43,572 bases of DNA. Origin: Planctomycetota bacterium (GTDB lineage: Bacteria > Planctomycetota > Planctomycetia > Pirellulales > Pirellulaceae). The DNA lies in assembly GCA_027622275.1 (NCBI GenBank), contig JAQBZB010000041.1:1-43572 (forward strand), given 5' to 3'. Made by a program: the position numbers and the translations under genes. How positions within the stretch are numbered: position 1 is the stretch's first letter; each line of letters opens with the position of its first letter. The notes under the pieces were generated by a model. That model was not told the origin of the DNA and searched no databases. It saw only the letters and a program-made list of their open reading frames with translations. Below, piece after piece: positions 1 to 43,572 of this stretch.

Positions 1-462
1 GCAAACCGGAGGGCTTGCGCCCTGCCGCTACACTCGCAATTCGGTAACTTATTTTGGGACGACTCCTAATTCCTAGAACGGTGCTTAGTCCCCTGATGAC
101 GCAACATTACATCCCATCAGAGGACTAACGTCCCCCGCTCGCCGGTTGCCCGCGGCACTGTCGCGTTATGAGGAATCCTCTAAACTTTGTCGCTTGCCAC
201 GCCCGAAGATAATTCTGATACCTTGATTGCGCCGGTTGTATGATCTACGATTCCCAGCGAAGGGAATGTGTTGATGTCGACTTACCAGAGACACCCGATC
301 CTCACTCCTCGCAGCATCACTTGCTGCTGTCTCTGTATCTGTCCGGGTTGACCCGGACCAACTCGCTTCGCACACCTAACGTATATCGCGTTTTCTTGTT
401 TCCTTCACGCCAACCATTGCGGATCGTCGTCCCGCGATCAATCCGCGTCTTGGAGTCCAATC
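1..462. other. Non-coding region upstream of serine acetyltransferase
   Basis: I see no convincing gene here. The first 25 bases contain a small hairpin (AGGGC-TTGC-GCCCT) that looks like a fragment of a palindromic intergenic repeat. A second short dyad (TCCGGGTTGACCCGGA) lies near 340-355. A Shine-Dalgarno-like GGAG at 452-455 sits 7 bases before the ATG at 463. No riboswitch or tRNA could be recognised. Confidence 0.5.
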
Positions 463-1431
463 ATGTCTTCGGACTTTCGCCGCAAAGAACAACTCCCCCG
501 CCTGACTGATCGCATCGTTAGCACTTATACCGAGGTCGGTACGATCAATCATCTGGGGCATTGCCCGCTGCCCAAATACGAGGAAATCATCGGGGCGTTG
601 GAAGACCTCAAGGAGATTCTCTATCCCGGCTACCGACGGCGGGAAGGTCTTCACATGGGCAATGTTACCTACCACGTTGGTGATTTGGTCGACCGGCTGC
701 ACGATACGCTGACAACACAAATTGCCCGCGCGTTGCACCACGAAGACCGCGTCTCGGAAGGCGTCGAAGTTTGTGAAGATCAGTTGGACTACGAAGCCAA
801 AGGGCAAGCGATGGCCATCGACTTCTTGGAGCGATTGCCCGGGTTGCGTAAGGTCTTGGCAAAGGACGTCGAAGCTGCGTTCGTCGGCGATCCAGCGTGC
901 AAGAATTTGGATGAAGTGATCTTCTGCTATCCCGGTCTGGAGGCAGTGACCGTTTATCGCTTAGCTCACGAGTTGCACAAGATTGGCGTCCCATTCATCC
1001 CGCGGATGATGACAGAATGGGCTCACAAAGAGACCGGCATCGACATCCACCCCGGAGCCCAGATCGGACGTCACTTCTTCATCGACCACGGGACAGGTGT
1101 CGTGATCGGCGAGACCTGCGAGATCGGCAACCACGTCAAGCTCTATCAAGGAGTCACGCTCGGCGCGCTGAGCTTCCCGACGGACGCCGACGGCAAGATC
1201 ATCCGCAACATGAAGCGGCATCCGACGCTGGAGGATCGTGTCGTGATCTACGCCAGCGCGACGGTGTTGGGCGGCAAGACAGTCATCGGCCACGACAGCG
1301 TGATCGGTTCGAGCGTCTGGCTAACGAAGAGCGTCGCGCCGCACACCACGGTCACGATCGAATCGCCAAAGCTCCGCATTCGCGCCGAAGTGCCGGACGA
1401 TTTGAACCCCGACGCGAACTATCAAATCTGA
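463..1431 (+). CDS. cysE: Serine O-acetyltransferase
   Basis: This enzyme transfers an acetyl group from acetyl-CoA to L-serine, giving O-acetylserine, the first committed step of cysteine synthesis in the cytoplasm. The 322-residue protein has an alpha-helical N-terminal part (about 1-180) and a C-terminal left-handed beta-helix of hexapeptide repeats. The signature HGTGVVIGE places the expected active-site histidine at about residue 209. It is followed by [13 protein letters not shown] and a second run of hexapeptides ([17 protein letters not shown]). It is longer than E. coli CysE (about 273 residues) because of a longer N-terminal part. The ATG at 463 has GGAG 7 bases upstream. The gene is convergent with the membrane protein gene on the other strand, with only 19 bases between their stops. 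No cysK neighbour is visible. Confidence 0.93.
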
Positions 1432-1450
1432 ATTTGGATGAAGTGGCCGT

Positions 1451-4165
1451 CTACTGACAACCAGCCTGCTTCGCCTTTGAAATCCTTGCCCAGCGAATCC
1501 CGTAAGCCACGAGCAGCAACCACGAGCAACCACTGACGAAGCCTCCGCAGACGACTCGTTGCGGGCGATAGGAATAGACGACGCGATGCTGACCGGCAGG
1601 CAACAGTACCGCTCGCATCAAGCGATTTGCTCGAAAGATTGCTAGTTCCTTCGTCACGCCATCCGTCACTCGAACGGCGTGCCAGCCGGGGTAATACGTG
1701 TCGTTGAAGACGAGGCAACCGGGTTCCGTCAGACTCACTTCGATCTCGACTCGTGGGGGTGAATAGTGCATGACGACGCACGATTCGGCCTCGTCAGCGT
1801 TCCCAAGTTTCTGAAACTTCGGAAGTCTTAGTGTCTCCTCCGCTTCAAGCATTGCAACCGCGCGAAGATCGCGGGGACGTTCGCCGTCGAAGAAGACTTC
1901 GCGCGTCCGCCGATCGATCGCCGTACGCGAACGATCGGCCAGCGGCGGGATGACTTGGATGTCATGGACGATCCATGTGCGCGGTAGCGCTCGCGAGTCG
2001 GCATACAGCCGAACGCCTTCGCCCGACGTTGTGATCAATTCGCGATTTCCCGTTGGGAGAACACTGCCGGGCGTTGCAATGAACTGCGCGGACATCGAAC
2101 GCAATAACTCGCCGGCTTGGTCGGACGCATGATCTCGGTCCCACTGCCGAGCGACACGAAGGAAGGACTGCCAGTCGGCGGATGCCAACGTCGTTTGACT
2201 GCCGATCATCGCGATATCGGAACGGAGATGATGTTGCGGCAGCAGCGTAGCACGCTCCCAGGCGACGACGTCGGCAAGACGTGCTTCGTCGCCTTGTTCG
2301 CTCCACGCTTTTGGCAACAGCGTCGCTGACGAGTCGCGAAACAAGCGAGGCGGCACGGATGTATCGGTCTCGGCGACGATTGCTTCCGCGAGGAATTGTC
2401 TTTCCGACCAGACGCTGCCCGGAATCGAAAGCGTCATCCAGCCGTTTGCTACACAGAGTTCAAACGCGGTCATCGCGAGGAGCAGGATGCCGCGAGTTTG
2501 CTTCAGATGTTCATGTGTCGCGCGAAGCAGGAACCAATACGCCAGACCGAGAACCGCCGCGTGCAAGAAGGCCGTCAAGATACAACTCGTGGCCGCTTCG
2601 GTGTCGAGCGGACCGAAGATCCGATCAGCAGAGGCGTCGGCAAGCCATCTGTTCCAACTTGTTTGACACAAGCCAAACCCGGCGGCCGCCATCAGGCTGA
2701 TCGCCGCGATCACAGCGAATGTGTTCGCGATTCGACGCGGTTTCGCTTCCACAAAGTCGTCCCAACCACGCGCCGCCAACATACTAATCCCGAGCGATGC
2801 AACAACCAGCAGCTTGGCCGGAAAACGAAAATACACGTAGCCCGGCAACAGTGTGACAAACATCCAATACACGCCGCCGACGGGCTGGCCGAGCGTAAGT
2901 TCGTCCGGAGCTTGGCTCAACAGACTCGCGCGAATCTCGTGGACGAGCCAGCCAACGCCGTACCAACCGAAGCTCGCAAGTAAGGCCAACAACGTCAGCA
3001 GCGAGACAAAACGAAGGCGTGCATCGCCTCGCCGTACGCGCCAACTGCAAATCGCCAACACCAATGGCAGCAGACCAAGATAGAGTGAAGGCGTCCAAGT
3101 TCTACCTTCGCCGGAAAACACCGTGCTCCAGCGATCGTTCGTTGGAAAGATGTGGCCAAAAAAGTTCGGCCAGATGAATTCAATTGCATGCCACGGGCCA
3201 ACGGAGAACTCGTAGACATGCCGCAGGTGCGTCGCTGGCTGAGGAGTTCCGACGAGGCCGCTGGCAACCGGATGCGTACCCGTCGGCGCGCCTGCGGTGA
3301 GCGTGGCGGCGGCCTCGTACACGTTGCGCGGGGCATCTGGTGCGTCGCGGTTGCTCTGCCGCGTCCACTCCGCGGCAGGCAAGATCTGGACGAGAGCGAG
3401 GCACAGGCCGGCAATCGCGGCCACGGCAAGCAGGGCAGGGCGGCTCCTGCGCCACGGAATTCGAGCCGTGACCGATGGAGACGCTGAATCGCGGGGGAGC
3501 AAGCACGCGTAAAACGCCGCCAGCATTCCCATGTGGTACGCCGCTTGCGGATCGCCCCCCAAGGTCATGAGGGCCAGTACTGCGCCCAGCGCAACCGCCC
3601 AGCCAAGACTTCGCTCACGTAACATGCGATCCGCGGCCAGCAGGCCGAAGGGCAGCCACGCCGCGCCGACCAGGAACACGACGTTGCAGTATTGGAACAG
3701 AACGCTGCCGCCGAAAGCGTACGACAGCGCGGCGAGCCCGGAGGCTTCGCGGCTGCAACTCCAATGCCGCGCGAGGCGGTATGCCATTGCCGCCGCTAGC
3801 AGGATGTGCGCCGTCACATAAATGTGATATCGCAACCGATAGCTGACCGGCAGCGCGAAGACGAGCTTGCCGGGGTAGAGCACGCTCGACGTGGTGTCGG
3901 CCAGAACCGGAGTCCCGGCGTTATCGAGCGGGTTCCACAATGGCACGCGTCCTGCTCGCCACTCGTGGCACTCCCATTCGAACAGCGGGTAGTAGTAGTT
4001 CGCCGCATCCCGAAATCCAAAACTACGATCTCGAAACAGCACCGATCCGAAGCACCACAGAAAGGCGATGCCGATCGTGACAACGATGAGAAGGCGAGTG
4101 CGGGTCAAAGGAACTGCTGCTTTGCTTCGTTGGGAGTGCGAGAGTTCGAGGGCGACACGCCTCAT
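1451..4165 (-). CDS. YfhO-family polytopic membrane protein (GT-C-like)
   Basis: A 904-residue integral membrane protein. The N-terminal three fifths hold about a dozen hydrophobic segments. The first loop carries the FRD..NYYYPLFEWE motif, where GT-C glycosyltransferases have acidic catalytic residues. The C-terminal part is soluble and carries the YfhO-type block YYPGWHAVRV followed by ANRLMRAVLLPAGQH, and a last membrane span closes the protein. YfhO proteins are thought to move sugars from lipid-linked donors onto cell-envelope polymers, but the substrate cannot be read from sequence. The ATG lies one base after the hpnE stop, so this is the fourth gene of the hpnC-hpnD-hpnE unit. That suggests, without proving it, a role with the squalene-derived lipid. 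Confidence 0.82.
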   Translation of the reverse strand: MRRVALELSHSQRSKAAVPLTRTRLLIVVTIGIAFLWCFGSVLFRDRSFGFRDAANYYYPLFEWECHEWRAGRVPLWNPLDNAGTPVLADTTSSVLYPGKLVFALPVSYRLRYHIYVTAHILLAAAMAYRLARHWSCSREASGLAALSYAFGGSVLFQYCNVVFLVGAAWLPFGLLAADRMLRERSLGWAVALGAVLALMTLGGDPQAAYHMGMLAAFYACLLPRDSASPSVTARIPWRRSRPALLAVAAIAGLCLALVQILPAAEWTRQSNRDAPDAPRNVYEAAATLTAGAPTGTHPVASGLVGTPQPATHLRHVYEFSVGPWHAIEFIWPNFFGHIFPTNDRWSTVFSGEGRTWTPSLYLGLLPLVLAICSWRVRRGDARLRFVSLLTLLALLASFGWYGVGWLVHEIRASLLSQAPDELTLGQPVGGVYWMFVTLLPGYVYFRFPAKLLVVASLGISMLAARGWDDFVEAKPRRIANTFAVIAAISLMAAAGFGLCQTSWNRWLADASADRIFGPLDTEAATSCILTAFLHAAVLGLAYWFLLRATHEHLKQTRGILLLAMTAFELCVANGWMTLSIPGSVWSERQFLAEAIVAETDTSVPPRLFRDSSATLLPKAWSEQGDEARLADVVAWERATLLPQHHLRSDIAMIGSQTTLASADWQSFLRVARQWDRDHASDQAGELLRSMSAQFIATPGSVLPTGNRELITTSGEGVRLYADSRALPRTWIVHDIQVIPPLADRSRTAIDRRTREVFFDGERPRDLRAVAMLEAEETLRLPKFQKLGNADEAESCVVMHYSPPRVEIEVSLTEPGCLVFNDTYYPGWHAVRVTDGVTKELAIFRANRLMRAVLLPAGQHRVVYSYRPQRVVCGGFVSGCSWLLLVAYGIRWARISKAKQAGCQ

Positions 4166-4166
4166 G

Positions 4167-5588
4167 TTAAGCCAGCCGCAACCAGCGAGCGAGCCACGTT
4201 GGTTGCAGGTCGGGCACGACTAGGCGATTGGCAATTCCCAATTGCGCAAGAATGGCTTCGGCCGCCAGATAGCCGCTACGGACGGCTCCTTCCATCGTGG
4301 CTGGCCAACCAGTCTGAGTCCAGTCGCCAGCCAACACGATCCGCGGGCAAACGGTTTGTTGCGGCGGACGCAGTTGCTCGACTTCGGGCGTGACCGAGAA
4401 AACCGCATGCGGCTCGGTGATCATTCGCCAGTCGAGCAGCTTCGCGTCGCGCGCATCAGGCAACGTCGCGCGCAAGTCTTCCAGAACCTCGTCCAGGACC
4501 GACTCGCGTTCGCGGCGAGCGATATCCCGCGAAGCGCTGATGACGACTTGATAGTAGTGCGATTTTGAATCTGTGTCGGCATCCGCCGCGCCGGCAAAGA
4601 CCCATTGGCTGAGCCGATCAACGAGCACGGCGTGTGGCAGAGCCATGATCGGCCGGTCGAACCACAGGTGGAGCGAGGTGATCGGGGACGACGGAATCGC
4701 ATCGGCAGCGGTGCCAAGGTTCGCAAGTTCTGGTGGCAAGATCGAGGCGACTCGCCGCCACGGAACCGCGACGACCACGAAGTCAAACTGGCGGGAAGTG
4801 TCGTCGTCGAGCTGCAGATTGACGACGCTCGCATCTCGCTCGACCTTCCTCACATTCTTTCCCAGGTGGAGCGTCGCGCGATGGTTCGACAAGTGCGTGG
4901 CAATCTGGTCATACAGTCGTCGCAGCCGAACCGCTGGAACGTAAACTTGGTAGGCCGAGTTGGCACGAAGGAATCCATCGACGAGGACCTTACGGGCCAC
5001 CGCGAGCGAAGCTCGATCGAGCGATTCGGCCAGAGCGCTGACGAGCACGACTTCCCAGAAGCATCGAATCGCGCGATCAGACTGACCGTGCTGCCGCAGC
5101 CATGATCCGATCGTAGCTTGTTTGCTGTCGGTTTGGCTCGACGATCGCGCGAGTTTCACGATGCCGCGGCAGATTTGAATTCGTTCGGTGAGACTGAGAT
5201 AAGAAAGTCGCAGGAAGGCCGGAGCGAGGTGCAGCGGTGCCGGCAACCACTTCGTCGCACGGAAGTCGTTGCGTTTCCCATCTGTTGCGAAGAAGTGAAG
5301 TCTCGTGTCGCATCGTAAGAGATGGTCGATGTGCGTTCGTTTGCAAAGGTCGAGAAAGTTCGTACAGCAACCCATTGCCACGTGCTGACAGTTGTCGATC
5401 AATTCGCTCGTTGGCGGATCTTCAAACGATGTTGCTCGACCGCCAAGCCTTCTCTTTGATTCAAATAGTTCGACAGCCTGTCCCGACTCAGCAAGTGCAA
5501 TCGCCGCGGCAAGTCCCGCTAATCCGCCGCCAGCGATTCCAATCCGAGCGGGCTGTCGCGGTGACGGCGAATCGACGTTCTTGCTCAC
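4167..5588 (-). CDS. hpnE: Hydroxysqualene dehydroxylase (FAD-dependent)
   Basis: HpnE is a flavoprotein of the amine oxidase/phytoene desaturase type that reduces hydroxysqualene to squalene, the last step of the HpnC-HpnD-HpnE route. The 473-residue protein opens with a dinucleotide-binding fingerprint (RIGIAGGGLAGLAAAIALAE, about residues 16-35), then an acidic residue ending the second strand (ELFESKRRLGGRATSF). Near the C-terminus is the second FAD-binding block, IVLAGDWTQTGWPATMEGAV. Its length matches the family. It starts 3 bases after the hpnD stop and ends one base before the membrane protein gene. The assignment rests on the FAD motifs and on lying directly behind two squalene-synthase-like genes. 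Without that context a generic FAD oxidoreductase would be the safer call. Confidence 0.9.
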   Translation of the reverse strand: MSKNVDSPSPRQPARIGIAGGGLAGLAAAIALAESGQAVELFESKRRLGGRATSFEDPPTSELIDNCQHVAMGCCTNFLDLCKRTHIDHLLRCDTRLHFFATDGKRNDFRATKWLPAPLHLAPAFLRLSYLSLTERIQICRGIVKLARSSSQTDSKQATIGSWLRQHGQSDRAIRCFWEVVLVSALAESLDRASLAVARKVLVDGFLRANSAYQVYVPAVRLRRLYDQIATHLSNHRATLHLGKNVRKVERDASVVNLQLDDDTSRQFDFVVVAVPWRRVASILPPELANLGTAADAIPSSPITSLHLWFDRPIMALPHAVLVDRLSQWVFAGAADADTDSKSHYYQVVISASRDIARRERESVLDEVLEDLRATLPDARDAKLLDWRMITEPHAVFSVTPEVEQLRPPQQTVCPRIVLAGDWTQTGWPATMEGAVRSGYLAAEAILAQLGIANRLVVPDLQPTWLARWLRLA

Positions 5589-5591
5589 CGC

Positions 5592-6539
5592 TCAACTTCC
5601 CGATTGCCGCACCGCGGGACGACCGCGACTTAAAGTGGCGGGCGTGTGAGGACGCAGTTCGGTTTCGTTGCTTGCTGGAGCCAGTTCACGCGGATGAAAC
5701 AAGAAGGCGGCAACCAGGACCTTCAACTTGCCGCGAAATCCGAGGCGTATCGGCCGCTTGAAGACGTCGCCTTCGCGTCGTTTGATCTCGGCGAGCAACG
5801 TCCGATACGTCGTGAACATCAGCGTGAAAGCTCGCCGGCCGTGCGGATGAAGCAACGTCGCGAGGGGAGTGGCTTCGTCGTACAGCGATTCAGCACGGGC
5901 GATTTGGAATCGCAAGAGTTCACGGATTCGCGGGTTCATCGCGGGTTGGCGAAAGTCTTCCGGCTGGCAATCGAACCGTGCGAGTTCCTCGCGCGGCAGA
6001 TAGATGCGGCCTTGCTCGGCGTCTTCGGACAGGTCTCGCAAGATGTTGGTCAACTGAAACGCGACGCCGCAAGTCTCGGCCAGCGCCTTGGCGCGGTCGT
6101 CCTCGAAGCCGAATACGTGAATACAGGCCAAGCCAACTGCCGAAGCGACGTGGTAACAGTAGTGTCTCAGGTCGTCGAAGGTCTCGTAACGCGGCGGCAC
6201 CAGATCCATCGCGACGCCATCGACGAGTGCAAACAGGTACTCCGCGGGAATCGCGAAGCGAACCGTTGTGTCGTGCAATGCTTGCCACAGTGGAGATCGA
6301 AATTCGCCCCGCAGCGCGTCATGAAGCTCGGATCGCCATCTGGCTAGTTGTATTCGGCGAGTTTCCGCTGGCTCATCGCTGTCGGCGAGATCGTCCGCCA
6401 GGCGAGAAAAGGCGTATAGCGCGCACATGGCGCGGCGTTGCTCGCAAGGTAAAAAGCGAAATGACCGGAAGAAGCTGGAGGCGGATGCGCGCGAGATCCG
6501 TTCGCAGTGGCGGTATGCATCGTCGAGGTCGTTGGTCAT
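5592..6539 (-). CDS. hpnD: Presqualene diphosphate synthase
   Basis: HpnD condenses two farnesyl diphosphates to presqualene diphosphate. The 315-residue protein has the two aspartate-rich Mg-diphosphate motifs of trans-isoprenyl head-to-head synthases: ALYAFSRLADDLAD near residue 45 and FQLTNILRDLSEDAEQGRIY near 170, the latter followed by LPREEL. I chose the ATG at 6539 (protein MTNDLDDAYRHCERI) rather than the in-frame one 48 bases upstream. Its ATGA overlaps the hpnC stop, the usual translational coupling, and homologous proteins start just before the YxxCxxI block. It is paralogous to HpnC next door. The C-terminal 20 residues, past the catalytic fold, are basic and proline-rich. Confidence 0.93.
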   Translation of the reverse strand: MTNDLDDAYRHCERISRASASSFFRSFRFLPCEQRRAMCALYAFSRLADDLADSDEPAETRRIQLARWRSELHDALRGEFRSPLWQALHDTTVRFAIPAEYLFALVDGVAMDLVPPRYETFDDLRHYCYHVASAVGLACIHVFGFEDDRAKALAETCGVAFQLTNILRDLSEDAEQGRIYLPREELARFDCQPEDFRQPAMNPRIRELLRFQIARAESLYDEATPLATLLHPHGRRAFTLMFTTYRTLLAEIKRREGDVFKRPIRLGFRGKLKVLVAAFLFHPRELAPASNETELRPHTPATLSRGRPAVRQSGS

Positions 6540-7477
6540 CCGTGATCCCGTGCCGGTCGTCGGCCAATGACACTGTGCCGCAGCCAACTGCCGGCTGCAA
6601 GTCTCAGTTGTGTTAGTCTCCCAACCTTCGGTCGCGCTGTCCAGACGTCGTAGTCAACGTCGCGAATGGCTTGCAAAATGGCAAGTCCACCGCGAATGAT
6701 CAACTCGACTTGAAACCGAAGCTCCTTGGGCAACCGGTCAACCAGCGGCCAACCGCGATGCAGGTGCTGCGACGCCCGCTCGACTTCCGCCTTCATCATG
6801 GCTCGCCACCTGTCGTCGACAATTCGACGCTGGAAGCACTCCTCCGTGTAGCCAAATTCGACGCATATTTCTTGCGGAAGGTAGATGCGGCCTCGTTCGA
6901 AATCTTCCGCGACGTCTTGCAAGAAGTTCGCGAGTTGCAAGCCCCTACAAACGGAATCGGACAGCGAGGCGGTCGTCTCCGAGTAGCAGCGTCCGAGGTA
7001 AAGCACTAAATGTCCGACGGGATTGGCCGAGCAGCGGCAGTACTCGAGCAGTTCGATATGCGTCGCGTAGCGAACTTGTTGCTGGTCGCGCTCGAACGCT
7101 TCGAGGAGGTCGCGGAAGGGCGCGGCGGGAATTGAGAACTGTCGAATCGTAGGAAGGAGCGCGACGAAGACCGGATGCCGGGCTTCCCCTTCGAGACAGT
7201 CGAGCAATTGGCTGCGCCACCATTCGAGTAGCGCAAGGCTCTCGCTGGGCGTGCCGATCTCGTCCGCCAAATCATCGGCCCAGCGGCAATAGGCATAGAC
7301 GCTGCAAAAGTGTTGCCGGAGCGCTCGCGGCAGCAGCCAACTGACGACCGAAAAGTTCTCGTAGTGCGACGAGGCGAGCCGGCGGCAGTATAAACGAGCT
7401 TCCGCGCCGGAGACGCGATTGCCTTCGGCTTGCGGGCCGAAGCGGCGAAGGTCCGCTGCGAATCTTGGGTCACTCAT
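6536..7477 (-). CDS. hpnC: Hydroxysqualene synthase
   Basis: HpnC converts presqualene diphosphate to hydroxysqualene. The 313-residue protein belongs to the squalene/phytoene synthase fold. Its first aspartate-rich motif is in SVYAYCRWADDLADE (about residue 60) and the second in GLQLANFLQDVAEDFERGRI, followed by YLPQE. The N-terminal YCRRLASSHYENFSVVSW block is typical of HpnC. It is the first gene of the hpnCDE-yfhO unit and overlaps hpnD by 4 bases (ATGA). No good Shine-Dalgarno is seen before the ATG at 7477. The 91 bases up to ispH must carry both divergent promoters. No squalene-hopene cyclase gene is present in the window, so the final product of the pathway here is unknown. Confidence 0.92.
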   Translation of the reverse strand: MSDPRFAADLRRFGPQAEGNRVSGAEARLYCRRLASSHYENFSVVSWLLPRALRQHFCSVYAYCRWADDLADEIGTPSESLALLEWWRSQLLDCLEGEARHPVFVALLPTIRQFSIPAAPFRDLLEAFERDQQQVRYATHIELLEYCRCSANPVGHLVLYLGRCYSETTASLSDSVCRGLQLANFLQDVAEDFERGRIYLPQEICVEFGYTEECFQRRIVDDRWRAMMKAEVERASQHLHRGWPLVDRLPKELRFQVELIIRGGLAILQAIRDVDYDVWTARPKVGRLTQLRLAAGSWLRHSVIGRRPARDHG

Positions 7478-7568
7478 GAGTTGCCGTTATTGCGGAGCGA
7501 ATGCAGCGGTTGTCAATCTAGCCGCTCCGTCGAATTTGCATTATGCTGGTCACAGGAATATGAGGCAC

Positions 7569-8507
7569 ATGAAGATGGAAATCATTCTGGCCAGCCCGCG
7601 AGGTTTTTGTGCGGGCGTGAACATGGCGATCGAGAGCTTGGATCTCGCCATCAACACGTTCGGGGCTCCTGTCTATGTGTATCACGAGATCGTGCATAAC
7701 AAGTTCGTGGTCGAGACGTTTCGCGACAAGGGGGCGATCTTTGTCGACAATTTGAGCGACGTTCCCGAAGGCGCGAACCTGCTCTTCTCGGCACACGGTG
7801 TTTCGCCCGAGATTCGGCGGATCGCGCGCCAACGCAAGCTGTACGCGATCGATGCGACTTGTCCGCTGGTGACCAAGGTACACCTGGAAGCGGTGCGCTA
7901 TGCCAAGGAAGGTTATCGCATCATCTTGATCGGACATGAAGGGCACGATGAAGTTCTCGGCACGATGGGAGAAGCGCCGGAAGCGATCCTGCTGGTCGAG
8001 TCGCCGGAAGACGTCGACAAGCTGGAGATCCCCGCTGGTGCGAAGCTGGCGTATCTCACCCAGACAACGCTCTCGGTCGACGACGCGAATCGGATTATTA
8101 CACGACTTCGGAGCCGCTTTCCCCAGATTGCATCGCCGCCCAAAGACGACATTTGCTACGCCACACAAAATCGCCAGGAGGCCGTCCGCGTCCTGGCGGA
8201 AGGCGCGGATGTGGTCTTGGTATTGGGGAGCCAGAACAGTTCGAACAGCCTGCGTTTGAAAGAACTCGCCGCGGAACAGGGCGTACGCGCCTATTTGATC
8301 GACGGAGCCGCCGATATCGATCCGAGTTGGTTCGATCCAAACGACAAGGTCGTCGTGACCGCGGGTGCCAGCGCACCCGAGTCGGTTGTCCGGCAGTGCG
8401 TCGAGTTCCTCCGTGAGAAATTTGAGGCAACGGTCGAAGCCCGCGAGCTAAGGAAAGAAGAAGTTCACTTTCCGTTGCCGAAAGAATTGCGGACGCTCGC
8501 CACGTAG
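7569..8507 (+). CDS. ispH: 4-hydroxy-3-methylbut-2-enyl diphosphate reductase
   Basis: IspH (LytB) is the [4Fe-4S] enzyme that ends the MEP pathway, giving isopentenyl and dimethylallyl diphosphate. The 312-residue protein shows the three cluster cysteines in PRGFCAGV (near the N-terminus), DATCPLV (about residue 99) and DDICYATQNR (about 197). It also has the SAHGVSPE and GHEGHDEV histidine motifs. The reading frame is open upstream to 7419, but homology begins with MEIILASPRGF. The ATG at 7569 has AGGAA ten bases before it. The ATG at 7575 (with GAGG nine bases before) is nearly as good, and the one at 7560 is too close to its ribosome site. It is divergent from hpnC, whose pathway consumes its products. 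Confidence 0.95.
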   Translation: MKMEIILASPRGFCAGVNMAIESLDLAINTFGAPVYVYHEIVHNKFVVETFRDKGAIFVDNLSDVPEGANLLFSAHGVSPEIRRIARQRKLYAIDATCPLVTKVHLEAVRYAKEGYRIILIGHEGHDEVLGTMGEAPEAILLVESPEDVDKLEIPAGAKLAYLTQTTLSVDDANRIITRLRSRFPQIASPPKDDICYATQNRQEAVRVLAEGADVVLVLGSQNSSNSLRLKELAAEQGVRAYLIDGAADIDPSWFDPNDKVVVTAGASAPESVVRQCVEFLREKFEATVEARELRKEEVHFPLPKELRTLAT

Positions 8508-8574
8508 GGCGCTGCGTCCAAATTCATGCGGGGCGGCGATGATGGGCGTCGATCGATGCACGGCCAATCCAGCA

Positions 8575-9000
8575 TCAACTCTGGATGTAGCTCATCAGGA
8601 GATGGTTTTCCATCGCGAGCTTTTGGTGTTGAGCTTTCACAACGTCGCCGATCGAGATTAAGCCGACCAGTTTTCCTTTGTCGATCACCGGCAAGTGGCG
8701 GACGTGGTTCTTCGTCATCAGCCCCATCGTGTCGTTGATGTCCTGGTCGGGGGTACCGGTAATCACTTCCTTGGTCATGCGGGCTTCGACCGGGATCTTG
8801 TCGAGCGTCACAGAGACGCCAGAAATGGCACGAAGAACGTCTCGCTCGGAGATGATGCCAACCATCGATTCGCCTTCACAGACAACGAGACAACCGCAGC
8901 GATGCGCGACCATCTTATCGACGGCATCGGCCATCGTCGCACTCGGTTCGATCGCGAGGATATCGTTCCCCTTGGTGGCAAGGATATCTTTTAACAGCAT
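8575..9000 (-). CDS. CBS-domain pair protein
   Basis: A 141-residue protein made of two CBS domains (about 8-60 and 76-132), each ending in the usual strand-turn (VGIISERDVLRA and VGLISIGDVVKA). Such pairs bind adenine nucleotides or SAM in the cleft between the domains and act as energy or ligand sensors; stand-alone forms often regulate a partner. No catalytic domain is attached. The ATG at 9000 has GAGGA 7 bases upstream. The gene is convergent with ispH and lies alone, with no downstream partner on its strand, so its target cannot be inferred. Confidence 0.88.
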   Translation of the reverse strand: MLLKDILATKGNDILAIEPSATMADAVDKMVAHRCGCLVVCEGESMVGIISERDVLRAISGVSVTLDKIPVEARMTKEVITGTPDQDINDTMGLMTKNHVRHLPVIDKGKLVGLISIGDVVKAQHQKLAMENHLLMSYIQS

Positions 9001-9241
9001 CGGTTAGTCCTCTTCGAATGAGATAGAGTTGATTTTGGGACTATACCGTCTTCTCTGCGTCTCTGAATTGTGGCGACTCTGCCTTGCGGCTGAACAGCCG
9101 CAAACCTCTTGGCTCAACAACATAGCCTAACGCGCATACCAATGTCAACGATTTCACGATCTTGTGAAATACTTCACGAAGTGCCGACTGTTACCGCCGA
9201 GCACGGATCTGGGACTCTGGGTGAAGCTGCGAAGCTGTAAC
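9001..9241. other. Intergenic region, no gene seen
   Basis: This is the promoter side of the CBS gene. Apart from its Shine-Dalgarno near 9008-9012 I recognise nothing specific. The A+T-richer stretch around 9120-9180 (ending TTGTGAAATACTTCACGAAG, which contains the small dyad GTGAAATACTTCAC) could hold an operator. Confidence 0.35.
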
Positions 9242-9302
9242 TGTACGATGGCCTTCCAAGGCCGTCGTGCGTGAGTCGACGGCCTTGGGAGGCCATCGTA
9301 CA
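9242..9302. repeat. Long palindrome, copy 1 of a repeat family
   Basis: Two near-perfect arms, TGTACGATGGCCTTCCAAGG continuing to CCGTCG and its complement, are separated by about 9 bases. The same arms occur at 26145-26204. Both copies lie just past a stop codon (40 and 14 bases), so they may stop transcription or protect mRNA ends. There is no T-run, so they are not classical intrinsic terminators. Confidence 0.8.
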
Positions 9303-9342
9303 GTGGCATAAACGCCATCCGCTCGCGATGCGACTGCCGGGT

Positions 9343-10665
9343 TCATTCGGAAGCGGCCGGTTCACTGCGAGCGGCGAGTTCCGCGATTTGAATATTGCGG
9401 AACGAGATATCGGTCGTCGGATCATGCCCCTGGATCATGATTGTCCCCGGTTCCAGCCGCAACCCTTTGCGAGGATTCTCATCCGGTGCGCGATCGTCCA
9501 TCCAATCGACGACTTGATAGCCGTTCACCCACGTGGCAACGTGAGCCCCGTCGGCGCTCACTGTTTTGTAGAACCATTCCAGGTCGTTCGCGACGACGAG
9601 CCGCGCGTCGATTCTCCGGAAGATCCCGCCAGTGCCACAATCAACCGGTTTGCGGCGATCGCCCTCTTTGACGCCATTGTGGATCTGGCTTTCATATCCA
9701 TTCATCGGTCCGCCGGGAATGCAACGAAAGAAGAAGCCCGAATTCAGTTGCTGGGCGTGTGTGATGCATTCCAGTTGCAGCACGAAGTCGCCGTACGATC
9801 CCTCTGTCTCCAACTGGCCGCGCCCGTCTTTCACGTTGAGCCAGCCTTCGTCAGTGACCGTGAACTTACTCGGCATCTCTGGATAAGTCTTCCAGCCCGC
9901 CAAATCTTTGCCATTGAACAAACTTGTCGTGCTGAGCGGCTTCAGCTTGATATTGCGAAACTCGACCTTCCCCTGATTCAGCTGCAAACCAATGTGGCCA
10001 CGATGCAGTGGTTTGGGATCGACGTACTCGAGAACTTGGGCTCCATCGAGATTAACGATCACCTTGTCTCCCAAGACGGTGACATCATACGTCTGCCAGT
10101 CGTTGCTATCGAAGTTGCCTGGCGCTTTGGCTCGCTTGACGAGGCTGCAACTCGGAAACGGATTGTCGCTGTCGGCGATATTCAGTTCGTAGCAATCGAC
10201 CGCCGGATCTTTTGGCGTGAGCGGCGTGTGCAAGAAGATACCACTGTTCGTCCCGGGGGCGCTACGAAACTCGACGTGAAGGACATAGTCAGTGAATCGT
10301 GTTGTCGTACAAAGCAACCCTGGTTCCCCCTGATCCACGACGATCGCGCCGGATTCGACTCGCCAGTTAGCGTCGGTCACAGGGGTCCAGCCAAACAAGG
10401 TTTCGCCGTCGAACAACGAGATCCAGCCTTGCGCGAGTTCGATATCGGCGAGCGGTTTCGGTGCTTCTGTGACCGGTGGCGTTGTGTCATCGGCAACGCC
10501 GCTCGCGGTTGTTGCAACGGTGGTCTTTCCTTCGGCGGAGTCCGACCCGACAGCGGGAACCGGAGTGGATCGCGTTGCGGGCGGTGTTGCCGGACCACAG
10601 CCAACCAGCGGGAACAGCGTCAAGCCAACGAAACAAACAACGAAACGAGATACATGAATACGCAT
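9343..10665 (-). CDS. DUF1080 lipoprotein, two tandem domains
   Basis: A 440-residue secreted lipoprotein. Residues 1-22 form a signal peptide ending in LVGC, with Cys23 as the lipidated residue, followed by a Thr/Pro/Ala-rich linker to about residue 70. Two DUF1080 (3-keto-disaccharide hydrolase type, concanavalin-like beta-sandwich) domains follow. The first begins at GWISLFDGETLFGW and the second at TTSLFNGKDLAGWK. Each has the typical pattern of open strands with FVLQLE-like and NSGFFF/NSGIFL motifs. The family is greatly expanded in Planctomycetes and linked to sugar degradation. It is the last gene of a minus-strand run and starts 3 bases after the creatininase-like stop. A long open frame on the opposite strand is only a shadow. 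Confidence 0.88.
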   Translation of the reverse strand: MRIHVSRFVVCFVGLTLFPLVGCGPATPPATRSTPVPAVGSDSAEGKTTVATTASGVADDTTPPVTEAPKPLADIELAQGWISLFDGETLFGWTPVTDANWRVESGAIVVDQGEPGLLCTTTRFTDYVLHVEFRSAPGTNSGIFLHTPLTPKDPAVDCYELNIADSDNPFPSCSLVKRAKAPGNFDSNDWQTYDVTVLGDKVIVNLDGAQVLEYVDPKPLHRGHIGLQLNQGKVEFRNIKLKPLSTTSLFNGKDLAGWKTYPEMPSKFTVTDEGWLNVKDGRGQLETEGSYGDFVLQLECITHAQQLNSGFFFRCIPGGPMNGYESQIHNGVKEGDRRKPVDCGTGGIFRRIDARLVVANDLEWFYKTVSADGAHVATWVNGYQVVDWMDDRAPDENPRKGLRLEPGTIMIQGHDPTTDISFRNIQIAELAARSEPAASE

Positions 10666-10668
10666 CGC

Positions 10669-11700
10669 TTAGACTCCGGCAAGTTTCTTCAGGTCGGCTC
10701 GCGTTACTTCGAGCATTCTAGCGAGCATCGTTGGTGCATCGACGTTGTAGTAGTTGCGGACGTCACCCACAATCCCGTTGAGTGAATGGGACTTGACATG
10801 CTCGATGAAACGCGTCAGGTCAGGCGTCAATTCGATCGCCGTTTCGAGATCCATCTGCCGGGCCTGCAACTCATCGACCCGTGCCGGCCACCAGCGACGA
10901 TCGATCAGGTCAGGATTGGCCAACTCGACCATGGCAGTTTCGACACCGCCCGCGTGTTGGTCGCCTCGGTCGCCGGCAAATTCGACGATCGGATCGTACA
11001 GCCACCGAAACGCAAATCGCTCCACGGAACTAGCTTTCAATCCGTCGACGATCGCCGTGCGATGTACGATCGATCCATGAACATCGACGACATACATGGC
11101 TTCCGGCTGCGACCAGTCTTGCAGCGCGTTCGCAAAACCGGTTACGTAACGAGTGAGTAGCGCCGGTGTGATATCGATACTCATCCCAAACGGCAAGCCC
11201 CACGTGAGATGTCCGTACTCGACCGGCGGGCCAACAAGGAAACCATCGGTCTCTTCAGCGAGACGTCCCAGTACCAAGTAGCTTTGAATCGTGTCTGTCG
11301 CTAATGGTAAATGCGGTCCATGTTGCTCGACAGCCGTGTCGACACTAAAGCTGAGTACACGAGGCTTCGGCGGCGCGTCGTGCCGCACCCGCGGCATCTC
11401 GACAACTTCGACGGACGTCGAAGATTCGTTCGCGGCAAACGTCTCCTCGAAGTACGGAAAACAACTGTGAATCCGAGCGATGAGGGCGTGTTTGAGTTCG
11501 TCGTCCAACGCCTCATGATAGAGGGGCGGCAACACGAACGCGCCGAGGCTCGCGAGTTCTTCGAACGGCGTGCCGAGCGAACAGATCGGCAGCACGATGC
11601 GTTGGTCGCTGATTCGTGCCTGGAGTTCGTTCAAGGTGTAGGCGGTCAGCCACGATCCTCGGTTGACAGTCCGTGGGAGGTAATCGCTCAATACATTCAT
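10669..11700 (-). CDS. Creatininase-family amidohydrolase-like protein
   Basis: A 343-residue protein of the creatininase/formamide-hydrolase fold. The metal-site motif EQHGPHLPLATDT supplies Glu125, His127 and Asp136. A later DVHGS (His208) stands where most members have HGGN, and an acidic GGVETAMVE block follows (about 250). Family members are usually about 250 residues. Here there are about 115 extra N-terminal residues containing IVLPICSLGTPFEELASLG, which resembles the first strand of the same fold but without its metal ligands. It overlaps the upstream gene by 4 bases (ATGA) and is followed 3 bases later by the DUF1080 gene, so the three are probably co-translated. The substrate is unknown: a small cyclic amide or an N-formyl compound would fit the family. 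Confidence 0.82.
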   Translation of the reverse strand: MNVLSDYLPRTVNRGSWLTAYTLNELQARISDQRIVLPICSLGTPFEELASLGAFVLPPLYHEALDDELKHALIARIHSCFPYFEETFAANESSTSVEVVEMPRVRHDAPPKPRVLSFSVDTAVEQHGPHLPLATDTIQSYLVLGRLAEETDGFLVGPPVEYGHLTWGLPFGMSIDITPALLTRYVTGFANALQDWSQPEAMYVVDVHGSIVHRTAIVDGLKASSVERFAFRWLYDPIVEFAGDRGDQHAGGVETAMVELANPDLIDRRWWPARVDELQARQMDLETAIELTPDLTRFIEHVKSHSLNGIVGDVRNYYNVDAPTMLARMLEVTRADLKKLAGV

Positions 11701-12197
11701 CGTGTCACTTCATAGATCTCCAGGTGAACTTCGCTGACGATGCCGCCCGCCGCAGCGTCGTCGCCGCCTCGCGGCAGATTGACTTCGATGCGCAATTCGT
11801 TTCGCGGCAGCAGCAATTCGGTCAATTCAAATCGACGGACCCGCTCACCGATCTTTATCTCGCCGAGCCGGTCGCCGTTGAGTGCGACGATCGCGATTCC
11901 GCTGATTCCATAAAGGACGAGATCAACTCGTTCGTTCGGATCGAGATTAGTGGGCCTGCCAAATCGGCGTTTATAAAGAACTCGCCCCCGGAAACCGACA
12001 CCGAGGCTGGTTCCCCAATCCGCCGGAATCGTGATCGTGCCGGCTGGCGGCACGTCGCCGGGCAGATCGACCGACTCGCCGCTCGGTCCCCACTGCGTGA
12101 ACGCTAGTGGCTCATACTCCCACGGGCCATGCAGGCGAATGATGTGCGGAGCAGAACCGGTCGCGTCGAGTTGCGATACTTGGTGATCTTTCGGCAT
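11697..12197 (-). CDS. Small beta-sandwich protein, GH2 sugar-binding-like
   Basis: A 166-residue protein with no signal peptide and no catalytic residues I can name. The order RLHGPWEYEPL, IPADWG, GFRGRVLYKRRFG, VDLVLYGISGIAIVALNGDRLGE and NELRIEVNLP matches the jelly-roll sugar-binding domain at the front of glycoside hydrolase family 2 enzymes (wrapped product, a W, then a loop and LNG). Here it stands alone. It is translationally coupled to the creatininase-like gene and lies 10 bases behind the epimerase. A carbohydrate-binding role is an inference from fold resemblance and neighbours only. Confidence 0.65.
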   Translation of the reverse strand: MPKDHQVSQLDATGSAPHIIRLHGPWEYEPLAFTQWGPSGESVDLPGDVPPAGTITIPADWGTSLGVGFRGRVLYKRRFGRPTNLDPNERVDLVLYGISGIAIVALNGDRLGEIKIGERVRRFELTELLLPRNELRIEVNLPRGGDDAAAGGIVSEVHLEIYEVTR

Positions 12198-12207
12198 TCG
12201 AATCGAT

Positions 12208-13203
12208 CTAGCTGACGCGGTGGCGGTGGAATTCGATCACTTTGCGAATGATGCTATCCAGGTCGTGATCCGGGACGTGGCCGATGGTTGAACGCAGCCG
12301 AGTTAAATCAGGGACGCGGCGGCGGATGTCTTCAAAATCCTCGTCGTAAGCATCGGCATAGGTTTGATACGCGATCGTCGAGTTGGAGGCAGAAAGTTCA
12401 ATCACGTGTTGTGCGAGTTCAAGGATCGAGACGGGTTGGTCGCTGCCAATGTTAAAGACCCGGCCCACGGCGGACTGCGTCTCCATCAGCGTGACGACAG
12501 CTCGCACGACGTCATCAACATGGGCAAAGCAGCGAGTTTGCTGGCCGTCGTCGTGGACAATCAGGGGCTTGCCCGCCAACGCTGCTTCGACGAACCGAGG
12601 CAACACCATGCCATAGGCTCCCGTTTGGCGCGGCCCCACGACATTGAAGAATCGGCCGATGACGACCGGCAATCCGTACTCGCGGTGGCTGGCCAGCCCC
12701 ATGAATTCGTCGATGGCCTTTGACGCTCCATACGACCAACGGGCGCGGGTCGTCGACCCAAAGACGAGATCATCCTCTTCCGCCCACGTCTCCTTCGGGT
12801 TCTTTCCATACACTTCACTCGTGCTGGCGAGAAAGCACTTCACGGTCTCGCCGCGCTGAATCCGTTCGCGCAGACACGACAGGATAAGTTCCGTCGGATA
12901 GATATTCCGTTCGATCGTCTCCATCGGCGCTCGGGCAATCAGCGCGACACCAACGGCCGCGGCGAGGTGATAGACTTCGTCGACGTTGGCGGTTAGCTCC
13001 CGGACGATCTGCTTGTCGCCCACGGAGCCTTGGACGTAGGTCAATCGTTCGTTCGGGAGGGCGGCAGCGAGATTCTTGGCGTTGCCGGTCGACTCGTCAT
13101 CGACCACCGTCACTCGGTCGCCCCGCGCGAGCAACGCTTCGGTTAAATGCGAGCCGACAAATCCCGCTCCGCCGGTGACTAGAACTTGTTTCACGTGGGC
13201 CAC
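12208..13203 (-). CDS. NAD-dependent sugar epimerase/dehydratase
   Basis: A 331-residue extended short-chain dehydrogenase. The NAD-binding TGGAGFVGSH lies at residues 10-19 and the acidic VVDDEST at 33-39. The STSEVYG motif is near 127-133, and the catalytic tyrosine and lysine are in SYGASK (Tyr158, Lys162). The STSEVYG plus RWSYGASK combination resembles UDP-glucuronate decarboxylase and dTDP-glucose dehydratase relatives more than GalE, but the exact nucleotide sugar cannot be fixed. It follows the DNA methyltransferase stop by 32 bases and precedes the beta-sandwich gene by 10. The ATG at 13203 begins MAHVKQVLVTGGAG, a normal start for the family. Confidence 0.88.
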   Translation of the reverse strand: MAHVKQVLVTGGAGFVGSHLTEALLARGDRVTVVDDESTGNAKNLAAALPNERLTYVQGSVGDKQIVRELTANVDEVYHLAAAVGVALIARAPMETIERNIYPTELILSCLRERIQRGETVKCFLASTSEVYGKNPKETWAEEDDLVFGSTTRARWSYGASKAIDEFMGLASHREYGLPVVIGRFFNVVGPRQTGAYGMVLPRFVEAALAGKPLIVHDDGQQTRCFAHVDDVVRAVVTLMETQSAVGRVFNIGSDQPVSILELAQHVIELSASNSTIAYQTYADAYDEDFEDIRRRVPDLTRLRSTIGHVPDHDLDSIIRKVIEFHRHRVS

Positions 13204-13235
13204 GATCCTTAAAGAATGACTCGCGATAAGTCATG

Positions 13236-14777
13236 TCAGACTAATCGCTTCGCCGTATCGAGACAAGGACTCGGTGCCGATCGTGGCGCGACGGTCGTCC
13301 ACGGATTCTGCTCACAGACTTCGCGAAAATCGCTCTCAATTGCCAAGGCGGTGGCGAGCTGATCCAAGCTGAGCGTCGCGAGCAGCTCGGCGGTGATCGG
13401 CCGTTTCGCATCCCAAAAGATCAGTGACGCATAGAACTCTTGCGCTTCGTCGCTCATTAGCATGCGATGAAGCAATCGGGCTTCACGTTCTGTTTCGCAG
13501 CCAATCGCATAGATCGTGTCATCGAATACAACCGGTCGCCCCTGATGCGGACCAACCACCGCGAAGGACAAGGATTTGTAGAACCCGGAAATGGCCACTT
13601 TCCATGGCGCGAACGTGTATCCACCGACTCCGAAGACCGAATAACGGGGCCGCTTGCGGTAGATGGAACTGCCGCGTGCATCGAGGCGGTCGGCGTGGGC
13701 CGTCAAATACGCCCACGTCTTCGGTGCCGAGGTCTCGATGACCGATGTATCCGCTCCAACTTGCGTTTGAGTGACGATCATCCATCGCTTCGGCGGTTCG
13801 GACGGGCGCTTTGCGACGTCGGAACTCTTCAACAACGGATAGAGGTACTCGCTTTCGATCTCGACCGACTCGCCAAGGCCATTGGTCAGTCCTTCCGGCG
13901 ATTGAGCCAGCTCCATGACCTTCGCGCAATCGTGCTTCACGCCGGATCGCCAGCGGCGGGAAGACGGACCGGCGAGTTCCTGCCACCGCTGGTAAAGGTC
14001 CACGTCCGCGATCAAGCGTCCCTCTTGATAACCGATCGTCCGCTGCCGGCTCGCGTCTCCCAGCGATTCGTAAGTGTCGCAGTCGCGCGAACGCGTGCCG
14101 GGTTGCATGAAACAGACGAACAAGCAAGCATCCACCGCCGCTCCGAAGTCCGCAGCGGCATCGATTCGATGAATCTCGGCCCGTCGTATTTGAAGTTCGT
14201 GTTTCCACGCGTGGCGTAACACCTTTCGCGCCACGGCTGTCTTGCAGAGCATCGCCATCGTGGCGTCGCGACCGCTCAGCCACTCCAATAGACGCAGCAG
14301 CATCCATTCCGAAATATCAAAGTTGCTCTTGCCCATCAACGCGTCCAAACCCTTCCGGCCCTGGAAGTTCGACTTGGCAGGAAGATTCGAGCTGCCGATC
14401 GCACCGAGCGCGGAATTTGTCACCCAGGGTGGATTGCCAATGACCAACAGCGGCCCGGCTGTGGAGTCCAGTAGCTCCGGCCAATCCGTTTGAAAGAAGT
14501 CCGCCTCCGCTACTTGGCATCGACTCTCGTGCCCAGCATCCGCGATGGATTGCCGGCAACTCGCAACGTACATGGCATTGATGTCGAATCCGAGTGCCCT
14601 GCCGGCATCCGGAAATGCTTTGAGCGACTCAAGCAGAAACGCCCCGACTCCGCAGGTCGGCTCGATGATTGTCGCGGGAGCAACTTGGCGGCGAGCGAGA
14701 CAGTCGCACACGGATTGTGCCAGCGATTTCGGTGTCTGGAAATCGCCAAATTCTACGCGTGCCTGAGCGATGTTCAT
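13236..14777 (-). CDS. N6-adenine DNA methyltransferase
   Basis: A 513-residue class I SAM-dependent methyltransferase. The SAM site is IEPTCGVGAFLLESL (motif I, about residue 36), the acidic LGFDINAMYV is motif II, and the catalytic motif IV is VIGNPPW (about 120). The order motif I then NPPW is that of gamma-class N6-adenine enzymes. The block WVTNSALGAIGSSNLPAKSN next to it is likely specificity-linked. The C-terminal 250 residues should hold target recognition. I start at the ATG at 14777 (MNIAQARVEFGDFQTP), since FGDFQTP is the usual N-terminal block; an upstream ATG at 14816 is in frame. No restriction nuclease is adjacent. The two TIR genes lie directly upstream on the same strand. Confidence 0.85.
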   Translation of the reverse strand: MNIAQARVEFGDFQTPKSLAQSVCDCLARRQVAPATIIEPTCGVGAFLLESLKAFPDAGRALGFDINAMYVASCRQSIADAGHESRCQVAEADFFQTDWPELLDSTAGPLLVIGNPPWVTNSALGAIGSSNLPAKSNFQGRKGLDALMGKSNFDISEWMLLRLLEWLSGRDATMAMLCKTAVARKVLRHAWKHELQIRRAEIHRIDAAADFGAAVDACLFVCFMQPGTRSRDCDTYESLGDASRQRTIGYQEGRLIADVDLYQRWQELAGPSSRRWRSGVKHDCAKVMELAQSPEGLTNGLGESVEIESEYLYPLLKSSDVAKRPSEPPKRWMIVTQTQVGADTSVIETSAPKTWAYLTAHADRLDARGSSIYRKRPRYSVFGVGGYTFAPWKVAISGFYKSLSFAVVGPHQGRPVVFDDTIYAIGCETEREARLLHRMLMSDEAQEFYASLIFWDAKRPITAELLATLSLDQLATALAIESDFREVCEQNPWTTVAPRSAPSPCLDTAKRLV

Positions 14778-14877
14778 GGCAGAGTGATCTTCGGGATGCG
14801 GCCAAACGCCCAGCACGGCGCAGGCGGAAAATGATCGTCGACAAGCGCGGCCAACCTCGGCGGTGCCAAGCGCTGCA

Positions 14878-15345
14878 TCACAGATTGGGAGCCGCTTTCA
14901 AAAAGTCCTCAATGCCATCCGCCAGCCGATCCCACAATTCTTCCCGCTCATTCGTACTCATCTTAGACAGAGGATCGGCTGCATCATTGAAAGTCTGAAA
15001 TTGATCAAGCACTGCTGTTTTCTTGAATCGCTTTTGGCAGGGACCGACGATGACCTGGAGAATCAACACGCCGTCGTCCTTCGCCGCCTTTAGCAGGGGC
15101 GGCAATTCGTTCGTGGCGATAAAGTCGGAGTTGATGAAATCAATGCTGACCAGCAGAATCGCTACTTTTGTCTCTGCCAAGGTGCCCTTGATTTCGTCGC
15201 GCCACTTCTGTCCGGCGTCAATCTTGGTATCGGCCCAGACATCCGTGATCCCAGCGACCTCGAGCGGCTTCAGATGAACCAGCAAACGGTTCAGCCACTT
15301 CTCGTCCTTGTGGCTGTAGCTGATGAAGATTTTCGTACGCGCCAA
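14878..15345 (-). CDS. TIR-domain protein (stand-alone)
   Basis: A 155-residue protein that is almost entirely one TIR domain. The BB-strand opening is KIFISYSHKDEKWLNRLLVH, then DVWADTKIDAGQKWRDEI, VAILLVSIDFINSDF and ATNELPPLL. Glu80 in NELPPLL occupies the position of the catalytic glutamate of NAD-consuming TIR domains. The first codon is TTG at 15345: no ATG exists in frame before the SYSHKD block, and AGGA lies about 10 bases upstream. It is the second of two tandem TIR genes, 39 bases after the first, and 100 bases before the methyltransferase. A defence or NAD-hydrolase role is likely for the family but unproven for this gene. Confidence 0.86.
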   Translation of the reverse strand: MARTKIFISYSHKDEKWLNRLLVHLKPLEVAGITDVWADTKIDAGQKWRDEIKGTLAETKVAILLVSIDFINSDFIATNELPPLLKAAKDDGVLILQVIVGPCQKRFKKTAVLDQFQTFNDAADPLSKMSTNEREELWDRLADGIEDFLKAAPNL

Positions 15346-15384
15346 CGCATCTTGTCCTGGATTGGTGGGTCTGGCTGTCCGCCG

Positions 15385-16077
15385 TCAGTCCTGCACCGTG
15401 GAAAGCTGCCGCGGCGGCGACATGAGAATCTTCCGAACACTTTCCGCAACGATCGCGAGAATGTGATCCTGCTCCTGCCGGCTTTTACTGGTGAGCGGAC
15501 TTGAAGGTGAGTTCACGGATTGAAACTGGCGCAGTGGGGTCCGCTCGAAGCGGCAGGGACTGACGATCACTGAAAGGACATGTAAACCACGATCCCGGGC
15601 AGCCTCCAGCAAAAATGGCAGCTCTCGGTCCATGACATAATCCGAGGCCAAGTAATCCGCACTGACCAACAGCACGGCAACCCGGGCGGCCTGCAATTCC
15701 GTCTCGATTTGCTCGCGCCAGCGGCTGCCCGCCTCGATTCGCGCATCATCCCAAATCTCCAGAACGGCATCACGCTCCAGAGGCTTCAGATAAGCGAGCA
15801 GTCGCTCTAACCATTCCTGATCGGCACGAGCGTAGCTGATGAAAATGAGGGGGCGGGAATCGCTCGAATTCCCGAGGCGTTCGGGGATCGGTTCACTCGA
15901 CAGGGACGCGAGTCGCTTTCGGTCCTCGAAGAGTCCCTTCTGAAGCGCTTCAATTCTCTTCTCGATCCTCGGTCGTTCAATCGGATCGGCTGTATAGATC
16001 CTCTGCCGCTCGACTTCGGCGAGGGCTTGCTGGGTGACCGCGATTCGTCGCTCAAGATCCTGCTGGACGTTTGCCAC
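15385..16077 (-). CDS. Coiled-coil plus TIR-domain protein
   Basis: A 230-residue protein. Residues 1-60 are charged and heptad-like (QQDLERRIAVTQQALAEVER then RIEKRIEALQKGLFEDRKRL) and should form a helical hairpin or coiled coil. A short linker leads to a TIR domain from about 77: LIFISYARADQEWLERLLAY, EIWDDARIEAGSRWREQIE, VAVLLVSADYLASDY and RELPFLL. Glu152 is the candidate catalytic glutamate. The domain is a clear paralogue of the neighbouring TIR protein, with the same insertion pattern. The N-terminal segment may be an oligomerisation or sensing module. First gene of the minus-strand run. Confidence 0.86.
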   Translation of the reverse strand: MANVQQDLERRIAVTQQALAEVERQRIYTADPIERPRIEKRIEALQKGLFEDRKRLASLSSEPIPERLGNSSDSRPLIFISYARADQEWLERLLAYLKPLERDAVLEIWDDARIEAGSRWREQIETELQAARVAVLLVSADYLASDYVMDRELPFLLEAARDRGLHVLSVIVSPCRFERTPLRQFQSVNSPSSPLTSKSRQEQDHILAIVAESVRKILMSPPRQLSTVQD

Positions 16078-16378
16078 GAGATTCCCTTGATGCAGTCGGT
16101 ATGGTGGTCCAATTTGCTCGGTTCTCTAGCCCCATCATAATCTCTCCCGCAAATTCAGGGCAAGCTCGCGGCTTTCCTTTTCGCGCCGAGAGCGGTAAAT
16201 TGTTAGACAAGATACGAGGGTAAGGCCGGCCAGGCATTACGAAAGCACCCCACGCAATCGATTACTCCCTCCCAACGATGGCCGAGAACGCGAATTCTGC
16301 TCCGCGCGCACGATCCATGTGGCCACGATTTGCAATGACCACCTTCAGGGAATCGACCAGGAAATGAGGACCATTGGC
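16078..16378. other. Divergent intergenic region
   Basis: About 300 bases separate the divergent TIR operon and TPR gene. An upstream GTG at 16319 is in frame with the TPR gene, but what follows it lacks a signal peptide before residue 20. GAGGA at 16366-16370 is the ribosome site for the start at 16379. I see no RNA gene or clear operator. Confidence 0.45.
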
Positions 16379-19300
16379 ATGAGACCGCTATTTGCTCTCA
16401 CGACTTTCTTCGTTTTGACCGCGGTCGCGTTGATGACGGATTGTCCCGCTCAAGACAACGCCGCCGCAAAATCTTCGCCCGAGGCACTGACTGTCTATTC
16501 CGACGCAGCCAGTTTTCAAAACAACGGCGAATTCGCTTTGTCCGCCGAAGAGTGGGAGAAGTTTATAAAGCAGTTCCCGAAAGATCCACTGGCCCCCAAA
16601 GCCAGGCACTACGCGGGCGTCTGCTATCTACAGCTAAAGGCCTATGACAAGGCGGCGGATCACTTTGAAACGATCCTCAAGGCGGACCCCAAGTTTGAGT
16701 TGGCCGAGGACGCGCTGCTCAATCTCGGCTGGTGCCGCTATGAGACGAAGGCGGAAGACAAGACGGAGAGCTACACGAAGGCGGCGGAGGCGTTTTCCAC
16801 GTTGGCCCGACAGTTCCCCAAGGGCAAATTCACCGACCAGGCTCTTTTTTATCTTGGGGAATCGGCCTACGCGCTTCAGAAAAAGCCCGAGGCCATTGCC
16901 GCTTACCGCAAGTTGGTCGAGGAGCATCAAAAATCGTCGCTACGCAGCGATGGCTTGTATGCGTTGGGAGTGACCTACGAGGAAGAACAGGCGTATCCCG
17001 AAGCGGGAGCGGTTTACGACCTGTTCCTGAAAGAGTTCCCGGACAGCACGCTGCACACTGAAGTCCGCATGCGGAAGGCGGAGACCGTGTTGCAGGGCGG
17101 CGACGCTACCGCGGCGGAAAAAATGTTCGGCGAAGTGGCTGACGTCGAGGGCTTTGCCTCCGCCGACCACGCGCTATATCGCCAGGCGTACTGTGCGTCG
17201 AAACTTGAAAAGTTCGAAGAGGCCGGAAAGTTGTACGCCAAGCTCGGGACGAACTTTCCCGAGTCGACTTACCTTGGCGAGGCAATGATTTCGGCCGGGC
17301 GAACGTTTTATCGCGCGAACGACTTCGCCAACGCGACGGCTTGGTTTCAGAAAAGCATCGACGCCGGCCGGCCCGACGCTCCGGAAGCCGCTCACTGGCT
17401 CTGTCGCATTCATCTGCAAGGCAAAGAGCCCGCGAAGGCCATTGCGCTCGCGGAGCAACAGACTCCCAAAGCCGTGGAGAGTACATTCCTTGTCAACTTG
17501 AAGCTCGATCAGGCGGACGGCATGTACGCCTTGCCGGCTCGCCGCGAAGAGGCGCTGGCCAAGTACCTGCAACTTGTGAACGAGCATGGCGATCACGCGC
17601 TGGCCTCACAAGCTCTCTACAATGCCGCCTTCACGGCCCTCGATATCGGGAAGTACGACGACGGGCTCAAGCACGCCGCGGCGTTCATCGCCAAGTATCC
17701 CGAAGACCGCTTCCTGCCCGACACCAAGTACGTGGCTGCCGACTGTAACTTGAAGCTTGGCAAGCACGAGCCAGCCGAGGCCGGATATCGCGACTTGCTG
17801 GCTAACCACAAAGGACATGAGGAATACGCTTCGTGGCGAGTTCGGTTGGGGCTCGTCTTGTATCTGCAAAAGAAATACGAAGACGCGATCGCAGCTTTGC
17901 AAGAGACGGTGAAAGAGTTGAAGCAGCCGGCGCAGTTGGCGGAGGCGCAATTCTTGATCGGGGCCAGTCAGTTTCAGCTCGATCAATTCGAGCCTGCTTC
18001 GCAATCACTCATGGCGGCGATCGCTGCCGACTCGAAATGGCGACAAGCCGACGAGACGTTGCTCTTCTTATCGCGTGCCCAACGCGGCCTGAAGCAACTC
18101 GATGTCGCCAAGACGACCGTCAGCAAGTTAATCACTGATTTTCCAGAAAGCGGGTTGCTCGACCAGGCGCACTTCCGGCTTGGTGAATACAACTATGCCG
18201 GCGGCGACTACGCGGCGGCGACGGCCGCCTATGATGTGGTGATCGCCAAGTGGAATGATTCGCTGTATGCGCCCTTCGCCTATTATGGCAAAGGATGGGC
18301 GTCGCTGAAGGCGAAGCAATACCTGGCGGGAAGCGAAAGCTTTACTGCGCTGATCGACAAGTTTCCGGAACACACGCTCACCCCGGAAGCTTTCTTGGCA
18401 AGAGGCATGTGCCGACGCCAAACGGCTGATCTCGAAAACGCGGTCAAGGACTTTGACGCGTTTCTCAAAACGAACCCAACTCAACCGCAAAAGTCCGATG
18501 CTTTGTACGAACGCGGGCTCGCCGAAATCGGGTCGAAGAATTTCGAGCAAGCGACTGCGACGTTGGAGTCGTTGCTGGCTGAGAACAAAGAATATGCGAG
18601 CACGGCCAATGTGTTGTACGAACTGGGTTGGGCTTACACCAACCGGAATCAGCCAGACGATGCGGTGGCGACTTTCGCAAAGCTGGCGACCGACCACGCG
18701 GATAACCCGCTGGCTGCCGAAGCCAACCTCCACGTGGCTGAATCGCTTTATGCCAAGGGAGAGTTTGCCGAAGCGGTCAAGTTCTATACCGCCTCGAAGA
18801 GTAAAGCCGAACCCGGCGAAGTGGCCGAGCGGGCAGTCCACAAGCTCGGCTGGGCTCAATATCGGCTTGAGAAGTACGATGCCGCGCTGGCGGAGTTCGT
18901 CGAGCAGCTCAAGGCCTACGCCGAAGGCGGCTTAGTAGCCGATGGTTTGTTCATGAAAGGCGAATGCTTGTTCAAGCTGAAGAAACCCGCGGACGCTTTC
19001 CAAGCCTTCACTGCTGCCGCCAAGAAACCTTCCGCCGACGAACAGAAACAGGTGCTGACGCTTTTGCACGGCGGACAAAGTGCGGCTCAAGATGGGAAAT
19101 GGCAGCCCAGCCTGGAGATGCTGGACCAGATCGCCAGTAAGTTCCCCGACACGCCTTTTCTTGCCGAAGCTATTTACGAGCGAGGTTTTGCCAAGCAGAA
19201 CCTCAAGCAACTCGATGAGGCGCTCAAGGATTACGAACGTGCGACCGAGTTGTCACGCGGCGAAGTTGGGGCTCGCGGCCAGTTCATGATCGGCGAAGTG

Positions 19301-19588
19301 CTGTTTGAACAAAAGAAGTTTGATACGGCGATCCGAGCCTTTAAGCGTGTGATGTATGGCTATGGCGGCGAGCAGGCTCCCGATGATGTCAAACAGTGGC
19401 AGGCGGTCGCGGGCTACGAAGCCGGGCGATGCGCCGAGGTTCAGATCAAAACTGCCAGCGACGCGGACGCAAAAGCAAAACTTATCGCCGATGCAAAGTC
19501 GAGCTTTAGCTACGTGGTTCAGCGTCATCCCAAACACGACAAAGTCCCGCAAGCCAAGGAACAATTAACCAAGTTGGCAAAGCTGTAG
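16379..19588 (+). CDS. Large secreted TPR-repeat protein
   Basis: A 1069-residue protein. Residues 1-25 form a Sec signal peptide (MRPLFALTTFFVLTAVALM, cut probably near CPAQ-DN). The rest is about 20-25 tetratricopeptide-type helical pairs with recurring A..YY.G.A.Y...., F...FP.S.L...A and KYDAALAEF patterns, as in periplasmic YbgF/BamD-like scaffolds. The ATG at 16379 is chosen because GAGGA lies 8 bases upstream and the signal peptide begins there; the ATG at 16364 has no proper spacing. It leads the plus-strand cluster with ExbB, ExbD and the toroid protein, separated from them by 208 bases of repeats. A periplasmic scaffold for the ExbBD-driven machine is the natural inference. Confidence 0.88.
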   Translation: MRPLFALTTFFVLTAVALMTDCPAQDNAAAKSSPEALTVYSDAASFQNNGEFALSAEEWEKFIKQFPKDPLAPKARHYAGVCYLQLKAYDKAADHFETILKADPKFELAEDALLNLGWCRYETKAEDKTESYTKAAEAFSTLARQFPKGKFTDQALFYLGESAYALQKKPEAIAAYRKLVEEHQKSSLRSDGLYALGVTYEEEQAYPEAGAVYDLFLKEFPDSTLHTEVRMRKAETVLQGGDATAAEKMFGEVADVEGFASADHALYRQAYCASKLEKFEEAGKLYAKLGTNFPESTYLGEAMISAGRTFYRANDFANATAWFQKSIDAGRPDAPEAAHWLCRIHLQGKEPAKAIALAEQQTPKAVESTFLVNLKLDQADGMYALPARREEALAKYLQLVNEHGDHALASQALYNAAFTALDIGKYDDGLKHAAAFIAKYPEDRFLPDTKYVAADCNLKLGKHEPAEAGYRDLLANHKGHEEYASWRVRLGLVLYLQKKYEDAIAALQETVKELKQPAQLAEAQFLIGASQFQLDQFEPASQSLMAAIAADSKWRQADETLLFLSRAQRGLKQLDVAKTTVSKLITDFPESGLLDQAHFRLGEYNYAGGDYAAATAAYDVVIAKWNDSLYAPFAYYGKGWASLKAKQYLAGSESFTALIDKFPEHTLTPEAFLARGMCRRQTADLENAVKDFDAFLKTNPTQPQKSDALYERGLAEIGSKNFEQATATLESLLAENKEYASTANVLYELGWAYTNRNQPDDAVATFAKLATDHADNPLAAEANLHVAESLYAKGEFAEAVKFYTASKSKAEPGEVAERAVHKLGWAQYRLEKYDAALAEFVEQLKAYAEGGLVADGLFMKGECLFKLKKPADAFQAFTAAAKKPSADEQKQVLTLLHGGQSAAQDGKWQPSLEMLDQIASKFPDTPFLAEAIYERGFAKQNLKQLDEALKDYERATELSRGEVGARGQFMIGEVLFEQKKFDTAIRAFKRVMYGYGGEQAPDDVKQWQAVAGYEAGRCAEVQIKTASDADAKAKLIADAKSSFSYVVQRHPKHDKVPQAKEQLTKLAKL

Positions 19589-19601
19589 TCATAACGCAAC
19601 T

Positions 19602-19690
19602 ATCACGCTCCACCGTGATGAGCCGAAAGTAACCATCACGCTCCGCCGTGATGAGCCGAAAGTAGCCATCACGCTCCGCCGTGATGAGCC
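19602..19690. repeat. Three tandem 33-bp repeats
   Basis: Units start at 19602, 19635 and 19668. The core is ATCACGCTCCGCCGTGATGA followed by GCCGAAAGTA(G/A)CC. The first has one base change in the core and the third is cut after GAGCC. Each core is itself a hairpin (ATCACG/CGTGAT). They lie 13 bases past the TPR stop. Confidence 0.9.
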
Positions 19691-19746
19691 TTTCAATTTG
19701 GATTACAATCAAGAGAAGGGTTCAAGTGCGACACCCGCCACGAACG

Positions 19747-19776
19747 GGCTCATCACGGCGGAGCGTGATGGCTACT
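19747..19776. repeat. Inverted copy of the 33-bp repeat
   Basis: An exact 30-base reverse complement of 19661-19690, ending 20 bases before the exbB start. With the tandem copies it can form a long stem spanning the TPR-exbB gap, which may insulate or attenuate expression between the two. Confidence 0.88.
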
Positions 19777-19796
19777 TTACAGAATAGAGGCCCTGA

Positions 19797-20675
19797 ATGC
19801 TGCATCGCGTCGCCGACGAGCGGAAGCTCGCCTTGTACTCCGCCTTTTCGACCGCGCTGCTCGTGGCGGTGGCCAGCATCGTCTCACCATCGCTGACCTT
19901 CGGGCAAGATGGCGCGAGCACGGCCCCGCGGCCCGAGATCGAAAGCATCAACATCTTCCATCTCTTGGTGCAGGGTGGGGCCTTCATGATTCCCATTCTG
20001 CTGATGTCGCTGTTGGTCGTGACCTTCACGATCGAACGCTTTATCGGCTTGCGGCGCGTGCGCGTTTTGCCCGAGGCTCTGGTCGCCGGACTTGGTCAAC
20101 TCGGCGGTCCGCAAGGCGGGTTCGATCCGCGCAAGGCTTACAAGCTGTGCCAGCAATATCCCTCTGCGGCGGCGACGGTCGTGCGCGCCATGCTGTTAAA
20201 AGTCGGGAGGCCACACAGCGAGGTCGAACATGCCGTTGCCGAAGCCAGCGAACGCGAGGGGAATCGGTTGTATGCAAATGTCCGCTGGCTGATGCTGGCC
20301 GCGGCAGTGGCACCGCTGCTCGGGTTGCTCGGTACGGTCTGGGGAATGATTCGGGCTTTCCACGACACGACCCAGTTGACGCCTGATGTGAACAAAGCGG
20401 ACTATCTGGCCGAAGGGATTTACGTCGCGCTCGTGACGACGTTGGGCGGGTTGTGCGTAGCAATTCCGGCGGCGATCTTCGCACATCACTTCGAAGGCCG
20501 TGTTCAGATGCTGTTTCACCAGATTGACGAGATGCTGTTCAATTTGATGCCGCAAGTCGAGCGATTCGAGGGACGAGTCCGGTTCGGTCGGCAAGCCGGC
20601 GATGGCGAATCGGCGGATCAGCCTGACAGTGTTCCCGCGCCGCCCGTCGCGGCATCCAGTCCCGCTTCCAAATAG
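19797..20675 (+). CDS. exbB: MotA/TolQ/ExbB proton-channel protein
   Basis: A 292-residue inner-membrane protein that, with ExbD, uses the proton gradient to drive a partner reaching across the envelope. A cleavable-looking N-terminal signal (LYSAFSTALLVAVASIV, cut near TFGQD) is followed by three spans: about 54-75 (GGAFMIPILLMSLLVVTFTI), about 160-182 (LMLAAAVAPLLGLLGTVWGM) and about 205-232 (ALVTTLGGLCVAIPAAIF). The family signature APLLGLLGTVWGMI and the GIYVALVTTLGGL block are intact. The C-terminal tail is rich in Pro/Ala. GAGG lies 6 bases before the ATG. exbD starts 12 bases downstream. Confidence 0.92.
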   Translation: MLHRVADERKLALYSAFSTALLVAVASIVSPSLTFGQDGASTAPRPEIESINIFHLLVQGGAFMIPILLMSLLVVTFTIERFIGLRRVRVLPEALVAGLGQLGGPQGGFDPRKAYKLCQQYPSAAATVVRAMLLKVGRPHSEVEHAVAEASEREGNRLYANVRWLMLAAAVAPLLGLLGTVWGMIRAFHDTTQLTPDVNKADYLAEGIYVALVTTLGGLCVAIPAAIFAHHFEGRVQMLFHQIDEMLFNLMPQVERFEGRVRFGRQAGDGESADQPDSVPAPPVAASSPASK

Positions 20676-20687
20676 CAGGCCCGTCAC

Positions 20688-21107
20688 ATGGCAGTCAAAA
20701 TCCACAAAGGCACGGCGATCTCGACGCTCAGCTTGACGCCATTAATCGACGTTGTCTTTCTCCTCTTGATCTTTTTCTTGGTGGCGACGCGGTTCGCACA
20801 AGAAGATCGCGAGATCGATGTGCCGCTTCCCGATGCCAGTGAAGCGATGCCGCTGACGATCGCCCCCAAGGAGTTGTTCATCAATATCGACCAAGACGGC
20901 AGGTTTCTCGTCAACGGTCAAATCCTGGAGGCGGATGAGTTGGAAGAGGTGTTGGTGCGTGCCGTCACGAACAACCCGGTGAATCAGTCGGTCGTCATTC
21001 GGTCCCACAAACGTGCCGCGGTGGAATACGCCGTGACGGCGATCAATCTCTGCAAACGTGCAGGCATTCACGACTACATGATGAACACATCGGGAGAGGG
21101 AGGCTAA
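20688..21107 (+). CDS. exbD: ExbD/TolR-family protein
   Basis: A 139-residue partner of ExbB with one N-terminal membrane span (SLTPLIDVVFLLLIFFLVAT). Asp21 within the span is the proton-carrying residue of the family. The rest is a periplasmic domain with the usual FINIDQDGRFLVNGQ strands and VVIRSHKRAAVEYAV helix. Length and layout are typical. It lies 12 bases after exbB and 22 bases before the giant toroid protein, so the three form one transcription unit. The exact Exb versus Tol assignment cannot be made from sequence. Confidence 0.92.
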   Translation: MAVKIHKGTAISTLSLTPLIDVVFLLLIFFLVATRFAQEDREIDVPLPDASEAMPLTIAPKELFINIDQDGRFLVNGQILEADELEEVLVRAVTNNPVNQSVVIRSHKRAAVEYAVTAINLCKRAGIHDYMMNTSGEGG

Positions 21108-21129
21108 CCGCCTCGTCGAGACTGAAAGC

Positions 21130-24100
21130 ATGGCGAAGATACGTCGCATAATCCGCAAGACGAAGCAGCCGACCGAAGCGTCGTTCGACGAGCAGTTCTG
21201 GCCCGTCATGCTCGCGCTGTTCGTGCTCGGCGGCTTTCTGGTCGGAACCGTGCTGGCGTACCTCCCCTTTGAAGACGTCCCGTGGTTCGGGAACGCTTGG
21301 ACGTGGCTGTTCGTCATTCCAATCGTTGTGTGCGCGATGATTTGGTTGCTGAGAAAAGTGGCAAGCCGCGCGCTGCGACGCGGCGTTCAATTCTCCGCCG
21401 TGCTGTGCATCATCGTTCACTTGATCTTGTTCGTCATTTCGATCGAGACGAATATCTTCGGCCGCTTCTGGGAACAGTTTACGCAGTTGGCGGATACGCG
21501 GGACGAGCATGAGCCATTGATCGAGCCGGTTTACGAATCGGTTCAGTTCGAGTCGCAACCGGATCAGCAGCAAGATCTCCTCCGGCCCGTCGAGACGGAA
21601 ACTCCCGAGACGGAGATGGAACAGCTGCAGCAAGAGCAACAGGAGCCGCAACCGCCCACCGAGCGCCAGCCGACTCCCACGCCGGAACGCGAGATCACCG
21701 TTAAGCCGAACGAGATTCAGCGGCCGACGCCCGCCGAGACGGTACCGCGTCAGGCCGAACAGATGTCTCAATTGAGCCGGCAGACGGCAAAGACCCCGCC
21801 TCAGCCGAATCAACGGGTCGAGCAACCTCAACCCGCGTCGCAGCAGACGCCGCAGCCATCCGCCGTCGCTTCGCAAGATTCACAATTGCAACGCCGCACC
21901 ACCGAGTCGCAAGCCAATCGAGCCATGACGACGCCGGATGCAACGGCGCAAGCCGAACAGCCGCGCATCGAACGCGCCCGCGCAACGGAACAGCCGACTC
22001 CGCAAGCCACCACGGCGGCGGTGCCGACGATGACGCGCCAAGTTGCCACGCCGCAAGCCGTCTCGCGAACGCAAGTCGACGCCAACGTCCAACCAAGCGT
22101 CGCCCGGCAGACTCAGCCGCAGGAGGTGGCTCCGAGTAATACCACCGCGCGACAACAGGCGACGGCCAGTCCGCAGGCGGATCGCGTGGCGACGCAGCCG
22201 ACACCAACCCCCGCTGCAAACGTCCCAGCAACTTCGCAGCAACGCGAGCAGCAGACTGCGCCGCAGCCGACGTTGGCGCAAACGCCGACTCCCGTCGCGA
22301 ACCAGCGAACGCGTGCCACTTCGCGGCCTGATGTCGCGACGGTGGCCGCGGAAGTCGCGCCGTCACCGTCTCCGAGCGCCCAAGCAAATCCAACCATCGA
22401 GGCAACTTCGAGTGCCGTTGCCCGGACACAAACCACAACTCGGGCTCAATCACCGTCGAGCGTCGCCGAGCCAACGACGCCCGCGACCACGGCGTCGCCC
22501 ACCGTGACAAGAAGCACGCTCAGCCCGTCAACATCGTCGCCGACCACAACCGCGCCGCCGAGTGAATCGCAAGTTGCACGTCGTAGCACAACGAGCGACC
22601 GTGCGCCAACAACCTCGGCCGCCGCGGAACCGACCGCCACGGCAGCCGCCTCGACACCAACGGCCGAAGTCGCGGCGGCCGCATCCGCCGTGCGGCGGCA
22701 AGCGGTCACTAGTCCACAGGTGGCAGCCAGTGGAGGCAGTTTCAGCGCACCGAGCGCGTCGACTAGCGTCCCGTCCGTGACCGGTGCGACGGCGAGCCCA
22801 CAACGCGTGACAATGGCCGTGCCCGCCGTCGCGGCTTCGGCCGCTGTGGCAACGTCTGGACGGAGCACTTCGCAAGCCACGCCGAACGTGGCCGCAACGG
22901 CCGACAATGTCGCTCAAGCGGCGACCGGTTCGGCTTCCGGCAGCGCGACGGCAGTTGCGGCCGCGTCGAACAGTGTGAGTCGTCAGGCCACTTCGGGAGC
23001 GTCGGCCGCGGGCGCGACGCCGGCTTCCGGCGGACCGCAACTTTCACCGGCGACCGAAGTTGTCGCTTCGTCGTCTCGCGCGGCGGCTTCCAGTGTTCCA
23101 ACCATCAATTCCGAGGCGGCCCCTTCGAGCAATCCGGCACGCAGTATGCGAGCGGCCGAGCTTGCCGCTTCGCCCGCGAACGTCGACAACCCCGCGACGG
23201 CACAAGCAAATCCCGGCCCGGCCGCGCCGACGCCGGAAGCATCGCGGACGGCGATGACCCGATCGCTTGGTGGTGTTTCGGGTGTCGGGCAGGCTGCGAA
23301 TCTGGACCGGGCGCTGGAAGCAGCGGACAGCCCGTCGCTTGTCGCTTCCGGTTCCGCGCGACGAGCCAAAGCGACACAGAACACACCGGAGGGAGCTGCC
23401 TTGGCTCCGAGTGCTCCGGCGCTCGTGCGGCATTCGTTGGCCGGAGCGGATCGACCGAGTGCTGCCGCTCGCGCGACGACCACCGAAGCAGCAACCTTGG
23501 CCGGTTCGCAACAGCCCGCCGAGCTGACAGCTAGCTCCAGCGGAGCGCTCACGCGTGCCAATGCCAATGCCGCGCCCGGGACCGTGACCGCGGATGCCGG
23601 ACAAGTGCAGGTGGACATCGGGCCAACTCGCGTTGTTAGCGGAGGTGGAGCGAGCCGAGGGGGAGGTGGCGGACAACCGGAGCTGAATCAGTCGGCACAG
23701 GCACAGCAGTTGGCTCGCAGCAGTTCAGGCGGAACGCCGCAACCGACGTTGGCAAGCAACACGGTCGCCGCCGAAGCCGCCGCGCCCGCCGGTGCCGGAG
23801 GCGGGCAACCGACGCCGCAAGGGATCGCGCCGACGTTGGCGGAGGTCGGTCGCGGCGAACCATCGCAAATGGAGATCGGGTCCGGCGCAGCTCCTTCCAC
23901 CCAGTCCACACCGGCCGACGCGCCGGCTGCTGATGCGGCACTGGCCGGAGGAACACCGACGCGAGCGGACGGCGGACCACTCATGCCAGAGATCGCCGCC
24001 GCCGGAGGAGCTTCGGGCGGTGAAGAGAATGAAGACGAAGAAGAGCGAGCCCGACGCCTGACGCGACAATTGTCCGGCGGCGCGCCGCAGATCGCCGTGC

Positions 24101-26130
24101 GAGCTGAGTTAGCGCCCGGCATGGCAGCTGGCGCAAGCGGGCAACCGGCCAGCGCGGAACCGGATGCCAGTGCCGAAGCAGCGGGCGGTCAGTTGGCGAA
24201 GAGCGTCGTCGTTCGCTCCGCGAACGAACGTCTTTTCGCGGAGCGAAAAGCGACGATGGAAGCGGCTGGCGGGGGCGGCGAGCTGGCAGGAGCGATCGTT
24301 GTTCGCCGGGCGGAAGCAACCGATGGATTCACGGGAACGCCTGAGCTTGGCGGAGGAACAAGTTCGCCAAGCAAAGCCTCTCCGTCTCGCAGCTTCACCG
24401 CCAACGCCGTAGCGAGCGTGGCGATGGTCGCAGGTTCACCCAACTCCAGCGGTTCGCCTTCTGGATCGCCCGTCGATACGGCCGGAATCCGAGCAGCCGA
24501 GTTGACCGGCGGACGCAGCGGAGCACCGGTCGCGGCCACGGTCGGAGCCGCGGCAGGCCAGCAGCCGGTCGAAGGAATCGCCGATGCCGGTGCGATCGCA
24601 GGTGTCGCGAGTCAGTCCCGTTCGGCGGCAAATTCTGACGGGCCGTCTGTTGGGAGCGAATCGTCGAGCGCCTCGCCGATGCGACGTACGGCCGTTGGTC
24701 CCGTTGGTTTGAGCGGTTCCGTTGCGGCAGCGATCGATGTCCCATCAGCTCCGTCATCGACCGCGCTGGCAAGTGCTGACACAGGCGATGTCGGACTCGG
24801 CAGTGATCTTGGGCCGATGGCTCGACAATCGTCCTCTTCTCTGCCGGTTGAAATCGAAGCACCGGAAGGACCTGGCGGTCTTGGCAGCGTGGTGGCCGCC
24901 GACGTTGGGTTAAGCAACCGCCGCGCTCGTGAGGACAGCCTTCAGATTCAATCACGCGTAACTCGTTTCGTGCGCCAAGAGATTGGCGGCGCGCCAAACT
25001 TCAACACGGCGGCCGTGGTCGCGGCGGAGGCCTTCCGCGGCAGAAGCAAGCCGGGCGATTCGCCCGGTTCGATGGGCTCGGCGGCGGGCCAGCAATCGGA
25101 TAAGGCGATTGAGCTGGGCTTGGCTTACCTGGCTCGCCAGCAGTTAGCCGATGGGAGCTGGAATCTGCAAGCCGTCGATCACCGTGCCGCGCTCGTCTCC
25201 GATACCGCGGCGACCGGATTGGCGTTGTTGGCGTTCCAAGGCTACGGTTACACGCATCGCGACAACCGGTACGCGGCTGTCGTGAAGCGAGCGATCGACT
25301 ATCTCGTCCAGCATCAAAAGGACGATGGCGACTTGTTCATTCCGTTGGACGACGAATCGAACCGCAGCGTTTGGCTTTACAGCCATGGCATCGCGGCGCT
25401 GGCGATGTGCGAGGCCTATGGGATGACACAGGATCCGGAGTTGAAAGAGCCGGCTCAAAAGGCCGTCGATTTCATCGTTGCCAGCCAGCACAAGGAGTAT
25501 GGCGGTTGGCGGTATGCCCCGAATCTTGAAGCGGATACTTCGGTGACGGGTTGGATGATGATGGCGCTCAAGAGCGGCGACTTGGCGAACTTGGAAGTTC
25601 CGACCGAGACGTATGCCCGCATCGAGCGGTGGTTGGATATGGCGCAGGGTTCGCGCAGCGAGCGACACAAGTACCGCTACAACCCGCAAGCACCGGACAC
25701 CAAGGAGCAGCAGCATGGCCGCGATGTCAGCACGACCATGACGGCCGTCGGTCTGTTGATGCGGTTCTACACCGGGTGGCACCGCGACAACGAGGATATG
25801 GCTCGTGGAGCGGACTACTTGCTAGAATCTCCGCCGGCCGTCGGCACGGTTCGCGATCCGAAGCGGGATACGTACTACTGGTACTACGCGACGCAAGTCA
25901 TGTTTCACATGGGTGGCGAACGATGGCAGAAGTGGAACGATCAGCTCCGGCCTGTCCTGGTCGACACTCAAATCCAGAGCGGCGCGGATGCGGGGAGTTG
26001 GGATCCGCGACTTCCGGTTGCGGATCGCTGGGCTCCGCACGCCGGCAGACTCTACGTCACTGCGATGAATCTGCTGTCGCTCGAAGTTCATTACCGACAC
26101 TTGCCGCTGTACGACGAGACCGGGCGCTAG
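21130..26130 (+). CDS. Giant membrane-anchored protein with C-terminal alpha/alpha-toroid
   Basis: A 1666-residue protein. Three membrane spans lie near residues 24-45, 57-75 and 88-106. From about 110 to 1315 runs a low-complexity linker: the first 370 residues are rich in Gln/Pro/Thr, the rest in Ala/Ser/Gly. It has weak internal repeats such as RAAEL and GG(Q/E)LA...VVR spaced 30 residues apart. Residues about 1317-1666 form a prenyltransferase/squalene-cyclase-like helical toroid with ADGSWN, GGWRY and AGSWDP turns. That domain lacks the DXDD acid motif of hopene cyclases, so catalysis on squalene is unlikely. The layout (inner-membrane anchor, very long Pro-rich linker, terminal domain, directly behind exbBD) is TonB/TolA-like. 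A role as the ExbBD-driven transducer is inferred. Confidence 0.85.
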   Translation: MAKIRRIIRKTKQPTEASFDEQFWPVMLALFVLGGFLVGTVLAYLPFEDVPWFGNAWTWLFVIPIVVCAMIWLLRKVASRALRRGVQFSAVLCIIVHLILFVISIETNIFGRFWEQFTQLADTRDEHEPLIEPVYESVQFESQPDQQQDLLRPVETETPETEMEQLQQEQQEPQPPTERQPTPTPEREITVKPNEIQRPTPAETVPRQAEQMSQLSRQTAKTPPQPNQRVEQPQPASQQTPQPSAVASQDSQLQRRTTESQANRAMTTPDATAQAEQPRIERARATEQPTPQATTAAVPTMTRQVATPQAVSRTQVDANVQPSVARQTQPQEVAPSNTTARQQATASPQADRVATQPTPTPAANVPATSQQREQQTAPQPTLAQTPTPVANQRTRATSRPDVATVAAEVAPSPSPSAQANPTIEATSSAVARTQTTTRAQSPSSVAEPTTPATTASPTVTRSTLSPSTSSPTTTAPPSESQVARRSTTSDRAPTTSAAAEPTATAAASTPTAEVAAAASAVRRQAVTSPQVAASGGSFSAPSASTSVPSVTGATASPQRVTMAVPAVAASAAVATSGRSTSQATPNVAATADNVAQAATGSASGSATAVAAASNSVSRQATSGASAAGATPASGGPQLSPATEVVASSSRAAASSVPTINSEAAPSSNPARSMRAAELAASPANVDNPATAQANPGPAAPTPEASRTAMTRSLGGVSGVGQAANLDRALEAADSPSLVASGSARRAKATQNTPEGAALAPSAPALVRHSLAGADRPSAAARATTTEAATLAGSQQPAELTASSSGALTRANANAAPGTVTADAGQVQVDIGPTRVVSGGGASRGGGGGQPELNQSAQAQQLARSSSGGTPQPTLASNTVAAEAAAPAGAGGGQPTPQGIAPTLAEVGRGEPSQMEIGSGAAPSTQSTPADAPAADAALAGGTPTRADGGPLMPEIAAAGGASGGEENEDEEERARRLTRQLSGGAPQIAVRAELAPGMAAGASGQPASAEPDASAEAAGGQLAKSVVVRSANERLFAERKATMEAAGGGGELAGAIVVRRAEATDGFTGTPELGGGTSSPSKASPSRSFTANAVASVAMVAGSPNSSGSPSGSPVDTAGIRAAELTGGRSGAPVAATVGAAAGQQPVEGIADAGAIAGVASQSRSAANSDGPSVGSESSSASPMRRTAVGPVGLSGSVAAAIDVPSAPSSTALASADTGDVGLGSDLGPMARQSSSSLPVEIEAPEGPGGLGSVVAADVGLSNRRAREDSLQIQSRVTRFVRQEIGGAPNFNTAAVVAAEAFRGRSKPGDSPGSMGSAAGQQSDKAIELGLAYLARQQLADGSWNLQAVDHRAALVSDTAATGLALLAFQGYGYTHRDNRYAAVVKRAIDYLVQHQKDDGDLFIPLDDESNRSVWLYSHGIAALAMCEAYGMTQDPELKEPAQKAVDFIVASQHKEYGGWRYAPNLEADTSVTGWMMMALKSGDLANLEVPTETYARIERWLDMAQGSRSERHKYRYNPQAPDTKEQQHGRDVSTTMTAVGLLMRFYTGWHRDNEDMARGADYLLESPPAVGTVRDPKRDTYYWYYATQVMFHMGGERWQKWNDQLRPVLVDTQIQSGADAGSWDPRLPVADRWAPHAGRLYVTAMNLLSLEVHYRHLPLYDETGR
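24212..24247. repeat. Palindromic repeat inside the giant gene's linker
   Basis: Perfect 13-base arms, TTCGCTCCGCGAA and TTCGCGGAGCGAA, around a 10-base loop. The sequence resembles planctomycete intergenic palindromes, but here it is translated in frame (about residues 1028-1040) in the linker, where its product (ANERLFAERKA) stands out as charged among Ala/Gly/Ser. Confidence 0.8.
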
Positions 26131-26144
26131 CTCGATGGTCCTTT

Positions 26145-26204
26145 GTACGATGGCCTTCCAAGGCCGTCGATTGCTCGACGACGGCCTCGGAAGGCCATCG
26201 TACG
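26145..26204. repeat. Long palindrome, copy 2 of the family at 9242
   Basis: Arms GTACGATGGCCTTCCAAGG and its near complement, with a central ATTGCTCGA-type loop. It begins 14 bases after the stop of the giant toroid gene. No T-run follows. A transcription-end or mRNA-stabilising role is possible. Confidence 0.8.
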
Positions 26205-26511
26205 GGGAAGCGTTGCCGGGCGCAAAGCACAGGGCTCGCCTGAAGACGGGAATCCAGACGAGCCCTGCGTACCGTGAAAAAGGCCATCACGTATCGTGTT
26301 TCAAAGGTCGCCATACCTCGGCGACGCGGCACTAAGATTCACGGGCATCCCTGCATGCGTTGTCGCACGAGTACAAAGCAGGTCGCGTGCCACTCGGCGC
26401 GCGGGGCGGCGAACTTTAGAAGAAATCATGCAAACCAAAGATTTATTCGGCATCCCGGGCGGGCTCGGCTCGCAACAGCGTGTCGCCCGAATTGTAATTA
26501 TTGCAAACGCT
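26205..26511. other. Intergenic region, no gene seen
   Basis: Short open frames exist on both strands but have no ribosome sites or protein-like composition. A dyad (CAGGGCTCG ... CGAGCCCTG, near 26231 and 26255) is the only structure noticed, probably a repeat fragment. Confidence 0.4.
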
Positions 26512-26967
26512 TCAGCTGTCCGCGGAGGGCGTTGGGAACTTGTGCGGGTTAAGCAGAGTTGTCGCCATCGCGCGGAAGACCGGTTCCAGTTCTTCGAAGT
26601 CGCGATCCTCGGCTTGCCACAAGAGGAGGGCCACTTGTGACCCCAGCGGCGCGCCAACAATTCGGCATTGGATCAGCAGGTCGAGGTGATAGAAGTAAAT
26701 CTCGCGGCCGCGGGCCTGCACGTCACCGAATTCTGTCGCGTAGGGAGCCGTCTCCAGATCTTCGTACTCCTCGCACATGACGGCTAAGGCTTCGCCCACC
26801 AAGTCTTCGATGCTGCGCTGATCGTTGTAAAGCATCAACGCCCAGATACCGCCCTTGGGACTTTCCAGCGACAACGTGCGAGGTTCGTTGTCGATTTCGT
26901 CTTCGGTGATCTTCCAGCCCTCGGCGTAGAAGAACCGAACGCCCAGTTTGTCGTAGATAACGGTCAT
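26512..26967 (-). CDS. Conserved-looking small soluble protein, unknown function
   Basis: A 151-residue protein without signal peptide or membrane span (MTVIYDKLGVRFFYAEGWKI ... LLNPHKFPTP). Predicted strands open with VRFFYAEGWKITE, then GGIWALMLY, and close with a helix ELEPVFRAMATTL. The pattern VRF.YP..W.....-...SL.SP.GG resembles PsbP/DcrB/Mog1-like folds, where a small beta sheet is backed by helices, but this is only a shape impression. It stands alone, divergent from the TPR lipoprotein gene. No catalytic motif is visible. Confidence 0.75.
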   Translation of the reverse strand: MTVIYDKLGVRFFYAEGWKITEDEIDNEPRTLSLESPKGGIWALMLYNDQRSIEDLVGEALAVMCEEYEDLETAPYATEFGDVQARGREIYFYHLDLLIQCRIVGAPLGSQVALLLWQAEDRDFEELEPVFRAMATTLLNPHKFPTPSADS

Positions 26968-27238
26968 GTAATCGGTTCAAGTGTGCAGGTTGCCTGGGAG
27001 CCGAATATGCTAGCAACTGATCGGCCGTCGAGACACCGGGAGCGGCAAGCGGTAATGCTTGGGCAAGCTGTTTCCATTGTCCGGCTGACGCAGTTGTGTT
27101 ACTTTCCCGGCTCGCAGACTGTTTTGCGCCCGGCGGATTGCCTCGCCGTGTGCGTCGTGATCTGCCGATACTCCAGATGCGGGATCGCGATTGCAGTTGC
27201 GCGGATTTGCTTTAGAGGGTCAGGAAGACCACTTCCAC

Positions 27239-28180
27239 ATGGTCCGTTCGACACAGAAAACATTCGGCATCCTCCACGGCATCGGTCGCACGACGGCTGT
27301 GCTCGTGATGACCGTGTGCCTTTTTCATGGGCTCGGTTGTGCGACGCTTCGTCGCGATCCTGTCTCGGAAGACGTGATTACCGCGAGGCAAATGTCGCTG
27401 CGCGGATTCGACTCGCTCGAGCAAAGCAAGCTGGAGGACGCGGAAGCCTGGTTTGCGAACGCCATCGAGATCAATCCGGTCGACGATGACGCCCGAGTCG
27501 AGTACGCCGAATTGCTCTGGCGGCGCGACGCTCGCGACGAAGCGATCAAGCACCTCGAGCAGGCCGTGGAGTTGTCGGGCGGCAAGGCGACGTTGGTCGT
27601 GCGGTTGGGCGAAATGTATCTCGCGCAAGGCGATGCGGAGCGAGCTTGGCAGCAAGCGGAACGGGCCATCCAATCAAACCGCCAACTGCCGTGTGCGTGG
27701 GCTTTGCGAGGTGACGTTCGACGGCACCAAGGGAAGCTCCAAGAGGCGCTGGCGGAATATCATCGCAGCCTGTCGTTCGAAGGACATTGCCCGCACGTGC
27801 AGCTCGCGCTGGCATCGATCTATCGCGAGCAGAATCGTCCTCGGCGAGCTTTGTCGACACTCGATTCTTTAGCCGAGCACTATCCGCCAGATGAAATGCC
27901 CCAGGATCTGTTGTTGGAGCAGGGCTTAGCCCTGAAAGCATTGGGACGTCACGAGAATGCCGCCTCGTTGCTGGCGCAAGCGACCCAACTCGGCGAGCCC
28001 TCGACAGAGCTTCTCTTTCATTTGGCCGAGGCACAGTTACTGTCAGGCGATACGACCAACGCGCGTCTAGCGCTCATTGCCGCGCTCGCCCAAGAGCCAA
28101 ATCACGGTCCCAGCAACCGACTCCAGGGCCAGATCGACGAGCAGCAGCGGCGGCTGACGGCTGCGGTTGAGCGCTACTAA
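27239..28180 (+). CDS. TPR-repeat probable lipoprotein
   Basis: A 313-residue protein. The start at 27239 has AGGAAG 11 bases upstream and leads into a signal segment (TTAVLVMTVCLFHGLGC). The Cys after GLG is a possible but non-canonical lipidation site. At least seven TPR units follow, e.g. SKLEDAEAWFANAIEINP, DARDEAIKHLEQAVELS, GDAERAWQQAERAIQSN, GKLQEALAEYHRSLSFE and ALGRHENAASLLAQATQL. It should act as a protein-interaction scaffold at the membrane or in the periplasm. The gene ends 23 bases before the target duplication of the mobile element, so the insertion missed it and removed at most its terminator. Confidence 0.85.
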   Translation: MVRSTQKTFGILHGIGRTTAVLVMTVCLFHGLGCATLRRDPVSEDVITARQMSLRGFDSLEQSKLEDAEAWFANAIEINPVDDDARVEYAELLWRRDARDEAIKHLEQAVELSGGKATLVVRLGEMYLAQGDAERAWQQAERAIQSNRQLPCAWALRGDVRRHQGKLQEALAEYHRSLSFEGHCPHVQLALASIYREQNRPRRALSTLDSLAEHYPPDEMPQDLLLEQGLALKALGRHENAASLLAQATQLGEPSTELLFHLAEAQLLSGDTTNARLALIAALAQEPNHGPSNRLQGQIDEQQRRLTAAVERY

Positions 28181-28203
28181 AACGGCTGTCATTCGAGCCG
28201 ACG

Positions 28204-28211
28204 CGACACGC
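28204..28211. repeat. Left target-site duplication (CGACACGC)
   Basis: Eight bases identical to 31437-31444 and directly abutting the left terminal inverted repeat. Eight to nine bases is the normal duplication size of the IS1 family. Confidence 0.93.
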
Positions 28212-28236
28212 GGTAGTGGCTTAAAGTTGAGGGGAG
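28212..28236 (+). repeat. Left terminal inverted repeat, 25 bp
   Basis: Perfect reverse complement of 31412-31436. It begins GGTAGTGGCTTAAAG and ends TTGAGGGGAG. Confidence 0.95.
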
Positions 28237-28266
28237 GTCTCGGACGGCAGTTGCGACCACGCCCGT

Positions 28267-28575
28267 CTAGCGGCCAAACAGTCGATTGATAGGATCATCC
28301 ACATCCCCATTGAATTGCTGTTGTCGTTGCCATGCGTCGGCTGCCATACCGTCATCGACCCCGTTCACACGTGAAGCATTTCTTAGCTCGTCTTGGTGCA
28401 TTTGAATGTAATTTTCAAGGCGTTGAATACTACGACGAGCTTCTTGCAGTTCCTTACTGAGACGTGTTTTGTCGTTCCACCACCCGAGTGCTAGGGCAAC
28501 AACTAGCGTGCAAAGAAGCATCTCACGAATGCTGAACTGCCGTCGCCTTCTCGTTTTGTCTCGCTCGCTGGGCAT
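28267..28575 (-). CDS. Small single-span membrane protein with coiled coil (cargo)
   Basis: A 102-residue protein. A basic head (DKTRRRRQFSIREM) precedes one membrane span (LLCTLVVALALGWW), then a charged helix (KTRLSKELQEARRSIQRLEN) that should form a coiled coil, and a polar tail. The RRxQFSIRExLL head plus single span is a recurrent architecture in planctomycete genomes, so the cargo probably came from a planctomycete host. It reads toward the left end of the mobile element and stops 31 bases inside its repeat. Function unknown; a membrane-tethered dimer is the most that can be said. Confidence 0.72.
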   Translation of the reverse strand: MPSERDKTRRRRQFSIREMLLCTLVVALALGWWNDKTRLSKELQEARRSIQRLENYIQMHQDELRNASRVNGVDDGMAADAWQRQQQFNGDVDDPINRLFGR

Positions 28576-28638
28576 GGGGGCATCGTAGCAGGGGACGTTA
28601 GCGAACTTTTCAAGCCGGGCTGCATCTAATCCTTACAA

Positions 28639-28674
28639 TCTGGACTTCAGGTGTCCAGAAGTTCAGTTTCTGGA
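28639..28674. promoter_or_regulatory. Alternating dyads upstream of the cargo operon
   Basis: Three half-sites at 15-base spacing: TCTGGAC (28639-28645), GTCCAGAA (28653-28660) and TTCTGGA (28668-28674). The middle one can pair with either neighbour, so two exclusive 7-base-stem hairpins or two overlapping operators are possible. A TATACT box lies downstream at 28731-28736. Confidence 0.5.
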
Positions 28675-28832
28675 AAGCCTTGCGGATATTGACTTTATCA
28701 TTTCCAGGCAGTAGTTTGCCAAAGTAGAGTTATACTTGAGTAAAGGGCGAAGCAACGGAGTGCCGATGATCGCTCGATATGGAACTAGATCGATACCGCT
28801 ATTGCAGCGGTTTCTTTTTGCGCAATAGTAGA

Positions 28833-29291
28833 ATGGCTAAGAAGAGAACACAACCGATAACTGAACCGCCGCAACTCGGCTACATTCTTGTCTGTGATGC
28901 GGTAACGCGAGACCCCAACAAGAAAGTAAACCACTACGGAGTATTCAACAGGATTAATGGTGACAAACTGCCATTGGTGGCTAGGTTTGCCGTTTTCGCT
29001 CGATTGTACGGTGGCAGCGGGAAACATAAAGTAGCAATCGAGTTGATCGGCCCGGACGGCAAGACGGCTGATTCAGCGACACCGACAGTCGTTGAGGCTG
29101 ACTGCAAGCCTGAAGGGTTCATAGAGCTTGAGGGTGATGTAACTATTATTTTTAGCAAACCTGGGGATTATTATTTCCTAGTGAAATCGGGTCGTCGCAC
29201 GCTCGGTAGATCGTATCCCATTCACGTAGTCATTGCTGGAACACCCAAGGGAAAACCAAATGTCCTTCGCAAGCGTAGAGGCTCACCTTAG
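28833..29291 (+). CDS. DUF6941-like protein (cargo)
   Basis: A 152-residue soluble protein. The opening LGYILVCDAVTRDPNKKVNH followed by YGVFNRI, then a beta-rich middle (ARFAVFARLYGGSGKHKVAI, ELIGPDGKTA) and GDYYFLVKSGRRTLGRSYPI, matches my memory of DUF6941: a cytosolic beta-sandwich beginning with a CD..-..DP..K.SLIGVFD-type strand. Function of the family is unknown. I prefer the ATG at 28833; one at 28779 is in frame, and neither has a strong ribosome site. It is first in a three-gene operon (next ATG 20 bases after this stop) inside the mobile element. A+T content is clearly higher than in the surrounding genome. Confidence 0.72.
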   Translation: MAKKRTQPITEPPQLGYILVCDAVTRDPNKKVNHYGVFNRINGDKLPLVARFAVFARLYGGSGKHKVAIELIGPDGKTADSATPTVVEADCKPEGFIELEGDVTIIFSKPGDYYFLVKSGRRTLGRSYPIHVVIAGTPKGKPNVLRKRRGSP

Positions 29292-29310
29292 CATTCAGCG
29301 GGAGGCTACA

Positions 29311-29598
29311 ATGTCAGCGCGCGATCTAATGGAAGCCGTTCTCAAAAAGTTTAGCATCAGGCCGCGACTGCATGTTGTTAACGACCCAGTGACCGGCACT
29401 GCGGAAACTAGTGCGTCTGACGACCTATGCTCGTTTGTTTTCTCAAGTGAGCGGCATGCTCTCCTGTTGGCGATCGATGCGCCACTGGAGTTTGGTCAGT
29501 TCTCGCAATCTGATGCAGAGGATCTTGCGCTGGCACGCCAACAGCACGGAGTACCAGCAAGCAACTTCGTGCCACTTCCGACGCGCACCTCAAAATAG
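29311..29598 (+). CDS. Small unknown cargo protein
   Basis: A 95-residue protein (MSARDLMEAVLKKFSIRPRL...) with no recognisable domain, no signal peptide and no membrane span. An N-terminal helix is followed by HVVNDPVTG and a C-terminal stretch FGQFSQSDAEDLALARQQHG. The ATG at 29311 is chosen because GGGAGG lies 5 bases before it, the best ribosome site in the operon. An upstream ATG at 29260 would overlap the previous gene without such a site. The stop is 7 bases before the acetyltransferase start. Real-gene status rests on this spacing and the ribosome site. Confidence 0.7.
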   Translation: MSARDLMEAVLKKFSIRPRLHVVNDPVTGTAETSASDDLCSFVFSSERHALLLAIDAPLEFGQFSQSDAEDLALARQQHGVPASNFVPLPTRTSK

Positions 29599-29605
29599 AT
29601 TCTCG

Positions 29606-30124
29606 ATGCCGCAACTCCTTGAGTCGCACGACTTCTCCCACGACGATCTTGCCGATGTGCAAGACTTCTATTGCGGCGATCAAATCTGGGCTACATGTGC
29701 AGCTGAATGGATAAAAACACCCAAGGCAGAAGGCGTTGGTGCGATGTTCTCCATGGCGCGTTATCGCACAAAAGTGTGGCTCTATTACACATCTACCGGT
29801 TTGGTCGGCTTCGGTTCTCTGAGCAAGCCCAAGTGGCCGTGGCCTCTGCCTGACGGTAAGCCTACGAAGGTTAGCTACATTCCACAGATGGCAATTTCGT
29901 CGCGGTTCCAGGGGAAGCCCAAGGGCGCGAAGGATAGTAAATTCTCTCGCCAGATCATGCGAGACCTTATCGCGCAAGCATCGCAGCACGACACAGATAT
30001 GCTTTGTTTGCACGTGCATGTGGATAACGAGAACGCAATTGCCTTGTACCGCGAATTCGAGTTCCACGAATTTCGCGAACGCGATGAACTTGGCAACATG
30101 AAAATGTTCCGCTTTATGCGTTAG
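29606..30124 (+). CDS. GNAT-family N-acetyltransferase (cargo)
   Basis: A 172-residue protein. Strands and helices follow the GNAT fold: AEWIKTPKAEG, VWLYYTSTGLVGFGSL (strand before the cofactor loop), VSYIPQMAISSRFQGKPKG (the expected beta-4 strand and Q/R-x-x-G-x-G/A loop, here RFQGKPKG), then MRDLIAQASQ and the hallmark LHVHVDNENAIALYREFEFH. It should use acetyl-CoA to acetylate an amine; the substrate is unknown, and GNAT toxins acting on tRNA or proteins are one possibility. The start at 29606 follows the previous stop by 7 bases and begins just before the fold. Last gene of the cargo operon; a tRNA-like gene follows after 82 bases. Confidence 0.82.
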   Translation: MPQLLESHDFSHDDLADVQDFYCGDQIWATCAAEWIKTPKAEGVGAMFSMARYRTKVWLYYTSTGLVGFGSLSKPKWPWPLPDGKPTKVSYIPQMAISSRFQGKPKGAKDSKFSRQIMRDLIAQASQHDTDMLCLHVHVDNENAIALYREFEFHEFRERDELGNMKMFRFMR

Positions 30125-30206
30125 CGAACCTTGTCAGTCCATTCGGCCTCTTAGTTTTCATGGTCGAACACATGAGATTATCCGATGGCTTCGCCGCTCA
30201 CTTTCT

Positions 30207-30297
30207 GGAGAGTGGCCCGCGCCTTGGCGGCGCAATCGTCTTATAAGCGACCCAAGGGAGTCCCCACGGGATTGGGTTCGATTCCCCCAGCTCTCCG
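30207..30297 (+). tRNA. tRNA-like gene, possible 9/3 allo-tRNA
   Basis: Ninety bases plus a G discriminator. The T-loop TTCGATT (30277-30283) sits on a 3-bp stem (GGG/CCC). The canonical 7/5 layout leaves two T-stem mismatches. A nine-pair acceptor, 30207-30215 (GGAGAGTGG) with 30287-30296 (one bulged G at 30290), fits fully, giving a 12-bp branch of 9+3. A D-arm (CCGC-GCCTTG-GCGG) and an anticodon arm (TCGT-CTTATAA-GCGA) follow, then a long variable arm (TCCC-CAC-GGGA). The loop implies anticodon UAU (AUA codon); the identity looks serine/SelC-like from the G discriminator and variable arm. The extra bases at 30231-30235 and an A-C pair make the assignment tentative. No CCA is encoded. Confidence 0.6.
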
Positions 30298-30486
30298 CTA
30301 ACCGCGTTTAATGCGGTTCTTAGCGATCCTCGTGAGGTGCTGCCGCGCCCACGTTGCCAGCTTCGTGCCGTCCAATTCGGCGGCCTGCTCACAGTCAGCC
30401 TTTTCGGTCGCTGTGAGGCGAAGTAGGACAATGGCGTCCTTGCGGTCCTCGGGGGATTTTGTCGGTGCTCCACGTTTGTTTGTCAT
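30298..30486 (-). CDS. Small DNA-binding-like regulator, possible ribbon-helix-helix
   Basis: A 62-residue protein: MTNKRGAPTKSPEDRKDAIV, then LLRLTATEKADCEQAAELDG, then TKLATWARQHLTRIAKNRIKRG. One strand (DAIVLLRLT) followed by two helices (ATEKADCEQAAEL and TKLATWARQHLTRIA) is the MetJ/Arc/CopG plan, as in antitoxins and relaxosome proteins. The ATG at 30486 is preferred over the one at 30504, which would lie in the operator. The stop directly abuts the tRNA-like gene and the tail contains a hairpin (30300-30318). The gene shares a symmetrical promoter with the transposase leader, so it probably represses both itself and transposition. No toxin partner is adjacent. Confidence 0.72.
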   Translation of the reverse strand: MTNKRGAPTKSPEDRKDAIVLLRLTATEKADCEQAAELDGTKLATWARQHLTRIAKNRIKRG

Positions 30487-30494
30487 GCCATAAA

Positions 30495-30551
30495 TGTATA
30501 TCAAAAATAATCTAAGTCAACCCTTGACGAGGCGAATAAATGATATACAAT
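30495..30551. promoter_or_regulatory. Dyad-symmetric divergent promoter/operator
   Basis: Arms TGTATATCA (30495-30503) and TGATATACA (30541-30549) are exact complements. Inside, GTCAA-CCC-TTGAC (30516-30528) is a second dyad. Twelve bases separate the dyads on each side, so the whole block is symmetrical about 30522. Leftward: TTGACT, 16 bases, TACATT. Rightward: TTGACG, 16 bases, TACAAT. Both -10 boxes overlap the outer arms, so a protein binding there would shut both promoters. Confidence 0.75.
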
Positions 30552-30581
30552 AACGACGGTTCTTTGATACCCAACTAAACG

Positions 30582-30615
30582 AAAAAACCCGGCAAGTGCT
30601 GAAACACTCACCGGG
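30582..30615 (-). terminator. Intrinsic terminator on the minus strand
   Basis: On the minus strand the stem CCCGG(TG)AGTG...CACTTGCCGGG is followed at once by TTTTTT (30587-30582). It would stop transcripts coming back from the transposase side before they enter the regulator promoter. On the plus strand there is no T-run. Confidence 0.65.
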
Positions 30616-30627
30616 CTCAATCACAAC

Positions 30628-30700
30628 GGGCTTTCGCGCAGATGCGACGTGGTAATTGCATTCTAACGAAAGCCCCCGACAACGGGAAGGTTTCGTTAGA
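30628..30700 (+). promoter_or_regulatory. Mutually exclusive hairpins before the transposase
   Basis: Hairpin A pairs GGGCTTTCG (30628-30636) with CGAAAGCCC (30667-30675). Hairpin B pairs TCTAACGAAA (30662-30671) with TTTCGTTAGA (30691-30700), covering the first base of the ATG and placing the ribosome site GGGAAGG (30684-30690) in its loop. The two share CGAAA, so only one can form. This is the layout of a translational switch. Confidence 0.6.
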
Positions 30701-31427
30701 TGATAGCCACAACATGCCAGCACAAGAGAAAGACAAGCAAGGGTCGGGATCGCAAGGGCCAGCAGCGGTGGACGTGCAAAGACTGCGGGGTTTGTTTTAC
30801 CAACTACGATCCGAAGCCGCTTGGCGAGATGCAAGTCAACCTCGACAAGGCTAAGCTTGCCTTGCGGATGCTGACGGAAGGTATGTCGCTCAGGGCGACC
30901 TCGCGGACGACCGGCATTGACCGCAACACCATTTGCAAACTGCTCGTCTTGTTTGGGCACGCCTGCCAACGATTCCTTGACGATCGGATGCACGGACTGA
31001 AACTGACTCATTTACAATTTGACGAGCAGCACACAACAGTTTTGAAAAAGCAGGCTCGCCTAACCGTCACCGAGAAGGCCGAACGCCACGACATTGGAGA
31101 AATGTATATCTGGACCTGCATCGACCAGCAAACAAAACTGACGCCCTCGTTTCTCGTTGGGAAGCGGTCGGCTGACAATGCCCGCAGGTTCATGATGGAC
31201 GTTGCGAAGCGGCTGGCCCGACCTGCCCCACACACCAGCGACGCGAAGCGGCCTTCGGAATGTTCACGGCCTACTACAACTATTGCTGGCAGACGCGATA
31301 CCCGGACAAGAGCGGTAAGGCTGGTACGAAGCGCCCGAGCGCGGCTATGATGGCGAAACTGGCCGGACACGTCTGGTCGTTTGATGAACTGTTCGAGGAG
31401 GTTCTAAAAGTCTCCCCTCAACTTTAA
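30700..31427 (+). pseudogene. IS1-type transposase, catalytic middle deleted
   Basis: The first 180 codons give a zinc ribbon (Cys6, His8, Cys26, Cys29: WTCKDCG), a helix-turn-helix (LRATSRTTGIDRNTICKLL), then THLQFDEQ and YIWTCIDQQTK with the first catalytic Asp (Asp142). After HTSDA (about 31240) the frame changes. The genuine C-terminus, AFGMFTAYYNYCWQTR ... SFDELFEEVLKVSPQL, continues in another frame to the TAA at 31425-31427 inside the right repeat. In frame, the broken protein reads 36 unrelated residues to a stop at 31350. The segment with the second Asp and the Glu is missing, so it cannot transpose by itself. GGGAAGG 9 bases before the ATG supports the start. Confidence 0.88.
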
Positions 31428-31436
31428 GCCACTACC
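31412..31436 (-). repeat. Right terminal inverted repeat, 25 bp
   Basis: Perfect reverse complement of 28212-28236. The transposase's last residues and stop codon are encoded in it. Confidence 0.95.
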
Positions 31437-31444
31437 CGACACGC
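31437..31444. repeat. Right target-site duplication (CGACACGC)
   Basis: Identical to 28204-28211 and abutting the right terminal inverted repeat. The ninth base differs on both sides, so the duplication is exactly 8 bases. Confidence 0.93.
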
Positions 31445-31469
31445 TTGGCACTTGCAGGACGCGATCTAA

Positions 31470-31815
31470 CCCAGGTTATTCATGAACCGGTGAGTATTCT
31501 TCAAAACATACGTTTGTGAAAAGAGTTGCGGCTATCTTGCCCAAAACACCGCGCAAATCAGCCGCTACGCGATAGAGAGCGTCCCGCTTACAAACATGAG
31601 ACAGCGTTGCAAGCATTGTTAGTTTCCTGCGGCTTTGCAAAGACAGCACCGAAACCAAGCCGTTTGGGAAAATGTCGTAACACGAATCGAATCATGATAG
31701 CTGCAAGAATACGCTGTAAAATCAAGTTTTCTAAGCGGGACGCTCTCGTTAGCGTGCGGTTCTCTCGAAGTTCACGAGAACCGCAGGCTATCGCCAGGCG
31801 GCTGATGAATAATCC
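31470..31815. repeat. Diverged intergenic repeat, copy A (interrupted)
   Basis: Reverse complement of copy B (36208-36377) with scattered changes, e.g. GCGGCTATCTTGCCCAAAAC against ACGGCTATCTTGCCCAAAAC. Copy A is interrupted by the 173-bp insertion 31575-31747; without it, the two copies are nearly equal in length (173 and 170 bp). No gene is seen here. It ends 4 bases before the DUF1501 stop. Confidence 0.82.
31575..31747. mobile_element. MITE-like insertion, 173 bp
   Basis: Perfect 16-base ends GAGAGCGTCCCGCTTA and TAAGCGGGACGCTCTC. It lies exactly where copy B reads ACGCGCTAGCG without interruption. Flanks GATA and GTTA suggest a decayed short duplication (TA or GNTA). It has no coding capacity and higher A+T than its surroundings. 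Its transposase family is not known. Confidence 0.72.
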
Positions 31816-31818
31816 GAT

Positions 31819-33075
31819 CTAGCTCAGCAAGCGGTCGATCGATGTGCCGTCGCTGTAACGGATGGGGCGGCCGATCGAGGTGTTGATCTGGTGAGTGGGG
31901 TCGATTCCCAATGCTCTCAACACGGTTGCATAGAGGTCGGGGACCGGGATTGGGTCTGCGGGATTTTCTTCTTTGCCGGAGGGGTCGGTTGCACCGAGCA
32001 GCACGCCGCCACGCAAGTTACCGCCACCCAACAGACAAGAGAATCCGTGCGGCCAATGATCGCGACCGTCGGCTCCGTTGATCTTGGGTGTGCGACCGAA
32101 TTCGCCGAGACACAGTACGACCGTTGACGCCAACAGGTCGCGGTCGTGCAGATCTTTCAGCAACGCGGCGAATGCGCCGTCGAGCGTGCCCGCTAGTTCG
32201 GCGGTTCGCGTGAAGTTTTGATCATGCGTGTCGAAGTTCTGTAACGTCACCTCGACCGCACGAACGCCTTGTTCGATCAACCGCCGAGCCACGAGGCAAC
32301 CGCGACTAAAGTTGGAATCGCCGTATGCCAGTCGAGTCGACTCCAGTTCATCGTCCAGCCGAAAGGCTTTCAATTGATCCGACGTCATCATCGTTAACGC
32401 AGCGTCGAGATTGTGCGCGTGCATGGTACGATCGACCACCACTTTGCGTCCGCGAGTGAAAGCCTGAGCGACGACATCCAAGTTCGACAGACGTCGCTGC
32501 TGTCGCGGCTCGGCGATCCACGATTTCAGATCGCCGTCGGACGAGCCCGGTTCGCGAACGCGCAACGCATCGAAGCGGCCTCCCAAAAAGCCCCCTCGCG
32601 ACAGGCGATTGTCGTAGCCGAGCGAGATCACCGGGGGAATGTCGAGGTGATCATTTGGTAAGGCATGCGCCACGATCGCACCCACCGATGGATGACGCAG
32701 CGTAGGATCGATTCGGAAGCCGGTCTTCACCAGATAAGTCGCGCGGTCGTGATCTCCTTCCTTCGAGACCAGCGAGCGGATCACGGACAGATGATGCATC
32801 TGGTCTGCCAGCAGCGGAAACGAACTGGCGATCTCGACGCCAGGGATCGAAGTCGGGATGGCCTTGGTCGGCCCGCCGATCTTCGTTCCCGGATGCGGGT
32901 CCCAGGTCTCAAGCTGACTTGGTCCGCCAGATAACCGCAGCGTTATAAGCGAGCGCGGCCGCTCGTCTCCGCGACGTGAGGCAGCCCGGACATCGAGCGC
33001 GGGAAGCGCAAATGACATCCCGAGTCCGGTCGCCCATTTCAGGAGGTCACGTCTGTCGAGTGGTGGCTGTAACAT
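31819..33075 (-). CDS. DUF1501 protein (sulfatase-like fold, exported)
   Basis: A 418-residue protein. The N-terminus PPLDRRDLLKWATGLGMSFALP is a Tat-like signal with RR, cut near VRAAS. The DUF1501 body shows LITLRLSGGPSQLETWDPHP (metal-binding start of an alkaline-phosphatase/sulfatase-like fold), DHDRATYLVKTGF, VVLCLGEFGRTPKI and GRDHWPHGFSCLLGGGNL. These carry the conserved Asp/His/Glu set of the family. It is abundant in Planctomycetes and nearly always paired with a DUF1549/DUF1553 gene, as here, where it starts 3 bases after the partner's stop. The biochemical activity of the pair is not established; the sulfatase link is from fold similarity only. Confidence 0.92.
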   Translation of the reverse strand: MLQPPLDRRDLLKWATGLGMSFALPALDVRAASRRGDERPRSLITLRLSGGPSQLETWDPHPGTKIGGPTKAIPTSIPGVEIASSFPLLADQMHHLSVIRSLVSKEGDHDRATYLVKTGFRIDPTLRHPSVGAIVAHALPNDHLDIPPVISLGYDNRLSRGGFLGGRFDALRVREPGSSDGDLKSWIAEPRQQRRLSNLDVVAQAFTRGRKVVVDRTMHAHNLDAALTMMTSDQLKAFRLDDELESTRLAYGDSNFSRGCLVARRLIEQGVRAVEVTLQNFDTHDQNFTRTAELAGTLDGAFAALLKDLHDRDLLASTVVLCLGEFGRTPKINGADGRDHWPHGFSCLLGGGNLRGGVLLGATDPSGKEENPADPIPVPDLYATVLRALGIDPTHQINTSIGRPIRYSDGTSIDRLLS

Positions 33076-33078
33076 GAG

Positions 33079-34695
33079 CTAGTGGTTCCAGCAGAATTCG
33101 GCGGAGTTAAACAACGTCCAATAGATGTCTTCGACGGCGTTTGCACGCTGCTTCCGGTTGCCTTGCAGCTGAGGCAGGAAGTGCGCCTGCTCGTCGAGGG
33201 TCGGCCGTCGCGAAAGGCAAGCGAGATAGCAGTTCTCCAGGCAAGTCGCGGCATCAGAACTCATCGCGGCGATCCGGCCTGGGGCGGTGAGCAGCGTCGC
33301 CTCGCTGTGCTGACGCGTATAGCTGCCGCTCAGCCGTTGGACCGTGTGCGGGATTGTGCTGGCTTGAGCATCTTCCGCGTCACCAGCAATGCCGTACTCT
33401 TCGACGAAACGGAACTGCCGCTCGAAACGACGAAGTGCCGTGTATGTGTTTGAATCCTCGGCGCGCAACGTGCTTACTGCGGCCGCTTGCTGCATCGCGC
33501 GGATCATTTGCTGCGGCCCCAGCTCGGTAACCGGAAACACTGCCCATGCTTCTTCAACTTGTTGTGCGGCTACCTCGTCATCGAGTGCTTCGTGAGTTGA
33601 TGCCAGGCTGAACGGACGCGTCGCCACGATGACGTGAATCAGCCGTCGCAGGTCGTCACCCTGATTGGCTAGATTGTCGGCCAACACGTCGAGAACGTCA
33701 GGGTCGTCTGGCGATGCAGGGTCGGGGAGATCATCGACCGGCGAGACAAACGCCCGGCCAAGCATCAGCCCCCAGACGCGATTGGCAATCGCCCGCCGGA
33801 AGCGGCGATTTTCGGGATGCGTCACCCAGGCAGCTAGTTCCGAACGGAGATGTCTGTTGTCGGGAACCCACTGCGTATCGAACGGCACTTCGGGGGTGAC
33901 GGTGCGTTCCTCTTGCGTGCGGTTATCTTCGATCACGAAGCTTCGCGGGCGCGTGTCTTGGAGACGGGCCGAGCGGAACTGAACTTGCCCGTAATACGCC
34001 GCCAAGCCCTCGAATTGCGGCTGTGTCCAATCGGCGAATGGATGATCGTGGCACTGAGCACAATCAATCCGCTGGCCGAGAAAAGCCCGCGACGTGCGTG
34101 CCGCCAACCGCTCGGCGGCTTGATCGCCAAGCGATATTTCCAGGGCGACGAAGGTTGTGGCGGGCCGATCGGCGAACACACCGCGACTGGCAATCATCTC
34201 GCGAGCGATTTCGCTGTAGGGCTTTCCCTGCTGAAGCGAGTTGCCCAACCAACGTCTAAAGCGTTCGCGCTGGTGAGGCTTCAGATCTTCCGTCACCGGA
34301 TCGACAAACGCGTCTCCCAGTCTCGCCGCGAAGTACTCAACGAAGCGAGAGTCGGCGACTAGGCGAGCGGTCCATTGCTGTAGTCGTTCGGGAGACGTGT
34401 CGGCTTCGAATTGGCGGATCTCTTCGAATGATGGTGCTGTGCCAACCAGCGCCAGGGCGAGACGGCGAAACACCTGTAGCTCATCGGTTACTTTGGCTGG
34501 CTCGATGGAAGATGCGGCCCATGTCGCTTGGAGCAGCGCGTCAACTCGATCCGCGGCCACCGCGACGTCCTCGCCCCTGGGGGCGTTGGCGAGACTGTGC
34601 GCGGACACAGCGGGGCGTGCCGCAACCCAAGCGACCAGACAGAAAACAGCTAGTACAACCGTCGCTGGCAGCAGCAGGTACTTCCGCGTCTCCAT
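33079..34695 (-). CDS. DUF1549/DUF1553 protein (planctomycete surface pair)
   Basis: A 538-residue exported protein. Residues 5-27 form a signal anchor (LLLPATVVLAVFCLVAW). The DUF1549 domain follows: DELQVFRRLALALVGTAPSF, RLVADSRFVEYFAARLGDAF and the motif IDCAQCHDHPFADW, whose CxxCH resembles a haem-c site. DUF1553 (about 285-535) has RRAIANRVWGLMLGRAFVSP and FLPQLQGNRKQRANAVEDIY. I start at the ATG at 34695, since the upstream ATG at 34749 only adds 18 residues before the signal, and GAGGAAC lies about 10 bases before 34695. It is somewhat shorter than many members and lacks an N-terminal cytochrome (PSCyt1) domain. Operon with the DUF1501 gene. Confidence 0.9.
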   Translation of the reverse strand: METRKYLLLPATVVLAVFCLVAWVAARPAVSAHSLANAPRGEDVAVAADRVDALLQATWAASSIEPAKVTDELQVFRRLALALVGTAPSFEEIRQFEADTSPERLQQWTARLVADSRFVEYFAARLGDAFVDPVTEDLKPHQRERFRRWLGNSLQQGKPYSEIAREMIASRGVFADRPATTFVALEISLGDQAAERLAARTSRAFLGQRIDCAQCHDHPFADWTQPQFEGLAAYYGQVQFRSARLQDTRPRSFVIEDNRTQEERTVTPEVPFDTQWVPDNRHLRSELAAWVTHPENRRFRRAIANRVWGLMLGRAFVSPVDDLPDPASPDDPDVLDVLADNLANQGDDLRRLIHVIVATRPFSLASTHEALDDEVAAQQVEEAWAVFPVTELGPQQMIRAMQQAAAVSTLRAEDSNTYTALRRFERQFRFVEEYGIAGDAEDAQASTIPHTVQRLSGSYTRQHSEATLLTAPGRIAAMSSDAATCLENCYLACLSRRPTLDEQAHFLPQLQGNRKQRANAVEDIYWTLFNSAEFCWNH

Positions 34696-34934
34696 GGGCA
34701 ACTCGTTCCTCAACAGACTTTGATCTCCCGGGCGAACAACGACTATCATTTAACGACAGCGGAACAACAAAGTTCCGCAACAGCCAAGCATATTCGTTTC
34801 GCGGCGAATTGGCTTGGGAGAAAGTTCGAGAATCCATCGAATTCGCCGCGTGTTCGTCGCCGGTCGCGGAACTTACCTCGGTCTCCGTTGTTTGACTATG
34901 GTGAGTGCTACACTAGAACCGCGAGACCCATTCC

Positions 34935-36203
34935 ATGCCCGCGTCGACCCTGGAACGAGGCCATTCCGTGCCACCCGTCGAAGATGCCGCTTCAAGCCCT
35001 CTCGCGGATCACGGTGCGATCGCTGGCCAGCGAACCATCCTCTCGTGGCGTGATCTTCAAGAGTTCCCACGCATTCCTTCACTATCGCGTCATCCGCTAC
35101 GGGCCGTGGCGTGGTTGGTACACGCTTGCTTGGCGCTGGTCTGTTTGATCGTCCTGCTCGCGCTCGTAGCAGCGATTCCGGTGGTCAACGTCCTCGCCCT
35201 GGGGTACTTGATGGAAGTTCAGGGCCGCGTCGCTCGGACGGGGAGATTTCGATCCGCCTTCTACCTTCTGCCAGCAGCCCAGCGGTTGGGCGGCATGTTG
35301 CTGGCGGTTTGGCTGTGGATGCTGCCAATCCAGTTTCTGGCAGGTGCGGCCCGCGACAGTTGGCTGCTCGCGCCCGGCGGGACCACCGCGTGGTTGTGGA
35401 CCGAGCTGTTAGTCGGAGCCAGCTTGTTAATCGCCGTTCATCTGCTGCTGGCGATCGGTTGTGGCGGAGGCTGGTGGCGTTTCGTGCGTCCGGTGAGTAA
35501 CGCCCGCTGGCTGCTGGCTCACAGGCGTAGTGGTGAGTACTGGCGAGACGCTCATCGTGCGATCCGCGAGTTCGTGGCCGCGTTTCGGTTGCCGCATCTG
35601 CTCCGCCTGGGCCTGCTCGGTTACGCCGCAGCGTACGTCTGGCTGTTCGTGCCGACGCTGCTGTTCACGATGCTTGATGATGTAACCAGCCCATGGCAGA
35701 TCCTCGGCTTTCTGGTCGGTTGCGTCACCTTGACACTGGCGTTGCTGTGGCTTCCACTGCTGCTCGCACACGTCGCCTCCGAAGGTCGTTGGCGAGCGAT
35801 GTGCGAGTTTACGACGGTCGCCAAGCTGGCGGGTCAAACGCCATTCCGCTGGGCGATCGCCACGGCAATCTTGTTCGCGTGTTCGATTGCGCCGTTGCTG
35901 TACAGCGCGCTCATCAAGATCCAGATTCCACCGCATGATGCGAGGTGGGACCTGATGCTCGTGTTCCTTGCCACCGTCGTTCCGGCCCGCGTCCTGATTG
36001 GCTGGGTCTATCATCGCGCGACTCAGCGAATGCGTTCCACGCCGTCGTGGCCCTGGCGGATCTGGCAGTGGACCAACGGCTTGGCGCTGTGCGCGGGAGT
36101 CAGCGGTTACATTTACTTCCTATATCTAGCGGAAACTGGCGGCGAGCTAGGGCAGGGTGCCGTCTGGCAGTTTCATGCCTTGCTGCTGCCGCTGCCGTTC
36201 TGA
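34935..36203 (+). CDS. Polytopic membrane protein, unknown function
   Basis: A 422-residue protein. The polar N-terminus (about 1-55) is followed by seven or eight membrane spans: LVHACLALVCLIVLLALVAA, MLLAVWLWMLPIQFLA, LLVGASLLIAVHLLLAIG, LGYAAAYVWLFVPTLLF, LGFLVGCVTLTLALLWLPLL, AIATAILFACSIAPLLYSAL, LMLVFLATVVPARVLIG and LALCAGVSGYIYFLYLA. The NVLALGYLMEVQGRVARTG block after the first span resembles DUF4013-like proteins. No transport or enzyme motif could be identified. It is divergent from the DUF1549/1553 gene and followed 4 bases after its stop by repeat copy B. Confidence 0.8.
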   Translation: MPASTLERGHSVPPVEDAASSPLADHGAIAGQRTILSWRDLQEFPRIPSLSRHPLRAVAWLVHACLALVCLIVLLALVAAIPVVNVLALGYLMEVQGRVARTGRFRSAFYLLPAAQRLGGMLLAVWLWMLPIQFLAGAARDSWLLAPGGTTAWLWTELLVGASLLIAVHLLLAIGCGGGWWRFVRPVSNARWLLAHRRSGEYWRDAHRAIREFVAAFRLPHLLRLGLLGYAAAYVWLFVPTLLFTMLDDVTSPWQILGFLVGCVTLTLALLWLPLLLAHVASEGRWRAMCEFTTVAKLAGQTPFRWAIATAILFACSIAPLLYSALIKIQIPPHDARWDLMLVFLATVVPARVLIGWVYHRATQRMRSTPSWPWRIWQWTNGLALCAGVSGYIYFLYLAETGGELGQGAVWQFHALLLPLPF

Positions 36204-36207
36204 CGCC

Positions 36208-36377
36208 GGATTATTCATCAGCCGCCTGGCGCTAGCCTGCGGTTCTTGCGAACTTCGACAGAACCGCACGCTAGCGCGTGGCGGCTGATTTGCGTGGTGT
36301 TTTGGGCAAGATAGCCGTAACTCTTTTCACGAACGTGCATTCTGAACAATGCTGACTAGTTCATGGATAATCCTGGT
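36208..36377. repeat. Diverged intergenic repeat, copy B (uninterrupted)
   Basis: Inverted relative to copy A at 31470-31815. Bases 36219-36287 fold into a long hairpin (CAGCCGCC...GGCGGCTG with CGCTAGC and GGTTCT inner arms). Half-units of the same palindrome recur at 36861-36912. The remaining stretch to 36544 shows nothing recognisable. Confidence 0.82.
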
Positions 36378-36544
36378 TGATGCCTCGTCCGTGAGATTCC
36401 AAACACTCGTTACAGCCGCTACGACTGGACACGCTGAAATCTCGTAGGCCGACTGCGAGCTTTGACTCGTTCCAACTCGCGACGTAGTCTTTCATCGGAA
36501 TCCTGTCGAGCTTCAAAGCTATCAGCACAAAGACGAGACTAATC

Positions 36545-36784
36545 ATGTTGCAAGCCACCGAGACGCCCGCCGAGGAGTTTGTTGACCGCCGCAACTATGT
36601 TGCAGGACAAGATGTCCCGATTCGCGAACGCCGCCAATTCTCGAACAGCCACGATGGGCTCAGCCCCAACGCCCGCGAGCTGGCGGTTGCGATTGACGAG
36701 TACAAGCTTCGACATCGCCGCCGCTTCATCACGTTTGAAGAAATGCTTTCGGTGGTTGAATCGTTGGGCTATACGAAGGCATAG
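36545..36784 (+). CDS. Small conserved planctomycete protein, unknown function
   Basis: A 79-residue protein. The N-terminal half is variable-looking (ETPAEEFVDRRNYVAGQDVP). The C-terminal half (RRQFSNSHDGLSPNARELAV, then AIDEYKLRHRRRFITFEEML and SVVESLGYTK) has the look of a strongly constrained helical module, and I recall similar short proteins in other planctomycetes. The RRRFITFEEMLxVxxSLGY tail suggests a small helical nucleic-acid or protein binding unit, but no function can be named. No good ribosome site is seen. It stands alone between two repeat clusters. Confidence 0.65.
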   Translation: MLQATETPAEEFVDRRNYVAGQDVPIRERRQFSNSHDGLSPNARELAVAIDEYKLRHRRRFITFEEMLSVVESLGYTKA

Positions 36785-37088
36785 CTTCGTCCGTCGTTCC
36801 GGCTTGAGCCGGTGATTGCCGCGTAAGGCAACTACTGGAGAATTATCAACCGGTTGCGAGGGAACCGGACGCTAGCGCGTACCGGCTGATGAAATCAGCC
36901 GCCTGGCGCTAGGCGATACCGACCCTTCGGGCCTAATACGCGCAACTTCAAAACGCACGCCTCCGATGCGGTTAAAACGGCTGCTTGGTTAACGCTGTCC
37001 AATTAGTCACTTCGGATGAAAGTGAATCGTCCGAAACCGCCGCATCGAAAGTCTCACGACTCCTGCTACCGAAACAACTACGCTCTCG
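36785..37088. repeat. Intergenic region with palindromic repeat fragments
   Basis: Bases 36861-36912 carry half-units of the copy-B palindrome (CGGACGCTAGCGCGTACCGG and ATCAGCCGCCTGGCGCTAGG). Bases 36954-36978 carry a half-unit of the palindrome complete at 40909-40976 (CGCACGCCTCCG then GCGGTTAAA). No gene seen. Confidence 0.65.
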
Positions 37089-38003
37089 TCACTGATCGAG
37101 CACATCCCACCGGATTGGTTCGTCGCCGCTCATCGTGGCCATGCCTTCGATATAGTCGGCGGGTGTGGCGTCGTCCAGAAAGAGGACCGCACCGTCGGCA
37201 AGCAAGACGTGGGCACCTTCCCTGTGATGGCTGCCCATCTCCTGGCCAAAACCGCCGTTGACGACATACTGCATCCGTTCGGATTTCAAGTCGCGAGGAT
37301 TGAGCCAAGTGACTCCGCTCACTTGCGTTTCCACCACCAGGATCGAGGTCGTCAGGTCGTCCTGAGCGAGATCGATGCTGGTCGCTTCGGCGTCAGGAAA
37401 AAACGTCTCGGCCCCGGTGATTACCATGTAACTTGTCTCCCCAAGTGCGTGCGCGTCGGGATCGGCGGGGCAACCGTAAACAGCGGGCATGTGACTCGTG
37501 AGCTGCGCGTTGTTCGGACCGTCCCAGGGCTCGTTGAAGTCGTAACGTGAATGCAGCCCCTGTTCAGCGAGAAATGGCAGAAGCAGCACGCGCCAGCTGT
37601 GCATCGGCTTGCCATTCGCGTCAGGAATGTAAGCTGGCGGGAGCGTGCCATGCTTGGCTTCGTAAGCTCGCAGCGCCAAGCCGATTTGAATGAGATTCGA
37701 TTCACAACTCCGCTTGTGAACCATCGTCCGAGCCGCACCGATCGCGGGAAACACTGCCACAAAAGCGATCGTCGCAACCAACGCGGCCGAGGCCAGACCG
37801 GCAAACACCAACAAGACGATCGTTCCTGTCGACATCTGTCGACGCCTCACCACGATCGGCATGGTGTCCGCCCCTTCGCGACTCGACTGGTACGGAACCG
37901 TGATCTCCTTACCGCACGAAGCACATGGCCCGCGCTGTCCAACGTACTCGTCGTCGACCAGCGTATCGAGGCCGCAATGCGGGCAAGTGAACGGGATTGG
38001 CAT
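37089..38003 (-). CDS. DUF1559 protein with N-terminal zinc ribbon
   Basis: A 304-residue protein. The N-terminus is a four-cysteine zinc ribbon (FTCPHCGLDTLVDDEYVGQR, then PCASCGKE). A membrane span follows at about 59-88 (TIVLLVFAGLASAALVATIA). Next comes the DUF1559 (SBP_bac_10) body: RSCESNLIQIGLALRAYEAK, HGTLPPAYI, HSWRVLLLPFLAEQGL, FNEPWDGPNN and GAHVLLADGAVLFL. Normal DUF1559 members start with a prepilin/type IV pilin-like segment; here the ribbon precedes the hydrophobic helix, and the CESNLIQIGLALRAY helix is kept. The family is very large in Planctomycetes and is presumed to form pilin-like surface structures. It lies 44 bases downstream of the KDPG aldolase gene on the same strand. 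Confidence 0.9.
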   Translation of the reverse strand: MPIPFTCPHCGLDTLVDDEYVGQRGPCASCGKEITVPYQSSREGADTMPIVVRRRQMSTGTIVLLVFAGLASAALVATIAFVAVFPAIGAARTMVHKRSCESNLIQIGLALRAYEAKHGTLPPAYIPDANGKPMHSWRVLLLPFLAEQGLHSRYDFNEPWDGPNNAQLTSHMPAVYGCPADPDAHALGETSYMVITGAETFFPDAEATSIDLAQDDLTTSILVVETQVSGVTWLNPRDLKSERMQYVVNGGFGQEMGSHHREGAHVLLADGAVLFLDDATPADYIEGMATMSGDEPIRWDVLDQ

Positions 38004-38047
38004 GAGAATCGGGTGTCGGGCGACGAGTGGCTAGTGACAAATGACCA

Positions 38048-38704
38048 TTATGCGTCATTCTCGCGAGTCGCGCGGACAATGTCCACGTACTGTCGAGCCA
38101 GCGTCTCGATCCGCCCCATGTCTCCGGCTTCGACCGCCTTGGCTTCGACCAGCGAGCCGCCAATGCCGAGCGCGAACGCACCGGCACGCAGGAAACCGGC
38201 CGCCGTGTCCAGATCGACGCCGCCAGTTGGCATGAGATTCACCTGCGGCAGTGGCCCGTGCAGGGCTTTCAGGTAAGACGCGCCTCCCATTGAATCGGCT
38301 GGGAAGATCTTGACGATGTCGGCACCCGCTTCCCAGGCGGTTACGACCTCGGTCGGCGTGAGAGCCCCTGGCATGACGGCTTTGTCGTACCGGCGACAGA
38401 GTCGAATCAAATCCACGTTCGTCGCTGGGGAGACAATAAACTCGGCTCCAGCCAACATCGCGGCCCGCCCGGTTTCTGTGTCGAGAACCGTTCCGGCTCC
38501 CAACAACGCTCGATCACCAAGCTTGTCCGCGACGCGTTCCAGAACCCGCAGCGCACCCGGCACCGTAAACGTCACTTCCATCACCGTGATGCCACCAGCC
38601 AACAGTGCTTCCGCGACGTCCACCAACAACTCGCTGCTGCGAGCGCGAATGACCGCCACGATGCCACTTTCCTTGACGCGTTGGAGTTGTTCTGTCTTTC
38701 CCAT
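38048..38704 (-). CDS. eda: KDPG/KHG aldolase
   Basis: A 218-residue class I aldolase that splits 2-keto-3-deoxy-6-phosphogluconate into pyruvate and glyceraldehyde-3-phosphate, and can split 4-hydroxy-2-oxoglutarate. The active site is complete: Glu43 in VMEVTF, the GAGTVL motif (70-74 region), and the Schiff-base Lys132 in DIVKIFPAD. The phosphate-binding LMPTGGVDL is also present. Length and barrel layout match E. coli Eda. No Entner-Doudoroff dehydratase (edd) or sugar-acid gene is near, so the sugar-acid route it serves cannot be read from context. The ATG at 38704 lacks a clear ribosome site. Confidence 0.93.
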   Translation of the reverse strand: MGKTEQLQRVKESGIVAVIRARSSELLVDVAEALLAGGITVMEVTFTVPGALRVLERVADKLGDRALLGAGTVLDTETGRAAMLAGAEFIVSPATNVDLIRLCRRYDKAVMPGALTPTEVVTAWEAGADIVKIFPADSMGGASYLKALHGPLPQVNLMPTGGVDLDTAAGFLRAGAFALGIGGSLVEAKAVEAGDMGRIETLARQYVDIVRATRENDA

Positions 38705-38757
38705 GGGAGGTTTGGCATCCGCAATTCAAGTAAGGCCAGCGGCAGATGAAAAGTCAC

Positions 38758-38809
38758 CGGGAGGGCGAGGCTCCCGCCGAACCGGCTCAGCGGGCGCTTC
38801 GCCCTCCCG
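38758..38809. repeat. Palindromic repeat upstream of eda
   Basis: Outer arms CGGGAGGGCGA and TCGCCCTCCCG with imperfect inner arms (GGCTCCCGCCG and CGGGCGCTT). A typical planctomycete intergenic palindrome, unlike the other families in this window. Confidence 0.75.
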
Positions 38810-38997
38810 CGGGCAGTCTTTCGATGATCGACAACATGTCCCCACCGACGCAATTCACTAAGTCCCCACCATAGCAGGTCTTAGCGACTGCGCGGGGAAA
38901 ATCCTGGACTCGTCGTGTGGGTTGTGCATAATATTCGATGTTCGCATGTCAGCAAACCCTTGCACATCAGTCGCCTAGTCGGTCGGTTCTCGCGTCG

Positions 38998-39285
38998 ATG
39001 AAGGATTTTCTTCTAACTACGCCTGCCCAGCTTGTGATCTGGACAACGGTGCTGCTGGTCTTAATGACCGTAGGATGGTACCTCGTGGGAAGGTTTCGCG
39101 ATAACACCGCCGACGACCGTCTGACGGCCAATGAACTGCTGACGAATTTCGAGGAATTGCATCACCAGGGTGACATCAACGACGCGGAATACCGAACTAT
39201 AAAGACGGCGTTAGGGGCCAAGCTCCGCGAGGAGTTAGAGGATTCGGAGAGCAAGGGTTCGGAGGATTTGCGAGAGTCGCTTTGA
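38998..39285 (+). CDS. Small membrane protein, SHOCT-like tail
   Basis: A 95-residue protein. One N-terminal span (LVIWTTVLLVLMTVGWYLVG) is followed by a basic turn (RFRD) and a soluble tail: DRLTANELLTNFEELHHQGD then INDAEYRTIKTALGAKLREE. The tail has the short C-terminal-domain-like pattern L..F..L...G.I...E...IK..L, as in SHOCT modules. I place the start at 38998, just before the span; an ATG at 38938 is in frame but adds a Ser/Gln-rich segment without a ribosome site. It is 246 bases upstream of clpX. Function unknown. Confidence 0.72.
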   Translation: MKDFLLTTPAQLVIWTTVLLVLMTVGWYLVGRFRDNTADDRLTANELLTNFEELHHQGDINDAEYRTIKTALGAKLREELEDSESKGSEDLRESL

Positions 39286-39531
39286 CAACCGCAGTGGTGG
39301 TCCGCCTAACCGGTGCGATCCACACGTCCGGTAACCGCAAGGTGATCGCGACGGCGGATGAGAACAACATGCGTGACTGCTCGACGACTGTGGAAAGGAT
39401 TCCCCGTTTAGCTGGATCTGGTCTGCGGACCACCTCCGGCACCAGCGAGCTTAACAACTAGGAGTCTGTTTTCGATTTCAAGTCCGAGTGATTGGCAACG
39501 AGATCGGGAATCCGAAAGGAGTGTCGAGTCT

Positions 39532-40818
39532 ATGTCGGGTGGAAAAGATACAACCGCAACCACAACGGGCCGCCGCGGGAGCACTACGAAGAAGAACGCC
39601 TTCTGTTCCTTCTGTCGCAAGAGCTACCGAGACGTTGGGCCGTTGGTGGAAGGACCGGGGGACGTTTACATCTGTGGCGAGTGCATTGATCTCTGCCAAT
39701 CGATCTTGGAACAGGAGCAACGTCGCCGCGGCTCCAGCAAGCAACTCTTCAACGAGATTCCGACGCCTCGCGATATCGTGGCCCATCTGGACGAGTATGT
39801 GATCGGCCAAACCTCGGCGAAGCGCGTCTTGGCCGTTGCCGTGCATAACCACTACAAGCGATTATCGCACGGTTGGGAAGGCTCCGACGTCGAGATCGAA
39901 AAGTCCAACATCATGCTGATCGGGCCGACTGGTTCGGGGAAGACGTTGTTGGCGCGAACGCTGGCTCGGACGTTGAATGTTCCGTTTGCGATCGGCGACG
40001 CGACTACCTTGACCGAAGCCGGCTATGTCGGCGAAGACGTCGAGAACTTGTTGCTCAAGCTGCTGCACGCGGCCGACTTCGACATCGAGTCAGCTCAACG
40101 CGGCATCCTCTACATCGACGAACTCGACAAGATTGGCAAGACAAGCCAAAACGTGTCGATCACTCGTGATGTCTCGGGGGAAGGTGTGCAACAGGCCTTG
40201 CTCAAGATGCTCGAAGGCACCGTCGCCAACGTGCCTCCGCAAGGCGGGCGTAAGCATCCTGAGCAGCAGTATATCCAAATCGACACGACGAATATCCTGT
40301 TCATCTGTGGCGGGACGTTCGTCGGTATCGAGGATATCATTCGCAAACGGCTCGGCAAGCGAAAGCTCGGGTTCGTCCAAGGCTCTGGCACGCACCACGA
40401 GTTGTCAACCGCCGACGTGCTTCCTCAAGTCACGACGGACGACGTGTTGGAATTCGGTTTGATTCCCGAACTTGTCGGACGTCTGCCGGTGACGACCGCG
40501 CTTGCTCCGTTGGACCAAGAGGCGCTCGTCCGCGTTCTTCAAGAGCCCAAGAACGCGCTGATTCGACAGTATCAAAGCTTGTTCGAGATGGAGAACTGTG
40601 AATTGAGCTTCACGGCGGAAGCTCTGGTTGCAATCGCCAAGCGGGCTCAAACTCGAGGCACCGGTGCTCGCGGACTCCGCAGCATCATCGAGGATGTGAT
40701 GCTCGACATCATGTTCGACTTGCCCGATCAAGAACGAGGCTCGAAGTTCGAGGTGAGCGCCGACATCGTGGAAGGCCGCACAAAGATGTTCAAGATGCCG
40801 ACCAGCAAGACGGCTTAG
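39532..40818 (+). CDS. clpX: ClpX, ATPase subunit of the ClpXP protease
   Basis: A 428-residue AAA+ unfoldase that threads tagged proteins into ClpP. The N-terminal zinc domain has Cys25, Cys28, Cys48 and Cys51 (CSFC ... CGEC). Walker A is GPTGSGKT at 131-138 and the pore loop is GYVG at 164-167. Walker B is ILYIDELD (acidic pair 196-197). Sensor regions include [12 protein letters not shown] and [14 protein letters not shown]. The ClpP-contact loop reads LGF where E. coli has IGF. The N-terminus carries about 20 extra Thr/Gly/Lys-rich residues. AGGAG lies about 9 bases before the ATG. Neither clpP nor tig is adjacent, unlike in E. coli. A strong terminator follows. Confidence 0.97.
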
Positions 40819-40855
40819 CTCACGAAGAAGTTAAATTGAATTTGCCCTCCCAACT

Positions 40856-40893
40856 GCGGGCGCAGCGAAGGAATCGCTGTCGCCCGCGTTTTT
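40856..40893 (+). terminator. Intrinsic terminator of clpX
   Basis: Stem GCGGGCG-CAGCGA / TCGCTG-(T)-CGCCCGC with loop AGGAA and one bulged T, followed by GTTTTT (40888-40893). It lies 38 bases past the clpX stop. The clearest intrinsic terminator in the window. Confidence 0.88.
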
Positions 40894-40908
40894 GCGCGCC
40901 CTTCCGTT

Positions 40909-40976
40909 GTTTAACCGCAAGCCGGAGGCGTGCGCTATCCGTCCGCAAAGCGCACGCCTCCGGCTGGCGGTTAAAC
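40909..40976. repeat. Palindromic repeat downstream of clpX
   Basis: Outer arms GTTTAACCGC (40909-40918) and GCGGTTAAAC (40967-40976), inner arms GCCGGAGGCGTGCGC and GCGCACGCCTCCGGC. A half-unit of the same family is at 36954-36978. Confidence 0.85.
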
Positions 40977-41101
40977 GAAGTACTCACCAAATCCCTCATA
41001 GACGACGAGCCGCCCAAATGGCAAACTAATTGCTAACGGATGGTCGATAGTCAACACGGCTTTCACTCCTCCCCGATTGAACCACTCGAAAGGAATCTAG
41101 C

Positions 41102-42691
41102 GTGGACTCGTTTCAACTCGATGCACAAGGCATTTCGGTCACCAATATCGCTCGTAATCCCTCGCCGTCGCGACTGTACGAAGAGGCGATTCGGCGAGAT
41201 CCAGGTACAAGCATCTCCGACACCGGAGCCTTAATCGCGTACTCCGGCGACAAAACCGGCAGGTCGCCAAACGACAAGCGAGTCGTTCGGCATCCCGACT
41301 CACAGGCGAACGTCTGGTGGGGCTCGGTCAATATCGACATCGACGCTTCGACGTTTGCCATTAACCGCGAACGAGCAATCGACTATCTCAACACGCGCAA
41401 ACGCCTGTATTGCATTGACGGCTATGCGGGCTGGGATCCCGACTACCAGATCAAGGTGCGAGTCATCTGTGCGCGTCCGTATCATGCGTTGTTTATGCAC
41501 AACATGTTGATTCGCCCGACGCGCGAGCAACTCGCCGACTTCGGCATACCAGATTGCGTCATCTACAACGCCGGCGCATTTCCTGCCAATCGGCACACGA
41601 CCGGAATGACTTCCAAGACGAGCGTCGACCTGGATCTCGAAAACCAAGAAGTGGTGATTCTCGGCACCGAGTACGCGGGCGAGATGAAGAAAGCCGTCTT
41701 CACCCTCATGAACTACCTGATGCCCAAACGCGGCATCCTGTCGATGCATTGCTCGGCCACCGCCGACCGTGAAACCGGCCGCTCGTCCGTCCTGTTCGGT
41801 TTGTCTGGGACCGGCAAAACGACTCTGTCCGCCGACCCCAGACGTCTGCTGGTCGGCGACGACGAACACTGCTGGACCGACTCGGGAATTTTTAACATCG
41901 AAGGCGGTTGCTATGCCAAGGCCATCTTTTTGACGCGCGAAGCCGAACCACAGATCTTCGACGCGCTTCGCTTTGGTGCAGTCCTTGAAAACGTCGTCTA
42001 CGACGTAGCGGATCATAACGTCGATTTCTCCAACACCACCATCACCGAGAACACGCGCGGCTCCTATCCCATCGAGTACATCGAAAACGCGAAAATCCCT
42101 TGTGTCGCCGATCATCCGACGGATGTGATCTTTCTGACTTGCGACGCCTTTGGTGTTCTGCCGCCGGTCAGCCGGCTCTCGCCCGAGCAAGCCGAGTATC
42201 ACTTCATCAGCGGTTACACCGCCAAGGTCGCCGGTACTGAAGTCGGAGTGACCGAACCACAGGCCACGTTCTCGCCCTGCTTCGGAGGCCCGTTCCTGGT
42301 CTGGCATCCGAGCAAGTACGCTAAATTGCTATCGGAAAATCTTCGCCGACACAACACGCGTGTATGGTTGATCAACACCGGCTGGAGTGGTGGAGCACAC
42401 GGCGTCGGTTCGCGTATCAAGTTAAGCTACACCCGCGCCATCGTCGACGCGATTCACTCTGGAAAACTCGCGGATGCTCCGACTCAAGAAGACCCTGTCT
42501 TCGGCATTGCGACGATCACACAATGCGCGGGCGTGCCCAGCGAGTTGCTGATTCCGAAGAACACCTGGTCCGACAAGTCGGCGTTCGACGCGACCGCGAA
42601 CAAACTGGCCCAGCTTTTCACCAAGAATTTCACCGCTTATGCCGATGGCGTTCGCGAAAAAGTGAGGAACGCGGGGCCAGTTGCTTCATAA
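41102..42691 (+). CDS. pckA: ATP-dependent phosphoenolpyruvate carboxykinase
   Basis: A 529-residue enzyme that turns oxaloacetate and ATP into PEP, ADP and CO2, opening gluconeogenesis. Substrate-binding [10 protein letters not shown] (about 57) comes first. It is followed by the [18 protein letters not shown] region, the P-loop [15 protein letters not shown] (about 232-246), the metal/adenine region [18 protein letters not shown], and GGPFLVWHP near the C-terminus. These are the ATP-type, not GTP-type, signatures. The first codon is GTG at 41102, with AGGA 7 bases upstream; no in-frame ATG gives the conserved N-terminus. Length is typical. The gene stands alone. Confidence 0.95.
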
Positions 42692-43369
42692 GCGTTCGTC
42701 GGCGAACACGTGCCGAAAGCGTGTGGCGCGCCGCTACCGAGTGACGCAACCTGTTTCGGGTGTACTTGACCTCACGTCTCGCACGAATGCGAAGTCCTGC
42801 AAAGATACACATCTCGCAGCACTCCCAAGAATCAAGACGATTGGTTCAACAAAACTCTTCTGAGATCTTTTCAAGAAAGGTGATTGACATCGACGACGTA
42901 ACGTCAATTCGAGCCAGAGTTGGATCGCCGTACGCTTCATCCGCCCCCACGCCATGATCGCGTACGTGCAAGACCATCCCACCATTTATCACGCGAGCAA
43001 CTCAAGGCATCGGTGTAATCCAACGCACTTTCCGCACATCTCGTCCTGAATAACTTTTGATTTTTGGCTTTCGAATGATGACGGCGGTGCGCGTAAACGC
43101 GGGCAGACCTCCTGTGAATTGGCAAACGGAGCGAGGCGAACTTGCCGGATTGTAGACGCGCAACTAGGTGTCCAGCACGCGAGAAATTCGGCAGATGTTG
43201 ACTTGCGAAAAATCACCTCGACGTAAGTCGAGTTCGACTCGACTTACGTCAATGCACGGCGACGTAACTTGTTGGCGGCGCGCGCCGATGACCCGACGCG
43301 ACACTTGGGGTGGCCTACCGTGGCGGTGTCTCGATGACCTCACCACCACCTCGCCAAGGATGCACGCTC
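42692..43369. other. Non-coding stretch after pckA
   Basis: Close to 680 bases without a convincing gene: short open frames have no ribosome sites and no protein-like composition. The one strong structure is the palindrome at 43220-43250. The last 120 bases probably include the left end of the element whose transposase starts at 43370. Confidence 0.45.
43220..43250. repeat. Near-perfect palindrome
   Basis: Arms GACGTAAGTCGAGT and ACTCGACTTACGTC around a 3-base loop TCG. No T-run on either side. It lies 120 bases before a transposase-like start, so it may be part of a transposon end or a repeat. Confidence 0.7.
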
Positions 43370-43572
43370 ATGCCGAAACGGAAAGCCAAGCCGTCAACCC
43401 GAAAGCACAAGACCACCAAGCAAACAACCACCCCACCAACCACGCAACCCCGCCACTCCGCGACCGGAAGAACCGCCCACACGCACGACGGCACAACGCT
43501 CGTCACGCACTCGATCGGAGCGCTCCCCATCCTCCAGCGGTTGCTCCAACGCCTGCGCTTGCACGACTTTCT
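43370..43572 (+). CDS. Transposase N-terminus, cut by window edge
   Basis: Sixty-seven codons with no stop. A basic, Thr/Pro-rich head (MPKRKAKPSTRKHKTTKQTT) leads to HSIGALPILQRLLQRLRLHD. The latter resembles the VGALPIIxRxLERLxL opening of IS1634-type transposases (DUF4277-like N-terminus). AAGGA lies 9 bases before the ATG. The catalytic domain is outside the window, so the family call is provisional. Confidence 0.62.
   Translation, partial: MPKRKAKPSTRKHKTTKQTTTPPTTQPRHSATGRTAHTHDGTTLVTHSIGALPILQRLLQRLRLHDF

Follow-up and report, generated by a model that had tools for sequence, protein, structure and literature searches.

We found that an IS1-family transposon of a Pirellulaceae bacterium carries an allo-tRNA with the anticodon UAU, and that in related elements the anticodon of the linked tRNA matches codons at fixed places of the transposase, a rule supported by comparison. 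The transposon lies in a 43,572-nucleotide stretch of DNA, which we call the window. We propose that such a tRNA–codon pair forms a cis-encoded, codon-addressed brake on transposition. We put the probability of this reading at roughly 0.5, with expression, charging and direction all inferred.

Results

An allo-tRNA with a 9/3 branch

A preliminary description of the window had proposed a tRNA-like gene of the rare 9/3 layout, with a UAU anticodon and serine-like identity, inside a mobile element. The 91-nt sequence was confirmed at positions 30207–30297, with the loop CTTATAA at 30240–30246 and the anticodon TAT at 30242–30244, and CCA is not encoded at its 3′ end (G73 = 30297). ARAGORN found no tRNA in the window, missing this one, and Rfam gave no match to 30207–30297 at its gathering score. 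Under relaxed thresholds, the sole Rfam match within 30100–30420 was tRNA-Sec (30207–30296, full length, E = 0.013). Long acceptor and D stems and G73 are common to both, but a tRNA-Sec identity was rejected: the match reached 23.9 bits against a gathering score of 47, and the anticodon is UAU rather than UCA. The 9/3 branch is a further difference. When the single strand was folded, it gave z = −1.96 relative to shuffles, and 8 of 200 shuffles were equally good. As this is only modestly better than shuffles, the fold is not proven by the single sequence, and the proof is supplied by homology.

A nucleotide search of 98 genomes, including the genome of origin, gave tRNA matches in 13, and plasmids held no match to the tRNA stretch. 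A covariance model (R1) built from 14 sequences, the window among them, was then used to search 396 genomes from the order and 392 from the phylum; the window's own score (Table 1) should be read with this in mind. Matches above ~55 bits were assigned to the allo-tRNA family and those below ~45 bits were taken as mostly ordinary tRNAs, an assignment inferred from score and ubiquity without a one-by-one check. Elsewhere in the same genome, a third R1 match (contig C554, 27565–27649, minus strand; 51.7 bits) fell between family and ordinary-tRNA scores, and contigs C166 (5185–8181) and C32 (78–2566) held dense arrays of tRNA matches, many low-scoring, that resemble mobile tRNA arrays.

In an unfitted MAFFT alignment of 14 homologues, the two pairs specific to the 9/3 layout were formed in 14/14 and 10/14 sequences, whereas the two T-stem pairs specific to the canonical 7/5 fold were formed in 1/14 each, and the 7/5 fold was rejected on these counts. 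The larger alignment (66 matches, 65 distinct) was, unlike the MAFFT alignment, fitted to the model. Here acceptor pair 8 was formed in 64/65 distinct homologues, 7 of them changed on both sides, and pair 9 in 57/65, with 8 changed on both sides. D-stem and T-stem cells were each paired in 98.5% of cases and those of the variable-arm helix in 84.3%. The covariation score was 0.403 versus 0.159 in shuffles, none of 500 shuffles scoring as high, and 236 pair cells were changed on both sides versus 68.8 in shuffles.

The stem needs one correction: position 7 is usually unpaired, being non-standard in 41/65 homologues. The 3′ strand of the window's tRNA is one base longer than in most of them, which allows two readings: a bulged G beside nine formed pairs, or T7.G and a bulged A. 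The anticodon was UAU in 61/66 family matches, and G73 with a long arm was present in 66/66. The T-loop read ATCGTAA in 14/66 members and ATCGAAA in 4/66, instead of TTCGATT (alignment A3).

The 9/3 layout, the anticodon, the serine-type marks and the location in a mobile element all held, and homologues lacking the 9-bp stem or the anticodon loop, which would have refuted the proposal, were sought without refuting it. Thus, 30207–30297 is a real 9/3 tRNA. It meets the description of an allo-tRNA, as comparison shows: a 12-bp branch split 9/3, SerRS-type marks (G73 and the long variable arm) and the anticodon of a non-serine codon. Its charging with serine and its use in translation are inferred.

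The preliminary description did not know of published UAU allo-tRNAs with a transposon link. According to a review (PMC7609411), the branch of allo-tRNAs is either 8/4 or 9/3; UAU ranks among the most frequent anticodons of the 8/4 forms, and for 9/3 forms only Arg, Leu or ochre anticodons are listed. The review describes UAU forms as more abundant in metagenomes from soil and sediment than any other group of allo-tRNAs, and reports that they were not usable for translation in E. coli. The present family shares with this group (Mukai et al. 2017, via PMC7609411) the 12-bp acceptor branch, the SerRS-type identity elements, UAU, and an association with transposons, a UAU pseudogene in Edaphobacter C40 overlapping a transposon-related ORF. 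It differs in combining UAU with a 9/3 branch, as the published UAU forms are 8/4. The element ends, the ribbon-helix-helix (RHH) partner and the codon match described below are absent from the review's description.

The transposon carrying the tRNA

The element is a 3225-bp IS1-family transposon (28212–31436) with perfect 24-bp inverted repeats and an 8-bp target duplication (Table 1). Its gene order is passengers, allo-tRNA, convergent RHH gene and transposase, and the stop codon of the RHH gene is the three bases directly after G73.

Table 1. Features of the tRNA-bearing transposon, in window positions
Feature	Position	Strand	Evidence
Left target-site duplication CGACACGC	28204–28211		Same 8 bases at 31437–31444
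Left terminal inverted repeat, 24 bp	28212–28235	+	Perfect inverted repeat of 31413–31436
Passenger gene, DUF6941	28779–29291	+	PF22091, 50.8 bits (cut-off 27)
Passenger gene, GNAT-type acetyltransferase, start codon uncertain	29411–30124	+	PF00583, 25.2 bits (cut-off 20.7)
Allo-tRNA, 9/3 branch	30207–30297	+	Anticodon UAU at 30242–30244, G73 at 30297; covariance model 97.8 bits and covariation in 65 distinct homologues
RHH protein, 62 aa	30298–30486	−	ORF and position; NikA-like 17.4 bits, below cut-off 27
IS1-family transposase remnant	30700–31427	+	tblastn with the L086 transposase
Right terminal inverted repeat, 24 bp	31413–31436	−	Perfect inverted repeat of 28212–28235
Right target-site duplication CGACACGC	31437–31444		Same 8 bases at 28204–28211

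Membership of the IS1 family is shown by an IS1-type DDE transposase in relatives (four above the PF03400 cut-off, one of the four above that of NF033558), inverted repeats and target duplication; the window copy itself is a remnant. These features, with a duplication of 8 bp, are common to IS1-family elements that carry passengers, and the present element differs in that its passengers and its transposase are separated by a tRNA and an RHH gene. IS1 uses a programmed insA–insB′ frameshift; the relatives here have a single transposase frame. Among 61 oriented loci, 22 combined an exact 8-bp duplication with GGTAGTG-type ends, which were allowed to differ from a 12-base query at no more than 3 bases; L102 and L113 reach this limit at each end. 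The genome also holds a second copy of the element (contig C37; 1716 bp), which has its own duplication and in which the tRNA's 5′ half is joined to the 3′ end of the transposase. Edges of pairwise BLAST matches had suggested an element starting at base 1 of the tRNA; this was rejected, as the inverted repeats and duplications place the left end 0.7–3.4 kb upstream.

The window's transposase corresponds to residues 1–182 of the L086 protein (30700–31245), followed in another frame by residues 290–346 (31245–31424). It lacks 107 codons, including the AUA-bearing segment described below, and the catalytic Glu. The transposase is dead, and so only the tRNA and RHH halves are left in this copy.

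Pfam RHH_1 was above cut-off in 2/6 tested relatives of the RHH protein, and no relative of it was found on viral contigs. An ORF of ≥30 codons ended beside the tRNA 3′ end in 47/61 loci; by eye, most were RHH-like, and those of L097, L113 and L122 were not. Passengers varied between elements and, by eye only, included PIN, PemK-like, HigAB-like and DNA-methylase proteins. As regards a toxin–antitoxin module, an RHH-like gene adjoins most family tRNAs and some of the variable passengers look toxin-like by eye. PADLOC gave no match for three window ORFs. In L100, L103 and L114, the family tRNA and an RHH-like gene lie beside an unrelated transposase, read as IS4-type, indicating that the tRNA–RHH module can change partner.

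No enrichment of a −10-like motif was detected upstream of the tRNA. The motif CGAACC (30125–30130 in the window) occurred within 150 bases 5′ of the tRNA in 33/59 loci, versus 0.066 expected per 150 bases from these loci; it could conceivably be a passenger-exchange or processing site.

AUA codons at fixed places in linked transposases

The preliminary description had also suggested counting AUA codons in the element's genes. This count gave the main result, not in the window's own passengers, but in transposases of relatives that still have the segment lost from the window. From the 61 oriented loci (window included), we hand-picked 32 transposases that were IS1-type and had a long open reading frame. 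This excluded copies that were broken, short or out of frame (L089, L092, L094, L127 and L128 among them), transposases of other types, and L117, which duplicates L116.

All 32 intact, tRNA-linked transposases had AUA at alignment column 262 (21) or 281 (11), before the catalytic Glu. Isoleucine at columns 262, 263, 244 and 273 was written AUA in 21/21, 12/12, 6/6 and 8/9 cases, respectively, and AUA made up 73/133 isoleucine codons within columns 237–283 versus 16/386 outside them. Among 1911 column–codon tests, AUA at 262 and 263 ranked first and second, and at 273 and 244 fourth and fifth. Within the segment, ATA occurred 73 times in frame versus 12 and 11 times in the other frames; elsewhere, the counts were 16, 16 and 76. 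These column–codon and frame tests were not corrected for relatedness, for which the tree analysis below corrects in part. Avoidance of AUA in the rest of the transposase gene was not significant (22/456 versus 61/885 isoleucine codons, p = 0.15).

When the L120 transposase was modelled with AlphaFold (mean pLDDT 85.8), columns 241–244 fell in strand 195–204 and columns 262–270 in strand 218–227. Column 281 (residue 235) immediately precedes the helix that holds E241, an invariant residue like D107 and D178. The AUA codons are thus predicted to lie either in a β-hairpin that follows the second Asp of a DDE fold and precedes its Glu, or just before the Glu helix, with the catalytic roles inferred. 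The best Foldseek match of the model was the ISCth4 transposase (TM-score 0.38). The IS4-type transposases of L100 and L103 share an AUA (column 294) that also precedes a Glu motif, and 28 homologues without an R1 match had no AUA at that column. L114, which is IS4-type with a UAU tRNA, has ATC there and no AUA.

These data bear on the possibility that the RNA is merely tRNA-like and does not decode, so that its cloverleaf would be important but not its anticodon, as in a regulator bound by the RHH protein. In its favour, the RHH gene abuts the tRNA, the non-canonical T-loops ATCGTAA and ATCGAAA occur in 14 and 4 of 66 members, and the UAU group is reportedly inactive in E. coli (PMC7609411). 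However, a non-decoding RNA needs neither an anticodon kept in 61/66 members nor a matching codon cluster in the adjoining gene, and we consider this explanation very unlikely.

Controls and phylogeny

We compared transposases with and without a UAU tRNA. The genome scan kept the best 80 of 468 relatives (Planctomycetota, many Acidobacteria and others), and five plasmid loci were added. Removal of L229 and near-identical proteins reduced 117 transposases to a non-redundant 107. AUA was present at column 262, 263 or 281 in 37/37 transposases with a UAU tRNA versus 10/70 without; at 262 or 281 alone, the values were 36/37 versus 9/70. In L189 and L192, the UAU tRNA is on the other strand. A filters-off search in six of the ten AUA transposases lacking a detected UAU tRNA revealed no convincing tRNA.

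One parsimony reconstruction on a FastTree phylogeny gave four changes in the presence of the tRNA (three gains and one loss). All four changes fell on branches with a codon change in the same direction, codon changes occurring on 9/212 branches. In L153, the sole inferred loss, the isoleucine at column 262 is written ATC. Likewise, L189, with a UAU tRNA, has ATA where L191, in which no tRNA was found, has ATC.

Viral contigs were fetched after the rule had been set and were not de-duplicated. Here, AUA was present in 5/5 loci with a UAU tRNA, two of which (L246 and L299) have 7/5 tRNA bodies, versus 2/75 without (L287 and L305). Thirty-four more loci (L341–L374) were examined, 11 of which were copies studied before. 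Nine of the 23 further loci had AUA at 262, and a UAU tRNA was found or attributable in five of these and not found in four (L349, L351, L358 and L374). It was detected by program in L356 and L366, the latter with a class I body, and by eye in L352; L369 has a partial match truncated by the end of the locus. L359 falls within the putative L113 element (3 mismatches at each end), at a distance of 2.2 kb from the tRNA of that element. The anticodons of L206, L246, L279, L341 and L352 were read by eye, that of L246 not blind.

Four AUA-AUA transposases with an RHH-like gene (L159, L160, L176 and L212) had no tRNA found upstream. By eye, a GC-rich stretch with inverted repeats occupies the expected place of the tRNA in these loci.

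A second anticodon–codon pair

A second pair, UAC with GUA, was observed. L180 has a serine-like 7/5 class II tRNA with UAC, and its transposase has four GUA codons at columns 261–263 and 281. L297 and L301 have class I tRNAs with UAC, and in each, 6/6 GUA codons of the transposase lie inside the segment. In a scan of all codons in 197 transposases, made without knowledge of the tRNAs, GUA in L297, L301, L279 and L180 took ranks 1, 2, 4 and 6. No tRNA had been noted in L279 before; a UAC tRNA-like sequence was then recognized upstream by eye. A relative of L301, L341, has 5/5 GUA codons and, by eye, a UAC tRNA-like sequence. L341 and L342 are not independent cases, as L341 is 80% identical to L301 and L342 is on the L279 contig. 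Pairing in the anticodon arm is poor in L279, L297 and L301.

Linked tRNAs with GCU, GUC, GCA, ACU, UUG, UGU or UUA had no matching codon cluster in the transposase segment, so the anticodon–codon rule is shown for two anticodons only. Single tRNAs lie a few hundred bases upstream of IS1-type transposases in L165, L177, L181, L185, L205, L207 and L249 (Ser GCU, Asp GUC, Cys GCA, Ser ACU, Gln UUG, Thr UGU and Ser ACU, respectively). UUA (ochre) tRNAs lie directly upstream of such transposases at L197:2218–2305, L206:2119–2213, L218:2026–2206, L235:2251–2338 and L272:2297–2380 (ARAGORN; L206 by eye). Stop read-through by these tRNAs was rejected, as the transposases looked at had no in-frame stop.

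The match might instead reflect descent: a few transposase lineages would happen to carry the tRNA and use AUA for a reason of their own, such as mRNA structure or pausing for folding, while the tRNA has another role. In favour of this, the inferred events number only four (three gains and one loss) and come from one tree and one parsimony rule, and no UAU tRNA was found in an AUA-AUA lineage. Against this, all four tRNA changes coincide with codon changes, the AUA site varies by lineage (262 or 281), other UAU bodies (L246, L299 and L366) go with AUA, and UAC goes with GUA. Descent alone seems unlikely.

Discussion

Because UAU/AUA and UAC/GUA match in linked elements, we infer that the element carries a tRNA–codon pair aimed at its own transposase, and a brake seems the likeliest direction. 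In the proposed mechanism, the allo-tRNA would be transcribed and charged, with serine for the G73 and long-arm type, and would compete with host tRNA-Ile at AUA. A wrong residue would be inserted at hydrophobic AUA positions, or decoding would be slowed there, and active transposase would fall as the tRNA dose, and hence the copy number, rises. The RHH protein would perhaps regulate the brake. The altered decoding of a rare AUA codon suggested in the preliminary description has not been shown, and transcription is inferred, as is serine charging.

The host genome has TilS, so AUA should be read there as isoleucine, the host CAU tRNA being inferred. In 71 transposases without a UAU tRNA, the residue at column 262 was Val, Cys or Ile and that at 281 mostly Ile or Val; Ser was never found at either, suggesting that it is likely harmful there. 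If charged with serine, a UAU tRNA would thus damage the transposase at these codons, and more so at higher copy number. Several observations count against the brake. AUA transposases without a detected UAU tRNA (10/70, and 4/9 further AUA-262 loci) also argue against a strict link. Other linked tRNAs have no matching codon cluster, and L114, an IS4-type element with a UAU tRNA, has no AUA. The class I bodies of L301 and L366 are not serine-like and fit misreading less well. Finally, the UAU group is reported to be unusable for translation in E. coli (PMC7609411), and the tRNA lacks −10-like enrichment upstream.

The main rival, which remains possible, is a licence: a cluster of rare AUA codons would stall ribosomes before the catalytic Glu, and the element's tRNA would permit full-length transposase. 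The bldA tRNA does likewise for genes with UUA, and a truncated product might act as a repressor, like InsA of IS1. In support, AUA accounts for only 7 of 8017 codons in hand-picked host-like ORFs of the window. As relatives that lack the tRNA mostly have Ile, Val or Cys at the codon columns, a correct Ile or Val seems wanted, and class I bodies such as L366 and L301 might carry one of these. Against the licence, G73 and the long arm in 66/66 members of the 9/3 family indicate serine, not isoleucine, by the usual identity rules of tRNAs. AUA transposases without a tRNA found persist, which counts against a strict form, and GUA should be well read by ordinary tRNA-Val.

The likeness to bldA is that this Streptomyces tRNA also reads a rare codon and acts on the few genes holding it. 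The present tRNA differs in being on a mobile element, beside its target gene, with body marks that do not fit the amino acid of the codon. Only the codon–anticodon link of such a switch has been observed (37/37 versus 10/70; viral contigs 5/5 versus 2/75). In a bolder reading, which we are slightly more inclined to doubt than to accept, the tRNA carried by IS1-family transposons of several bacterial phyla would be exchangeable, and its anticodon would evolve in step with a small group of cognate codons in their transposase, which lie next to the catalytic Glu at the insertion hairpin (UAU/AUA and UAC/GUA). The pair would form a private codon channel through which the elements mistranslate, and so limit, their own transposase.

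UAU allo-tRNAs with a transposon link were known as 8/4 forms; what is new is AUA at fixed codons before the catalytic Glu of tRNA-linked transposases. A search of openly licensed PMC literature found nothing relevant on a transposon tRNA matched to transposase codons, and, as it was limited to those papers, absence from print is not established.

The codon–anticodon match gives UAU allo-tRNAs, which were without a known job, a definite target in their own transposase, and makes their role testable by one synonymous change. If the proposal is true, a selfish element would control itself by codon meaning, and not by a repressor, an antisense RNA or a frameshift, and a tRNA and its codon would evolve together within one mobile unit.
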